Below, in pieces: positions 1 through 64,000 of a stretch of DNA of 64,000 bases (positions are counted from its first letter, which is position 1; every line of letters starts with the position of its first letter). Source of the DNA: a virus; IMG/VR virus record IMGVR_UViG_3300030419_002087, positions 54,935-118,934 of that record; one strand, written 5' to 3'. The notes under the pieces are model-generated. The model was given only the letters and a program-made list of their open reading frames with translations, had not been told where the DNA came from and made no database searches. Both the position numbers and the translations under genes were made by a program.

Positions 1-3000
1 CAATTAGTGGCCAATGGGTAAGAGTATTTGGTGTAACTGCTAATACATTCGATATTCAAGTTTTAACCGCAGATCCATCTACAACTGGAAATGTACCTCC
101 ATCTTCTAATGTAGATCCACATACGTTTGTTTCTGCTGTTTCTAACAGTATTACAAGAGGTGTAGTTAGAACAGGTGGTGATTATCCACATACATTTGTA
201 AATGCTGTTGGAACTCACATTTATGTTGGTGGAACCTCATCTAATGCTATTACAATAACTGCTGGTAGTGTTCAGAAGGATGTAACTGATGCAACTTATA
301 TCCCAAGTACAGGTCTATTGACCATGACCATTGGTACTCATTCCTTCACAACTTCGGATACTGTGACAATTGGTGCTGATAAGTTGGCCTTTACTTGTGA
401 TGCTGATAATCATGCAACAACTCATTATTATCCTCGTGCAACTGATCCAGTATACAATATAGCAAGTCCAATTGAATCAGTTACTTCAACAACAATAACT
501 GTTGATGTAGGTTCACCGAAACAACAAGACGGTATTACTAAAGGTATTATTACAAAACCAACTTCTGTAATTAGACTTGCTGATAAATCATTAACATTTA
601 AGTGTTCTAGTGATAACTTCGTTACTCCACAGTCTTATCCACGTAACGGTACACAGAATCCACCAATAGTAACTGTTGGATTGGGAAGTGGATATAGTGA
701 TTTACAATACAGTGGTGGTTCTGGTAGTGGATTTAAGGCCTCTATTCAGATTGGTAGTGGTGGAAGTGTTACTGACTTTACTGTAGTAGATTCTGGTATA
801 GGATATAAGAATGATGAAGTATTGACTGTTGTGGGTGTTCCAACTGCAAATGGTGGATATAGCGCACATACAATTACAGTTAATTCTATTACTAATGATT
901 TGTTCTCTGGTTGGTCATTCGGTCAATTATTAGAACTTGACAGTTTTGCCGATCAATTTGATGGTAATCAAACTACATTTACATTAACTAGAACAACTGT
1001 TACTAAGGATATTGTAAATATCGCAAGTAATGATACTAGTATTGATGTTGGTAATAACTTATTAGTATTCTTAAATGATATATTGCAACAGCCAGGATCA
1101 AACTATACATTCAGTGGTGGTACTCAATTAACATTTAGTGAACCACCTAAAGCTGGTAGTAAGTTACAAGTTCTATTCTTTAGAGGATCTAATAAGGATG
1201 TAGATGATGGTAGTCCATTCATAACCATTAAGAAAGGTGATTATTTACAACTTGAAGAGAATGGAGTATATGAACAACAAGATCCAAGAAGAGTTATTGA
1301 AATTACTGGTGTTCAGAAAGTTCAAACAAACATTTATAATGGAGTTGGTATTAATGCTGATAAGACGTTTACTAGGCAAATGGCCTGGACTAAACAGAAA
1401 CAGGATTTGATTCTTGATAATCTACCACTTGCTAAAGATAGGAGTAATTATATCCCAAGAATAAGTCCTACTGCTTATATTATTCAGCCTGTAGGAGTTG
1501 GTTCACAGGAGATATTTGTTGATAACGCCTATCCAACATTCAGTGCATATGATAACAGAGCAACACCTAATGAAGTTCCTGGCGCTGGTATTGAGTTAGT
1601 TAAAGCTAATATTGTTGATCGTGCAGATGCCACAGTATCGGTTTCTGCTGGTGGAACAGTGTTTAATGCAGTTGTTACTGATGGTGGTGCAGGTTATCAA
1701 ACTGTTCCAACTGTTTCCTTTGCTGCAACTATTCCTAGAGTTCGTGAAATTGGTAAGAATTGGTCTTCCAGACTATCTGCTCTTGATCAGGATTGGAGAA
1801 CTGTTACACGTAACGGTTATGGATTATTTGTTATTGCTGGTGATAGTAGTGGTATTAATACATCATCTAATGGTAAACAGTGGTATGCTAGTGGTAACTC
1901 TACTACCTTTGGTGATATTAAAGGAATCGTTGGTATGGGTACTCATACTGTTTTGGTTGGTGCAAGTGGAACTTGTGGATTCTCAACAAATGGTAGAACG
2001 TTCAGTAAATCAACAGTTTACAGAAGGAGAAATGTATTCCCATTAGTATTCTGGGATGATATTACTCTTGCTGGTGATATGAATGCCCTCGCATATGGTG
2101 ATGGAATTGGTGTTGCAGTTGGTGCTGCTGGATCAATTATGTTCACTAAGCCTGGTGCGGCTGGATTTGGTACTGCTTTTGAATTGGCCCAGAAGTTTAG
2201 TTCTACTAATCTAAATGGTGTTGGTAATAACGGTAATGTATTTGTTGCCGTTGGTGTTAATGGAGAAATGTTGAGATCACCTAATGGTGAAAACTATGTT
2301 GGTGTAACTACTACAACTGTTTCTACTACTCTAAATGATGTTACTTATGCAGATGGTAAGTGGATTGCAGTTGGTGCTGCTGGAACTATTATCAAGTCTA
2401 CCGATGATGGTCAGAATTGGGCTGTAGTTTCTGCTGGTGGTACATTTGACTTGAATAAAGTTGGATATGCAAACAGTGTCTTTGTTGCAGTTGGTCAAAG
2501 TGGAATGGTTATGAATTCCGTTGACGGAACAAATTGGTATAAGAAATTCATTGGAGTTGGAACTGACTTTGCTGGTCTTGCATTTGGTGATAATAAATTT
2601 GTTGCTGCTGGTCTATCATCAGCAATATACACATCTGAGTTTGAATCTGTATCTGCTGCTGGTACTGCAACCGTTTCAGCTGCTGGAACAATAACTTCAA
2701 TTAATATTGATGATGGTGGTTTTGGTTATGATATAAATGCTCCTGTTGAAGTACTTGTTTCTGTTGAACCAGTTATTAGAGAAGTTATTACTAGTGTAAA
2801 TGCTGAAGGTGACTTTGGAGATGTTGTTAGTGTTGCAACTTCTGCTGCTGGAATAAACACCACAAGTCCAATGTTGATATTTGAACTTGATTCATCATCA
2901 TTCTTGAATCAGGCTGGATTTGGTAATATCTCTAAATCTGGTATCGCTGCTGGTGATTACTTTGTTGTTACTAATTCAACAACTGGAGTCGCCTGTACTT

Positions 3001-3329
3001 CTATAAATCTTGGTAATGAGATCGTCGGATCTGGTACAACATTCTTAGATAATGTCTATGTTGTTGGCCAAAGAGATGAGTCAACTAGTGGTATTGTTAC
3101 TGTATTCTGTAATGTAAGGAGTATCGCTGGAATAGGAACGACTACTTATAGTCCTAGAATTGGTAAATATAGTTGGGGAAGATTCTATAGTTTCCAAAGA
3201 GATAGACTTTCTCCTCAAGCTTTCCCTGCTTACACCAACAACGGTTCGGCAGGTATTGACACCAATCCAACAGTAGTCAGGATCAAACCACTCGCTGAAA
3301 ATTACAGCGACTTTGATCAGACATCATAA
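1..3329 (+). CDS. Large virion structural protein with beta-propeller repeats, gp7 position (5' partial)
   Basis: The reading frame is open from the window edge (codons start at base 3), so the N-terminus is missing. The visible part of about 1108 residues is rich in Gly, Thr, Val and Ser. It has a region at about 1860-2640 with repeated Asp-box-like motifs (STDDGQNW, SVDGTNW, SPNGENY, SSNGKQW), which suggests a BNR/sialidase-type beta-propeller. It also carries G-x-G-Y repeats (GAGYQTVPTVSF, GFGYDINAP). It lies directly upstream of gp8, where T4 has the baseplate wedge gene 7, whose product also contains propeller-like elements. A baseplate role is inferred from position and composition; no direct sequence match to gp7 is recognised. 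Confidence 0.75.
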   Translation, partial: ISGQWVRVFGVTANTFDIQVLTADPSTTGNVPPSSNVDPHTFVSAVSNSITRGVVRTGGDYPHTFVNAVGTHIYVGGTSSNAITITAGSVQKDVTDATYIPSTGLLTMTIGTHSFTTSDTVTIGADKLAFTCDADNHATTHYYPRATDPVYNIASPIESVTSTTITVDVGSPKQQDGITKGIITKPTSVIRLADKSLTFKCSSDNFVTPQSYPRNGTQNPPIVTVGLGSGYSDLQYSGGSGSGFKASIQIGSGGSVTDFTVVDSGIGYKNDEVLTVVGVPTANGGYSAHTITVNSITNDLFSGWSFGQLLELDSFADQFDGNQTTFTLTRTTVTKDIVNIASNDTSIDVGNNLLVFLNDILQQPGSNYTFSGGTQLTFSEPPKAGSKLQVLFFRGSNKDVDDGSPFITIKKGDYLQLEENGVYEQQDPRRVIEITGVQKVQTNIYNGVGINADKTFTRQMAWTKQKQDLILDNLPLAKDRSNYIPRISPTAYIIQPVGVGSQEIFVDNAYPTFSAYDNRATPNEVPGAGIELVKANIVDRADATVSVSAGGTVFNAVVTDGGAGYQTVPTVSFAATIPRVREIGKNWSSRLSALDQDWRTVTRNGYGLFVIAGDSSGINTSSNGKQWYASGNSTTFGDIKGIVGMGTHTVLVGASGTCGFSTNGRTFSKSTVYRRRNVFPLVFWDDITLAGDMNALAYGDGIGVAVGAAGSIMFTKPGAAGFGTAFELAQKFSSTNLNGVGNNGNVFVAVGVNGEMLRSPNGENYVGVTTTTVSTTLNDVTYADGKWIAVGAAGTIIKSTDDGQNWAVVSAGGTFDLNKVGYANSVFVAVGQSGMVMNSVDGTNWYKKFIGVGTDFAGLAFGDNKFVAAGLSSAIYTSEFESVSAAGTATVSAAGTITSINIDDGGFGYDINAPVEVLVSVEPVIREVITSVNAEGDFGDVVSVATSAAGINTTSPMLIFELDSSSFLNQAGFGNISKSGIAAGDYFVVTNSTTGVACTSINLGNEIVGSGTTFLDNVYVVGQRDESTSGIVTVFCNVRSIAGIGTTTYSPRIGKYSWGRFYSFQRDRLSPQAFPAYTNNGSAGIDTNPTVVRIKPLAENYSDFDQTS

Positions 3330-3332
3330 ATA
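3326..3332 (+). promoter_or_regulatory. Late promoter element upstream of gp8
   Basis: CATAAATA, with the ATAAATA core 24 bases before the gp8 start, matches the T4-type late -10 element recognised through gp55. A late role fits the downstream baseplate genes. Confidence 0.65.
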
Positions 3333-3356
3333 AATCTATAGGAAAACCGTAGTAAA

Positions 3357-4964
3357 ATGCCCGCAATTATTAGTGATCAATTTAGGATCTTAAATGCTGC
3401 GAATTTTGTAGCTGGTGTGGCGGATACCACCCAATCATATTACACTTATCTTGGTTTGCCCAATTCAGGTGATTTTGGTGCTGGTTACGGTACTACGGAT
3501 TGGAATACAAACACTCCCGCCCCCAAGGACGGATTTAGAGAATATAATGATGATTACGACACAATGATCGCACTCAAGAAATTGAGTACAGGTGACGTAA
3601 AGAGAATGATTAGAAAATATTCGTGGTCTGGTGGTACAGTTTTTGAGATGTATAAGAATAATTATACTCGAAGTAACTTATCTCCACAGACTTCTTCAAC
3701 TAATCTGTATGATGCAAAATATTATATTGTAAACAGTCAATTTAAGGTTTATCTTTGTATTAACAATGGCCAAGATCCTGCTAACCCATTAGGTAAGCAG
3801 TCACTTGACGAACCAACTTTTACTGATTTAGAACCAAAGGCTGCTGGTACTTCTGGTGATGGATATCTCTGGAAGTATATGTACACCATTAATCCAAGTG
3901 ATATTGTTAAATTTGATTCTATTGACTATATTCCTGTTCCTGATAATTGGGGTGATGGAGATACAACAGATGTTAAAAATGCATCTGTTGATGGTAAAGT
4001 CGAAACAGCCTTAATTGTTAACTCTGGTGGTGGATATCAACCAATTTCTACTACATTTAATAATATTCCAATTTTAGGTGATGGTACTGGAGGTAAAGCT
4101 TCTGTTACTGTTGATGCTCAAGGTAAAGTTTCGGATGTTACTGTAACTAATGGTGGTGTTAATTATACAAGAGGTGTTATTAATTTCTTCCCAGGCGCTC
4201 CTGGCTCTGAAACTGGTGGCCCTATTGTAGGACTTTCTGCTGTTGGTGTTGGTACAACATCTGTTGCTGAATTTGAAGTTGTAATGCCTCCTCCTGGCGG
4301 TCATGGTGCTGATGTTTATCGTGAATTAGGTGCATTTAGAGTCCTATTGTATAGTAGATTTGAAAATGATGCATCAAACCCAGATTTTATTATCGGGAAT
4401 GATTTTGCAAGAATTGGAGTAGTTAAAAATCCATTAACTCCATCTGGGTCAATCTTAAATTCATCTAGAGCTAGTGCTTTAGTTGGATTGAAATTACAGA
4501 GTTTGACTCCTGGCGGAAGTGTAGTTAATACTACTTTCAAGGTTGATAGTCCTGTATATCAAACAATTGGTGTTGGTTCAACAGCAGTTGGATATGTTGC
4601 TAGTTGGGATAGTGCTACTGCTGTATTGAAAATCTATAATCCAGTTGGATTAGGTTCTACCGCCTATGGATTTAGACTTAATGATTTCACATCACAAATA
4701 GGTGTTGGTGGAAGTTATGCTGTTAATGGTCAATCAGCTGGTGGAACTCTTGGTATTGATACAAGTTTTGGAAATGTTAGTACGCCAGGCACAGCTACCA
4801 CTGTTGGTAATGCTTTAGTCCAATTAGGACAAAGTTTCGTGGAGGGTGTTGCATCACCCGAAATTAAAAAATATTCTGGGGATATGTTATACATAGATAA
4901 CAGGGCCGCGATACAACGTAGCGCTAACCAGAAAGAAGACATTAAGATCGTATTAGAGTTCTAA
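3357..4964 (+). CDS. gp8: Baseplate wedge protein gp8
   Basis: Baseplate wedge subunit of the contractile tail. The C-terminus (SGDMLYIDNRAAIQ followed by KEDIKIVLEF) closely parallels the end of T4 gp8 (SGEMIYMENRPPI, EEINILFTF). The mid-region GDGYLWKYMY...DYIPVPDNWG matches the T4 pattern GDGYVWEYLF...YIVVPWP. At 535 residues it is longer than T4 gp8 (334). The extra length includes a Gly-rich G-x-G-Y repeat insert (GGGYQPISTTF through GGVNYTRGVINF) that is also found in other virion proteins here. The ATG start follows a late promoter, and the next gene begins 4 bases after the stop. Confidence 0.93.
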   Translation: MPAIISDQFRILNAANFVAGVADTTQSYYTYLGLPNSGDFGAGYGTTDWNTNTPAPKDGFREYNDDYDTMIALKKLSTGDVKRMIRKYSWSGGTVFEMYKNNYTRSNLSPQTSSTNLYDAKYYIVNSQFKVYLCINNGQDPANPLGKQSLDEPTFTDLEPKAAGTSGDGYLWKYMYTINPSDIVKFDSIDYIPVPDNWGDGDTTDVKNASVDGKVETALIVNSGGGYQPISTTFNNIPILGDGTGGKASVTVDAQGKVSDVTVTNGGVNYTRGVINFFPGAPGSETGGPIVGLSAVGVGTTSVAEFEVVMPPPGGHGADVYRELGAFRVLLYSRFENDASNPDFIIGNDFARIGVVKNPLTPSGSILNSSRASALVGLKLQSLTPGGSVVNTTFKVDSPVYQTIGVGSTAVGYVASWDSATAVLKIYNPVGLGSTAYGFRLNDFTSQIGVGGSYAVNGQSAGGTLGIDTSFGNVSTPGTATTVGNALVQLGQSFVEGVASPEIKKYSGDMLYIDNRAAIQRSANQKEDIKIVLEF

Positions 4965-4968
4965 GAAC

Positions 4969-7900
4969 ATGCCACAAGAGACAAACCTCAATGTAAGTCC
5001 TTATTTTGACGATTTTAATGAGGACAAGAATTTTAATAGGGTTCTGTTTAAGCCCGCTACGCCAATTCAGGCTAGAGAATTAACACAATTACAATCGATT
5101 CTCCAAAATCAGATTGAAAGATTTGGACAACATTTCTTCAAAGAAGGATCTCAGGTTATCCCTGGCCAGATTGCTTATGACTCTCAATATAATGCTGTAG
5201 AACTTACTGAAAGTTTCTTAGGTATACAACTGACCAATTATATTGATCAATTAGTAGGTAAAACTATTAAAGGTGAACAATCTGGTGTTGTAGCTAAAGT
5301 TGTTAATAATTTAACTGCAACTAAGTCCGACAGAGGAAATAATACTCTTTATGTAAAATATCAGAAGTCTGGTGATGATTTTGAGACCGTAACTTTTCAG
5401 GACGGTGAAAATTTAATCTGTACTAGTGATATTGAATATGGTAATACTAGAATTGTAGCTAATAACCCTTTTGCTGCTTGTATTCCATCCAATGCATGTT
5501 CTATTGGATCTGCTGCTTCTATTGCGGATGGTGTTTATTTTGTTAGAGGATTCTTTGTAAAAGTAACTGCAAATACTGTAATTCTTGATCAGTATACTAA
5601 TGATCCAACATGTAGAGTTGGTCTGTTTATTAGTGAAAATTTAGTTACTGCTTATTCAGATGATACATTATTTGATAATGCATCTGGTTTCTCTAACTAT
5701 GCTGCGCCTGGAGCTGATAGACTTCAACTTCAAACTACTCTTATAAAGAAAGATATTGATGAATTTAACGATGAGAATTTCGTTGAATTGATGAGATTGA
5801 AGAGTGGTAATATTGAAAAATTTGTAGAAAAGACAGATTATAATATTTTAAAGGATGAATTGGCCAGAAGAACATATGAAACTAGTGGTGATTATTATGT
5901 AAAACCTTTCCAAGTTAATATTAAGGAATCTCTTAATAATAGACAAGGAAATGGTGGTATCTATTATAAAGATCAAAAAACTGCTGAAGGTAATGATCCA
6001 TCAAAAGATTTGATGGTTTATCAAATGTCGCCTGGTAAGGCATATGTAAAAGGATATGATATAAAGAAAATTACTTCTACAAATATTGATGTAGAAAAAC
6101 CAAGAACAATTAAGACTATAGAAAGTGATATAGTTCCTGTTGAAACAACATCTAGTGTTATTGTTAATAATGTTTATGGATCTCCAAAAATAGGTTTTGG
6201 ATCAACAGCTACAATAGATCTTTATACTGATAGAATTAATAGTGGTGGTAGTGCAAATGGTACATATATCGGTAATGCAAAGGTATATGACTTTAAATTA
6301 GAGAATACTCCATATGCAAATGCTGCAACCAACTATGAAGTTTCATTATACGATGTACAGACATTTACAGTATTAACAGTTAATACCGCACAAACATTAT
6401 CAACTCCAATTTATGTGGAGGGTGCAAGAAGTGGGGCCTCTGGTTATCTTAAGAGTAATGTTAGTAGTAGTGTTTCTTTAACACTTACTGGTACTAAAGG
6501 AGCCTTTATTGTAGATGAACCACTTAAAATAAATGGAGTTCAAGAATCTGTTAGTGTAACTTCAGTTGTTGAATATGATTTTGGAGATGTTAAATCATTC
6601 CATCAAAATAATTCACCTAATGTTTTTACAGCTGACTTAGATCTTACAGAAAAATTCTCTATTGCGCCTCCAGGCACACAGTTTACAATAACTAGTGGTG
6701 GTACTGTTACGGTTCCTGGCAAGAGATTTGCTGTAGGAATTAAAACTGGTGATATTGTTTCATATAATTTACAGAGTAATAGTGATATAACCTATAACAA
6801 GGTATCAGCATTGTCAGCTGATGGATCTACCATGACAATTGTTGCTTGCCCTCAAGATATTGCTGGGGTTTGTGATAAAGATCTACCAGGCGGTACTGTA
6901 TCTCCAAGTGATTTTGGTATTGTAAAACCAGCTTTACGTAATGCTCAGAATTCAAGACTAACATCAAATTTACCTCAAAGGTTTATTTCTTCTGTTGATC
7001 TTAAAAATGCTCAACTTTTAATTAGAAAACAGTATGTTCTTAATATATCCTCTAAGAGGGGTACTGTTACTGTAGATGATCCAGATTTATTCTTCCAACC
7101 TTTTGATGAGGAAGATTATAACTTAACATATTCAGATGGATCGATAGAAACTCTTTCATCTCAAAATGTTCAGTTTAACGCTGATTTTAAAACAATTACT
7201 TTACGAAGTTTAACTAAGACTTCTGATACTAATGCAGTTCTTGTTACCACACTTAAAAAGATAAATGTAACTTCAAAAGCTAAAACTCTTTCTAAATGTG
7301 CAAAAGTAACATTTAATAGATCAAAACATGATTATTCTGGAACTAATACTACATCATTTAATAATGGATTAACATATAATGCAATCTATGGAACTAGGGT
7401 AGAAGATGATCAGATATGTTTAAATGTTCCAGATGGTCTTAGGGTTCATGCTATATTTGAATCTTCAGGAACATCAGATCCATCTTTGCCTGGAGCTACT
7501 TTAATTAATAGAAGTGATGCTTTAACAAATACAATTCAAGGTGAACAAGTTCTTGGTGTAGAGAGTGGTGCTTTGGGCCAAGTTGTATCTACAACTACTA
7601 GTACATTTGAAGTAGTTTATAAGAATGAATTTATCTTCCAAGTTGGAGAAACACTTATTTTCCAATCTTCTGGTATAACTGGAGAAGTTTCTCAAGTTGT
7701 AGCTGGTGATAAGAATATTGGTGAAGATTTCCAGTTTGATAATGGAGATAGGAAGGAATATTTAGATTATTGTAGAATTGTCAGAGAACCAACTGCTGAT
7801 GAACCCAAGAAACGAATAACTGTTGTGTTTGACCACTATGTTGTTGATGCTGGATCTGGTGGAGATGTAGTTACTGTAAACAGTTATCCTTCAGATGCCT

Positions 7901-10900
7901 TTGAATATGATTTACCAAAAATTCGTGGTAGAGCTGCTACTGATTTTGTTGATATTAGGCCTAGAGTAAAGGATTATAGTACAGGTGATAGTGACTCTCC
8001 ATTTGAATATGATTATCGTGATTTTTCAAGTACTGGAGCAAGTGCTGCGAATATATTAGTACCTAATGAGGCTTTAATTTTAGGTTATTCTTATTATCTG
8101 GGTAGAATTGATAAGATTCTTTTAAGTAGAGATGGATTCTTTGAAATTAAAAAAGGAGCTCCTTCTGAAAATCCTATAGCTCCAGATACTCCTACTGGAG
8201 GATTCTTAGTATCAACTGTATTCAATGCTCCTTACATTAGAAACGCTACATACGAATCTAATAGTATTCTTTCTTCTCATAAGAGATATACGATGTTTGA
8301 CATCGGTAGACTTGAGAATAGGGTTAAGAATATAGAGTTCTATACACAATTATCTTTACTTGAAACTGAAACATCAAATTTAAACATAAGGGATGCTGGT
8401 ACTGGTCTTGATAGATTTAAGTCTGGATTCTTTGTAGATAATTTTAGAGGACATGGTTCTCATTCTATCTCACATCCATTATTCAAGGCATCTGTTGATA
8501 AGGCCAAAGGTGAATGCCGTCCTTCTCATTACACTACATCATATGATCTTTTAATTGGATCAGAACAAGTTGTTGGAATTGGTACAACTGCCGATCCTAA
8601 TGCTGATTTAACTCAGGTTTCTGATTTACAGTCCAATTCACTACAGAGAACAGGTGATGTTGTTACTTTAAAATATACTGAATCTAAATTTATTGAACAG
8701 AAGTTTGCTACTACTGTTGAGAATGTAAACCCATTTGCGGTTATTAACTGGGTTGGTGTTATTACTTTAAGTCCAGCATCAGATACTTGGTTAGATGAAA
8801 AACATTTAGATGTTAATAATATCATCATGGAAGGTGAATACCAATCCTTGATGGCTGAATTAAATATTGATCCTAATACTGGATTCTCTCCAATTGATTG
8901 GAATGCTTGGGAAGAAGATTGGAGTTCTGTAGATGTTTCTGAGAGAGAATTAGGCCAAAAAATAACTGAAACTGATAGAAAAGTAGGTAACTGGAGTAGA
9001 GGATTTACTGAAGGTGGAGAACTTTTACCACCTATACATGGCGGACATATATCCAGAACTAGAAAAATTGATATTAAGGAAACTATTGAAACAGAATTTG
9101 AAGAAACTACAACTGTTACAACTGGTTTAAGTAGAAGTGGTGTTCAGTTTAATGTTACTGAAAGATGGGATACAGAAAGTCTTGGAACTAGATTAGTTAA
9201 TAAGGAAATAATTCCTTATATGAGATCAAGAAATATAGAATTTACTTCATATAGAATTAAACCAAGAACTCAATTCTATCCATTCTTAGATGGACAGGAT
9301 ATTGCGAAGTATTGTACTCCAAAACTTGTTGAAATTGAGATGCAGAGTGGTGTCTTCCAAGTTGGTGAAACTGTTTATGGTACTACAGATGCGTTCTTCC
9401 AATTTGGTGTTGATCAAGGCCCTCACATAATTTTCAGAGTTGCTCAAACCAACCATAAATTTGGTGCCTATAATAATCCAGAAATTACTTATGCTGTAAA
9501 CCCATATTCTGATACTGTTGGATTAAGTTCTACTTATTCTGCTACAAGTGGTGTTCTTAACGTTGATTGTGGTTCATTACAACTTGAAGTACTTGGTGAT
9601 TTCTATGGTTATATTAGTAAGGGTATGAAACTGGTTGGTCAAACCAGTGGTGCAGAGGCTATTGTTCAGAAGAATAGATTAATCACTGATGAGAAAGGTA
9701 ATTTACTAGGAACTATATTTGTTCCTGATAATGATACTTCTATATCAGCTCCACAATTTACTACTGGAACTAAGACATTTAGATTATCAAGTTCTAAGGT
9801 TAATTCTCAAAGTCCAGTTGATAATCCATCAACTGCGGAAACTACTTATGCTGCAGAAGGTACTCTTGATATATTCCAAGAGGATATTCTGAGTGTTCGT
9901 AATGCTGATGTTTCTAGACAAACATTTAGTGATTCTACCGTAAGAACCAATACAACTCAGAAGACATTTAAGACACAATCATTTGAGAATAGAACAGTCT
10001 TCCAAAACCAGTGGTATGATCCTCTTGCTCAATCGTTTGAGATTACAGAAGATAATGGTGTGTTTATAACTTCCTTGGATGTATTTTTCAAATCTAAGGA
10101 TAGTGCTATTCCAGTTACAGCACAGATTAGAACTATGTTGACTGGTATGCCTACTTCTACCATAGTTCCATTTGGTGAAGTAATATATGAACCAACTCAG
10201 ATTAACTTATCAAATAATGGTACTGTTGCTACCAACTTTAAGTTCCCATCTCCAGTTTATCTTGAGCCGGGAGAATATGCTATAGTACTCTTATCAGCAT
10301 CTAATGATTATGAATGTTTCATATCTGTTATGGAACAAGAAGATATTACAACGGCTGATCTACCAGAAAGTGAGAGAATTATTGTTTCTCAACAACCATA
10401 CATGGGATCTTTATTCAAATCCCAAAATGGTTCTACATGGACTCCAGCACAGTTTGAAGATCTTAAATTCAGTCTTTATAAGGCCCAATTTGTTCAAGAG
10501 CCAGGTACTCTTAAGTATTATAATCCAGAGTTGGGTGTTGGTAAATTAGGTAGACCAAAATTAAGGAATAATCCTTTAACATTCTTATCACAAGAAATTA
10601 GAGTTGGTCTTGGTAGTACAGTACAAACACAAGACTTTAGTAATGGTTCTAGATTAACTCAAGTAAGTAATCTCACTGCCGAAGGTAATATTATTAAGTC
10701 TTTAGGTAAGATTAAGATTGATACTCTTGCTACAGCAGCTGGTGGTATAACAACTAACTCTGTTGGAACAGGATTAACTCCATCAGGATCTAATTTAACA
10801 TATACTGGAATAGCATTAACTACTATAACAGGTGAAGGTTCTGGAGCAGTTGCGAATATACAAGTTGTTTCTGGTGGTGTTGGTGTAGTAACTGTCACTA

Positions 10901-12504
10901 CTGGTGGTAATGGATATGCTGTTGGAGATGTTCTTGGATGTAATCTTGGTGAAACTGGTAAGAATTTACGATTTAATGTTGGTATTGTTTCCGCAACTAA
11001 TGCCTTTATATTAGACAAAGTGGTTGGTGATTTCAATACCAGTACAGAATTGATGACTATTAATGCTGTTGGTGTTGCATCTACATTAGTTGGTTCTTTA
11101 CCCGCTACAATTTCAAATACTTATCCATACAGAGATGGCCTTCATGTTAAGGTAAATCATAGAAATCATGGTATGCACTCTAGAACTAATAGAGTGACTA
11201 TATCAGGAGCTGTTGGTGTACAGACAGCTGGTAAAGTATCTGAGGTATATCCTAGTACTTCAACTGAAGATATCAGACTTGATTCTGCTTCTGTCTTTAG
11301 TTCATTTGAAAATGTTGGTGTATCTACTACTAACCCAGGCTATGTCAAGATTGGTAATGAAGTACTTGAATACACGGGAGTTAATGGTGCATCTACACCA
11401 AACAGATTGACTGGTATTACCAGAAGTATTGATAATACAAAGGCCTCAGAACATAAGGTTAGTGATACGATTTATAAGTATGAATCTTCTGGAGTTTCCT
11501 TAAGGAGAATTAATAAGACACATTCATTTGCAGATATTGATAGTAATATTAATATTGGATTAGATGAATATTATATTAAAGTTGATACCACTGCTACAGG
11601 TGTTGGTACAGTTAGGGATGGTACAAGTGCCTTACCTAAGTTGAAGATTTCTGAAACTGAAAAAATTGGTAGAAATGCTGTAAGGGCTACACAAAATACT
11701 CAATTTGAGACTATCACACCAAATATCCAGTTTATGACTCCAAGGGATACTGGAATATCAGCTAGAATGAGAACTACCTCTGCTACTAGTGTTGATGGTA
11801 GTGAGACTTCATTTGTGGATCAGGGATTTGAAGCTATTGATATGGGAGGTTCTACTTCGTTGAGTTCTCCAAGAATCATTGCTTCTAAGATTAATGAGTC
11901 TAATAATCTTACATCATTGCCTGGCAATAAATCATTTACAATGGAACTAGTCTTTGAAACAGAAGACATTAATGTTTCACCAGTAATTGATACTGATAGA
12001 GCTGCTATCATTACTACAACAAATAGAATTGATAGACCTATTACTAATTTTGCTGATGATCCAAGAGTGAATGCTAGATTTGGTGATCCAAATAGTGCAA
12101 TTTATATAAGTAAGAAGATTAATTTGGAAAATCCTGCAACCTTCTTACAAGTGAAATTAGCTGGATATAGACCTGATTCTGGTGATATTCGTGTTCTTTA
12201 CAAGTTGTTTAGAGCCGATAGTGTATCAGCTGAACAACCATTTGAATTATTCCCTGGCTATGATAACTTAACTGATACTAATGGAGATGGTTTTGGTAAT
12301 CAAGTAATTGATTCTAAGAGTAATAATGGTAGACCTGATAAATTCGTACCTGCTGCAAGATTTGATGGAGATTGGAGAGATTATCAATTTACCAATGATA
12401 AACTTCCTGAATTTAATGGCTTCCAAGTTAAAATTATTATGAGTGGAACGGATCAGGCAAATCCACCAAGAATTAAAGACCTTAGAGTAATTGCTTTCGC
12501 ATGA
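4969..12504 (+). CDS. Very large baseplate/tail structural protein (DUF4815-like N-terminus)
   Basis: A 2511-residue virion protein. The N-terminus (SPYFDDFNEDKNFNRVLF, then PIQARELTQLQSILQNQIE) is the conserved opening of the large cyanomyovirus structural proteins with a DUF4815-like region. The rest is beta-rich, with many Gly/Ser/Thr repeats, a G-x-G-Y element near the middle (GNGYAVGDVLGC) and an acidic C-terminus. It occupies the place where T4 has genes 9, 10 and 11, between gp8 and the fibre-like gene, so a baseplate-periphery or fibre-attachment role is inferred. The length is extreme for the T4 family. The stop overlaps the next start (ATGA). Confidence 0.85.
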   Translation: MPQETNLNVSPYFDDFNEDKNFNRVLFKPATPIQARELTQLQSILQNQIERFGQHFFKEGSQVIPGQIAYDSQYNAVELTESFLGIQLTNYIDQLVGKTIKGEQSGVVAKVVNNLTATKSDRGNNTLYVKYQKSGDDFETVTFQDGENLICTSDIEYGNTRIVANNPFAACIPSNACSIGSAASIADGVYFVRGFFVKVTANTVILDQYTNDPTCRVGLFISENLVTAYSDDTLFDNASGFSNYAAPGADRLQLQTTLIKKDIDEFNDENFVELMRLKSGNIEKFVEKTDYNILKDELARRTYETSGDYYVKPFQVNIKESLNNRQGNGGIYYKDQKTAEGNDPSKDLMVYQMSPGKAYVKGYDIKKITSTNIDVEKPRTIKTIESDIVPVETTSSVIVNNVYGSPKIGFGSTATIDLYTDRINSGGSANGTYIGNAKVYDFKLENTPYANAATNYEVSLYDVQTFTVLTVNTAQTLSTPIYVEGARSGASGYLKSNVSSSVSLTLTGTKGAFIVDEPLKINGVQESVSVTSVVEYDFGDVKSFHQNNSPNVFTADLDLTEKFSIAPPGTQFTITSGGTVTVPGKRFAVGIKTGDIVSYNLQSNSDITYNKVSALSADGSTMTIVACPQDIAGVCDKDLPGGTVSPSDFGIVKPALRNAQNSRLTSNLPQRFISSVDLKNAQLLIRKQYVLNISSKRGTVTVDDPDLFFQPFDEEDYNLTYSDGSIETLSSQNVQFNADFKTITLRSLTKTSDTNAVLVTTLKKINVTSKAKTLSKCAKVTFNRSKHDYSGTNTTSFNNGLTYNAIYGTRVEDDQICLNVPDGLRVHAIFESSGTSDPSLPGATLINRSDALTNTIQGEQVLGVESGALGQVVSTTTSTFEVVYKNEFIFQVGETLIFQSSGITGEVSQVVAGDKNIGEDFQFDNGDRKEYLDYCRIVREPTADEPKKRITVVFDHYVVDAGSGGDVVTVNSYPSDAFEYDLPKIRGRAATDFVDIRPRVKDYSTGDSDSPFEYDYRDFSSTGASAANILVPNEALILGYSYYLGRIDKILLSRDGFFEIKKGAPSENPIAPDTPTGGFLVSTVFNAPYIRNATYESNSILSSHKRYTMFDIGRLENRVKNIEFYTQLSLLETETSNLNIRDAGTGLDRFKSGFFVDNFRGHGSHSISHPLFKASVDKAKGECRPSHYTTSYDLLIGSEQVVGIGTTADPNADLTQVSDLQSNSLQRTGDVVTLKYTESKFIEQKFATTVENVNPFAVINWVGVITLSPASDTWLDEKHLDVNNIIMEGEYQSLMAELNIDPNTGFSPIDWNAWEEDWSSVDVSERELGQKITETDRKVGNWSRGFTEGGELLPPIHGGHISRTRKIDIKETIETEFEETTTVTTGLSRSGVQFNVTERWDTESLGTRLVNKEIIPYMRSRNIEFTSYRIKPRTQFYPFLDGQDIAKYCTPKLVEIEMQSGVFQVGETVYGTTDAFFQFGVDQGPHIIFRVAQTNHKFGAYNNPEITYAVNPYSDTVGLSSTYSATSGVLNVDCGSLQLEVLGDFYGYISKGMKLVGQTSGAEAIVQKNRLITDEKGNLLGTIFVPDNDTSISAPQFTTGTKTFRLSSSKVNSQSPVDNPSTAETTYAAEGTLDIFQEDILSVRNADVSRQTFSDSTVRTNTTQKTFKTQSFENRTVFQNQWYDPLAQSFEITEDNGVFITSLDVFFKSKDSAIPVTAQIRTMLTGMPTSTIVPFGEVIYEPTQINLSNNGTVATNFKFPSPVYLEPGEYAIVLLSASNDYECFISVMEQEDITTADLPESERIIVSQQPYMGSLFKSQNGSTWTPAQFEDLKFSLYKAQFVQEPGTLKYYNPELGVGKLGRPKLRNNPLTFLSQEIRVGLGSTVQTQDFSNGSRLTQVSNLTAEGNIIKSLGKIKIDTLATAAGGITTNSVGTGLTPSGSNLTYTGIALTTITGEGSGAVANIQVVSGGVGVVTVTTGGNGYAVGDVLGCNLGETGKNLRFNVGIVSATNAFILDKVVGDFNTSTELMTINAVGVASTLVGSLPATISNTYPYRDGLHVKVNHRNHGMHSRTNRVTISGAVGVQTAGKVSEVYPSTSTEDIRLDSASVFSSFENVGVSTTNPGYVKIGNEVLEYTGVNGASTPNRLTGITRSIDNTKASEHKVSDTIYKYESSGVSLRRINKTHSFADIDSNINIGLDEYYIKVDTTATGVGTVRDGTSALPKLKISETEKIGRNAVRATQNTQFETITPNIQFMTPRDTGISARMRTTSATSVDGSETSFVDQGFEAIDMGGSTSLSSPRIIASKINESNNLTSLPGNKSFTMELVFETEDINVSPVIDTDRAAIITTTNRIDRPITNFADDPRVNARFGDPNSAIYISKKINLENPATFLQVKLAGYRPDSGDIRVLYKLFRADSVSAEQPFELFPGYDNLTDTNGDGFGNQVIDSKSNNGRPDKFVPAARFDGDWRDYQFTNDKLPEFNGFQVKIIMSGTDQANPPRIKDLRVIAFA

Positions 12505-12716
12505 CGTACAAAAAAGTTGAAGGACATGATGACCTTATAAGAGATATGGCCAATGGTGCTATTATAAACAAAGACACCAGTGGTTATAGGGATTATATTA
12601 CATTGAGGAATCAGAAGATAAAAGAACAAGAACGAATTGATTCTATAGAAGATGAGATTGGTGAAATCAAATCTTTATTAAAAGAATTAGTTCAGAATAT
12701 AAATACATCTAGATAA
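12501..12716 (+). CDS. Small conserved cyanophage protein, unknown function
   Basis: 71 residues, charged, with a helical C-terminal half (KEQERIDSIEDEIGEIKSLL) that looks like a short coiled coil. It overlaps the preceding gene by 4 bases (ATGA), which suggests translational coupling and a structural or assembly role. No domain is recognised. Confidence 0.75.
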   Translation: MTYKKVEGHDDLIRDMANGAIINKDTSGYRDYITLRNQKIKEQERIDSIEDEIGEIKSLLKELVQNINTSR

Positions 12717-12735
12717 AGTACCAAGTATTTGAAAT

Positions 12736-13074
12736 ATGTCAATTTACGTTGTAAATTTGGGTATTGAACAAGGTACTGATTTTCAACAGACCTTCGATCT
12801 GACTGCTACAAACGGTCAACCTCTAAACTTAGAGAATTACTCCGGCAAATCTCAGATGAGAAAATATGCTGGGAGTAGAAATGCTTATGACTTTACCGTA
12901 ACTTTTACGGATAGAGCATCTGGACAGATCAAACTATCGATAACCGATACAATTACCAAGAGAATTAAACCAGGCCGATATATTTACGATATCCAATTAA
13001 CGGATTCTAATGATGAAAAACTCAGAGTTTGTGAAGGTCAGGTGCTTGTGAGAGAAAGCGCTACTAAGGGGTAA
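12736..13074 (+). CDS. Small virion protein with Ig/BppU-like beta-sandwich pattern
   Basis: 112 residues. The pattern QGTDFQQTFDL, LNLENYSGKSQMRK, GRYIYDIQLTDSND and a closing EGQVLVRESAT resembles the small beta-sandwich modules (BppU N-terminal-like) that attach receptor-binding parts to phage baseplates. It sits between the giant structural gene and a fibre-like gene, so a fibre or baseplate connector role is plausible. This is a fold-level resemblance, not a recognised homologue. Confidence 0.7.
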   Translation: MSIYVVNLGIEQGTDFQQTFDLTATNGQPLNLENYSGKSQMRKYAGSRNAYDFTVTFTDRASGQIKLSITDTITKRIKPGRYIYDIQLTDSNDEKLRVCEGQVLVRESATKG

Positions 13075-13079
13075 GCTAA

Positions 13080-13298
13080 ATGGCTGGATCTTCACGATTT
13101 AGAGGTGGGGGTGTCAACGCAATTAAAGTGGCTGCTACGTCTCGTGCTGAGGCTGGCGGTACATTTCGATCACTTTCCGACACTGATGTGAGTAACCTAG
13201 GCGATGGTTATCTTGCAGTATATAATGTCACAACAGGTAAATGGACATCTCAAGTTAACTTGGGAGACAATACCGAAATAGACGGAGGCACCTTCTAA
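13080..13298 (+). CDS. Small fibre-associated protein, unknown
   Basis: 72 residues. The centre (LSDTDVSNLGDGYLAVYN followed by GKW) resembles a motif used repeatedly in phage tail fibres. Its stop overlaps the start of the following fibre gene (TAATG), so the two are probably translated together. It may be an adaptor or a separated N-terminal fibre module; function unknown. Confidence 0.7.
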   Translation: MAGSSRFRGGGVNAIKVAATSRAEAGGTFRSLSDTDVSNLGDGYLAVYNVTTGKWTSQVNLGDNTEIDGGTF

Positions 13299-15118
13299 TG
13301 GCCGTCATAAGAATTAAACGGAGTACTGGCTCAACTGCTCCTGTATCATTGGGTGTAGGTGAACCTGCGGCTACCGTAGAAACCGCTACCCAAGGTGCAT
13401 GGAATAATAAAGCTGGTCGTCTTTTTGTAGGTAACGCTTCTGGAGTGCCTGTAGAAGTAGGTGGAGAATATTATACAGAATTATTAAATCATCAACAGAG
13501 TATTCTTACTAACGATTCAGCTGTAATCGTAGGTGCTGCTGGTTCCATAGATCATTGGAACGTTGTTGGTATGGCGACATTCCAACAAATAAAAGTAACA
13601 GCAGCTGCTGAATTTTTAGGTGATGTAACACTTAGTAATCCAGTAACATTTGATTATCTATCTGGTACTTCACTAACAGTCAATAGTAATTTTTATTCTG
13701 CTGGTGTTACTACTTTACAAAGAGCTTATATTCCAGAAGATCTGAATGTTGTTGGATTATCAACTTTTGTTGGATTCTCGACATTTGGGGCTAATGTTGC
13801 TGTTGCCGATTCTGTTGGAGTAGGTACTGGTTTCTATGCAACTAATGCTGGAGATGTTAAATTAGAATCCTTAACCATAACTGGGTTAAGTACTAATAGG
13901 ATCCCATACCTTACACCTAATGGTTCTGGTGAACCTGGCAAACCACAGTTTACTACTGGTAATGGATTAATATACAATGTAGCTGGTTTTGGAACTGGCC
14001 CGACTCCAGAATTTGTTACTGATGCAATCGCTGTATCTATAGCTGGTACTGTTTATGCACCAGCTGGTGTTGTTACTACTATTAATGGTACAACACTAAC
14101 ATATACCAATGGATCTATTAATGATCTAACCCTTGGTGTGGGAACAGAGGCATATTCTTTCCCTAATCAAGATGCTACAACTGCTGGTTGGATTCTAAGA
14201 AGTGATTCTAATGGTACATTAAATTGGGCTCCAAATGATGCTCGACTTAATTACATTGGTAGAACTGGAGCTGGATCAACTAGTGCTGGTACTGTTGGTC
14301 TTAACACTGAGACTTTTGAAATATGGGGTTCAGCAAACGAGATTGATACTGTTGCTGTAGGTAGAACTATAACAATCAGTTTACCAGATGAAGTTATTAT
14401 TGGTACTGCATTAACAGTTAGTGGCCCAGTAAGTATTGCTGGAAGTCTATCTGTTGAAGGAAGTGTTACTTATCTCGATTCTACGATTACGCAGATTAAA
14501 GATAAGAAAATTGATCTTGCATATTCTGATTCTCCAAATGATACTAATGCCGATGGTGGTGGTATATCCATTAAAGGTAATAGTGATTATGAAATAACAT
14601 GGGCAAGTGGTGTTGGTGCTTTCCAAGTAAATCAAAGTTGGCTACCATATAGTAACAACACATACGATCTTGGTTCTGATTCTGTTCAATGGAGAAATAT
14701 ATACGTTGATGGATATGTTGATACTGATGAAATATTAGTTTCTGGTATTGGTACTCTAACATCAGCTGATATCAACGGTGGTAATATAGACAGTACTGTT
14801 ATTGGTGCTGCTGTATCAACTACGGCATATTTTGAAAGAATTGGATGGGGTGCAACTGCACATGCAACTCAATTAACTCTTTTAAGTGGTACTGTAACTA
14901 GTTTACAAGTTACTGGTATTACTACATTAGGAAGATTATTCTCATCAACCTCTCCAGATGAAAATGGAGTTGGTTATGCTGGTTCTACTGGTGAAGTAGG
15001 ATTTACATCCTCACCATCAGCTGGAATATCAACTTCCCATTACTTACTTACTTCAGTAGGTATCGCAACCGATGATCGGCCTGTATGGACTGATACAATA
15101 GATTGTGGAACTTATTGA
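13298..15118 (+). CDS. Tail fibre-like protein
   Basis: 606 residues. The N-terminus (MAVIRIKRSTGSTAPVSLGV) followed by GRLFVG is typical of cyanophage fibre and structural proteins that begin with an IKRS...P..L..GE module. A later stretch (TYDLGSDSVQWRNIYVDG) is the widespread fibre motif that precedes beta-helical repeats. The body is a Gly/Thr/Val repeat typical of trimeric beta-helices, with no enzymatic motif. It occupies the position of T4 genes 12/wac, upstream of gp13. Host recognition or fibre attachment is inferred. Confidence 0.8.
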   Translation: MAVIRIKRSTGSTAPVSLGVGEPAATVETATQGAWNNKAGRLFVGNASGVPVEVGGEYYTELLNHQQSILTNDSAVIVGAAGSIDHWNVVGMATFQQIKVTAAAEFLGDVTLSNPVTFDYLSGTSLTVNSNFYSAGVTTLQRAYIPEDLNVVGLSTFVGFSTFGANVAVADSVGVGTGFYATNAGDVKLESLTITGLSTNRIPYLTPNGSGEPGKPQFTTGNGLIYNVAGFGTGPTPEFVTDAIAVSIAGTVYAPAGVVTTINGTTLTYTNGSINDLTLGVGTEAYSFPNQDATTAGWILRSDSNGTLNWAPNDARLNYIGRTGAGSTSAGTVGLNTETFEIWGSANEIDTVAVGRTITISLPDEVIIGTALTVSGPVSIAGSLSVEGSVTYLDSTITQIKDKKIDLAYSDSPNDTNADGGGISIKGNSDYEITWASGVGAFQVNQSWLPYSNNTYDLGSDSVQWRNIYVDGYVDTDEILVSGIGTLTSADINGGNIDSTVIGAAVSTTAYFERIGWGATAHATQLTLLSGTVTSLQVTGITTLGRLFSSTSPDENGVGYAGSTGEVGFTSSPSAGISTSHYLLTSVGIATDDRPVWTDTIDCGTY

Positions 15119-15130
15119 TCTAAGCCCATA

Positions 15131-15137
15131 CTAAATA
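15131..15137 (+). promoter_or_regulatory. Late promoter-like element upstream of gp13
   Basis: ACTAAATA, a variant of the late element, lies 22 bases before the gp13 start and is followed by an AGGAG ribosome-binding site at 15141-15145. Confidence 0.5.
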
Positions 15138-15159
15138 GATAGGAGCTAGTTTTATATAC

Positions 15160-16287
15160 ATGGCGAAACCTAGCAGTAGACAAGAACTAATCGATTATTG
15201 CCTGAGACAGCTGGGCGAGCCCGTCTTGGAAGTAAACGTTGATGAGGATCAAATTGACGATATAGTTGATGATTCTCTTCAGTACTTCCAAGAGCGACAC
15301 ATGGATGGTGTTGAGAGAATGTATCTCAAACACCAGATACAACAATGGGAAATTGATGCAGCAAGAACTAAACAGATAGGATCTGTTGGAATTTCTTCAC
15401 AGACATTTAATGGAGCCACTGGAGTAAATACAAGTACAAACGGAAATAATATATTAATACCAAATCATGGCCTAGCAACAGGCTCACAGATATGGTATAG
15501 TGTTGGTGCAGGTTGTACTCCTATTGGAATAACAAGTGATATAGTTCTTGCTGGAGTAGGTACTACTTCTTTCTTGGGTATAGGAACTGATAGTGTAGAA
15601 CTTTATGCTATAGCAGATAATAAGAATCAAATTAGAGTTGCTGCAAGTAGTAGTGAAGCTGGTGCTGGAGTTGCAATAACATTTACTTCAGCTGGTATTG
15701 GTTCAACACACTTTGTTGCAACACAATCACAATTTTACGAAGCAAGAAATTATATTGAAATACCAGATCATGTTATAGGTGTTCAAGGTATTTTTAGATT
15801 TGATGATAATACTATTTCACAGAACATGTTCAGTATATCGTATCAGATATTCTTGAATGATGTTTATAATTTTAGTTCTGTGGAACTACTTAATTATACA
15901 ATGGTTAAACAGTATCTTGAGACTATTCAATTCTTGATAAGTCCAGATAAAAAGATTAGATATAATAAACGTGGTAATAGATTGTATCTTGACATGGATT
16001 GGGCCTCACAGTCCGCTAATGATTATCTTGTAATTGATTGTTATAGGATTTTAGATCCAAGTACTAATACAGAAGTTTTTAATGATAGTTTCTTAAAGAA
16101 ATATGTGACCGCAAAGATTAAACGTCAATGGGGTCAGAATTTAATGAAATTTACTGGGGTTAAATTGCCTGGTGGTCTTGAATTAAATGGCAGACAATTG
16201 TATGAAGATTCTCTAAGAGAATTAGATGAAATACAAAATAGGATGCCAACAGAGTATGAATTACCACCTCTTGACTTGATAGGATAA
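15160..16287 (+). CDS. gp13: Neck protein gp13
   Basis: Head-completion/neck protein that caps the filled head at the tail attachment site. The N-terminus (SRQELIDYCLRQLGEPVLEV, then DEDQIDDIVDDSLQYFQE) is the signature of cyanomyovirus gp13. 375 residues against 309 in T4; residues of about 85-185 are a Gly/Ser-rich insert (IPNHGLATGSQIWYSVGAG) similar to surface modules in other virion proteins. A late element and an AGGAG site precede it. It overlaps gp14 by one base. Confidence 0.9.
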   Translation: MAKPSSRQELIDYCLRQLGEPVLEVNVDEDQIDDIVDDSLQYFQERHMDGVERMYLKHQIQQWEIDAARTKQIGSVGISSQTFNGATGVNTSTNGNNILIPNHGLATGSQIWYSVGAGCTPIGITSDIVLAGVGTTSFLGIGTDSVELYAIADNKNQIRVAASSSEAGAGVAITFTSAGIGSTHFVATQSQFYEARNYIEIPDHVIGVQGIFRFDDNTISQNMFSISYQIFLNDVYNFSSVELLNYTMVKQYLETIQFLISPDKKIRYNKRGNRLYLDMDWASQSANDYLVIDCYRILDPSTNTEVFNDSFLKKYVTAKIKRQWGQNLMKFTGVKLPGGLELNGRQLYEDSLRELDEIQNRMPTEYELPPLDLIG

Positions 16288-18257
16288 TGGCACCATTAAA
16301 TCCGTTTTATAGACAAGAAGTTGCTAGTGAACAGAGACTAGTACAAGATTTGGTCAATGAACATCTAAGGATGTATGGCCAAGAGGTATATTATTTGCCT
16401 AGAAAGTACATTGGTACTGATAACATCATGAGGGAGAATGTTCTCGCAAAGTTTGATGATGCTTATCCAATAGAAGCCTATGTTATGAATGTTGATGGTT
16501 TTCAGGGTTCTGGAGACTTGATGACCAAATTTGGAATAAGAGTAACAGATGAAGCAACCTTTATAATTTCAAGAGAAAGATTTGAGGATTATATTTTTAA
16601 CCTTATTAGTACTATTGATGATACACAAGATTCTCGTAGAGCTCTTGGTTTAGATCTCGGAATGAGACCATATGAAGGAGATTTAATATATTTTGGATTA
16701 ACAGATAGTCTTTTTGAAATTAAGTTTGTAGAACATGAAAATCCATTCTATCAACTTGGTCAATTAACCACATATGAATTAAGGTGTGAACTCTTTGAAT
16801 ATGAGGATGAGGTTATTGACACTGATATCGCTGATATCGACGATAATGCAGCAGATATAGGTTATGTTGTTACATTGACCCTGGCGGGTCTTGGAGTGAC
16901 CGCTGGGGCGCAAGCTGGCCTATCTACGGGATCTGTTAGTAGGGTAGTTATTGAAAATGATGGATATGGATACTCTACAGTTCCAACAGTTGCGATTTCA
17001 TCTTCACCAAATACGGCTCCTTTTGCAGATGCAAGAGCTGTTGCTATAGGTACAGTTGGTACTGGTTTAACAACATACTCTGTACAAGAGATTAAACTAA
17101 TAAATCCTGGCTTTGGATATACTCAACCACCAACCGTAACTCTTGTTGGAGATGGTGGTGGTGCAGTATTGAGAGCAGATATTGCTGCAATTGGTGCTGT
17201 TAGGATTGACCAAGTTGCTCCATTCGTGGGTGGATTGGGTTATAGGCCTGGTGCAAATATTAATGTTTCTATTAGTACTTCTCCAGTAGGTCTTGCTACT
17301 GCAAATGCTACTGCTGATGGAGTTGTATCTGCTGCTGGTACAGTTGAACAAATAAGATTCAGTAATGCTGGATTTGGATATACCGTAACACCATCCTTTA
17401 ATATTGATAGTCCATATCAAACTAGAAATGCTATTGCGAATATTGGATTTACAACTGTTGGTATGGGAACAATTACCAATATTACTATAGCGGATGCTGG
17501 TCTTGGAAATACTACTCCTCCAGCTATTACAATATCCAGTCCATCAGGATTTAGACAAGGTATTGTTACCTCTGGAGTTGGTATAGGAAGTACTGTTAAT
17601 TCCTTGTCTATAGGTAATACTGGAGCATATTATGGATCTGCCCCAGTAGTAACCATCGCTGATCCTCCTACTATTGGTGTTGGTTCAGGTGTAACTGCTA
17701 CCGCAACTGCTTATGTTAATGTAACAACTGGTATACTTACTGGAGTAACCATAACAAATCCTGGCTTAGGATATACGGCCGCACCAGATGTATCATTGAG
17801 TAGTGGTATTGCAACTGCTACTGCAACTGCACTTGTTAATGCAATAACTGGAATTGTAACTGATATTAATATCACCTATGTTGGTGCTGGATATACTACA
17901 CAACCAACTATATCCTTCTCTGAACCTCCAGTTGGTGTTAATACAGGTGTCTTTATGATGAATGAGATGGTTACAGGAACCACAGGCCTAGCAACTGCTC
18001 TTGTTAAAGATTATGATGATGTCAATAAGACATTGAAGGTTTATCGTGTTGCTGGTACATTTGTTAACGATGAGAAGATAGTTGGATCTGCAACTACTCT
18101 AGATGGAGTAGATAGAGCAGGTAGTTACTATATTAATAAAGTTTCCTATGAAGATACTGATGATAAATGGGAAGCAAATACAGAAATTCAAGATGCTGCT
18201 ACGGATATAGATGGCATAGTTGATTGGACAGAGACTAATCCATTTGGAACATTTTAG
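16287..18257 (+). CDS. gp14: Neck protein gp14 with long repeat insertion
   Basis: The N-terminal 190 residues (QRLVQDLVNEHLRMYGQEVY, YLPRK, FDDAYPIEAYV) match T4-type gp14, which joins head and tail with gp13. T4 gp14 has 256 residues; this has 656. The difference is a Gly-rich array at about residues 200-560 with repeats such as GYGYSTVPTVAI, GFGYTQPPTVTL, GLGYTAAPDVSL and GAGYTTQPTISF. The conserved C-terminus (DDKWEANTEIQDAA ... TNPFG) resumes after the array. The insertion probably forms surface beta-modules on the neck. Confidence 0.9.
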   Translation: MAPLNPFYRQEVASEQRLVQDLVNEHLRMYGQEVYYLPRKYIGTDNIMRENVLAKFDDAYPIEAYVMNVDGFQGSGDLMTKFGIRVTDEATFIISRERFEDYIFNLISTIDDTQDSRRALGLDLGMRPYEGDLIYFGLTDSLFEIKFVEHENPFYQLGQLTTYELRCELFEYEDEVIDTDIADIDDNAADIGYVVTLTLAGLGVTAGAQAGLSTGSVSRVVIENDGYGYSTVPTVAISSSPNTAPFADARAVAIGTVGTGLTTYSVQEIKLINPGFGYTQPPTVTLVGDGGGAVLRADIAAIGAVRIDQVAPFVGGLGYRPGANINVSISTSPVGLATANATADGVVSAAGTVEQIRFSNAGFGYTVTPSFNIDSPYQTRNAIANIGFTTVGMGTITNITIADAGLGNTTPPAITISSPSGFRQGIVTSGVGIGSTVNSLSIGNTGAYYGSAPVVTIADPPTIGVGSGVTATATAYVNVTTGILTGVTITNPGLGYTAAPDVSLSSGIATATATALVNAITGIVTDINITYVGAGYTTQPTISFSEPPVGVNTGVFMMNEMVTGTTGLATALVKDYDDVNKTLKVYRVAGTFVNDEKIVGSATTLDGVDRAGSYYINKVSYEDTDDKWEANTEIQDAATDIDGIVDWTETNPFGTF

Positions 18258-18265
18258 GAGGTAGT

Positions 18266-18598
18266 ATGACGAGTAGTTATGATAAGGATTGGTTTAAAGA
18301 TCCACCAGATTTAGCACCTTCATCTTATGAGCCTCCTGAAAATCCGCTAGATAGTATGCCGATAGCAACATATAAAAATAGATATGCTGATCCAGAACGT
18401 CAAGCAGAAATAGAAGCTATCTTAGAACAAAACCCAAGACCAGAGGAAGATATGGCAGAATGGTTTAATGATAAATCAGAAAAGAAAGAAGATAAGAGTA
18501 TACATCAAAAGATGTATGAGATTGCAACTAATAGATATAATCCATTTTCTATAGGTGGATCTGAGAATTGTGATTCTGATATATCTTGTAATCAATAA
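18266..18598 (+). CDS. Small acidic protein between gp14 and gp15, unknown
   Basis: 110 residues, rich in Pro, Asp and Glu, with no recognised domain. It has a strong ribosome-binding site (AGGAGG, 18256-18261) just before its ATG and lies in the neck gene cluster. It may be a virion or assembly protein specific to cyanomyoviruses. Function unknown. Confidence 0.75.
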   Translation: MTSSYDKDWFKDPPDLAPSSYEPPENPLDSMPIATYKNRYADPERQAEIEAILEQNPRPEEDMAEWFNDKSEKKEDKSIHQKMYEIATNRYNPFSIGGSENCDSDISCNQ

Positions 18599-18601
18599 AT
18601 A
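18595..18601 (+). promoter_or_regulatory. Late promoter element upstream of gp15
   Basis: AATAAATA overlaps the stop of the preceding gene and lies 14 bases before the gp15 start. Confidence 0.5.
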
Positions 18602-18615
18602 GTTAAAAAATTGTC

Positions 18616-19701
18616 ATGATAGGAAATTATTTCTACCATCAGATATTGAGACGTACCGTAATTGGATTCGGTACTCTTTTCAATAATATTGAGATCCGTC
18701 ATAATGACGATGATGGTAAATCTCAAAGTAGAATGAAGGTGCCATTGGCTTATGGGCCAATGCAGAAATTCCTTGCGAAGGTTGATACACAGAGAGATTT
18801 GGCTGGTAGAGCTGCAATTACTTTACCTCGTCTTTCTTTTGAGATGATTTCTATAACATATGATTCAACACGTAAGGCATCAATAACTCAAACATTTAGA
18901 ACTAATACTGGCGCAAAAGTAGATCAGACTAAAAAAGTCTTCATGCCAGTTCCATATAATATCGGATTCCAACTTAGTGTTGCAACTAAATTAAATGATG
19001 ATATGTTGCAAATTATGGAACAAATTCTTCCATATTTTCAACCTGCACTTAATGTCACAATAAATTTAGTTGATAGTATTGGTGAGAAGAGAGATGTTCC
19101 TATAGTATTAGAATCTATCAATATGTCCGATGATTATGAAGGTAGTTTTGATAATCGTCGTGCAATGATATCAACTCTCAATTTTTCAGCTAAGACATAT
19201 TTGTTTGGTGCAATTGCTGATTCTCCAGAGGGTCTTATCAAGAAAGTTCAAGTTGATTACTTCCTTGACACTAATACAGAAAGAGCAAGAAGAGAAGTTC
19301 GTTATCGTGTTACTCCTAGAGCTGTTAAGGATTATGACAATGATGACACCACTACATTAAGAGGTGCAATTACAGCAGAAGAGACACTTCTTAAACTTAA
19401 GAGTGTTGCTGGCCTCAATGTTGATGACTACATTCGTGTTGGTGATGAAAATATGCAGATCAGAGAAATTGATACAATTGAGAAGAACTTAGTTGTATTC
19501 CGTGGTGTTGATAACACTCCTGTTTCTGCACATATAACCAATACATCGGTTGATATTATTTCTGGTACTAGAACTCCAGATCTACCTCTAACTGGTGATG
19601 ATGCTCTTATACTTGATGGTGATGACTTTGGATTTAATGAACTTACTTCCGAATATTCAGACTATAAGACTTACTCACCATCATTAGGTGAAGATGTATA
19701 A
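18616..19701 (+). CDS. gp15: Tail sheath stabiliser gp15
   Basis: Tail-completion protein that caps the sheath and tube at the neck. MIGNYFYHQILRRTVIGFGT parallels T4 gp15 (MFGYFYNSSFRRYATLMGDL). Shared internal blocks include VPLAYGP, DDMLQIMEQILPYFQPALN (T4: DDMFQIVEQILPYFQPHFN) and SPEGLIKKVQVDY. 361 residues against 272 in T4; the extra length is a C-terminal extension. It lies between gp14 and gp16 as in T4. Confidence 0.93.
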   Translation: MIGNYFYHQILRRTVIGFGTLFNNIEIRHNDDDGKSQSRMKVPLAYGPMQKFLAKVDTQRDLAGRAAITLPRLSFEMISITYDSTRKASITQTFRTNTGAKVDQTKKVFMPVPYNIGFQLSVATKLNDDMLQIMEQILPYFQPALNVTINLVDSIGEKRDVPIVLESINMSDDYEGSFDNRRAMISTLNFSAKTYLFGAIADSPEGLIKKVQVDYFLDTNTERARREVRYRVTPRAVKDYDNDDTTTLRGAITAEETLLKLKSVAGLNVDDYIRVGDENMQIREIDTIEKNLVVFRGVDNTPVSAHITNTSVDIISGTRTPDLPLTGDDALILDGDDFGFNELTSEYSDYKTYSPSLGEDV

Positions 19702-19716
19702 TTTGGAGATGTTATT

Positions 19717-20118
19717 ATGTCATTTAACGAAATTAACAAAGCACTTGATATCGATAGTGATGATATAGTTTCTGTTGACAAAACGGAAGTAGAAGTAGGG
19801 ATAACTAAACCAGATATAGATAGAGATTATGAATATACTCGTGGTCAACTCTATTCTTTAATAGAGAAGGGTCAGGAGGCGATTGATGGTATTATGGAAA
19901 TATCACAAGAAACTGGATCTGCCAGGGCTTATGAAGTTACTGGACAGATAATTAAGAGTGTGGCTGATGCCACAGATAAATTATTAGACCTACAGAAAAA
20001 ACTTAGAGATATTGAGGATCCTAAAGAAAAAGGCCCCTCAACTGTTAATAACGCTTTATTCGTGGGGTCAACTGCTGAGTTGCAAAAATTACTCAAAAAA
20101 GGTAAACTAGATGACTGA
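19717..20118 (+). CDS. gp16: Terminase small subunit gp16
   Basis: DNA-packaging regulator that works with gp17. 133 residues, mostly helical, with the central pattern DYEYTRGQLYSLIEKGQEAI, then ARAYEVTGQIIKSVADATDK and LLDLQKKLRDIE, which is typical of T4-type gp16. It follows gp15 as in T4, but gp17 is about 5 kb downstream behind an accessory block. Overlaps the next gene by 8 bases. Confidence 0.9.
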   Translation: MSFNEINKALDIDSDDIVSVDKTEVEVGITKPDIDRDYEYTRGQLYSLIEKGQEAIDGIMEISQETGSARAYEVTGQIIKSVADATDKLLDLQKKLRDIEDPKEKGPSTVNNALFVGSTAELQKLLKKGKLDD

Positions 20119-20551
20119 AGAGGTAAAAAAGAAAGAGGACAAGAAGAAAAATCTCTTTGCTAAGGCAAAGGATGCAATTCTTCCTGATCAAGATGAGCAA
20201 GCTGCTATCATTAGTACATTTGTTCGACTCGGCGTTTTGGTTTGGAGTGGCGGAATTTTAACTTTAAATTACGTGGCCATACCTGGCGTACCTCAACAAA
20301 AAATAGATCCGACATTCATAGCTTCAGTTTTTACTGGCGTTCTGGCTAGCTTTGGCATTCAGACTGCATCTAAGAAAGGTGACGGTACTATGAAAATGGA
20401 TGCTGCAAAGGCTGCAGCTGCTGCTGTTAATGGTGGTTCTGGAGGAACAGTTCAAACAATTAGAATTGAACAGATGCCTTTAAAAATTATTGCAGCTGAT
20501 ATTCCTCCTACATTAGATCCTAAGAAGGATCCTCCTAAACCTATCGTATAA
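20111..20551 (+). CDS. Membrane protein, unknown (holin-like topology)
   Basis: 146 residues: a Lys-rich N-terminus, two hydrophobic segments (about residues 34-56 and 66-85, including RLGVLVWSGGILTLNYVAI and PTFIASVFTGVLASFGIQT), then an Ala/Gly-rich and Pro-rich tail. Two membrane segments with charged ends are compatible with a holin, but many cyanophage membrane proteins look alike. Translationally coupled to gp16. Confidence 0.75.
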   Translation: MTEEVKKKEDKKKNLFAKAKDAILPDQDEQAAIISTFVRLGVLVWSGGILTLNYVAIPGVPQQKIDPTFIASVFTGVLASFGIQTASKKGDGTMKMDAAKAAAAAVNGGSGGTVQTIRIEQMPLKIIAADIPPTLDPKKDPPKPIV

Positions 20552-20555
20552 AATT

Positions 20556-20801
20556 ATGCAAAAAATTGTAAATGTACTTGCTGTTGCGTCTTTCGCTGTA
20601 TCTGGTGCCGTTGTCGCTAGTGGGCTATACGTATTTGTCAATCGTGCATCCATCATTGATGGAATTAAATCTCAAGCTTTGGAGGCAGTTGCAGGTTCTT
20701 TGGGAAGCCTTGTAGACGATTCAATGCCTGAGTTGCCATCCACAACTGGTGGGGTTGCTCCATTGCCTTCTCCTGCTGCTCCGACGACTCCAAGTTTATG
20801 A
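20556..20801 (+). CDS. Small membrane or secreted protein, unknown
   Basis: 81 residues with one N-terminal hydrophobic segment (IVNVLAVASFAVSGAVVASG) and a Pro/Thr-rich tail. No cleavage site is evident, so it is probably a single-pass membrane protein. It lies between two other small genes and its stop overlaps the next start. Confidence 0.7.
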   Translation: MQKIVNVLAVASFAVSGAVVASGLYVFVNRASIIDGIKSQALEAVAGSLGSLVDDSMPELPSTTGGVAPLPSPAAPTTPSL

Positions 20802-20962
20802 GTGTAATTATCTATCAAGAACACATAAAGGAACTTGAAAGAGAATTAATTCAAGCGAAAGAAGAGATTGTTTTTTTAAAAGAACAATTGGAAGTAAAGA
20901 CTTATGGTTTACCTGAGATAACTATGTTATCCCAAGTTTACCGTAAGGAAACTTCTGGTTGA
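20798..20962 (+). CDS. Short coiled-coil peptide, unknown
   Basis: 54 residues. The first 35 form a highly charged helix (EHIKELERELIQAKEEIVFL) likely to be a coiled coil. The start overlaps the preceding stop (ATGA). It is followed by a late promoter element. Function unknown. Confidence 0.6.
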   Translation: MSVIIYQEHIKELERELIQAKEEIVFLKEQLEVKTYGLPEITMLSQVYRKETSG

Positions 20963-20968
20963 TAAATA
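20962..20968 (+). promoter_or_regulatory. Late promoter element
   Basis: GATAAATA, 20 bases before the GTG start of the next gene. Confidence 0.55.
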
Positions 20969-20988
20969 GAATCGCTTCATTTTGAAAT

Positions 20989-21792
20989 GTGGAAATACCT
21001 AATATTAATGATATTAATGTTAGATCGACTAATATTAATGTAAGATCCATTAATGTATCGGAGATACGTAATCCGAATATTAGACAGTTATGGCTTAGGC
21101 CTATTTTCGACGTATATACTCCGAGAGTCTTTGTTCCTATTGCACCAATCACTGCTACTCTACGCAGACCTGTAGTAGATTATCCAGGCTGCGTAGAACA
21201 TGCTGTAGCAATAGAAGATGATAAAAAGTTAATAAAGTGTGATGGTGAAGTTCCGCATTATAATGCGATGGACTATACACCAGAAAATTTAATTGTTACA
21301 AGAGAGGTTCCACCACCATCAGTTGATCCTCCAACACCTCCAGAAACCCCAGAAGTAGAACCACCTAATATTCCTAAGACAGATGCCGAGGTTCCATGTC
21401 CTGGCCCCAATCAACCAAGAATAGGAGATGTAGCTCAAAATCAAAAAGAAAAGGTGTCTGGATACGAGTTACAACCCGATCCAAACAACCAAGGAAAACA
21501 AATTTGTGTGATATTATATGAAGATATAGGAATAGTAGAACAATTTTTGCCTTCTAGTCAAGTAGTTTCAACTACGGCTGTTATTGCGACGGTTGCAACA
21601 ACTTCGGCACTTCTTGCAAAACCTCTTGCCGATTTACTTCTAAAGGTGGTAAAACCTGCTGTGAAGAAGTTGATGACGAAGTTGAAGAGTCTTGCTGGGA
21701 AAACAGGTTCGATTGAATCGAAAGGGGAGCGCCTAGTGGCCCAGCGTGAGAGGAATCGGACGATTCTTGCCCTGAGAAGGTCTCTGAAGTAA
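20989..21792 (+). CDS. Pro-rich virion-type protein with hydrophobic C-terminal segment, unknown
   Basis: 267 residues from a GTG start; an in-frame TGA lies two codons upstream, so the start cannot be much earlier. An Asn/Ile repeat opens the protein (NVRSTNINVRSINV). A Pro-rich hinge follows (PPPSVDPPTPPETPEVEPP), then a hydrophobic stretch near residue 195-215 (VVSTTAVIATVATTSALLA) and a Lys/Arg-rich amphipathic tail. The last 212 bases overlap, tail to tail, the 3' end of a minus-strand gene. No domain recognised. Confidence 0.75.
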   Translation: MEIPNINDINVRSTNINVRSINVSEIRNPNIRQLWLRPIFDVYTPRVFVPIAPITATLRRPVVDYPGCVEHAVAIEDDKKLIKCDGEVPHYNAMDYTPENLIVTREVPPPSVDPPTPPETPEVEPPNIPKTDAEVPCPGPNQPRIGDVAQNQKEKVSGYELQPDPNNQGKQICVILYEDIGIVEQFLPSSQVVSTTAVIATVATTSALLAKPLADLLLKVVKPAVKKLMTKLKSLAGKTGSIESKGERLVAQRERNRTILALRRSLK

Positions 21793-22459
21793 TCCTTTTA
21801 TCCTTATACGTTAATGAATGTACATGAGGTTGTATAGCATTTTTGCCCATAACTACCACATCAGAACATACAACAGCATAAGGCGATTGTGGATGGAACA
21901 TAATGCCAGCTTTAATAAGTTCACCACAGTTCTTAAGTCTTGCGATCTCAAAATCTAATCTTTTATTGGCAAGTAATTGAGCACGATATTCATTATGTGT
22001 TTTTGCTGCTTCTGTACATAATTTTTGTTGTTTTTTATTCAGTGGTATACTGAGTGTAGCTGAAAATCCAGCATTAAAATTATGGTTATCTTTTTGACCA
22101 GTTCTTGTAGGTACGTAATATAAAATGTCGCCAGGGTTATCCAACACGCCATCATTGTTGGCGTCTGTCATGTCATATACGGGATCTTGATAGTAATATT
22201 CTCTTGGAATTTGATGGCTTTGGCTTTGAGTCACATATGGTGTGAAGTTAAATGTGGCTCCTTGACAACTAATACCATCACCGTATTGATTGGTTATGTA
22301 AGGCCCTTGTAAGACCTGTATGGCTTGATTGGTGACGGAGCCTGTACTGTTCGCTATCGGCGATGCTGTCGCTGATACTCCTCCAACTGTCTCTGATCGA
22401 ACAGATACAGGGGTCACGCAAGCACTTAAGGCAAGGCCTAAAGTGGCTAGTCGCTGAAT
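21581..22459 (-). CDS. Secreted or lipoprotein-like protein, third gene of the minus-strand operon; start uncertain
   Basis: The coding-like part begins near 22459 with RLATLGLALSACVTPVS, which looks like a short signal peptide, possibly with a lipobox-type Cys. No ATG, GTG or TTG gives this signal peptide directly; ATT at 22459-22457 would yield MQRLATLGLALSAC. The frame stays open back to an ATG at 22741, but that stretch is antisense-like and lies inside the upstream gene. The body contains PVYDMTDANNDGVLDNPG (a calcium-loop-like Asp-rich stretch), TLSIPLNKKQQKLCTEAA and a Ser/Gln-rich tail. The 3' end overlaps the plus-strand gene ending at 21792 by 212 bases. Confidence 0.6.
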   Translation of the reverse strand: MQRLATLGLALSACVTPVSVRSETVGGVSATASPIANSTGSVTNQAIQVLQGPYITNQYGDGISCQGATFNFTPYVTQSQSHQIPREYYYQDPVYDMTDANNDGVLDNPGDILYYVPTRTGQKDNHNFNAGFSATLSIPLNKKQQKLCTEAAKTHNEYRAQLLANKRLDFEIARLKNCGELIKAGIMFHPQSPYAVVCSDVVVMGKNAIQPHVHSLTYKDKRITSETFSGQESSDSSHAGPLGAPLSIQSNLFSQQDSSTSSSTSSQQVLPPLEVNRQEVLQEVPKLLQPSQ

Positions 22460-22899
22460 ACACTGGTTGTGTCGGTTACGCTTGTTATTTCTGTAGTTCT
22501 CTGAATTACTGTCTGGTTGGTAACGCCTGGCCCCATATAGCTTTCCGTAAATTGGAAACTGCCTGCGCCAGGAGTTATTGTGAAGTTCCCTCTGGTTCCC
22601 AGATCTAAACCAGAGTTTGTTGTAGTAACTGATCCACTTACTCCTCCCAATGGATCGAGGGTTACTGTGTTTATATTTGCTGAAGGGCTTAAGGTTGTTC
22701 CATCGTGCGAAACCCCTGTGCCTGTTACCGTATAGCTCCATCCTGTTGAATAATCTATTGAATTTATCGTTTCAGTCACCGTGGAGCTAGTCTCCGTGTG
22801 GCTAGTCATGCTGCCCTGAGTAAAGTTTGGCACCACAGGAACCGCACTAACAGGCGTCGCCATACTCAACAACGCAAATGTTGTTAGTAGACGTTTCAT
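22447..22899 (-). CDS. Small secreted protein, second gene of the minus-strand operon
   Basis: 150 residues with a classical signal peptide (MKRLLTTFALLSMATPVSA, cleavage expected before VPVV). The mature part is Thr/Ser-rich (FTQGSMTSHTETSSTVTETI) and predicted extracellular. Similar short exported proteins are widespread in cyanomyoviruses and unassigned. The start is 4 bases after the stop of the upstream gene, so the two are co-translated. Confidence 0.8.
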   Translation of the reverse strand: MKRLLTTFALLSMATPVSAVPVVPNFTQGSMTSHTETSSTVTETINSIDYSTGWSYTVTGTGVSHDGTTLSPSANINTVTLDPLGGVSGSVTTTNSGLDLGTRGNFTITPGAGSFQFTESYMGPGVTNQTVIQRTTEITSVTDTTSVFSD

Positions 22900-22903
22900 G
22901 GAC

Positions 22904-23413
22904 TTACTTAACTGTTACTTCACTAACGAACTGGCCTACGGCTGAAGTGCCGGCGCCTCCTGCTGTTAGTGTCATGGCTCCCGCTGAAGTGATTGTGCCG
23001 GCTAAATTGCCCGCTACACCGCCAGAACTTGTGGTAACGTTACCAAAAGCCGGTAATGCAGATACGACACCAGAAGAAACAGATGTTCCATCAGTATCGA
23101 CACTATCACCCATAATAAAACCCTCACTAAATGAGTAGGCTGAGCCAGCAGTGGTAATTGTGTATGTCGCATCAGTCATGGTAGCAGGTGCAGTTAAAGC
23201 ATTGTCCCCGCTTGCCGCTGTCAATCCACCGAAGGTTGATGCTGTGATATTAGATCCAGAACTTGTGTAAGTCGAGCCAATTCGCTCAGCAACTGAGCCA
23301 GCTCCATCCACCGTAATTTGAGTTGAGCTAGTTAACCGATGTATTAAATCGGCCTTAGCACTCATAGGTGCAACCAATGAGAGTAATAATACTATAGGTA
23401 AATATCTTTTCAT
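22904..23413 (-). CDS. Small secreted protein, first gene of the minus-strand operon
   Basis: 169 residues with a signal peptide (MKRYLPIVLLLSLVAPMSAK, cleavage expected before DLIH). The mature chain is Gly/Ser/Thr/Ala-rich with low charge, possibly a beta-rich surface protein. A CTAAATA late-type element on the minus strand lies 23 bases upstream. No homologue of known function is recognised. Confidence 0.8.
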   Translation of the reverse strand: MKRYLPIVLLLSLVAPMSAKADLIHRLTSSTQITVDGAGSVAERIGSTYTSSGSNITASTFGGLTAASGDNALTAPATMTDATYTITTAGSAYSFSEGFIMGDSVDTDGTSVSSGVVSALPAFGNVTTSSGGVAGNLAGTITSAGAMTLTAGGAGTSAVGQFVSEVTVK

Positions 23414-23436
23414 AAAGATAATGAGTTACCAATTTT

Positions 23437-23443
23437 ATTTAGT
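23437..23443 (-). promoter_or_regulatory. Minus-strand late promoter-like element
   Basis: Read on the minus strand, ACTAAATA lies 23 bases before the start at 23413. It is the same variant and spacing as at gp13. It faces the plus-strand late element at 23473-23479, making a divergent pair. Confidence 0.5.
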
Positions 23444-23472
23444 AAAAAGTTTTGTAAAGATTATCCTACGAT

Positions 23473-23479
23473 ATAAATA
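23473..23479 (+). promoter_or_regulatory. Late promoter element
   Basis: A perfect TATAAATA (23472-23479), 30 bases before the start at 23510. Confidence 0.65.
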
Positions 23480-23509
23480 ACCAAGTGAGCTGTATCTTGT
23501 TTTACGGAA

Positions 23510-23776
23510 ATGCTTAATGAAAAAGTAGAAAGATATATGGAAATTGGCCACACTATAGTGGTTAATCTTTTATGGAGAGGTCAATTATATAATCTTCAAA
23601 TGTTTTTTCCTGGCGCTGGTTTTCCGTCCAGACAACAAGTACAGAGACAGGTTCAAGGAATTTATCCTGGCGCTGTAGTGCAAACCGTATTTCCAGCAAC
23701 TACAGATCCTACTAAACCAACAATTCGTGTAGCTGAAGAATCCACTTATAAAACTTTTAAAGAATTTAAACAATGA
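23510..23776 (+). CDS. Small conserved cyanophage protein, unknown
   Basis: 88 residues with a mixed alpha/beta pattern (GHTIVVNLLWRGQLYNLQMF, PSRQQVQRQVQGIYPGAVV). No membrane segment and no recognised domain. First gene of a plus-strand late unit; overlaps the next gene by 4 bases (ATGA). Confidence 0.75.
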   Translation: MLNEKVERYMEIGHTIVVNLLWRGQLYNLQMFFPGAGFPSRQQVQRQVQGIYPGAVVQTVFPATTDPTKPTIRVAEESTYKTFKEFKQ

Positions 23777-24057
23777 CTTTTTTGATAGCAATAATGTCCT
23801 TTGCCAATTTTGTATTTTATCCATTGGTAATAGGAACTCTTGTAGCCGTAGTAATAGAACAAATCTTTAGGGCAAGAGGTAATGAAGATAACCCAGAAGA
23901 TGTAAAGAAGGTTATAGTCTCTATGGGTATTAGAAAGTATCTTTATAGACAGGCCTGGTTGTTTAATATCATATGGTTTATTGGATATTTTATTCTTATG
24001 TTTACGATAGGAAGACAACAACCATCAGCAATGCCTGACATGATCTGGCAAGGTTAG
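23773..24057 (+). CDS. Two-pass membrane protein, unknown
   Basis: 94 residues with two hydrophobic segments (about residues 3-27, FLIAIMSFANFVFYPLVIGT, and about 63-80, LFNIIWFIGYFILMFTIG) joined by a charged loop. The size and topology could suit a holin or another lysis-related membrane protein, but nothing specific is recognised. Coupled to the preceding gene. Confidence 0.75.
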   Translation: MTFLIAIMSFANFVFYPLVIGTLVAVVIEQIFRARGNEDNPEDVKKVIVSMGIRKYLYRQAWLFNIIWFIGYFILMFTIGRQQPSAMPDMIWQG

Positions 24058-24098
24058 TGAGTCCACACATTAATGCGTAAAAATACTTACGTGGTATA

Positions 24099-24105
24099 AT
24101 AAATA
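24099..24105 (+). promoter_or_regulatory. Late promoter element
   Basis: AATAAATA, 24 bases before the start at 24130. Confidence 0.55.
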
Positions 24106-24129
24106 TTGACAGTATGGGATTGAAAGATC

Positions 24130-24345
24130 ATGCCCCTTGCTCATTATACGGTAGGTTATCACGACCTACAACAACATAAGTATGAGATCTGCGAATATGC
24201 AACAGATTCATACGAAGCAATAGAACACAGTAAAGAGGATGTGCCTTATCTACAAGCACATCCTCATTTTATTGATTACGTTAAGAACGCAGAGGTCGAT
24301 AATGTTTATCGATTAATGGCCTCAGGTATACCAATGGGACATTAA
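24130..24345 (+). CDS. Small conserved cyanophage protein, unknown
   Basis: 71 residues, His- and Tyr-rich (HYTVGYHDLQQHKYEICEYA), soluble. It has its own late element. The next short gene starts one base after its stop. Confidence 0.7.
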   Translation: MPLAHYTVGYHDLQQHKYEICEYATDSYEAIEHSKEDVPYLQAHPHFIDYVKNAEVDNVYRLMASGIPMGH

Positions 24346-24346
24346 T

Positions 24347-24448
24347 ATGACAACCTTAAGAAAGAAACAAATAAGTCTTTGGACTTATAGATTTGTTGCG
24401 TGGACAACGATTTTTAGTACTCTTACGATGATTGCCAAAATGGCGTAA
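24347..24448 (+). CDS. Single-pass membrane micropeptide
   Basis: 33 residues: a basic N-terminus (MTTLRKKQIS) and one hydrophobic segment (FVAWTTIFSTLTMIA). It begins directly after the preceding stop. Support is its tight packing and membrane-peptide character; no homologue is recognised. Confidence 0.5.
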   Translation: MTTLRKKQISLWTYRFVAWTTIFSTLTMIAKMA

Positions 24449-24464
24449 AGTCAGTGTTTGTGAA

Positions 24465-24486
24465 GATAGGTGCCAAGTGACCTATC
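24465..24486. other. Inverted repeat in an intergenic leader
   Basis: GATAGGT and ACCTATC form a perfect 7-bp stem around an 8-base loop. It lies 6 bases upstream of a TATAAT (24493-24498) and 19 bases before the next start codon. It could be an operator or a leader hairpin. There is no U tract and no clear -35 box. Confidence 0.4.
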
Positions 24487-24505
24487 GTATTGTATAATAT
24501 AGAGT

Positions 24506-24835
24506 ATGACTCCAGACAGACACGACTTTCCCATCATAGGGGATTTTTATACTAAGAAGGAAGTTGATGCTATGATTGCAGCAGCTCTTGAAGAGGCTCG
24601 TGCAATTGATGAAGCATCGATGGCAGAACATAACTTCAAGGCAACAATTATAAGCATGGTTCTAGGATTCATATGTCTAGCACTATTCGTAGATGGATTA
24701 CTTCGTATACTTGGTATCATTCCACCATTCATGGATCTTGATGTTAATATCTTGGACGATATTGCAGAGAAGACTAAAATCATCGTGGAAAATGATATGG
24801 TCAAAGCTGGTCTAAATAAAATACCAAGACTATAA
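24506..24835 (+). CDS. Membrane protein with N-terminal helix, unknown
   Basis: 109 residues: an Ala/Glu-rich helix (KKEVDAMIAAALEEARAIDE), one hydrophobic segment at about residues 50-72 (IISMVLGFICLALFVDGLLR), then an acidic C-terminal helix. Probably a single-pass membrane protein. The next small gene starts one base after its stop. Confidence 0.7.
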   Translation: MTPDRHDFPIIGDFYTKKEVDAMIAAALEEARAIDEASMAEHNFKATIISMVLGFICLALFVDGLLRILGIIPPFMDLDVNILDDIAEKTKIIVENDMVKAGLNKIPRL

Positions 24836-24836
24836 C

Positions 24837-24944
24837 ATGATTGACACTTCATGGCCATCAATAAGAATGTTTCTTATTATCGTGATGGGCGTGGTGTGGT
24901 TTTATCTGTTAAACATAGAACTTAGAAGCACAGACAAGGATTAA
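24837..24944 (+). CDS. Single-pass membrane micropeptide
   Basis: 35 residues with a hydrophobic core (MFLIIVMGVVWFYLL) and a charged tail. It overlaps the next gene (TAATG), so translational coupling is likely. Confidence 0.55.
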   Translation: MIDTSWPSIRMFLIIVMGVVWFYLLNIELRSTDKD

Positions 24945-25213
24945 TGTACCAGCTCCAGAACATTTTATTTTTAGTATTACTCGTTTCTCTTTTAGGAACA
25001 ACCATATGGTTTATGGCCTCAATTTGGCTTAAAGAGGAAAAGAAACCAATCCGTCGTATACATCCAGAAATGTTGGAAGTGGAAGAGGGTACTAAATTAA
25101 TGGGAGTAACCTTTAAGCCTAAAGACAGTTGTAGTATATCTGAATATAAGAAACTTCAAGAAAGGATAGATAAGATACGTACTCAGTTGGAGAATGATCC
25201 AGAATTGGCATGA
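24944..25213 (+). CDS. Single-pass membrane protein, unknown
   Basis: 89 residues: an N-terminal membrane segment (ILFLVLLVSLLGTTIWFMAS), a basic stretch, then a helical cytoplasmic tail (ISEYKKLQERIDKIRTQLE). It overlaps the terminase gene by 4 bases (ATGA). Conserved in type among cyanophages; role unknown. Confidence 0.75.
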   Translation: MYQLQNILFLVLLVSLLGTTIWFMASIWLKEEKKPIRRIHPEMLEVEEGTKLMGVTFKPKDSCSISEYKKLQERIDKIRTQLENDPELA

Positions 25214-26877
25214 CTGATAACATATACTTAGGTAATCCCAATTTAAAAAAAGCTAATACTCCTGTTGAGTTCACTAAGGAACAGATACAGGAGTTTATTA
25301 AATGTAAGGATGATCCTGTATATTTTGCGAAGAATCATATACAAATAGTTTCTCTTGATGAAGGTCTAGTACCTTTTGAACCTTACAAATTTCAAGAGAA
25401 ATTGATCAATAGGTTTCATAAGAATAGATTTAATATATGCATGATGCCACGACAGACTGGTAAATCAACAACGTCTGTATCATATCTTTTACATTATATT
25501 GTTTTTAATGATAGTGTTAATGTTGGTATTCTGGCCAACAAGGCATCTACTGCAAGAGAATTATTGGGTAGGTTGCAACTGGCATATGAAAACTTACCTA
25601 AATGGATGCAACAGGGTATAATATCATGGAACAAAGGTTCAATGGAGTTGGAAAATGGATCTAAAGTACTGGCTGCGTCTACTTCTGCTAGTGCTGTTAG
25701 GGGTATGTCTTTCAATATCCTATTCTTGGATGAATTTGCTTTTGTTCCCAACCACATCGCTGATTCTTTCTTCGCTAGTGTTTATCCTACTATTACTTCT
25801 GGTAAATCCACCAAAGTTATAATGGTTTCAACGCCACATGGTATGAATCATTTCTACCGTATGTGGCATGATGCAGAAAGAAAACAAAATGAATATGTTC
25901 CCACATCAGTTCATTGGTCAGAAGTTCCTGGCAGAGATGAAAAGTGGAGACTTCAAACTATTGCTAACACTTCAGAACAACAGTTTAAGGTTGAGTTTGA
26001 ATGTGAGTTCTTAGGATCTGTTGATACTTTAATCAATCCAGCTAAACTTAGAGCATTAGTATATGATAATCCCATTAAATCACATAATGGTTTAGATGTT
26101 TATGAAAATCCAATCAAGGAACATGATTATCTTTGTACTGTTGACGTAGCAAGAGGTGGTGGCCAAGATTATTCTGCATTTGTAGTTATTGATATTACGA
26201 CTTATCCACATAAAGTAGTTGCTAAGTATAGAAATAATGAAATAAAACCAATGTTATTTCCATCTATCATCTATGATACTATAAGAGGATATAACAGTGC
26301 ATGGGTTTTATGTGAGGTAAATGATATTGGAGATCAGATTGCAGCTATCTTAAATTATGATATGGAATATCCAAATCTACTTCAGTGTTCTATGAGAGGT
26401 AGAGCTGGACAGATAGTAGGTCAGGGATTCTCTGGTAAGAAAACTCAACTTGGAGTTAAGATGTCTAAGGCAGTAAAAGCTCTTGGATGTTCTAACCTTA
26501 AGACTATAATTGAGTCTGATAAAATTTTATTCAGGGATTATGATATTCTCTCAGAATTAACTACATTTATTCATAAACGTAATTCATTTGAAGCAGAAGA
26601 TGGATGTAATGATGATTTGGCCATGTGTCTTGTGATATATGCATGGTTAGTTCATCAGGAATATTTTAGAGAACTTACTGATCAGGATGTTCGTAAAAAA
26701 CTATATGAAGATCAAAGGGATCAAATTGAACAGGATATGGCTCCTTTTGGTTTTATATCAACAGCAACCGATGAGGAAATCATTGAAGAGAAAGATGGTA
26801 CTGTTTGGAAGAAGACGGATATTCAAGATATCGATTCTACATATGGCGATATGAGTTATATGTGGGATTATCAGTAA
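25210..26877 (+). CDS. gp17: Terminase large subunit gp17
   Basis: DNA-packaging ATPase and headful nuclease. Walker A PRQTGKST at residues 80-87 (T4: SRQLGKTT); Walker B ILFLDEFAF with D174-E175; a coupling-motif-like VSTPHG at 206-211. The RNase H-fold nuclease motifs are D312 in CTVDVARGG, D320, and the C-terminal D468/D469 in DGCNDDLAM. 555 residues against 610 in T4. It overlaps both neighbours. It pairs with gp16 at 19717 although about 5 kb of accessory genes separates them. Confidence 0.96.
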   Translation: MTDNIYLGNPNLKKANTPVEFTKEQIQEFIKCKDDPVYFAKNHIQIVSLDEGLVPFEPYKFQEKLINRFHKNRFNICMMPRQTGKSTTSVSYLLHYIVFNDSVNVGILANKASTARELLGRLQLAYENLPKWMQQGIISWNKGSMELENGSKVLAASTSASAVRGMSFNILFLDEFAFVPNHIADSFFASVYPTITSGKSTKVIMVSTPHGMNHFYRMWHDAERKQNEYVPTSVHWSEVPGRDEKWRLQTIANTSEQQFKVEFECEFLGSVDTLINPAKLRALVYDNPIKSHNGLDVYENPIKEHDYLCTVDVARGGGQDYSAFVVIDITTYPHKVVAKYRNNEIKPMLFPSIIYDTIRGYNSAWVLCEVNDIGDQIAAILNYDMEYPNLLQCSMRGRAGQIVGQGFSGKKTQLGVKMSKAVKALGCSNLKTIIESDKILFRDYDILSELTTFIHKRNSFEAEDGCNDDLAMCLVIYAWLVHQEYFRELTDQDVRKKLYEDQRDQIEQDMAPFGFISTATDEEIIEEKDGTVWKKTDIQDIDSTYGDMSYMWDYQ

Positions 26878-27110
26878 TGGATGATATTGAAAAGCAATTT
26901 GACTTAGATCATTTATTTCTTACAGAAAGAACATGTAGAGTATGTGGAGAAAGTAAAGACTTAGTAAGTGAGTTTTATCTAACTCGTAAGGGTAGAGGTG
27001 ATATTCCTTCAGCATATTCTTATGAATGTAAGATATGTACAATTAAGAGAATAGTTAAGAATAGAAGAAACAAAAAACCCTTTACTGACTGGCTTTATCC
27101 CGACTGGTAG
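26877..27110 (+). CDS. Small Cys4 zinc-ribbon protein between gp17 and gp18
   Basis: 77 residues. Two CxxC pairs (CRVCGESKDL and ECKIC, 31 residues between the inner cysteines) and a basic C-terminus (RIVKNRRNKKPF) indicate a zinc-binding, probably nucleic-acid-binding, protein. This type of ribbon often precedes HNH nuclease domains, but no HNH motif follows. The start at 26877 overlaps the gp17 stop (TAATG). Confidence 0.75.
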   Translation: MDDIEKQFDLDHLFLTERTCRVCGESKDLVSEFYLTRKGRGDIPSAYSYECKICTIKRIVKNRRNKKPFTDWLYPDW

Positions 27111-27151
27111 CTGTTCATGTGCTGTTTCCCCAGCCGAAAGTGTAATTTGGG

Positions 27152-27158
27152 ATAAATA
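27152..27158 (+). promoter_or_regulatory. Late promoter element upstream of gp18
   Basis: GATAAATA, 39 bases before the sheath start. A GGGG-containing ribosome-binding site lies closer to the ATG. Confidence 0.6.
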
Positions 27159-27197
27159 AATTTAGATAAAAATTGTCAATTTTTACGGGGAATTCAG

Positions 27198-29837
27198 ATG
27201 GCTGGTTTAGGCTTAGTATCTCCTGGCATTAAGGTAAAAGAAGTTGATCTTACTAGGGGTGGAATCACTGGAGTCAGTGATCAGACCGGCGCTATTGCTG
27301 GCCCTTTTCTACAAGGCCCCGTAGAAGATCCTATCCTAATCGAAAATGAGAAGGATTTACTTGATACTTTCGGAGAACCAAAGAATACAAGCTCCCAATA
27401 CGAGTATTGGATGGCTGCTTCTTCATATCTTTCATATGGAGGAGTTTTAAGAGTAGTAAGATCCGATGGATCTACTCTCAACAATGCAAACGCTGCTGTT
27501 GCTACTGGGTCTGGTAGTTCAGAAGCTGCATTAAAAATTAAGAATACGGAGGATTATTATAATTCATTCGATAGTGCAACCAGTTGGTATTGGGCCGCTA
27601 AGAACCCAGGCACTTGGGCTAATGATATTAAGGTCTGTGTTATTGATGCAAAGGCTGACCAGACTTTAACTGGTATTGATACTTCAGGTATTGTAGTTGG
27701 TGCTGCAGTTACTCAATCATTTGGTGGATCACAAGTTGGTGGTATCGGAACATCCGTTACACTAAACGGTTATCTTAAGGGTATCATTACTGGAATCGGT
27801 GCAAGTTCAGTTGATGTTAAGATCACAAATCAAGTTTCTACTGCTGGAACTGAAGCAACAGCTGAATATGGAAAAGGTGGGGCTTATTCATTCGATACAG
27901 CTTCTGCAACTACCATTGCAGGTGCAACTGCTTCTGCTGAAAACGTAATAACTGCAACTAGATCTCTTAATGGTGCTGGTGCAGGTCAAATCGGTGTTGG
28001 AAGTGCTTTATACCGTTGGGATTTACAGAGTTCAACCATAACAGTTGACCAAGCTGGTGGTGCTACTCTTGGTGCTGGTGATACTGGTGTTTATGTTTCA
28101 AGTACTAGTGGTATTAATACAATTGGTGTTGGAACTGGTAACGTCGTATTAATTGGATCAGAACTAATTGGTATTGGTGAAACCATTGGTGGTGGATTCG
28201 TTGGATTCTCTACTAGAGGTCTTGATAACACTACTGCTGCTGCACACGCAGATGGTGCTACTATCAACGTTCTAACAAACGCTGGTGCTGCAACAACAGT
28301 TAAGACTGCACAAAGTAGTGCTTCTGATACAAACTTCATTGTTAATTCAATTGGTGGTTTTGAGAATAATGATTACTTTAGACTTGGAACACCAGCTGCT
28401 GGAGAACTTTGTCAGGTAACTGGAGTAAGTACAAACTCTGCTTTAACACCTTCTACTGCTATTGATTGGTATGAGGCTCAAACATTAGGTCTTGAGAACT
28501 CAACAGTATTCTGGAAGAATATTGCACCAAAACCTGGCACATCTAACTACGCTTCAGGACGTAAGGGTAGATTTGATGAAATTAACGTAGTTGTTGTTGA
28601 TGATGATGGATCTATTACTGGAACTTCTGGCCAGATCCTAGAGAAATTTGTTGGGTTATCTAAGGCACTTGATGCAAAACAGTTTAATTCTAAGATCTAC
28701 TACAAGAACTATCTTGCAGATAATTCAGAGTATATCTATGCTGGATATGCACCATTAGGTTCACCAACTGGATTCTCTACTGGTACTACTGCATTTACTG
28801 CTTCTGCATCTGCATGGGGATTAAATGCTCAAGGAGTTACATTCTCTGGTATTGGTAAGACAACATACAATCTACAAGGTGGTAAGGATTACGGCGGTGA
28901 TTACGCTAATCCTACATACGTCGCAACTCTCGGTGATTTAATGTCTGCTTACGATAAGTTTGCAAACATAAGAGAGTATCCAATCAATTACTTAATTATG
29001 GGCCCAGGCCTATCATCTAGAGATGAAACTGTAGGTAAGGCCAATAAGTTAATATCACTTGCTGAAAATAGAAAGGACTGCATTGCAGTTATTTCTCCTG
29101 CTAAGTCAGACGTTTGTAGTGGAAATGCTCCAATAGCAAACTCTGATACACAGACAGATAATGTGATCAAGACAATGGATCAGGTTAATTCCTCTTCCTA
29201 TGCAGTTCTTGACTCAGGTTATAAGTATGCATTTGATCGTTTCAATAACAAATTCCGTTATCTTGCTTGCAACCCTGATGTTGCTGGTATGATGGCAAGA
29301 ACATCTCAGAATTCCTATCCTTGGTTCTCACCAGCTGGAGTTGCAAGAGGTGTTGTAAATAATGCTGTTAAACTTGCATACAACCCATCACAAGCACAAA
29401 GGGATCTTCTCTATACTAGAAGAATTAATCCTATAATTGCTGCTCCTGGCGCTGGAATTATCTTGTTCGGAGATAAGACTGCTCTATCATATGTTTCTGC
29501 TTTCGATAGAATCAACGTTCGTCGTTTGTTCTTGACAATAGAAACTGCAATCGAAAGAGCCGCAAGAGCACAACTCTTCGAGTTCAACGATGCTATTACA
29601 AGAGCAAACTTTGTAAATATAACCGAACCATATTTACGTGACGTTCAGGCCAAGAGAGGTGTCAGTGAATTCCTCATCGTATGTGATGAGACCAATAACA
29701 CTCCAGATGTTATTGATGCAAATGAATTCCGAGCTGATATCTTTGTCAAACCTGCTCGCTCAATCAACTTCATCGGACTAACATTCGTTGCAACTCGCAC
29801 GGGAATTAGTTTTGAAGAAGTCGTCGGTACAGTCTGA
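27198..29837 (+). CDS. gp18: Tail sheath protein gp18
   Basis: Contractile sheath subunit. The N-terminus (SPGIKVKEVDLT, GAIAGPFLQGPV, YEYWMAASSYLSYGG) and C-terminus (RRLFLTIETAIERAARAQLF, EFRADIFVKPARSINFI, FEEVVG) match the phage sheath family. 879 residues against 659 in T4; the extra length is a Gly/Thr-rich central insertion at roughly residues 150-430, likely a surface domain. Followed 36 bases later by gp19, as in T4. Confidence 0.96.
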   Translation: MAGLGLVSPGIKVKEVDLTRGGITGVSDQTGAIAGPFLQGPVEDPILIENEKDLLDTFGEPKNTSSQYEYWMAASSYLSYGGVLRVVRSDGSTLNNANAAVATGSGSSEAALKIKNTEDYYNSFDSATSWYWAAKNPGTWANDIKVCVIDAKADQTLTGIDTSGIVVGAAVTQSFGGSQVGGIGTSVTLNGYLKGIITGIGASSVDVKITNQVSTAGTEATAEYGKGGAYSFDTASATTIAGATASAENVITATRSLNGAGAGQIGVGSALYRWDLQSSTITVDQAGGATLGAGDTGVYVSSTSGINTIGVGTGNVVLIGSELIGIGETIGGGFVGFSTRGLDNTTAAAHADGATINVLTNAGAATTVKTAQSSASDTNFIVNSIGGFENNDYFRLGTPAAGELCQVTGVSTNSALTPSTAIDWYEAQTLGLENSTVFWKNIAPKPGTSNYASGRKGRFDEINVVVVDDDGSITGTSGQILEKFVGLSKALDAKQFNSKIYYKNYLADNSEYIYAGYAPLGSPTGFSTGTTAFTASASAWGLNAQGVTFSGIGKTTYNLQGGKDYGGDYANPTYVATLGDLMSAYDKFANIREYPINYLIMGPGLSSRDETVGKANKLISLAENRKDCIAVISPAKSDVCSGNAPIANSDTQTDNVIKTMDQVNSSSYAVLDSGYKYAFDRFNNKFRYLACNPDVAGMMARTSQNSYPWFSPAGVARGVVNNAVKLAYNPSQAQRDLLYTRRINPIIAAPGAGIILFGDKTALSYVSAFDRINVRRLFLTIETAIERAARAQLFEFNDAITRANFVNITEPYLRDVQAKRGVSEFLIVCDETNNTPDVIDANEFRADIFVKPARSINFIGLTFVATRTGISFEEVVGTV

Positions 29838-29873
29838 TTCGTCTTAACACTTAACAGGAGAGAGTAAAGAACA

Positions 29874-30500
29874 ATGCCTCAACAAATCCCAAATACAGGG
29901 GCTAATGCGAGAGTCCTTGATACATTCAAATCAAAGTTATTGGGCGGCGGTGTACGTCCCAATTTCTTTGAAGTGGAACTTAAGTTTCCAACTCTTGCCA
30001 TTGATGATAACGATATCAGTGACAAGACTCGCTTTTTAGTCAAAGGTGCAAATTTACCTGCATCAAACATCGCTCCAATTTCTGTTCCATTCAGAGGAAG
30101 GGAACTAAAGATTGCTGGAGAGAGAACCTTTGACACTTGGACAATTACAGCTATTAACGACACAAGTTTCTCTTTGCGTGATGCATTTGAGAAATGGATG
30201 AACTTAATAAACAAAGTTTCTGATAATGGTGGTGAAGTCGATCCGACAATCTATCAACAAGAAGCTTATGTTCATCAGTTGGGTAGAGCTCCTATCAGTA
30301 ACCCTGGCGCAGAGCCTGTGGCCACTGGTAATGTAATTCCAATTTTACGTTCATATCACATGCACGGCGTATTCCCAACTCAGGTTGCTCCCATAGAACT
30401 CAGTTACGATCAAAATAACGTAATCGAAGAGTTTGCTGTTGAATTCCAAGTTCAGTGGTGGGAAGCTCTCAATGAGGCAGGAACAGTTGTTGTAGGCTGA
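29874..30500 (+). CDS. gp19: Tail tube protein gp19
   Basis: Inner tail tube subunit. The blocks RPNFFEVELKFP, VKGANLPASNIAPISVPFRG, LKIAGERTFDTWTITAIND and the C-terminal FAVEFQVQWWE align with T4 gp19 (RPNLFQVEI, ALPAGIVEKIPVGF, VAGDRTFDDWTVTVMND). 208 residues against 163 in T4. A strong ribosome-binding site (AGGAGAG) precedes the ATG. Confidence 0.96.
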   Translation: MPQQIPNTGANARVLDTFKSKLLGGGVRPNFFEVELKFPTLAIDDNDISDKTRFLVKGANLPASNIAPISVPFRGRELKIAGERTFDTWTITAINDTSFSLRDAFEKWMNLINKVSDNGGEVDPTIYQQEAYVHQLGRAPISNPGAEPVATGNVIPILRSYHMHGVFPTQVAPIELSYDQNNVIEEFAVEFQVQWWEALNEAGTVVVG

Positions 30501-30506
30501 TAAATA
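30500..30506 (+). promoter_or_regulatory. Late promoter element upstream of gp20
   Basis: GATAAATA overlaps the gp19 stop and lies 23 bases before the portal start. Confidence 0.6.
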
Positions 30507-30529
30507 AGACATAGGCAACGGTTTATAAC

Positions 30530-32176
30530 ATGGCTGGTAGATTATTTGGGTTTTCAATCCAAGGATCTGATGGCGATAATCTGCCCCCTTCAGCGGTTAC
30601 TCCTGTTCCGCAGAATGAGGCAGACGCATCGGATTATTATGTGAGTAGTGGCTTTTATGGCCAATACGTTGATATAGAAGGCGTATTCAGAAATGAATAT
30701 GACCTAATAAAACGATACAGAGAGATGTCGCTTCATCCAGAGTGTGATGAGGCGATTGAAGATATTGTTAATGAAGCCATAGTTTCTGATATAAACGATA
30801 GTCCTGTTCAAATTGACTTATCGAATTTGAACGTGAGTGATCAAATGAAAAAGATCATTCGTGAAGAGTTTAAGTTTGTTAAGGATCTTTTAGATTTTGA
30901 TGGTAAAGCTCATGAGTTATTCCGTAATTGGTATATTGATGGCCGTGTTTATTATCATAAAGTAATTGATCTTAAAAAGCCAGAAGAGGGATTACAAGAA
31001 CTAAGATTTATTGATGCATTAAAGATCAAATATGTTCGTAGACAAAAGAAAGAAGATAATAATCAAATTCCTATAAAAACTCAGGATCAGAATGTATTAA
31101 CTAAGAGTCCTGAGATTGAAGAGTATTTTGAATATAATCCTAACTCTGGTAAATCTGGTCAAGGTTATCTTCCAACTCCAGCAGGTACAAAACAGGGAGC
31201 TGTTAGGATTGCAAAAGATGCAATTACATATTGTACTTCAGGACTAGTAGATCGCAATAAACATACAACACTTTCTTGGTTGCATAAGGGTATTAAGGCA
31301 CTCAATCAACTTAGAATGATTGAAGATGCACTTGTAATTTATCGTTTATCTCGTGCTCCTGAAAGAAGAATATTCTATATTGATGTTGGTAATCTACCTA
31401 AAGTAAAGGCAGAACAATATCTTAGAGAAGTGATGAATCGTTATAGATCTAAATTGGTCTATGATGCAAACACTGGTGAAGTCAGAGATGATAAGAAATT
31501 CATGTCTATGTTGGAAGATTTTTGGCTTCCACGTAGAGAAGGTGGTAGGGGAACTGAGATTACTACATTACCTGGCGGACAAAACTTAGGTGAAATTACA
31601 GATATACAATACTTCCAGAAAAAACTTTATAAGGCCTTAGGTGTTCCTGAGACTCGTTTAAGTGGTGAAAGTGGATTTAACTTAGGAAGATCTTCAGAAA
31701 TCCTTAGAGATGAATTGAGATTTAATAAGTTTGTTGGTAGATTACGTAAGAGATTTTCAAACATGTTCTTAGACATGTTGAAGACACAATTACTTCTTAA
31801 GAATATAGTATCTGCCAAGGATTGGCCTAGTATAGCTGAACATATACAATTTGATTATATTTACGATAATCACTTTACAGAGTTAAAAGAGGCTGAGTTG
31901 TTCCAAAATAGAATGGGTAACTTAGCTCAGGCTGAACCATATGTGGGTAAATACTTCTCACAAGATTACTTACGTAGAGAAATACTTCGCCAGACTGATG
32001 ATGAAATTGTTGAACAGAATAAGATTATGGATAAAGAGATTGAGGCTGGATTATATCCAGATCCGGCCATCGCTCAAGCATTAGAAACTGCACAGGCGGC
32101 TGCGGATATAGAAAATACTGAGGCTAATACAGCTTCTACTCTAGATCCTGAAGCACCTGAAGGTGGCGAAATATAA
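30530..32176 (+). CDS. gp20: Portal vertex protein gp20
   Basis: Head-to-tail portal and packaging-motor docking ring. 548 residues (T4: 524). Typical blocks are REMSLHPECDEAIEDIVNEA, RNWYIDGRVYYHKVID, FYRLSRAPERRIFYIDVGNL-type (here IYRLSRAPERRIFYIDVGNL), PGGQNLGEITDIQYFQKKLY and LGVPETRLSGESGFNLGRSS. The gene order gp19, gp20, small core protein, gp21 is as in T4. Confidence 0.97.
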   Translation: MAGRLFGFSIQGSDGDNLPPSAVTPVPQNEADASDYYVSSGFYGQYVDIEGVFRNEYDLIKRYREMSLHPECDEAIEDIVNEAIVSDINDSPVQIDLSNLNVSDQMKKIIREEFKFVKDLLDFDGKAHELFRNWYIDGRVYYHKVIDLKKPEEGLQELRFIDALKIKYVRRQKKEDNNQIPIKTQDQNVLTKSPEIEEYFEYNPNSGKSGQGYLPTPAGTKQGAVRIAKDAITYCTSGLVDRNKHTTLSWLHKGIKALNQLRMIEDALVIYRLSRAPERRIFYIDVGNLPKVKAEQYLREVMNRYRSKLVYDANTGEVRDDKKFMSMLEDFWLPRREGGRGTEITTLPGGQNLGEITDIQYFQKKLYKALGVPETRLSGESGFNLGRSSEILRDELRFNKFVGRLRKRFSNMFLDMLKTQLLLKNIVSAKDWPSIAEHIQFDYIYDNHFTELKEAELFQNRMGNLAQAEPYVGKYFSQDYLRREILRQTDDEIVEQNKIMDKEIEAGLYPDPAIAQALETAQAAADIENTEANTASTLDPEAPEGGEI

Positions 32177-32179
32177 ATA
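32172..32179 (+). promoter_or_regulatory. Late promoter element upstream of the gp67-like gene
   Basis: A perfect TATAAATA overlaps the portal stop, 24 bases before the next start. Confidence 0.65.
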
Positions 32180-32203
32180 GATTGTAGTACATTTGTCAAC
32201 ATA

Positions 32204-32416
32204 ATGAATCCTGCTGAATTGATAGATAAAGTATTGGGTGATGCACCCGCTCATGAAATATCCGATGGTATCAAAGATATTTTGATGCAGAAATCGGTTG
32301 ATAGAATTGAAGCTGGTAAACCTGTTGTAGCCGACAGTATGTTTCAATCGCAATCTGAAAATGATGCTGAAAGTGAGGTAACTGAACAAGAACCTACTGA
32401 GGAACAAGATGGCTAG
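32204..32416 (+). CDS. gp67: Prohead core protein, gp67-like
   Basis: 70 residues: a helical N-terminal half (PAELIDKVLGDAPAHEISDG, then MQKSVDRIEAGKPVVADSMF) and a very acidic Glu/Asp/Gln-rich tail. It occupies the place of T4 gene 67, and the pattern of helix followed by an acidic tail fits a scaffold core peptide processed by gp21. Assignment rests mainly on position and composition. Confidence 0.7.
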   Translation: MNPAELIDKVLGDAPAHEISDGIKDILMQKSVDRIEAGKPVVADSMFQSQSENDAESEVTEQEPTEEQDG

Positions 32417-32687
32417 GATTATTTTAAAGGGAAGTGAATTACGAATTGCTGCTGGCGCTGCTGCTAGTACAAATGTAGGTAATGCTACACTGGTTAGGGT
32501 AATGAATCCTACTGCTACTGCTGCAGTTATCCATGTCCAAGACCCAGCTGCATTAAACGAGTATTCGGGTATCGGTACTTATACAATAGCAGGTAGTGCA
32601 GTTGACTTTGTTGAGAAACAACCCACTTATACTATTCATAGTGAGTCAGCTGTGTACGTAACTAAAGTTGGATTTAGCGGAATCTAA
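32409..32687 (+). CDS. Small head-region protein in the gp68 position, unknown
   Basis: 92 residues with a beta-rich pattern (GKGSELRIAAGAA-type opening, here LKGSELRIAAGAAASTNVGN; then ATLVRVMNPTATAAVIHV). It sits where T4 has gene 68 but does not look like that core protein. A capsid-associated or decoration role is possible. Overlaps the previous gene by 8 bases and ends one base before gp21. Confidence 0.75.
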   Translation: MARIILKGSELRIAAGAAASTNVGNATLVRVMNPTATAAVIHVQDPAALNEYSGIGTYTIAGSAVDFVEKQPTYTIHSESAVYVTKVGFSGI

Positions 32688-32688
32688 A

Positions 32689-33339
32689 ATGAAACTCATC
32701 AGAGAAGAAATTGAAAATGTAGAGGTTATCGTCGAAGAACGTGGCGGTAAGAAAAACCTTTATATTGAAGGTGTTTTCCTTCAAGGAGACATTAAAAACC
32801 GTAATGGTAGAATGTATCCAGCGATGACTCTTGCAAAAGAGGTTGCTAGATATAATGAAGCCTTTGTCGGTAAAGGTCGTGCCTTAGGTGAACTAGGTCA
32901 TCCAGATGGCCCTACTGTCAATCTTGACAGAGTTTCCCATAAGATTACTTCTTTGAGACAAGAGGGTTCTAATTTTGTTGGTCGTGCTAAAATCTTAAAT
33001 ACACCTATGGGTGCTATCGCTAAGAATCTCCTTGATGAAGGAGTTAAACTTGGTGTTTCTTCTCGTGGTGTTGGTTCAGTTCGTACAAATAATGAAGGTG
33101 TTAACATTGTAGGTGAAGACTTCATGTTAGCAACTGCGGCTGATATAGTTGCAGATCCTTCTGCACCTGATGCTTTCGTTGATGGCATCATGGAAGGAAA
33201 AGATTGGGTATGGGATGGTGGAGTTCTTAGAGAAAGAGCAGCTGCTAGAACTTATAAACAAATCAATACTCTTGCAAGTTCTCGTGAGCTTCAAGAGAAC
33301 AAACTAAAACTTTTCCAAAACTTTTTGGGAAGTTTATAA
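32689..33339 (+). CDS. gp21: Prohead core protease gp21
   Basis: Serine protease that matures the T4-type prohead. Catalytic-type motifs are H71 in GELGHPDGP and the Ser in LGVSSRGVGS (S124/S125), followed by an Asp-rich DFMLATAADIVADPSAPDAF. ATG at 32689 was preferred over an in-frame ATG 21 bases upstream: it gives MKLIREEIENVEVIVEE, the usual opening, and avoids overlapping the preceding gene. 216 residues, as in T4 (212). Confidence 0.95.
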   Translation: MKLIREEIENVEVIVEERGGKKNLYIEGVFLQGDIKNRNGRMYPAMTLAKEVARYNEAFVGKGRALGELGHPDGPTVNLDRVSHKITSLRQEGSNFVGRAKILNTPMGAIAKNLLDEGVKLGVSSRGVGSVRTNNEGVNIVGEDFMLATAADIVADPSAPDAFVDGIMEGKDWVWDGGVLRERAAARTYKQINTLASSRELQENKLKLFQNFLGSL

Positions 33340-33342
33340 ATC

Positions 33343-33350
33343 TATAAATA
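33343..33350 (+). promoter_or_regulatory. Late promoter element upstream of gp22
   Basis: CTATAAATA (33342-33350) is the full T4 late consensus, 50 bases before the scaffold start. Confidence 0.7.
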
Positions 33351-33400
33351 AGTATAGATTAAATCTAAAAAAATCTATAGTCTAATTCGGAGTGGCAAAA

Positions 33401-34486
33401 ATGTCCCGTGGTAACGATTTACAAGAAATGGAAGTAGGCACTGTTCAATCCAAGACTGCCGTAAATGCTGGAGCTAAAGCTGGTGATCCTCAACAAGGAA
33501 TTTCACCAAGCTCCACTCCTGGCCAGTCCATTGAAGATCTCGGCGGGCCCACTCCAGATAACTATAAGCCCGACAATGATTCGGCTAAGTTAAAAGTACC
33601 TGGCAAAACACTCGCACAAGTTGCGAATGTTGTTAATAAGGGTGCAAAACCAGCAGAACCAATGCAACATCTCGACAAGAAAGCAAATTATGAGGAGACA
33701 GAAGCTGCTCCTGAAGAAGTAATTGCTGAAGAGCCAGTTGCAGAGGAGAAGGTCGAAGAGAAAGCTCCTGAGTTTAATGTCGATGAAGACATGAGTGCTC
33801 TGTTCTCTGGTGAAGAACTCAGTGAAGAGTTCCAAGAAAAAGCAAAGACAATCTTTGAAGCAGCAATTAACTCCAAAGTTTCATCTATTGAAGAAGAGAT
33901 GAAGAAGGAGAATGAGGCTAAGATTGCAGAAGAAATTGAGTCCGTTAAAACCTCTCTAATCGAGCGTGTTGATGGTTACTTGGAGTACGTCGCAGATGAG
34001 TGGCTCCAAGCTAACGAGCTCGCTATTGAGCATGGACTTAAATCAGAAATGACTGAATCATTCCTAACTGGAATGAGAAGTCTCTTTGAAGCACATTATG
34101 TATCAATCCCTGAAGATAAATATGATGTCGTTGAGAATATGGTCAACAAACTTGATGAAATGGAGACCAAACTTAACGAGCAGATCGAGAAGAATGTATC
34201 GCTAAACTCTAGACTCGCTGAGTCTACAGCAGATGGGATAATTTCTGAAGTGGCTGAAGGACTTGCCTTAAGTCAGAAAGAGAAGCTCCAAGAGCTCGCA
34301 AAGAGTGTTGAGTTTGAAAGTGAAGAATCATATCGTGAAAAACTGGGTACTCTAAAGGAGTCTTACTTCAATAAGAGTGTTCAGAAAGAAACCTCAGAAC
34401 AGGTACTAAACGAAGAAACAGCCGGAGCAGATTATACTGGTTCAATGGCTCGTTACATGAGTATCCTAGACAAGGTTAATAAGTGA
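33401..34486 (+). CDS. gp22: Prohead scaffold core protein gp22
   Basis: 361 residues. An N-terminal low-complexity part is followed by a long acidic, coiled-coil region (EEEMKKENEAKIAEEIESVK, NKLDEMETKLNEQIEKNVSL), as in T4-type gp22. Glu-rich segments and (L/I)xE-type sites suit cleavage by gp21. ATG at 33401 is preferred to GTG at 33392 because a GGAG site at 33390-33393 is well spaced from it. Lies between gp21 and gp23 as in T4. Confidence 0.92.
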   Translation: MSRGNDLQEMEVGTVQSKTAVNAGAKAGDPQQGISPSSTPGQSIEDLGGPTPDNYKPDNDSAKLKVPGKTLAQVANVVNKGAKPAEPMQHLDKKANYEETEAAPEEVIAEEPVAEEKVEEKAPEFNVDEDMSALFSGEELSEEFQEKAKTIFEAAINSKVSSIEEEMKKENEAKIAEEIESVKTSLIERVDGYLEYVADEWLQANELAIEHGLKSEMTESFLTGMRSLFEAHYVSIPEDKYDVVENMVNKLDEMETKLNEQIEKNVSLNSRLAESTADGIISEVAEGLALSQKEKLQELAKSVEFESEESYREKLGTLKESYFNKSVQKETSEQVLNEETAGADYTGSMARYMSILDKVNK

Positions 34487-34546
34487 ATTTAACATTATAG
34501 GTTAAACACAACCCTACTCTTTATATCTTTTTAAAAGGAAAAGGCA

Positions 34547-42344: not shown

Positions 42345-42616
42345 TGTGGATTCTTACTTTAAGAGGTAATGAAGACGATGGAGCATTTGCCGTTGAAAAC
42401 GAACACGGTGATAGAACTTTATTACTTTTTGAAGATGAAGATGATGCAACTAGATATTCGATGATGAATGAAATTACTAATGAACATATGCCTAAATTAA
42501 TTCCTACAGAAGTAGAAGATGATGTTGCCATTAGAGCGTGTGAGGTGTATGATTATCCATATTCCGTCATAACCTCGTCCGATCTTGTGATACCCATAAA
42601 ATATGATACGGTTTAG
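42341..42616 (+). CDS. DUF3110-like small protein
   Basis: 91 residues. RTLLLFEDEDDATRYSMMN matches the core of the cyanobacterial DUF3110 family (V-L-M-F-E-x-E-D-D-A-x-R-[FY]). A host-derived origin is likely, since the family is mainly cyanobacterial. Its placement between gp47 and gp46 suggests co-expression with the recombination nuclease; function unknown. Confidence 0.78.
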   Translation: MMWILTLRGNEDDGAFAVENEHGDRTLLLFEDEDDATRYSMMNEITNEHMPKLIPTEVEDDVAIRACEVYDYPYSVITSSDLVIPIKYDTV

Positions 42617-44324
42617 AAATATACGTTGGAAAAATTTTCTTTCTACTGGTAATCACTGGACTGAAATAAATCTTGAGAAGAGTAATACAACATTGATTGT
42701 AGGCCATAATGGGTCTGGTAAATCAACGGTGTTGGATGCTCTTACTTTTGCATTGTTTAATAAACCATTTCGTAAAATTACTAAAGGTTTACTTATAAAC
42801 TCTACCAATGAAAAGGATTGTTGTGTAGAGATATGTTTCTGTGTGGGTACGAGAGAATATAAAGTAGTTCGTGGTATCAAGCCTAATAAGTTTGAGATAT
42901 GGGTAGACGGTAAGATGTTGAATCAAGATGCTGCGGCTAATGATCAACAAAAATATCTTGAAAATAATATTCTAAAATTAAACTATAAGTCTTTTACACA
43001 AATTGTTATTTTAGGATCTTCTAGTTTTATTCCTTTCATGCAATTATCAGCTCCAGGCCGGAGAGAGGTAATTGAGGATATTCTTGACATTCGTATCTTC
43101 TCAACAATGAATACTATTGTTAAAGAGAAGATGCGTACCATTAGAGAACAGTTAAAAGTTCTTACTCTTAAGAAAGAATCTTTAGGTGATAAAGTCACCA
43201 TGCAAAAAGAATTTATAGAGGAAATTGAGAGTAGAGGTAAAGATAATATCAAAGAGAAAGAGGATAAAATTAAGGTACTTCAAATTGAAGTTGATACTAA
43301 GATCGAACATAATGAACTTTTAGATTCTAATATTGATGATATTAATGAAAAACAAAAGAAGGTTATTGGTGCTGGTGATAGGTTATTAAAGCTTAACAAT
43401 CTGAAAGGTAAGATCCTACAGAAGGTATCAACTCATACTAAAGAACATGAATTCTTTACGGATAACACGGTATGTCCCACATGTGATCAAAATATAGAAG
43501 AAGACTTTCGTTTAAATAGAATTGCTGACGTTCAAAATAAGACGAGGGAGCTCAAAGACGGTTTGAAAGAACTAGAAGAGACCATTAAATCTGAAAATAA
43601 AAGAGAACGTCAATTCAACAAATTAGCAAAGGAGTTAACTGACCTAACGCATGGCATTTCTCAAAACAATACTAGGATTTCTGGACTTCAACGACAAATC
43701 GGAGATCTGGGAACAGAAATTCAAACAATTACCGATAGACTACAAGACAGAAATTCTGAACATGAGAAATTAACGGATTTACAAGAACAACTTAATAGTA
43801 CATACGATAAACTAGTTCAACAAAAGGAGGAAGGCCAGTACAAAGAATTTGTTTATGATCTTCTCAAAGATGGTGGAGTTAAAGGAAGTATCATCAAAAA
43901 GTATCTGCCTCTAATAAATGAGCGGGTAAATAAATATCTACAGATGATGGACTTCTATATTAATTTCACCCTTGATGAGGAGTTTAATGAGAAAGTAGTC
44001 TCTCCAATACATGAGGACTTTTCTTATGCTTCATTCTCTGAGGGTGAAAAGATGAGAATCGATCTTGCCCTTCTTTTTACTTGGAGAGAAGTTGCTGCAT
44101 ATAAGAACTCTACAAATACAAATCTTCTTATAATGGATGAAGTATTTGATAGTTCACTGGATGGAACAGGAACAGATGAGTTCCTTAAAATCATCAGGTT
44201 TGTAGTAAAGGATGCAAATATATTTGTTATCTCTCATAAAGATGGACTACAAGATCAATTCATGGATATTATCCAATTTGAAAAAGTGAAAGGTTTTTCG
44301 AGGATGGTCAATGGAAAACAGTAA
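42603..44324 (+). CDS. gp46: Recombination endonuclease subunit gp46 (Rad50/SbcC type)
   Basis: SMC-like ATPase partner of gp47. Walker A GHNGSGKST at residues 34-42, Q-loop region FTQIVILGSSSFIPFM, a central coiled coil with a zinc hook C291-P-T-C294, signature-type FSEGEKMRIDLAL and Walker B LLIMDEVFDSSLD in the C-terminal lobe. 573 residues (T4: 560). Both gp46 and gp47 look intact. Confidence 0.97.
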   Translation: MIRFRNIRWKNFLSTGNHWTEINLEKSNTTLIVGHNGSGKSTVLDALTFALFNKPFRKITKGLLINSTNEKDCCVEICFCVGTREYKVVRGIKPNKFEIWVDGKMLNQDAAANDQQKYLENNILKLNYKSFTQIVILGSSSFIPFMQLSAPGRREVIEDILDIRIFSTMNTIVKEKMRTIREQLKVLTLKKESLGDKVTMQKEFIEEIESRGKDNIKEKEDKIKVLQIEVDTKIEHNELLDSNIDDINEKQKKVIGAGDRLLKLNNLKGKILQKVSTHTKEHEFFTDNTVCPTCDQNIEEDFRLNRIADVQNKTRELKDGLKELEETIKSENKRERQFNKLAKELTDLTHGISQNNTRISGLQRQIGDLGTEIQTITDRLQDRNSEHEKLTDLQEQLNSTYDKLVQQKEEGQYKEFVYDLLKDGGVKGSIIKKYLPLINERVNKYLQMMDFYINFTLDEEFNEKVVSPIHEDFSYASFSEGEKMRIDLALLFTWREVAAYKNSTNTNLLIMDEVFDSSLDGTGTDEFLKIIRFVVKDANIFVISHKDGLQDQFMDIIQFEKVKGFSRMVNGKQ

Positions 44325-44463
44325 AGAACCCGATTGGGATATTGATGATATAAAAGACGCCTTCAAAGACGCCGCAGATGACTATAAGAAGGTCATGAAG
44401 GAGATGGAGGTTGCCAATGGTGATAGTATAGAAGAGTACACACATGACTCTGAGGGATGTTGA
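44311..44463 (+). CDS. Small acidic protein, unknown
   Basis: 50 residues, Asp/Glu/Lys-rich and helical (DIDDIKDAFKDAADDYKKVM). It overlaps the end of gp46 by 14 bases and the next small gene by 7. No homologue is recognised. Confidence 0.6.
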   Translation: MENSKEPDWDIDDIKDAFKDAADDYKKVMKEMEVANGDSIEEYTHDSEGC

Positions 44464-44642
44464 GAACACATACAGTCGCAAAGAAAAACCCTAAACACTA
44501 TCAAGAGTGGTCATGGGAAGAGACCCCCGAATTGTTAGCCGCACTGGAGAAATTGGATGAAAGTTCCAAACTGGCAGCATCACTCAAAGAAGGATGCAAA
44601 ACGAAAACTAAAACCACAGGCGTTGCGCCAAGCAAGAGCTAG
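44457..44642 (+). CDS. Small basic protein, unknown
   Basis: 61 residues (VAKKNPKHYQEWSWEETPEL opening region; Lys/Thr-rich tail). A GAGGG just before the ATG can serve as ribosome-binding site. Last gene before a hairpin. Function unknown. Confidence 0.6.
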   Translation: MLRTHTVAKKNPKHYQEWSWEETPELLAALEKLDESSKLAASLKEGCKTKTKTTGVAPSKS

Positions 44643-44670
44643 ACGCAACCAGTTGATAAAGTGTCTACTC

Positions 44671-44697
44671 AAGACCTCCGATCCTCGTCGGGGGTCT
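44671..44697 (+). terminator. Terminator-type hairpin before the CobT-like gene
   Basis: AAGACCTCCGA and TCGGGGGTCTT pair (11 bp with one G-T pair) around TCCTCG. The stem belongs to the same family as the hairpins after gp23 and before cobS, but only ATAATAG follows, so termination may be weak or it may be a processing site. Confidence 0.6.
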
Positions 44698-44726
44698 TAT
44701 AATAGCCACATACAGATAATTACTCT

Positions 44727-46835
44727 ATGACATCATCACGAGCAACGGTTCAAGAAATCAAAGGAAATCTAGCCAAACTTTTGGCTACTGAGAATTTAAT
44801 AGTTGAACATCGTGTATGTGAAACGGCTCAATTTAATGTAGAACGCCGTGTATTAACATTACCAATATGGGTTAATCTTAGTAATACTGTATATGATATG
44901 TTGGTTGGACATGAAGTTGGTCATGCTCTTTTTACTCCACCAGAGGATCCTAAAATGGAAGCTCCTCGATCATATCTTAATGTTACAGAGGATGCTCGTA
45001 TTGAGAAGTTAATGAAACGTAAGTTTCCAGGCCTTAATAAGTATTTTTATAATGGATACCATGAATTAATGGCTCGTGATTTCTTTGAGTTGGAAGGGAT
45101 AGATGTTCAAGAATTAAATTTAATTGATCGTATCAACTTATGGTTTAAAGGTAATAAGGATATTGAGTTTACTGATGAGGAACAAAAATATATTTCTATG
45201 ACTGATGTTTTAGAAACTTTTGAAGATGCTATAAAATGTGCTGAGTCTATTTGGGAGTTCTCTAAACTAGAACGTGAGAAGAGGAAGCAAGAACAAAAAG
45301 AAGAAAATATTAGTTCCCCTGATGGTCGTCCTGATTTAGGTCAGGATAGTACTGAGTATGAAGGTGAAGGTGAAGAAGAAGAGACAGAACAAGGATCTGG
45401 TGAGGATGATTTTGAGGATGGAAGAGGTTCTAATAATGTAAATCTTGAAGATATGATGGACATTGCTGATAATATTGAAGATGTATTGACTGATGAGAAT
45501 CTTCAAGAAAAGTTAAAAGAACATGCTAAAAAACATGGTCTTGATCCTACATATACTGAGGTTCCTGATATTAATTTAGATACTGTTATTGTTCCTAATA
45601 AAGAAGTATGGGATATTAATGCAGAATATTGTGATGGTTATAAAGATGATTATATTAGTGAAATGAGATCTGAGTATAATGAATTTAAAAAGTCAGCCCA
45701 AAAGGAGGTCAATTACCTTGTCAAAGAATTTGAGTGTAGGAAATCAGCTTCGGCTTATTCTCGTGCTACTACTAGTCGCACTGGGGTTCTCGATACAACG
45801 AAGCTTCATACTTACAGATACAACGAGGATCTTTTCAAGAAGATAACAAATATTCCTGAAGGTAAGAATCATGGGTTAATCTTTGTATTAGATTGGTCTG
45901 GTTCTATGAGCCATGTATTACAAGATACTGTAAAACAACTGTTGAATTTAGTATGGTTTTGTAGGAAAGTTCAAATTCCTTTTGATGTATATGCCTTTAC
46001 TCAAGAATGGTTCCGTCAAGATCATACTGGTGCAATGTATACAGGTTTTGATCATAGTAGGTATTATGAATCTCCACATCAAGAACCTCATCAAGGAGAT
46101 CTTATAGTAGATAAGACTTTTAATCTTCTTAACTTCTTAACTTCTAAAACAAGATCAAAAGATTTTGAGGAACAGTGTTTCCAATTATGGTATCTTTCCA
46201 AAAATCCACGAGGTAAATTATCATTATCTGGTACTCCATTAAATGAGGCCATAGTTTGTCTTCATAAAATAATTCCACAATTTAAAAAACAAAATGGTGT
46301 GGAGAAAGTGAATGTTACTATTCTTACCGATGGTGAATCAAGTAGTATTCCTTCTTATAAGTGGCAAGATAATGATTACTTCGATGAAGCATATTGGGGA
46401 TCACAATCATGCCGTGTTGGTACAGTTATTCGCAATCCTAAGAATGGCCGTACATATACAGTAGGTGAAGAGTATACAAGTTTTACAACATCTTTATTAG
46501 AACATCTTCAAGATTGTTTTCCTGAGATTAGTTTGATTGGTATTAGATTACTTGGATCTAGTGAATTTAGAAGATTTCTTGGCCAACACTATACTACTAC
46601 TGAAGAGTTTGATAGAAAAACTGCTGAGTGGAAAAAGACTAAATCTACTTATCTTGATAATGCTGGGTATCAAAAATATTTTGCATTAAATTCTAAAACT
46701 CTATCAAATGATTCAGAGTTTGAAGTACAGGAAGATGCCACTAAAGCTCAGATCCGTAGTGCTTTTAGAAAGTCTCTTACCAGTAAGAAGCTAAATAAAA
46801 AAGTATTATGCCAGTTTGTTGAATTGGTTGCTTAA
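44727..46835 (+). CDS. CobT-like protein: HExxH metalloprotease-type motif plus C-terminal VWA domain
   Basis: 702 residues. N-terminal zinc-peptidase-like motif GHEVGHALF (H62, E63, H66). An acidic low-complexity linker follows at about 185-260. The C-terminal von Willebrand A domain has MIDAS D389-W-S391-G-S393 in FVLDWSGSM. The arrangement acidic linker plus VWA is that of CobT-type cobalt-chelatase subunits, which work with the MoxR-type ATPase CobS; cobS lies 1.8 kb downstream. A CobS-partnered remodelling or proteolytic complex is inferred. No chelatase large subunit (CobN) is present in the window. Confidence 0.85.
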   Translation: MTSSRATVQEIKGNLAKLLATENLIVEHRVCETAQFNVERRVLTLPIWVNLSNTVYDMLVGHEVGHALFTPPEDPKMEAPRSYLNVTEDARIEKLMKRKFPGLNKYFYNGYHELMARDFFELEGIDVQELNLIDRINLWFKGNKDIEFTDEEQKYISMTDVLETFEDAIKCAESIWEFSKLEREKRKQEQKEENISSPDGRPDLGQDSTEYEGEGEEEETEQGSGEDDFEDGRGSNNVNLEDMMDIADNIEDVLTDENLQEKLKEHAKKHGLDPTYTEVPDINLDTVIVPNKEVWDINAEYCDGYKDDYISEMRSEYNEFKKSAQKEVNYLVKEFECRKSASAYSRATTSRTGVLDTTKLHTYRYNEDLFKKITNIPEGKNHGLIFVLDWSGSMSHVLQDTVKQLLNLVWFCRKVQIPFDVYAFTQEWFRQDHTGAMYTGFDHSRYYESPHQEPHQGDLIVDKTFNLLNFLTSKTRSKDFEEQCFQLWYLSKNPRGKLSLSGTPLNEAIVCLHKIIPQFKKQNGVEKVNVTILTDGESSSIPSYKWQDNDYFDEAYWGSQSCRVGTVIRNPKNGRTYTVGEEYTSFTTSLLEHLQDCFPEISLIGIRLLGSSEFRRFLGQHYTTTEEFDRKTAEWKKTKSTYLDNAGYQKYFALNSKTLSNDSEFEVQEDATKAQIRSAFRKSLTSKKLNKKVLCQFVELVA

Positions 46836-46837
46836 TT

Positions 46838-47320
46838 ATGGATAGGTTAGTAAGGAACTCTTATACAAAAGTTGATGGAGATTGGGTAGTTACTAAATCT
46901 ACTACTCTTGTCTATCAGAAGGTTCCTTATACCTATGGATATGTAGAATTGTTAAAACAGAAAATACAAGATGCATTAACTCCAGATCTTCTCACTAAAA
47001 AATATAGAAAGATAAACGAGACAAATCCTTTATATGGCCATTGTTATCATTCAACTCAGGCCATGTATTATCTTTTAGATTGTGATACTCTAATTTCTTA
47101 TAGTGGTAAGGACTGGAGGGGAGAAGATCACTGGTGGTTGACAAACTCGGAGGATGGATATATAATTGACGTTACTGCCGATCAGTATTATTCTATCGGT
47201 GAAAAACCACCCCACGATGTAGGGAAACCAACAAAGTGGTATGGGTGGAAGGGCCGAGTTCATAAAAGAACAATGGTTCTTATGCAAAAAATTCAAAGCG
47301 ACGTTGCTTTCTTTGAATAA
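46838..47320 (+). CDS. Small protein with a possible Cys-His-Asp triad, unknown
   Basis: 160 residues. PLYGHCYHSTQAMYYLLDCD, EDHWWLTN and YIIDVTADQYY line up in the order Cys, His, Asp. This pattern resembles papain-like or transglutaminase-like folds and the YunG-type family of small uncharacterised proteins. Enzymatic activity is not established. It starts 2 bases after the CobT-like gene. Confidence 0.7.
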   Translation: MDRLVRNSYTKVDGDWVVTKSTTLVYQKVPYTYGYVELLKQKIQDALTPDLLTKKYRKINETNPLYGHCYHSTQAMYYLLDCDTLISYSGKDWRGEDHWWLTNSEDGYIIDVTADQYYSIGEKPPHDVGKPTKWYGWKGRVHKRTMVLMQKIQSDVAFFE

Positions 47321-47342
47321 TTCTCATAGTATCCTTTTAACT

Positions 47343-48581
47343 ATGCCAAAAAAAGTAAATACATTATACCCAATCGAAAACGATTGGAAATCTCTTAGTG
47401 CGACCTTACGCAATAAGATTGATGCAGGTGTCATAATAGCTGGAGAATCAGTCCAGAAGTATTATGATATCGAAGATATGCCAGCAGTACTGCGAGATGC
47501 CGCAGATGCTATGGAGCGTGGAAGTAAAGTAATCTTTATTCCTCAATTCGAGACAGAGAACTTCATGCAGGGGTTCATGTATCGACCTTCAAGAGGCCAA
47601 AAGATTGATGCCTTCTACAATCGTACATTCTATCCTAAGCACTTTGCTAACCTATTTGATTCAGGTTACGATCCTGTACTTGCAGGTATAGGTGATATTC
47701 TATATGATGCAAGAAGTGAAGAAGTTGTTAACTTCGATGCACGACATAGAACAGTCGGAAACATAGCGGCTAGGGAAGCGAATCAGGTTCCTGAGAACCA
47801 GTGGTTCAACTGTATCATGATTAAGAAAGATGCTTGTAAGAGCATCGATGCACAGAAAGTTGCGTGTACATATTTCCGTGCAAAAGCTGAGACTCCAAAA
47901 GCACTTACTCCAGAAGAGAAGTTTGCTACAGCAGTTCGTTCTTCCGATGAGAACGCTCTACGTGTATATGCTGGACTAGAACTATCTGGTCTACATATTG
48001 GAAACCAGTACTTAACTGAACTCCAGAAAGAACACCATGATCCACGGAAGATCAATGGTATCTGGCAGTTATCCAAAGATTACTCTACGGTTAAGGCCAC
48101 AAGTCTTAACAAGAACTTGACTAATGCAGTTGAGTTATTACGTAATTCTTGGAACCAGAATGAAGGTGCTGAGTTCTCTGTATACTTGGTCATGGGTGTA
48201 TGTTACCTCTTACAGAAACGTAACGTATTTGGTCAACAATTCCCATTTGTGCCTGCTATCTTAGTACAGGCTTTGAAATGGAAGAATGAACAGATTGGTT
48301 TTACTCCTAAGAACTATCTTTCTCCACGGGCTAATGGTAAGGCAGCTGAGAGTGTTGCTTTCCACTTGTTACGTGTATATAACGAGTATGCACAGCATCT
48401 CTTTGAAAGTGAGAATGAAATTGTTGATGAGATCTCAATCTCTGAATTTGTAAAACTACCTAACGACTTCCTAGCACAAGTTGGTGCTCCAATCGAAGAT
48501 GACGTTCAAGATGAAGATTATTCTGATATCGAAGATGCTCTTGAAGATGTGGAAGTAGAAGAACTAGAGACAGTTCAATAA
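47343..48581 (+). CDS. Unknown protein with ParB/DGQHR-like segment
   Basis: 412 residues from the ATG at 47343. A segment near residue 105-130 (VVNFDARHRTVGNIAAREAN) resembles the catalytic loop of ParB/DGQHR-type proteins (D-[GA]-[QR]-H-R), and the stretch after it (NQWFNCIMIKKDAC) would be the following strand. The rest is helical with an acidic C-terminus. The relationship is tentative. Codon use is rather GC-rich, suggesting high expression. Ends at a strong terminator. Confidence 0.65.
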   Translation: MPKKVNTLYPIENDWKSLSATLRNKIDAGVIIAGESVQKYYDIEDMPAVLRDAADAMERGSKVIFIPQFETENFMQGFMYRPSRGQKIDAFYNRTFYPKHFANLFDSGYDPVLAGIGDILYDARSEEVVNFDARHRTVGNIAAREANQVPENQWFNCIMIKKDACKSIDAQKVACTYFRAKAETPKALTPEEKFATAVRSSDENALRVYAGLELSGLHIGNQYLTELQKEHHDPRKINGIWQLSKDYSTVKATSLNKNLTNAVELLRNSWNQNEGAEFSVYLVMGVCYLLQKRNVFGQQFPFVPAILVQALKWKNEQIGFTPKNYLSPRANGKAAESVAFHLLRVYNEYAQHLFESENEIVDEISISEFVKLPNDFLAQVGAPIEDDVQDEDYSDIEDALEDVEVEELETVQ

Positions 48582-48588
48582 GCTGCAC

Positions 48589-48615
48589 AAGACCCCTTCA
48601 CTGGGGTCTTTTTTT
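48589..48615 (+). terminator. Rho-independent terminator upstream of cobS
   Basis: AAGACCCC, loop TTCACT, GGGGTCTT followed by at least five further T. The same stem family as the terminator after gp23. Confidence 0.92.
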
Positions 48616-48651
48616 GTGTATAATTATTATATACATAACTAATTGACTTAA

Positions 48652-49704
48652 ATGATTCCTGCTGATCTTGTAAACTCTCTAAGAGATACTTATGGTACTC
48701 GTGTTACTACTGGAGATATTAGAGCCTTCTGTGCAATGAGAGGCCATAGATACCAAACAGTAACAAAGAGACTGGAGAGTTATAAGGTTAAGCGTGGTGT
48801 ATGGGAATTGACAGTAAAAGAAGCTAGAAAACAATTAGAAAAAACAGTAGCAACAACTACTGTAGAGAAACAAAATTTAGTACCGTCATCCGATAATACC
48901 TTTGTCAAGTTTGGTAATTTCAATGATATAAAGAAGATTATTTCTTCACGTAGATTCTATCCTGTATTCATTACTGGACTCTCTGGTAATGGTAAGACAA
49001 TGGGTGTAGAACAAGCATGTTCACAAATAAATAGAGAGTTAATACGTGTAAATATCACAATAGAAACAGATGAAGACGATCTTATTGGTGGTTTCCGTCT
49101 CATTAATGGTAACACTGTTTGGCATAATGGCCCAGTCGTTGAAGCTTTGGAGAGGGGAGCTGTACTCCTTTTAGATGAAATAGATCTTGCATCTAATAAG
49201 ATTCTTTGCTTACAATCTATCCTTGAGGGTAAAGGTGTATTCCTTAAAAAGGTAGGTCGTTATGTGAAACCAGCTGCTGGATTTAATGTTATCGCAACTG
49301 CAAACACAAAAGGTAAAGGTTCTGAGGATGGTCGTTTTATTGGAACTAATGTTCTTAATGAGGCTTTCTTAGAAAGATTTCCAATTACTTTAGAACAAGA
49401 ATATCCATCTTCTAAGATCGAACAGAAAATTTTGGAGAATCAATGTAGTGATGCAGTTTTCTGTAAGAGACTTACAGATTGGGCTGATATTATTCGTAAA
49501 ACATTTTTTGAAGGTGGAGTTGATGAAATTATATCAACTCGTAGATTAGTACATATTGTTCAGGCCTATAACATATTTGGTGATAAGTTAAAAGCTATTA
49601 AAGTGTGTGTTAATCGTTTTGATGATGAAACCAAACAATCCTTTTTAGATTTGTATGATAAAGTTGATGAAACAGTTGACATCCATACCGAGGAAGTGGT
49701 ATGA
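48652..49704 (+). CDS. cobS: CobS-type AAA+ ATPase (MoxR family)
   Basis: 350 residues. Walker A GLSGNGKT at 109-116, Walker B VLLLDEIDLAS (D175, E176), sensor-type FNVIATANTKGKG and an arginine-finger-type LNEAFLERFPI. CobS is a widespread cyanophage gene whose host relative drives cobalt insertion in B12 synthesis; in the phage it may act with the CobT-like gene upstream. Overlaps the next gene by 4 bases. Confidence 0.92.
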   Translation: MIPADLVNSLRDTYGTRVTTGDIRAFCAMRGHRYQTVTKRLESYKVKRGVWELTVKEARKQLEKTVATTTVEKQNLVPSSDNTFVKFGNFNDIKKIISSRRFYPVFITGLSGNGKTMGVEQACSQINRELIRVNITIETDEDDLIGGFRLINGNTVWHNGPVVEALERGAVLLLDEIDLASNKILCLQSILEGKGVFLKKVGRYVKPAAGFNVIATANTKGKGSEDGRFIGTNVLNEAFLERFPITLEQEYPSSKIEQKILENQCSDAVFCKRLTDWADIIRKTFFEGGVDEIISTRRLVHIVQAYNIFGDKLKAIKVCVNRFDDETKQSFLDLYDKVDETVDIHTEEVV

Positions 49705-50486
49705 TAAATTCATGGAGCCTATTACATGATGTGCTTAATGGAACAATTGACAAGGAGTACCCTATTATGACTGATAAAGAAGAACATTCTGATGCTTGGT
49801 ATGATTACAAACGTAATGATCCAGATAGGGAAAACCCATTCACTGATCCAAAGGACAGAGAAAGAGCTGAAAGAGTTGTTAATGCATCGAGATCAAAAGA
49901 TATAGATTTAGATAAAGAATTAGATTGGATAGAAAAGAGTGGTGGATATGAGTGGACGCCTGGTAGTCCTTGGCCACCTAATGTAGAACTTGCTGATGTT
50001 GATGATAGATCAGCACATCATTTTAATTACCCTTACAATAGTGGTTTTGAAAATGTATCACTTAATGATGTTGAAGCCCCGCCTTGGGTTTATGAATCAC
50101 CTGATGGAGGTGAAACAGTAACAAGAAGAAAATTCGGATCTATGGATAAAGAAGTTATTAAAAAACCAGAACCAGATTTGGGATATAAGTCTCAAAAGTA
50201 TGAAGAAGATAAAGGTATGAAAGACCTTAAAGATTATATTTCTTCAACATATTCTGGACATTATACTTCAGATCAAAATAGTACACAGACTTTAGATCTT
50301 ATTCAGTCTGTAGGTGATGCAGAGTCCTTCTGTCGTTCTAATGCCATTAAGTATCTTGCGAGGTATGATAGGAAAGGATCAGCAAAACGTGATATACTAA
50401 AGGCAATGCACTATTGCTTACTTCTTTATTATTTTAGTGGACAAACAAATGAAAATGAAATCCAACGTGGCTATGAAACTTTCTAA
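49701..50486 (+). CDS. DUF3310-containing protein with unknown N-terminal part
   Basis: 261 residues. The C-terminal 60 (GDAESFCRSNAIKYLARYDR, then KAMHYCLLLYYF) are a DUF3310 domain, as in the nucleotide-kinase-type gp1.7 of T7. The first 190 residues are hydrophilic and Asp/Pro-rich, with no recognised fold. A role in nucleotide metabolism is possible. Overlaps the start of the clamp gene by 14 bases. Confidence 0.8.
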   Translation: MINSWSLLHDVLNGTIDKEYPIMTDKEEHSDAWYDYKRNDPDRENPFTDPKDRERAERVVNASRSKDIDLDKELDWIEKSGGYEWTPGSPWPPNVELADVDDRSAHHFNYPYNSGFENVSLNDVEAPPWVYESPDGGETVTRRKFGSMDKEVIKKPEPDLGYKSQKYEEDKGMKDLKDYISSTYSGHYTSDQNSTQTLDLIQSVGDAESFCRSNAIKYLARYDRKGSAKRDILKAMHYCLLLYYFSGQTNENEIQRGYETF

Positions 50487-51135
50487 CAACACAACAAACA
50501 TCCTTAAGAATTTCTCTCAGATTAATCAGTCTATTCTTATTAAACAAGGTAATAAGTTAAAGACTATTTCTGTAATGAAAAATATTCTTGCAGAGGCCGA
50601 GGTTGAGGAAGACTTTGAACAGGACTTTGCGATCTATGATCTAAATCAGTTCCTTAGTGGTCTTAGTCTTTATGATGCACCTGATCTAGATTTTGGTGAA
50701 TCATACCTTACAATCCGTGATGGCCGTCGTAGGGCTAAGTATTTCTTTGCAGATCCATCTGTCATTGTATCTCCACCAGAAAAGGAAATTACATTACCCA
50801 CTAGAGATGTTTGTTTTACTGTTGCAACTCAACAGTTAGATAAACTTCTTAAAGCTGCATCAATTTATCAGGTTCCTGATTTATCTGTTGTTTCTCGTGA
50901 TGGTAAGGTTCTTTTGGTAGTACGTGATAAGAAGAATGATACTTCTCATGAATTCAGTGAAGAAGTTGGTGAGACTTCAGAAGAATTTTCCTTCAACTTT
51001 AAGGTAGAGAATATTAAGATTATTCCCGGCGCTTATGATGTTGTTATCTCAAGTAAACTACTTGCAGAATTTACAAATAAGAATACCGACCTTAAGTATT
51101 ATATTGCATTAGAACCAGATTCCACTTTTGGTTAA
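50473..51135 (+). CDS. gp45: DNA polymerase sliding clamp gp45
   Basis: Processivity clamp and, in T4, co-activator of late transcription. MKLSNNTTNILKNFSQINQS aligns with T4 MKLSKDTTALLKNFATINSG; FAIYDLNQFLSGLSL with FDVAIYDLNGFLGILSL; the end YYIALEPDSTFG with YVVALEADSTHDF. ATG at 50473 is chosen on this basis over in-frame upstream ATGs. 220 residues (T4: 228). Confidence 0.96.
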   Translation: MKLSNNTTNILKNFSQINQSILIKQGNKLKTISVMKNILAEAEVEEDFEQDFAIYDLNQFLSGLSLYDAPDLDFGESYLTIRDGRRRAKYFFADPSVIVSPPEKEITLPTRDVCFTVATQQLDKLLKAASIYQVPDLSVVSRDGKVLLVVRDKKNDTSHEFSEEVGETSEEFSFNFKVENIKIIPGAYDVVISSKLLAEFTNKNTDLKYYIALEPDSTFG

Positions 51136-51233
51136 TGGATTCCCAAATTGTATGGTCTATAATATGGATGATAGTGATACTTCTTATTGGAGTATCCTAT
51201 TCAATCTACTTGATATTTACGTATGATGATTAA
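51135..51233 (+). CDS. Single-pass membrane micropeptide
   Basis: 32 residues, almost wholly hydrophobic (IVWSIIWMIVILLIGVSYSI). It starts on the clamp stop codon (TAATG) and overlaps the next small gene. Support is position and composition only. Confidence 0.5.
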   Translation: MDSQIVWSIIWMIVILLIGVSYSIYLIFTYDD

Positions 51234-51393
51234 GTTATGGAGGATATGGAAGTATGCACTGGGTAGTTTCTCTGACGAAAAAACTAAACGATACGACAAT
51301 CACGTTGTTCTGGTACGTACTTTTATTTTCATTTCTTATCTCACTACTAACTGTTTTATTATTAGCGGAGTAATCCGTCATTGGAATGATTAA
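51223..51393 (+). CDS. Small conserved cyanophage membrane-associated protein
   Basis: 56 residues: an amphipathic basic N-terminus (MIKLWRIWKYALGSFSDEKT), then a hydrophobic segment (LVRTFIFISYLTTNCFIISG) and VIRHWND. The pattern seems conserved among cyanomyoviruses. It ends directly at the gp44 start, so it belongs to the clamp-loader transcript. Function unknown. Confidence 0.72.
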   Translation: MMIKLWRIWKYALGSFSDEKTKRYDNHVVLVRTFIFISYLTTNCFIISGVIRHWND

Positions 51394-52338
51394 ATGAGAG
51401 ATGAATTTCTATGGGTTGAAAAATATCGCCCTAAAACTATTGATGACTGTATACTCCCAGAAACTACTAAGAAGACTTTTAAAGACTTTTTAGCTAAAGG
51501 GGAGATACCTAATTTACTTCTTGCAGGCCCTGCTGGTTGTGGTAAGACCACTATAGCTCGTGCTTTATGTGAAGAGTTGGGTTCGGATTATATTATAATT
51601 AATGGATCGGATGAAGGAAGATTCCTAGATACAGTTAGGAATCAAGCCAAAAACTTTGCTTCTACAGTATCACTCCAACAGAGTAATACTCACAAAGTCG
51701 TCATCATTGACGAGGCCGATAATACAACCCACGATGTTCAACTCCTCCTCAGAGCCAACATTGAGTCCTTCTATAAGAATTGCAGGTTTATATTCACATG
51801 CAATTACAAGAACAAGATCATTGAACCGCTCCATTCAAGGTGTGCCGTCGTTGACTTCACAATCAGTGGAGGATCGAAACCCGCAATCGCTGCTGCTTTC
51901 TTCCAACGACTTAACGACATCTTGGACAGTGAACGGATTGAAGCTGATAAGAAAGTCTTACTCGAACTCATCAATAAGCACTTCCCAGACTGGAGAAGAG
52001 TCCTAAATGAGTGCCAACGATATTCTGTTGGTGGTAAGATAGATAGTGCCATTTTAGCCGAGTTCTCTGACGTTAAAGTAAATGACCTTATTAAGAACCT
52101 TAAAGAGAAAAACTTTTCTGAAGTACGTAAGTGGGTCAACAGTAATCTGGACAATGATCCTTCTGTACTTCTTAGGCGTGTTTACGATGGTCTTACTACA
52201 TCCGTGGACGGCCCTAGCCTTGCTGCTGCTGTCCTCATTATTGCTAAGTATCAGTATCAGATTGCCTTTGTGGCGGATCAGGAAATTAATCTCATTGCTG
52301 CTTTGACTGAGATTATGGTTGAATGTAAATTCCGATGA
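51394..52338 (+). CDS. gp44: Clamp loader large subunit gp44
   Basis: AAA+ ATPase that opens and loads the gp45 clamp. EKYRPKTIDDCILPE opening, Walker A GPAGCGKTT at residues 45-53, Walker B IIDEAD (D106, E107), and sensor-1-type FIFTCNYKNKI with arginine-finger-type LHSRCAVVDF. 314 residues (T4: 319). Its partner gp62 is at 54827, after five inserted genes. Confidence 0.97.
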   Translation: MRDEFLWVEKYRPKTIDDCILPETTKKTFKDFLAKGEIPNLLLAGPAGCGKTTIARALCEELGSDYIIINGSDEGRFLDTVRNQAKNFASTVSLQQSNTHKVVIIDEADNTTHDVQLLLRANIESFYKNCRFIFTCNYKNKIIEPLHSRCAVVDFTISGGSKPAIAAAFFQRLNDILDSERIEADKKVLLELINKHFPDWRRVLNECQRYSVGGKIDSAILAEFSDVKVNDLIKNLKEKNFSEVRKWVNSNLDNDPSVLLRRVYDGLTTSVDGPSLAAAVLIIAKYQYQIAFVADQEINLIAALTEIMVECKFR

Positions 52339-52520
52339 GAATGAACAATGAAACTAAACTGGTGTTTGCTCTTGAACATGTTGCACACCTTGAAGATCTC
52401 ATAGAAGGTAACGAGTATGAACAATACTTAGAACGAAGTCTATCAACTATGAAGTATGAGTTTGAAAGACAATTATCAAATGAAAGACACCGCAAAGAGA
52501 GGAAAAATGCCAATTTATAG
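52335..52520 (+). CDS. Small helical protein, unknown
   Basis: 61 residues, charged and helical (VFALEHVAHLEDLIEGNEYE). Overlaps the gp44 stop by 4 bases (ATGA) and the next gene by 14. Function unknown. Confidence 0.65.
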   Translation: MRMNNETKLVFALEHVAHLEDLIEGNEYEQYLERSLSTMKYEFERQLSNERHRKERKNANL

Positions 52521-52809
52521 AGACTATGAGATTCGTATTAATCTCAATGAATTAATTGAGAAAAGAATCCCAGCGTGTAATCTTACACATAAAGATCATT
52601 GTCTAACTGAAGCTCAGATAGCAGATATTGCCCATGATATAAACATGGATTTGAATCTACATCCTATCTACGAACAGATAGACAAACATATAATGGCCTA
52701 TGTTAAGGCTGCTAATATTGATAACTCAGAACACTGGGTAGAAGAACAGTTACCTGATCTTCATGGCCCTGATTTTAATATTGATGAACGATCAATTGAC
52801 TTTGATTAA
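52507..52809 (+). CDS. Conserved cyanophage protein, first of a tandem paralogue pair
   Basis: 100 residues from the ATG at 52507 (GAGG ribosome-binding site just upstream). Opening MPIYRDYEIRINLNELIEKR matches MAIYRTNEIRIDLNELVSIR of the next gene, and both go on to L-x-x-x-x-I-Y-x-x-I-D-x-x-I. Soluble, acidic, mainly helical. No known domain. Confidence 0.75.
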   Translation: MPIYRDYEIRINLNELIEKRIPACNLTHKDHCLTEAQIADIAHDINMDLNLHPIYEQIDKHIMAYVKAANIDNSEHWVEEQLPDLHGPDFNIDERSIDFD

Positions 52810-52811
52810 TT

Positions 52812-53144
52812 ATGGCAATCTATAGGACAAATGAAATCCGAATTGATCTTAATGAACTTGTATCTATTCGATCTTCATTTCTTGGTGAGAAATTATCCGA
52901 AGAGGATATAGAAACTCTTGGTGATACTCTTAAATATAGTCTCACTTTTGATACAATATATGGGATGATAGATCAAGCAATCCTTGAGTATCTTGATAAG
53001 GATGAGAATCATTATGGTGAGATACAACCTGAACCTGGCCGTGAGGCTATGTTGAATGAGATTGAAAAGAATAAGAAACAATTTGAAATGGTTGATTTAG
53101 TATCACCATCATGGACAATCCAAGTACCAAGGAGGAAGAAATGA
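52812..53144 (+). CDS. Conserved cyanophage protein, second of a tandem paralogue pair
   Basis: 110 residues, related to the preceding gene over the first 65 residues and then divergent (an acidic helix and a basic RRKK end). The ribosome-binding site of pyrE lies inside its last codons and its stop overlaps pyrE (ATGA). Function unknown. Confidence 0.75.
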   Translation: MAIYRTNEIRIDLNELVSIRSSFLGEKLSEEDIETLGDTLKYSLTFDTIYGMIDQAILEYLDKDENHYGEIQPEPGREAMLNEIEKNKKQFEMVDLVSPSWTIQVPRRKK

Positions 53145-53689
53145 GAGAAGCATTTCTAGAACTTTTAAAGACATATGCTTTAAAAAGAGGTAAGTTCAAA
53201 TTATCATCTGGTAGGAATAGTAATCATTATATAAATTGCAAACCTGTTACCTTAAGTGGTGAAGGTCTTCGATATGTTTGCCCAATGCTTCTTCAGTGCA
53301 TCGAGGAAGGGTCTGTGGCGGTTGCCGGCATGACAATGGGTGCAGATCCCTTAGTGACTGGTGTTACTATATGTGCAGGTTTTAATAAACAAAAAATGGA
53401 TGCTCTTATAGTTCGTAAAGAACCTAAAGGTCATGGTACAGATGCATGGATTGAAGGCCCAACATTACCTAAAGGATCTGTAGTAACTGTATTAGAAGAT
53501 GTTATTACAACTGGTGGATCTTCTATTAAAGCTGCAGACAAATTGAGAGATATGGGTTATACTGTTAATCGTATAGTTTCTATAGTTAATCGTCAAGTCA
53601 ATGGAGAAGCCGATTCTGCTATGGAAGAAGCTGGATTAGAACTAATCAGTATCTACAGTATAGAGGAATTATTGCATGATTCTGAATGA
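53141..53689 (+). CDS. pyrE: Orotate phosphoribosyltransferase PyrE
   Basis: Pyrimidine synthesis: transfers ribose-5-phosphate from PRPP to orotate to give OMP. 182 residues. KFKLSSGRNSNHYINCKPVT (substrate loop), VAGMTMGADPLVTGV, the flexible RKEPKGHGT loop, and the PRPP motif VLEDVITTGGSS (117-128). ATG at 53141 has a perfect AGGAGGA ribosome-binding site. Likely acquired from a cyanobacterial host; it would boost UMP supply for phage DNA and RNA. Confidence 0.93.
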   Translation: MREAFLELLKTYALKRGKFKLSSGRNSNHYINCKPVTLSGEGLRYVCPMLLQCIEEGSVAVAGMTMGADPLVTGVTICAGFNKQKMDALIVRKEPKGHGTDAWIEGPTLPKGSVVTVLEDVITTGGSSIKAADKLRDMGYTVNRIVSIVNRQVNGEADSAMEEAGLELISIYSIEELLHDSE

Positions 53690-54827
53690 AATTGATGCGG
53701 AATATGCCGCAAATATATTCATCGATTACTTTTCTAATATGGATCGTATTGATGAATATCTTCGTAATGTAAAGATTGAGAGAGTTCTCAATCGTAGTCC
53801 TCTTTCTCAGTTCTATGAGGAGGAGGATACTCATGGTATGTTTACTTCCTTTGATATGCATCCAGAGGATATGGATATTGCATGTTATGAGGCCGTAGAT
53901 TTAAAGAAGACAAGTGGTAAGGTATCTGGTATTAGATCCTTAAGAGAGTTTAATGAGAAATTACAGATCACAACTTCTCATGCTATAGAAGATTCTGTGC
54001 CTGGAAAATCTCTTAAGTGGATGGTAGTTGAGAAGAATACTAATACCATTCTGGGTTTTTGTAGGTTTGGTTCTCCAACTATTAATTCTAAACCACGTAA
54101 TATATGGTTAGGTACTACTCCAGATCTTACGATATTTAATCGTCATGCCATCATGGGGTTTATTATTGTACCTACACAACCATTTGGATACAATTATCTT
54201 GGTGGTAAATTATTGGCCATGTTATGTTGTAGTCATGAGGTTAGAGAGATATTAAATAGAAAGTATGATGCAGATATTTGTCATTTTGAGACTACATCTC
54301 TTTATGGTTCTACCAAGAGTTCATCTCAGTATGACGGTTTAAAACCTATCATGAGATACAAAGGTCTTACTGATAGTAATTTTACACCATTGCTTCATGA
54401 TAATATTTTTAAGGAGTTAAACAGATGGTTTATAGAACGGAACAACGGAGAAACTCTAGTCAAGATAGACGCATCGAGTCGCAAGTTGAAAACACAACAA
54501 CGGATGATAGCTATCATCAAGAAGAACTTAAGTTCTCAAAAGGGTGTGGAATTCCAGACTGCGATTGCAAATGCAACAGCACTAACTGAGAAGAAGAGAA
54601 CATATTTTTCTGATTATGGTTTTTCAAATGTCCGTGAGGTTTTACTTGGTGAAGATAAACAACTTGTAGAGAATCCCCAGAACTTTGATAAGTTCTATAT
54701 GGAGTCTGTTGTAGCGAAATGGAAAAAGATGGCCTCTAAGAGATATAACAAACTTAAATCTTCTGGTAATTTAAGAACAGAATTGGAGGTTTGGACTAAA
54801 GATATGGACATTCAAATTATAAGATAA
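53676..54827 (+). CDS. DUF4338 / DruA-like protein
   Basis: 383 residues. The central part has LGFCRFGSPTI, RNIWLGTTPDL, IMGFIIVPTQPFGYNYLGGK, LLAMLCCSHEVREILNRKY and HFETTSLYGSTKSSSQYDG, in the order seen in the DUF4338 family that includes DruA of the Druantia defence system. The biochemical function of the family in phages is unknown. It lies between pyrE and gp62 and overlaps both (pyrE by 14 bases). The C-terminus is a long basic helical region. Confidence 0.75.
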   Translation: MILNEIDAEYAANIFIDYFSNMDRIDEYLRNVKIERVLNRSPLSQFYEEEDTHGMFTSFDMHPEDMDIACYEAVDLKKTSGKVSGIRSLREFNEKLQITTSHAIEDSVPGKSLKWMVVEKNTNTILGFCRFGSPTINSKPRNIWLGTTPDLTIFNRHAIMGFIIVPTQPFGYNYLGGKLLAMLCCSHEVREILNRKYDADICHFETTSLYGSTKSSSQYDGLKPIMRYKGLTDSNFTPLLHDNIFKELNRWFIERNNGETLVKIDASSRKLKTQQRMIAIIKKNLSSQKGVEFQTAIANATALTEKKRTYFSDYGFSNVREVLLGEDKQLVENPQNFDKFYMESVVAKWKKMASKRYNKLKSSGNLRTELEVWTKDMDIQIIR

Positions 54828-55207
54828 TGGAACTCAAACAGTGGCTTAATTCTATCAATCTAGTTAAGAATGATTTGATGGAAGAGGATCCTGATAACAT
54901 ACGTCAGTTTTCTCCTTTTATTATAAACAAGTGCATGTCTGGTCACATAGACACGGTAATGATTGCGAATGAGATGAACCTCAATCATGGCCTTGATAAA
55001 GATATGCAATATAAATTTTATCTAAATAGTGTGAGAAAAAGGAAGAGATATTCTCCCTGGCTCCGAAAGGATAAAGTCAAGGATCTTGATGTGGTCAAAT
55101 CATACTATGGTTATAGTAATGAAAAAGCCCAACAAGCCCTCCGCATTTTATCACCAGAACAAATTGACTACATTAAATCTAAACTTGAAACTGGAGGAAA
55201 AAAATGA
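54827..55207 (+). CDS. gp62: Clamp loader small subunit gp62
   Basis: 126 residues. Non-ATPase partner of gp44. The block VRKRKRYSPWLRKDK followed by VVKSYYGYSNEKAQQAL parallels T4 gp62 (VPRGKRYGKWAK, LAKRYQVNTNDAINY). Shorter than T4 (187). Directly upstream of regA as in T4 and overlapping it by 4 bases. Confidence 0.9.
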   Translation: MELKQWLNSINLVKNDLMEEDPDNIRQFSPFIINKCMSGHIDTVMIANEMNLNHGLDKDMQYKFYLNSVRKRKRYSPWLRKDKVKDLDVVKSYYGYSNEKAQQALRILSPEQIDYIKSKLETGGKK

Positions 55208-55635
55208 GTGTAACGGAACCTGAAATCCGTTGGTCGCCCGATCAGATGGTCGAGGTCATACTCAAAGAACCAGATGATTTCTTAAAGGTGAGGGAGACTC
55301 TAACAAGAATTGGAGTAGCATCCAGAAAAGAAAAGAAGTTATATCAATCTTGTCACATTCTGCATAAACAAGGTAAGTATTTTATAGTTCACTTTAAAGA
55401 ACTATTTGCATTAGATGGTAAGAAGGCCAATCTAACAGTTAATGATGTCCAACGTAGAAATAGAATCACCAATCTTTTAAGTGACTGGGGCTTAATTGAT
55501 GTTGTTAGTGGAGATAGTGTTAAAGAAGTTGCTCCATTAAATCAGATAAAAGTTCTTGCCTATAAAGAGAAGAATGATTGGGCATTAGAAACTAAGTACA
55601 ACATCGGTAAGAAGAAGAAGGCGGAGGAGTCTTAA
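55204..55635 (+). CDS. regA: Translational repressor RegA
   Basis: 143 residues. Binds ribosome-binding sites of early mRNAs and blocks translation. DQMVEVILKEPDDFLKVRET, LTRIGVASRKEKKLYQSCHI, GKYFIVHFKELFALDGK and DVQRRNRITNLLSDWGLIDV match the RegA family. Order gp62, regA, (insert), gp43 is as in T4. Confidence 0.95.
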   Translation: MSVTEPEIRWSPDQMVEVILKEPDDFLKVRETLTRIGVASRKEKKLYQSCHILHKQGKYFIVHFKELFALDGKKANLTVNDVQRRNRITNLLSDWGLIDVVSGDSVKEVAPLNQIKVLAYKEKNDWALETKYNIGKKKKAEES

Positions 55636-56249
55636 TGGATTATAATGTTATTACGTTATTTCCTAAGACTCTTGCTATATCACCAAACCCAATATTAGAA
55701 ATATCTAAAGAGGATTTAGACTATATTAATTCTCTCGAATTTACTAATAATGAGGGTAATCAAGTTAGCAGTTCTATTACTGTCTTAGAAGATGATTACT
55801 TTGAAAGTTGGCATGGGAAGATAACATCACAGATTGAGTATTTTACAAGAGATATACTCAAGATTCCAAGTACAGTTGGTTGGAGAGTAACTACTTCTTG
55901 GGTTAATAGAACTAGAGTTGGCGGATACCACCATTGGCATAATCATCCCAATTCATTTATTTCTGGTATCATTGCATTAACAGATAATAATAGAGTTGAG
56001 TTTGCTAGTTCTTGGCCTATATTTCCAGGCTGGATGCCTGATTACGATGAGATTAATATTCACAATGCAGAGAATATGAGTATGACTATGCAGACAGCTG
56101 GAACAATGTGTTTGTTCCCATCTTCTACGATGCACAGTGTACCTAGATTTGTTCCTGCTAAAGAAGATGATGTTAGGTTATCATTATCATTTAATTTAAT
56201 AGCTGATGGGCCTTTCTGTACTAGAGGAGTTAACTCTCTTAACATTTAG
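55635..56249 (+). CDS. 2OG-Fe(II) oxygenase-like protein (PF13759 type)
   Basis: 204 residues. The motif GGYHHWHNHPNSFISGI supplies the metal-binding His cluster. LFPSSTMHSVPRF and the Arg in VRLSLSFNL supply the distal His and 2-oxoglutarate contact. This is the layout of the putative 2OG-Fe(II) oxygenase family common in cyanophages. The substrate is unknown. It overlaps the regA stop (TAATG) and is followed by a 99-base leader ahead of hsp20. Confidence 0.88.
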   Translation: MDYNVITLFPKTLAISPNPILEISKEDLDYINSLEFTNNEGNQVSSSITVLEDDYFESWHGKITSQIEYFTRDILKIPSTVGWRVTTSWVNRTRVGGYHHWHNHPNSFISGIIALTDNNRVEFASSWPIFPGWMPDYDEINIHNAENMSMTMQTAGTMCLFPSSTMHSVPRFVPAKEDDVRLSLSFNLIADGPFCTRGVNSLNI

Positions 56250-56348
56250 TACGGTATATACGATATCATTATTAGAAGGATCTCTTATAATTAGTTACGT
56301 CGCCGAAAGGGACAACAAAACACAAACTCGCTCATAGGAGGAGCTATT

Positions 56349-56780
56349 ATGGGAAACCTAATAAGGTATCGTGCTGCCGATCTGCCCGAATTAATGGATC
56401 GGATTTCCAAAAACAGCATAGGAATGGATGATTATTTTGATCGTTTCTTCCAGATGGGAGACATCAACAGTAACTATCCTCCATACAATCTAGTACAAAT
56501 TGATAACATTAAATCTAGATTAGAAGTTGCACTGGCAGGATTCAACAAGAAAGAGATAACAGTTTACACAGAGTATGGTAAACTAATTGTTGAAGGTAAG
56601 AAGGAAGATAAAGAAGAAGAACAGTATCTACATAGAGGACTTGCACAAAGATCCTTCAAAAGGATCTGGTCTATGTCCGAGGATACTGAAGTTAATAATG
56701 TTGTCTTTAAAGACGGTATGTTAGTTGTGGATCTTGGAAAAGTTATTCCAGAACATCATGCTCGTAGGGATTACCTTTGA
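56349..56780 (+). CDS. hsp20: Small heat-shock protein Hsp20
   Basis: 143 residues. The alpha-crystallin domain has YNLVQIDNIKSRLEVALAGF, ITVYTEYGKLIVEGKKED, QRSFKRIWSMSEDTEVNNVV and the terminal motif FKDGMLVVDL. Most cyanomyoviruses carry this chaperone, thought to help fold or protect proteins during infection. AGGAGGAG ribosome-binding site before the ATG. The leader contains TATAAT (56286-56291) and a GAAA-looped hairpin (CC-GAAA-GG) near 56300. Confidence 0.93.
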   Translation: MGNLIRYRAADLPELMDRISKNSIGMDDYFDRFFQMGDINSNYPPYNLVQIDNIKSRLEVALAGFNKKEITVYTEYGKLIVEGKKEDKEEEQYLHRGLAQRSFKRIWSMSEDTEVNNVVFKDGMLVVDLGKVIPEHHARRDYL

Positions 56781-57229
56781 AGAAGTTAATCCCAGCAGAT
56801 GATCCCTTACTACATGGAAAAATAAAGAAGTGTAGTTATGATTTAGATCGTCATGAACTATCTAAAACATTAAGGGAAAATATGGCTCACCACAATGGGG
56901 TGGGCCTTTCTGCTAATCAGATTGGAATATGTGAGAGAGTATTTGTAATGGTTTCGGATATGGAAACTCAAGAAACTATTACGTGTTTCAATCCTAAAAT
57001 ATTAAAAGAATCTAAAGAAAAAATACTATTTGAGGAAGGATGTCTTTCTTTTCCTGACATATTTCTAAAGATAGAAAGGCCTAGTTCAGTTGTTGTTAAA
57101 TATGAGGATGAAGAAAAACATATACATAAGGTTAAGATGAGTGGTTTCATAGCGAGGATATTCCAACACGAATATGATCATATGGAAGGCATCGATTTTA
57201 CACAAAGAATAGAACATGAAAGATCTTAA
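56777..57229 (+). CDS. def: Peptide deformylase
   Basis: Removes N-terminal formyl groups from new proteins. 150 residues. All three metal/active-site motifs are intact: GVGLSANQ (41-48), EGCLS (87-91, metal-binding Cys) and HEYDH (131-135). It starts with TTG overlapping the hsp20 stop (TTGA). Shorter at the C-terminus than host enzymes, typical of phage forms. Such enzymes are proposed to favour turnover or synthesis of photosystem D1 protein in infected cyanobacteria. Confidence 0.95.
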   Translation: MKKLIPADDPLLHGKIKKCSYDLDRHELSKTLRENMAHHNGVGLSANQIGICERVFVMVSDMETQETITCFNPKILKESKEKILFEEGCLSFPDIFLKIERPSSVVVKYEDEEKHIHKVKMSGFIARIFQHEYDHMEGIDFTQRIEHERS

Positions 57230-57461
57230 GATTCCATTTGCAGTAATATCATTCCTTATTCTTCAAGGTGCTGGTGCAGTATGGTGGTCATCACAAATTG
57301 ATGGCAGAGTTAAAACTCTTGAAGAAAAGAGTCTTAATATAGCTCAAGAGAATCGTAGATATATCAGAGAGGTTATAATGCCTTCATATAATATAAGTGA
57401 AGGATGGAATAACCCACACTATGAAGCATGGTTAAAATCAGGAGGTTGGAAGACAAAATAA
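57216..57461 (+). CDS. Small membrane protein, unknown
   Basis: 81 residues: one N-terminal hydrophobic segment (IPFAVISFLILQGAGAVWWS), then a helical charged part (RVKTLEEKSLNIAQENRRYI). It overlaps def by 14 bases. Signal-anchor topology, no cleavage site; resembles many small cyanophage membrane proteins of unknown role. Confidence 0.75.
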   Translation: MKDLKIPFAVISFLILQGAGAVWWSSQIDGRVKTLEEKSLNIAQENRRYIREVIMPSYNISEGWNNPHYEAWLKSGGWKTK

Positions 57462-57465
57462 CCCC

Positions 57466-57494
57466 TTGCCATCTTTCATGGGATCGTATATAAT
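57466..57494 (+). promoter_or_regulatory. Sigma-70-like promoter for the structured RNA
   Basis: TTGCCA (57466-57471), 17-base spacer, TATAAT (57489-57494), placing the start near G57501. It directly precedes the foldable non-coding segment. Confidence 0.82.
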
Positions 57495-57500
57495 TCCTGT

Positions 57501-57695
57501 GTTGGGCCGACGGGTTCGACACGGAAGTGACTGAAGAACCCTGTTGGAATTAGGCGGGGTAAAGTATTGGGTCAGGCGTGGTGGCCGCTGGCATTGTCCA
57601 GAATCCTTACCAAGGGGACTCAAGTTGTAATGAACCTTACATCGCACACTAGCGATTCCCGTTACTTGAGGGTAAAATGAATTCCCTCCTTCCAC
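57501..57695 (+). ncRNA. Unassigned structured RNA
   Basis: This segment of about 200 bases is more GC-rich than its surroundings and holds no convincing gene on either strand. Perfect helices nest without conflict: GGGTTC/GAACCC (57512-57541) capped by CAC-GGAA-GTG; GGAATT/AATTCC (57546/57680) enclosing GGTAA/TTACC (57558/57607) with CTGG/CCAG inside, and CTCAAGT/ACTTGAG (57619/57664), which encloses TGTAA/TTACA and TCGC/GCGA. A sigma-70 promoter ends 6 bases upstream. The 5' part (GGGTTCGACACGG) resembles the tmRNA D-loop region, but no tag frame or matching acceptor stem is visible. The 3' end is undefined. Confidence 0.7.
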
Positions 57696-57715
57696 CCTAT
57701 AACTAATTTGGAATA

Positions 57716-58042
57716 ATGAGTTTAAAAGTTTTAGTTTTAAAATCTAAAGAGGATGTACTTGCTGAAGTTGCAGAGATACTTGTAGATGATCAGATAGTAG
57801 GGTATAATTTAAAAAATCCTCGTGCTCTTACATTATCACAAGTTAGAACTATTAATGAAGAAGTAGATCCAACAAGAGTCGGTGTTAACTTTACTAAATG
57901 GCAAATATATTCTGATGATACCGAATTTCAGATACCAGCTGATTGGGTAGTTACCATTTGTGAACCTTTAGAATCACTTAGAAAATCTTATGAAGGTAAG
58001 TTAAATGCCACAGAACATACAAGTATTAATCTTAACGAATAA
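57716..58042 (+). CDS. Conserved cyanophage protein with Sm-like pattern
   Basis: 108 residues. LKVLVLKSKEDVLAEVAEIL, VGYNLKNPRALTL and a later FQIPADWVVTICEPLESLRK pattern. The first two blocks repeat those of the neighbour at 58005 and the protein at 39657. RNA or protein binding is inferred only. Overlaps the next gene by 38 bases. First gene after the structured RNA. Confidence 0.78.
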   Translation: MSLKVLVLKSKEDVLAEVAEILVDDQIVGYNLKNPRALTLSQVRTINEEVDPTRVGVNFTKWQIYSDDTEFQIPADWVVTICEPLESLRKSYEGKLNATEHTSINLNE

Positions 58043-58274
58043 AACGGTTCTTATAGCCGAAGTTACAGAAGTGATGGCCGAGATAGGTGATCCAGATTGT
58101 AAATTAAGTAATACTCATCAACTATTAGATAATGTTACAGAATTAGAAGATCGTATAGTACCTTGGTTAGATTTCACCAATCAATCTGATATAATATTAA
58201 GGTCATCCGATATTCTTACTGTCGTAGAACCCAAACCTGAAATCTTAGCACACTACATTACATTACTTGATTGA
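58005..58274 (+). CDS. Conserved cyanophage protein with Sm-like pattern, paralogue of the preceding gene
   Basis: 89 residues. IQVLILTNKTVLIAEVTEVM, then CKLSNTHQLL and SDILTVVEPKPEI correspond to LKVLVLKSKEDVLAEVAEIL, YNLKNPRALT and DWVVTICEPLESL of its neighbour. The stop overlaps the polymerase start (TGATG). Confidence 0.75.
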   Translation: MPQNIQVLILTNKTVLIAEVTEVMAEIGDPDCKLSNTHQLLDNVTELEDRIVPWLDFTNQSDIILRSSDILTVVEPKPEILAHYITLLD

Positions 58275-60766
58275 TGAGATTCTACACGAACGTCCAAATG
58301 GTCGGGGATCAGATTCTTCTTAGAGGATATGAGAACGGTAAACGTTTTTCTAACCGAGAAGTCTTTAACCCGACTCTTTTTGTGCCTACTAAAAAGAAGT
58401 CAAAATATAAAACACTGGAAGGTGAAACTGTAGAACCTATCCAGCCTGGCACTATTCGTGAAACTAGAGATTTTATCAAGAAGTATAATGGTGTAGAGGG
58501 ATTTAATATTTACGGATTTGAACGGTTCATCTATCAATATATTTCTGATAACTATTCTGTTAATCAGATTGAATTTGATATGAGTAAGATCAATCTATTA
58601 ACGATTGATATTGAAACCAAATCTGAAAATGGATTCCCTGATGTTGAGACAGCTTCAGAAGAAGTTCTGTTGATTACTATTCAGGATTTTAACACCAAAG
58701 ATATTATTACATGGGGTACAGGCCCATTTAATAACAAACAGGATAATGTAGATTATCGTCAATGTAGAGATGAGAATCAATTACTTAATTCATTCATACA
58801 ATGGTGGATTGAAAATACTCCTGATGTTGTTACTGGTTGGAACTGTGAGTTCTTTGATTTACCATATCTTGCAACACGTATCAGTCGTGTACTTGGCGAC
58901 AAGTTAATGAAGAGACTTTCTCCTTGGGGTCTTGTGACCCAGCAGGAGATCTTTGTTATGGGGAGAAAGAACTTTTGTGTTGATATTGGTGGTGTATCTA
59001 TATTGGATTATATGCGTCTGTATAGATGGTCGCCTGGTACTCCAAACCAAGAGAGCTTTAGATTAGATTATATAGCTCAACAGGAACTTGGTCAACAGAA
59101 ATTAGATCACTCTGAGTTTGATACATTCAAAGATTTCTATACAAAGGGTTGGCAGAAGTTTGTAGAATATAATATTGTTGACGTTGAACTTGTTGATCGT
59201 TTTGAGGATAAGTTAAAATTAATAGAACTTGCCCTTACTATGGCCTATGATGCCAAAGTAAACTATCAAGATATATTTTTCCAAGTTAGACTTTGGGATT
59301 GTATCATTTATAATTATCTCAAACAGAGAAATATTGTTATCCCTCCAAAAGAAAGATCTGATAAAGATGAAAAATACGCAGGAGCCTATGTCAAGGAACC
59401 AACGCCGGGACGCTATGATTGGGTTGTTAATTTTGACCTCAATAGCCTCTATCCTCATCTTATTATGCAATATAATATCAGTCCAGAAACCCTCTGGGAG
59501 ACTCGACATCCCAGTGCGAGCGTTGAGAGGCTCTTAAATCGAGAGATAGAAATAAATCCAGAGTTTGCAACATGTGCTAATGGAGCACAGTATAGGAAAG
59601 ATGTACGTGGATTTTTGCCTGAGTTAATGCAGAAATATTATGATGAACGTGTGATCTTTAAAAAGAAGATGATTGAGGCTAAGAAGAAAAATGAGAAGAC
59701 CCCCAGTAAGGCATTGGAAAAGGAAATTGCAAGATGCAACAACATCCAAATGGCGAAGAAGATCTCTCTTAATTCTGCTTATGGTGCTATCGGCAATCAG
59801 TACTTCAGGTATTATAAATTAGCGAACGCCGAAGCGATTACTCTATCAGGTCAGGTTAGTATCCGATGGATAGAGAATAAGATGAACCAGTACCTTAATA
59901 AAATTTTGTCCACTAAGGATAAGGATTATGTTATTGCATCTGATACTGATAGCATTTATCTTGATCTCGGCCCTCTGGTTCGGCAAGTTTATGGTGACAA
60001 GATACCTGATAAAGGGAAGGTCGTTGACTTTCTCGATAAGGCTTGCGAAGATCAGATTGAGGTATTCATTGAGAAAAGTTATAAGGAACTTGCGGAGTAT
60101 GTGGCTGCGTATGATCAGAAGATGTTCATGAAGAGAGAGAACATTGCTGATCGTGGAATATGGACTGCAAAGAAGAGATACATATTGAACGTATGGGATA
60201 GTGAGGGTGTCAGATATGCTGATCCCAAACTTAAGATAATGGGTATTGAAGCTGTTAAGTCATCAACTCCCGCTCCTTGTCGTCAGGCTATTAAGGATGC
60301 CCTTAAAGTTATGATGAAGGGTACGGAAGATCAGATGATAGATTTCATTGAAAATTTTCGTAAACAGTTTAAAGAACTTCCTCCAGAAGATATATCCTTT
60401 CCACGTTCTGTGAGTGAAGTTACAAAGTATAAGAGTAATAAAGCCATCTATGAGAAGGGTACACCAATCCATTGTCGTGGATCTTTATTATTCAATCACC
60501 ATGTAAAGAGACTTGGCCTTGAAGGTAAGTATTCTTTAATTAAAAATGGTGAGAAGATTAAGTTCTGTTATTTACGCAATCCCAACCCCATCCATGAGAA
60601 TGTAATGTCTTTCATTCAGGAGTTTCCTAGAGAACTTGGTATCGAAAAGTATGTTGATTATGACTTACAATTTGACAAAAGTTTTCTAGACCCTTTACGA
60701 ATTATATTAGATGTGATAGGATGGCAAGTGGAGAGGACTGCAAATCTAGAATCTTTTTTTAGTTGA
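58274..60766 (+). CDS. gp43: DNA polymerase gp43 (family B)
   Basis: Replicative polymerase with proofreading. Exonuclease motifs: Exo I LTIDIET (D112, E114), Exo II WNCEFFDLPY (189-198), Exo III YNIVDVELVDR (299-309). Polymerase motifs: A FDLNSLYPHL (D388), B KKISLNSAYGAIG (495-507), C IASDTDSIYLD (D557, D559). 830 residues (T4: 898). All catalytic residues are present and there is no intein. ATG at 58274 follows the overlapping stop of the preceding gene. Confidence 0.98.
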   Translation: MRFYTNVQMVGDQILLRGYENGKRFSNREVFNPTLFVPTKKKSKYKTLEGETVEPIQPGTIRETRDFIKKYNGVEGFNIYGFERFIYQYISDNYSVNQIEFDMSKINLLTIDIETKSENGFPDVETASEEVLLITIQDFNTKDIITWGTGPFNNKQDNVDYRQCRDENQLLNSFIQWWIENTPDVVTGWNCEFFDLPYLATRISRVLGDKLMKRLSPWGLVTQQEIFVMGRKNFCVDIGGVSILDYMRLYRWSPGTPNQESFRLDYIAQQELGQQKLDHSEFDTFKDFYTKGWQKFVEYNIVDVELVDRFEDKLKLIELALTMAYDAKVNYQDIFFQVRLWDCIIYNYLKQRNIVIPPKERSDKDEKYAGAYVKEPTPGRYDWVVNFDLNSLYPHLIMQYNISPETLWETRHPSASVERLLNREIEINPEFATCANGAQYRKDVRGFLPELMQKYYDERVIFKKKMIEAKKKNEKTPSKALEKEIARCNNIQMAKKISLNSAYGAIGNQYFRYYKLANAEAITLSGQVSIRWIENKMNQYLNKILSTKDKDYVIASDTDSIYLDLGPLVRQVYGDKIPDKGKVVDFLDKACEDQIEVFIEKSYKELAEYVAAYDQKMFMKRENIADRGIWTAKKRYILNVWDSEGVRYADPKLKIMGIEAVKSSTPAPCRQAIKDALKVMMKGTEDQMIDFIENFRKQFKELPPEDISFPRSVSEVTKYKSNKAIYEKGTPIHCRGSLLFNHHVKRLGLEGKYSLIKNGEKIKFCYLRNPNPIHENVMSFIQEFPRELGIEKYVDYDLQFDKSFLDPLRIILDVIGWQVERTANLESFFS

Positions 60767-60767
60767 T

Positions 60768-60962
60768 ATGAAAGATCAAAACTCAATTCATGAAGAGGAA
60801 ACTAAAGACCAGAAATGGAATCGTGGACTTGATATCTTTTATGAATCTGTCCATAAACCAGATAATGCATTGAGGGCATGTGCTCATAATCAGAAATGTT
60901 ATTATGAGTTAATGGAAGTTAAAGATGTTGTTTTGGAGTACCTTAAAACACTAAGGAGATGA
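60768..60962 (+). CDS. Small protein, unknown
   Basis: 64 residues, charged (HEEETKDQKWNRGLDIFYES) with a helical C-terminus (YYELMEVKDVVLEYLKTLRR). It begins one base after the gp43 stop and overlaps the next small gene by 4 bases (ATGA). Confidence 0.7.
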   Translation: MKDQNSIHEEETKDQKWNRGLDIFYESVHKPDNALRACAHNQKCYYELMEVKDVVLEYLKTLRR

Positions 60963-61120
60963 AACCAATCAAATGGTCTGCACAAATATTACTACCAAGT
61001 AATAGATTGCAAAAGGTTGAGTTTATGTGTGCATCTAATTTAAGAGAAGATGCAGAGACACGTTGTAAATCTATGTTTGGTGTTACTGATGTTCGTCAAT
61101 TAAAAAGAGAATGGAATTGA
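60959..61120 (+). CDS. Small basic protein, unknown
   Basis: 53 residues (MKPIKWSAQILLPSNRLQKV, then two Cys and VRQLKREWN). AAGGAG lies just before the ATG. Overlaps both neighbours. Part of a string of four small genes between gp43 and uvsX. Confidence 0.65.
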   Translation: MKPIKWSAQILLPSNRLQKVEFMCASNLREDAETRCKSMFGVTDVRQLKREWN

Positions 61121-61275
61121 ATGAAGGTGACATAGTTACCGAAATACTACAACTTGGTAGCCTTATTGGCACATGTCAAGAAACCAGCACTCTAAATTCT
61201 ATGGGTAGATCTTCTAAGAAGATTGTGATAGAATATGATGTAAAACAAAAGGAGCAAGATGGACTTACCAATTAA
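61111..61275 (+). CDS. Small protein, unknown
   Basis: 54 residues (MELNEGDIVTEILQLGSLIG opening, KKIVIEYDVKQKEQ near the end), probably a small beta-barrel. Overlaps the preceding gene by 10 bases and the following gene by 17. No homologue of known function. Confidence 0.6.
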   Translation: MELNEGDIVTEILQLGSLIGTCQETSTLNSMGRSSKKIVIEYDVKQKEQDGLTN

Positions 61276-61432
61276 TGATGAAGAACTATCAAGATTAGTT
61301 TGGTGGACTAGTCACATGATGAATGAGGACGAACTACATAGAAAGTTGAAGTTGGTTAAAGAAGTCAGGGATATGAATCCTGGCGGCCCTTATAAAAAAA
61401 TACTTCGTGAAGATCACGGGATGGTTATTTAA
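61259..61432 (+). CDS. Small acidic/helical protein, unknown
   Basis: 57 residues (INDEELSRLVWWTSHMMNED, then LHRKLKLVKEVRDMNPGG). AAAGGAG lies upstream of the ATG. Its stop overlaps the uvsX start (TAATG), so uvsX translation may be coupled to it. Confidence 0.65.
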   Translation: MDLPINDEELSRLVWWTSHMMNEDELHRKLKLVKEVRDMNPGGPYKKILREDHGMVI

Positions 61433-62481
61433 TGGATTTCCTTAAAGAAATAGTAAAAGAAATAGGTGATGAATACACCCAACTCGCCAAAGACATCGAA
61501 GAAGACGAAAGATTCATCGACACAGGTTCATACATCTTTAATGGACTGGTTAGCGGTTCCATTTATGGCGGCGTATCTAGTAATAAGATTACTGCCATCG
61601 CTGGCGAGTCTAGCACTGGTAAAACTTATTTTGCCCTTGCTGTCGTCAAAAACTTTTTGGATACTAATCCTGATGGTTATTGTCTCTATTTTGACACTGA
61701 GGCCGCAGTTAATAAAGGATTACTTGAGTCTCGTGGAGTTGACCTAAAGAGATTGGTTGTTGTTAATGTAGTAACCATTGAGGAGTTTAGACAGAAGGCA
61801 CTTAAGGCAGTTGATATATACTTAAAGAAGGCTCAAGAAGATCGCAAACCCTGTATGTTTGTGTTAGACTCATTGGGTATGCTTTCTACAGAGAAGGAAA
61901 TAAATGATGCATTAAATGATAAACAGGTTCGGGACATGACCAAATCCCAACTTGTTAAAGGTGCATTTAGGATGTTAACTCTGAAACTTGGTCAATCAAA
62001 TATTCCACTTATAGTTACAAATCACACATACGATGTTATCGGCAGTTACATCCCTACTAAAGAAATGGGAGGAGGCTCTGGTCTCAAATATGCCGCGTCT
62101 ACGATCATTTATCTCAGCAAAAAAAAGGAAAAGGATCAGAGCGAGGTTGTTGGACACATTATCACGGCTAAGACGGTTAAATCGAGATTGAGTCGTGAAG
62201 CACGATCAGTCGGAGTTAGGCTCTATTTTGATGAACGAGGCTTGGACAAATTCTATGGGCTCCTTGAGCTCGGAGAACGTCATGGAGTCTTCAAAAAAAT
62301 GGGCACACGTTACCAATTCGGCGAGAAAAAAGTATATGCAAAGACTGTTCTTGAGAATCCTCAAGAATATTTTACCGAAGAAATTATGGAGCAATTAGAT
62401 GCCGCGGCGAGAAAAGAATTCTCCTATGGTTCAGGTGATTCCAAAGATCCTGAGGCCAGAGAATTGTCAACAGTTGATTAG
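61432..62481 (+). CDS. uvsX: RecA-like recombinase UvsX
   Basis: Strand-exchange protein for recombination-dependent replication. Walker A GESSTGKT at 58-65, Walker B CMFVLDSLGML, and the DNA-binding-loop region IVTNHTYDVIGSYIPTKEMG with GGSGLKYAASTIIYLSKKKE. 349 residues (T4: 391). UvsY, UvsW, gp46 and gp47 in this window complete the T4-type recombination set. Confidence 0.96.
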   Translation: MDFLKEIVKEIGDEYTQLAKDIEEDERFIDTGSYIFNGLVSGSIYGGVSSNKITAIAGESSTGKTYFALAVVKNFLDTNPDGYCLYFDTEAAVNKGLLESRGVDLKRLVVVNVVTIEEFRQKALKAVDIYLKKAQEDRKPCMFVLDSLGMLSTEKEINDALNDKQVRDMTKSQLVKGAFRMLTLKLGQSNIPLIVTNHTYDVIGSYIPTKEMGGGSGLKYAASTIIYLSKKKEKDQSEVVGHIITAKTVKSRLSREARSVGVRLYFDERGLDKFYGLLELGERHGVFKKMGTRYQFGEKKVYAKTVLENPQEYFTEEIMEQLDAAARKEFSYGSGDSKDPEARELSTVD

Positions 62482-62971
62482 TACTTTTGAGGATTGTGTT
62501 GGTTCGGGATACTCTGAAAGAATTGATAATAACGGTACTCCTAGATTTACTCAGGTAAATCTTAATCAAGTTTATATGGATGTTGTTCCATTTCTTGTAC
62601 AGAGAGTAAAGGTAGCAATTGATATTTACAAAGATGTTGTTGGTTCAAGAGCTGATTATCTTCCTAAACCAAAACAGATGGAAGAGTTTCGTGTTAAACG
62701 ATATGAGCCAGAAACTAATGATAGATTTGATGAACATATAGATGCAGCTGATTATCCTTCTGCTAGAAGATATTTGGCATTTTTATTTTATCTTAATGAT
62801 GTTCAAAAAGGAGGACAGACAGAATTCCGTTTTCATGGTAGAATGATTAGACCTGAGGCTGGATCGGTTCTTGTCTTTCCACCTACATGGGAATATCCAC
62901 ATATAGGTCTACCACCCATCAGTGGGCCAAAATACATAATGAGTACATATTTACACTATGGACAGAATTGA
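62426..62971 (+). CDS. 2OG-Fe(II) oxygenase, prolyl-4-hydroxylase-like
   Basis: 181 residues from the ATG at 62426 (an in-frame ATG at 62399 is possible). RFDEHIDAADYPSARRYLAF gives the HxD pair. KGGQTEFRFHGRMIRPEAGS, then VLVFPPTWEYPHIGLPPISG supplies the distal His, and PKYIMSTYLHY the Lys/Tyr end of the fold. This is the typical P4H-like layout of cyanophages. Substrate unknown. It overlaps uvsX by 56 bases and gp41 by 14. Confidence 0.85.
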   Translation: MVQVIPKILRPENCQQLISTFEDCVGSGYSERIDNNGTPRFTQVNLNQVYMDVVPFLVQRVKVAIDIYKDVVGSRADYLPKPKQMEEFRVKRYEPETNDRFDEHIDAADYPSARRYLAFLFYLNDVQKGGQTEFRFHGRMIRPEAGSVLVFPPTWEYPHIGLPPISGPKYIMSTYLHYGQN

Positions 62972-64000
62972 GACAACGATTATTCGTAACTTGATTCATG
63001 ATCAGGATTATCTACGTAAGATTGTTCCTTTTATAGAACCAGATTATTTTGATAGTCACAAAGATCGTGTAGTATTTGAAGAGATTGCGGAGTTTATTGT
63101 TAAGTATGATAAGCCTGCAACTCAGGAAATTCTTGGTATTGAATTAGAAAGTAGAACTGATGTTACGGATGATGAATATAAGGAAATAAATGAATTTATT
63201 AGTGGGTTAGAAGAAGTTCCTACTAATAAAGAATGGTTAATAGATGCCACAGAAAAGTGGTGTAGAGATCGTGCTATATACTTAGCGTTGATGAAGTCCA
63301 TCAAGATTGCAGATGGACAAGACGACAAGAAAGATAGAGATGCTATCCCTAGTATCCTTAGTGATGCTTTGTCGGTTTCTTTTGACAACCATATTGGACA
63401 CGATTATTTAAACGACTATCAGGAACGTTATGAGGCCTACCACAGGAAAGAAAATCGTATACCGTTTGATCTTGAGTATCTTAATAAGATTACGAAAGGT
63501 GGTCTCCCTAATAAAACTCTTAATATCGCTCTTGCTGGTACGGGTGTCGGAAAAAGTTTATTCATGTGCCACATGGCTAGCTCCGTCTTGTTGCAAGGAC
63601 GGAACGTTTTATACGTTACAATGGAAATGGCAGAAGAACGCATTGCTGAACGAATTGATGCCAACCTCCTTAATGTCAATATTCAGGAACTTACGGATCT
63701 TCCGAAGATGATGTATGAATCTAAGATTAATAAACTTAGTAAGAAAACACAAGGTACATTAATTGTTAAAGAATATCCTACAGCATCAGCACATTGCGGC
63801 CATTTCAAGGCATTAATACAAGAACTTGCACTTAAGAAATCATTTAAACCTGATATAATATTCATAGATTACTTGAATATATGTGCTTCATCAAGATATA
63901 AGGCGAACGGTAATGTCAACTCATACTCCTACATCAAAGCGATTGCAGAAGAACTCCGTGGTCTTGCGGTTGAAGCGAATCTTCCAATTGTATCTGCGAC
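62958..64000 (+). CDS. gp41: Replicative DNA helicase gp41 (DnaB-like), 3' partial
   Basis: Runs off the window end after 347 codons. The N-terminal domain (IRNLIHDQDYLRKIVPFIEP) is followed by ALSVSFDNHIGHDYLNDYQE (T4: ALSISFDSYVGHDWMDDYEA), PFDLEYLNKITKGGLPNKTL, Walker A AGTGVGKSL, VLYVTMEMAEERIAERIDAN and Walker B-type IIFIDYLNIC. All match T4 gp41. The primase partner gp61 is not in the window. Confidence 0.96.
   Translation, partial: MDRIETTIIRNLIHDQDYLRKIVPFIEPDYFDSHKDRVVFEEIAEFIVKYDKPATQEILGIELESRTDVTDDEYKEINEFISGLEEVPTNKEWLIDATEKWCRDRAIYLALMKSIKIADGQDDKKDRDAIPSILSDALSVSFDNHIGHDYLNDYQERYEAYHRKENRIPFDLEYLNKITKGGLPNKTLNIALAGTGVGKSLFMCHMASSVLLQGRNVLYVTMEMAEERIAERIDANLLNVNIQELTDLPKMMYESKINKLSKKTQGTLIVKEYPTASAHCGHFKALIQELALKKSFKPDIIFIDYLNICASSRYKANGNVNSYSYIKAIAEELRGLAVEANLPIVSA

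What the first reader, a model, noticed from the sequence alone, without database searches (positions are those of the whole stretch)
57466..57695. Unassigned structured non-coding RNA with its own sigma-70-like promoter
TTGCCA-17-TATAAT directly precedes about 200 bases that fold into nested, mutually compatible perfect helices, including a GNRA-capped hairpin and a three-way element with two abutting hairpins. The segment is GC-richer than its surroundings, lies between a membrane protein gene and Sm-like genes, and contains no convincing gene on either strand. Its 5' end recalls the tmRNA D-loop signature (TTCGACA), but there is no tag frame or matching acceptor stem. Possible roles: regulatory RNA, a host RNA mimic, a reduced tmRNA-like molecule or a ligand for the adjacent Sm-like proteins.
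Basis: partly seen in the sequence, partly recalled or inferred. Interest (0 to 1): 0.85.

Follow-up and report, generated by a model that had tools for sequence, protein, structure and literature searches.

The report
Cyanophage manA RNA, likely free-standing gene
The segment is a member of a known but unexplained structured RNA family (manA, RF01745) carried by viruses of marine cyanobacteria; comparing about 110 copies suggests it is a self-contained RNA gene that moves around phage genomes with its own promoter, rather than a switch for the gene next to it, as it is usually labelled.

Summary
The structured RNA is real but not unassigned. Window 57500-57698 (+) is a full-length manA RNA (Rfam RF01745; 120.7 bits, cut-off 55.2, E 7.5e-31). 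Its sigma-70-like promoter (57466-57494) is genuine by comparison: 82 of 89 manA loci have a promoter matching 11-12 of 12 bases, usually ending 5 nt before RNA nucleotide 1 (control 0.5%). Covariation is strong (36 of 53 pairs with two-sided changes, 0/500 shuffles). The GNRA hairpin and tmRNA-like signature are not conserved.

manA is filed as a cis-regulatory orphan riboswitch candidate. My evidence favours an RNA gene acting in trans. All 17 manA-positive isolate genomes tested carry exactly one copy, at 7 or more sites. P-HM1 and P-HM2, one species, carry it at different sites, each empty in the other. Of 139 pairs of near-identical manA RNAs, 90 share no neighbour gene family. The first downstream gene falls into 36 classes; 38 of 106 phage copies are followed by a tRNA, terminator or conserved 3' hairpin before any reading frame. 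In this window it also leads into Sm-like genes and gp43. That 3' hairpin (76/76 next to manA) is absent from the Rfam model. No transcript data or function test was available.

The parts
57466..57494 (+). sigma-70-type promoter TTGCCA-17-TATAAT; -10 ends 5 nt before RNA nucleotide 1
   Evidence: 11/12 match; 88/89 manA loci have >=9/12, 82/89 >=11/12, gap of 5 nt in 62/89; control 0.53% at >=11
57500..57698 (+). manA RNA (Rfam RF01745), full length, model 1-192
   Evidence: 120.7 bits, E 7.5e-31 over the window
57500..57521 (+). 5' hairpin, loop GACG; its 3' strand contains TTCGACA
57523..57527 (+). P1 5' strand GGAAG; pairs with 57689-57693 CUUCC; carries a G-C to A-U double change seen only in this sequence of 43
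57539..57559 (+). P2 hairpin CCCUGU/GCGGGG
57568..57622 (+). multi-branched domain (57568-57573 with 57617-57622) holding three hairpins; loop-loop pairing GGU/ACC predicted
57626..57666 (+). hairpin with internal loop (UGUAAUG/CGUUACU and UCGC/GCGA)
57668..57688 (+). 3' hairpin GAGGG/CCCUC
57689..57693 (+). P1 3' strand CUUCC
57216..57461 (+). upstream 81-aa ORF (phrog_8909, unknown function)
57716..58042 (+). first downstream gene, Sm-like protein (DUF6561); ATG 17 nt after the RNA, no terminator between
58005..58274 (+). second DUF6561 gene
58271..60766 (+). DNA polymerase gp43 (family B), downstream in the same direction

Best explanation
It is a manA-family RNA (RF01745; this part about 98% sure) of a T4-like cyanophage. 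Inferred mechanism: host-type RNA polymerase starts at about 57500 from the abutting sigma-70-like promoter and makes a compact multi-branched RNA of about 199 nt that works in trans as a free-standing RNA, not as a switch dedicated to the gene downstream. The functional unit is promoter plus RNA, kept at one copy per genome and free to change position. In this window no terminator follows, so transcripts probably also run into the Sm-like/gp43 genes and the RNA doubles as their 5' leader. Shown: identity, structure, promoter conservation, copy number, change of position. Inferred: transcription start, stability and action in trans. The molecular target is unknown; the best untested candidate is a phage or host RNA-binding protein, such as the phage's Sm-like proteins.
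For: Identity. Structure: (36/53 pairs with two-sided changes; 266 such cells against 86 in shuffles; none of 500 reach it). Promoter fixed to RNA nucleotide 1 in 88/89 loci. One copy in each of 17 manA-positive isolate genomes. Reciprocal empty sites in P-HM1 and P-HM2, both filed as Eurybiavirus PHM2: P-HM1 has gp23 - terminator/promoter - manA - terminator; P-HM2 has pebS - promoter - manA - gp32, and P-HM1 keeps the same gp32 promoter without manA. 90 of 139 manA pairs at >=93% identity share no neighbour family; downstream identity falls to chance (0.29 against 0.27) within 10-20 nt. 36 first-gene classes. 58 changes of downstream class on the RNA tree. 38/106 phage copies followed by tRNA, terminator or 3' hairpin before any ORF. 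manA-to-ORF spacing (median 25 nt) resembles tRNA-to-ORF spacing (14-30 nt in 6 of 8), and SD-like motifs are not enriched (12/48 against 43/148). Photobacterium-type copies stand about 245 nt from the next ORF.
Against: 43 of 106 phage copies, this one included, have a same-strand ORF within 60 nt and no terminator seen. Some downstream genes recur (gp32 19, DUF6561 9, talC 9 loci). Some terminators after manA could be attenuators, and terminators are also common after ordinary genes here (59/206). One contig carries two copies (L104). Most loci are metagenome contigs, where a conserved element can cause chimeric assembly. No transcript data were available.
Confidence: 0.6

Rival explanations
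1. Cis-regulatory leader or riboswitch, as Rfam and Weinberg 2010 have it: manA starts at the transcription start site, senses a metabolite or the state of infection, and controls translation or termination of the downstream gene (here Sm-like genes and gp43).
For: Intricate covarying aptamer-like fold; an ORF within 60 nt and no terminator in 43/106 phage copies; recurring gp32, talC, DUF6561 and hsp20 neighbours; published reading PMC2864571.
Against: One copy per isolate genome although gp32, talC and hsp20 are common cyanophage genes; reciprocal empty sites in P-HM1/P-HM2; 36 first-gene classes; abutting tRNA-Gly or tRNA-Asn in 7 loci; no SD enrichment and no fixed spacing.
Confidence: 0.27
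2. Both at once: a portable promoter-plus-leader that stabilises or boosts whichever early transcript it precedes, without a specific target or ligand.
For: Promoter and RNA move together; P-HM2 has the RNA inserted between the gp32 promoter and gp32.
Against: Does not explain one copy per genome, nor copies closed off by a terminator (P-HM1, MED4-213, P-RSM1, P-SSM7) or standing alone in Photobacterium-type genomes.
Confidence: 0.08
3. Action at the DNA level: a conserved homology island for gene exchange, or the transcript of a replication origin; the RNA fold is secondary.
For: One copy, varied position; L323 shares upstream gene, promoter and first 22 nt with the window, then switches to another manA body and gp32.
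Against: Compensatory changes in 36/53 pairs show selection on the RNA fold; chromosomal copies in six Vibrionaceae genomes; the breakpoint may be an assembly artefact.
Confidence: 0.04
4. Reduced tmRNA or other tmRNA-like molecule.
For: TTCGACA near the 5' end.
Against: ARAGORN and Rfam find none; motif in 2/112 homologues; all sense frames contain stops.
Confidence: 0.01

Closest known systems
manA RNA motif, Rfam RF01745 (Weinberg et al. 2010, PMC2864571; Rfam 14 update PMC7779021)
   Same: Full-length match well over the cut-off, same helices, cyanophage source, potential 5' UTR position.
   Different: Divergent subgroup (at most 74% identity to other copies here) with a compensated P1 pair. 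The evidence here favours a free-standing RNA gene over the filed 'Cis-reg' type; many relatives carry an extra 3' hairpin not in the model.
manA in Synechococcus phage S-CREM1 (PMC9964418)
   Same: Same family in a T4-like cyanophage (100.6 bits as reported there).
   Different: Reported as cis-regulatory from Rfam; promoter, copy number and position were not analysed in the passages read.
Phage tRNA genes
   Same: Portable small RNA genes, sometimes abutting manA, with similar spacing to the next ORF.
   Different: Unrelated fold; manA usually has its own promoter directly upstream.
tmRNA
   Same: Short TTCGACA string in this copy (2 of 112 copies).
   Different: No tag frame, no tmRNA model match.

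Membership tests
manA RNA (RF01745) | covariance-model score over the curated cut-off | tested here: met
   120.7 against 55.2 bits, E 7.5e-31
manA RNA (RF01745) | full-length match with consensus helices formed | tested here: met
   model 1-192; 50 of 51 scorable pairs standard, 4 gapped
manA RNA (RF01745) | covariation of the shared fold among homologues | tested here: met
   loop-loop GGU/ACC kept in 43/43, changed on both sides in 2
manA RNA (RF01745) | position in a potential 5' UTR | tested here: met
   DUF6561 ATG 17 nt downstream
cis-regulatory riboswitch | ligand binding that controls the adjacent gene | not testable with these tools
   no ligand known; no expression data
cis-regulatory riboswitch | stable association with a regulon or gene class | tested here: not met
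   36 first-gene classes; 90/139 near-identical pairs share no neighbour family
cis-regulatory riboswitch | recognisable expression platform (SD sequestration or attenuator) | tested here: inconclusive
   no SD enrichment; terminators follow some copies but not this one
trans-acting small RNA gene | own promoter at the RNA 5' end | tested here: met
   (sequence consensus only)
trans-acting small RNA gene | own 3' end (terminator or processing site) | tested here: inconclusive
   38/106 phage copies have a tRNA, terminator or 3' hairpin before any ORF; the window copy has none
trans-acting small RNA gene | discrete transcript that acts from another locus | not testable with these tools
   needs RNA-seq, northern blot and complementation
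tmRNA | tmRNA model match with tag frame | tested here: not met

The most novel reading that the evidence does not exclude
manA RNAs are not riboswitches but one-per-genome, promoter-anchored, relocating RNA genes of cyanophages that act in trans during infection, in many phages with an additional 3' hairpin domain unknown to Rfam, possibly in a complex with the phage's Sm-like proteins.
Probability: 0.55. Interest if true: 0.75.

Novelty: new member of a known kind. Interest (0 to 1): 0.5.

Why it matters
manA has been an orphan riboswitch candidate since 2010, and a search for ligands assumes a cis switch. If it is instead a free-standing phage RNA, ligand searches from neighbouring genes would mislead; the right experiments are transcript mapping, deletion and protein pull-down in cultured phages such as P-HM1, P-HM2 and P-SSM2. 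It would also be a widespread trans-acting RNA in viruses of the ocean's main photosynthesisers.

Tried and rejected
tmRNA and host RNA mimic (no model match, no host homologue). Single-sequence folding energy as evidence (z -0.35). Anti-SD switching by the 3' CCUCC strand (SD-like motifs in 12/48 first genes against 43/148 others). A coding explanation. Genome contigs pattern scan: no manA found by profile among its stored loci, best E 0.02. Plasmid search gave nothing; the reported Bifidobacterium megaplasmid copy (PMC10832533) was not held under the accession tried. P-HM2 infection transcriptome paper (PMC5082946): no mention of the two P-HM2 ORFs over manA or of non-coding RNA in the main text; its supplements were not readable here.

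Full report
What is there. The window comes from a virus record of 118,934 bases. A full Rfam scan gives a single match besides one tRNA: RF01745 manA at 57500-57698 (+), 120.7 bits against a cut-off of 55.2, E 7.5e-31, full length. The observation of a structured RNA is therefore right, but 'unassigned' is wrong. manA is a riboswitch candidate described in 2010 from marine metagenomes and T4-like cyanophages (PMC2864571), re-curated in Rfam 14.3 with 48 significantly covarying pairs (PMC7779021) and reported in phage S-CREM1 (PMC9964418). I found no paper in the held library that assigns its function.

Structure. In the window 50 of 51 scorable pairs of the Rfam consensus form. In my own alignment of 43 diverse copies, window included, 36 of 53 pairs show two-sided compensated changes; 266 such cells are seen against 86 expected, none of 500 shuffles reaches this, and sliding the partners destroys it. 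The window copy carries the only G-C to A-U double change at the third pair of the almost invariant P1 helix (GGAAG/CUUCC). A loop-loop GGU/ACC pairing, probably the 'pseudoknot?' of the 2010 paper (my identification), is formed in 43 of 43, with a U-A replacement in two copies, most likely the two Vibrionaceae ones. By contrast, the minimum free energy is no better than shuffles, the GNRA hairpin conflicts with P1, and TTCGACA is found in 2 of 112 copies.

Promoter. The manA pattern in IMG/VR and the Rfam model gave about 100 viral records with manA. In 88 of 89 loci with enough upstream sequence a sigma-70-like promoter of at least 9/12 lies directly upstream, 82 of them 11-12 of 12; the -10 ends 5 nt before RNA nucleotide 1 in 62 and 4-8 nt before it in 85. 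Control windows reach 11/12 in 0.5%. The conserved RNA thus begins at the expected start site. Often the -35 sits in the loop of a terminator-like hairpin (GAGGG-TTGA-CACCCTC-T7), which would end the upstream transcript and start manA.

Copy number and place. All 17 manA-positive isolate genomes searched whole with the model contain exactly one copy; Bellamy and SynMITS9220M01 have none. The sites differ: after gp23 (P-HM1, MED4-213, P-RSM1, P-RSM4, S-TIM4, S-SSM5, metaG-MbCM1, where the record calls that gene gp24), before gp32 (P-HM2), before or near talC (P-TIM40, P-TIM68, P-RSM6), between regA and purL (P-SSM2), after pstS (P-SSM3, P-SSM4, S-SSM4), after ferredoxin (P-SSM7), and before tRNA-Gly and the Sm-like genes (S-SSM7). 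P-HM1 and P-HM2, both filed as Eurybiavirus PHM2, are a natural experiment. P-HM1 has gp23 - terminator/promoter - manA - terminator - next gene, where P-HM2 has only a terminator. P-HM2 has manA between the gp32 promoter and gp32, where P-HM1 keeps the same promoter and a short leader. S-SSM4 and S-SSM7, filed in different genera, share 95% identical manA stretches at different sites.

In the wider set, 139 locus pairs have manA at least 93% identical; 90 of them share no neighbour gene family, and in these identity falls to chance within 10-20 nt after the RNA, while upstream only the promoter stretch remains similar. The first downstream gene belongs to 36 classes; on the RNA tree its class changes at least 58 times. 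Metagenome contigs may be chimeric at conserved elements, so the isolate genomes carry the argument.

What follows manA. Of 106 phage copies, 7 abut a tRNA, 18 carry the 3' hairpin described below, 13 a terminator before any ORF, 43 have an ORF within 60 nt and no terminator seen, 25 an ORF farther away. Spacing to the ORF resembles that of the few tRNAs in these loci, and first genes are not enriched for SD-like motifs, so closeness to an ORF looks like genome compaction. The window copy belongs to the 43: the ATG of the first Sm-like gene is 17 nt away.

A new detail. A hairpin GACC-UAAGAUGCA-stem-loop-GGGCAGAU-GGUC, often followed by a T run or tRNA-Gly, lies 8-16 nt after manA in all 76 testable hits of a collection scan and never without manA. 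It is not part of the Rfam model and is absent from the window copy.

Outside phages. One of 400 genomes drawn from the host family of Synechococcus lacustris has manA, on a contig with T4-like neighbours.

Conclusion. Identity as manA is close to certain. That the RNA acts as a free-standing gene is my best reading (0.6). Shown: fold, promoter, copy number and change of place. Inferred: the transcription start, a stable transcript and action in trans. The target is unknown.

Noticed in passing
viral loci, e.g. L280 about 1693-1730: Conserved 3' hairpin GACCTAAGATGCAACT..GGGCAGATGGTC 8-16 nt after manA in 76/76 testable hits, never without manA; not in the Rfam model.
   Followed up: partly
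P-SSM4 PSSM4_169.1, S-SSM5 SSSM5_127, P-HM1 PHM1_121, P-HM2 PHM2_011/012, S-SSM7 SSSM7_180, S-TIM4 ORF_135: Annotated hypothetical proteins (T4-GC 428, 524, 569, 570, 1355 among them) overlie manA and are probably misannotated RNA.
   Followed up: partly
L323 against window 57216-57521: Same upstream gene, promoter and first 22 nt of manA as the window, then another manA body and gp32: a recombination point inside manA or an assembly chimera.
   Followed up: partly
upstream of many manA copies, e.g. P-HM1 about 112698-112735: Terminator hairpin with the -35 box TTGACA in its loop, so that one element could end the upstream transcript and start the next.
   Followed up: partly
L353-L358, Vibrionaceae genomes: Divergent chromosomal manA between a histidine-phosphatase gene and an ORF about 245 nt away, in six of 296 genomes.
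   Followed up: partly
L104 119-315 and 3636-3836: The only contig with two manA copies, one of them before gp32.
   Followed up: partly
L268, L283: Glutamine riboswitch aptamers within about 300 nt of manA.
   Followed up: no
window 55204-57229: regA-type translation repressor, hsp20 and peptide deformylase genes lie upstream of the manA locus.
   Followed up: no
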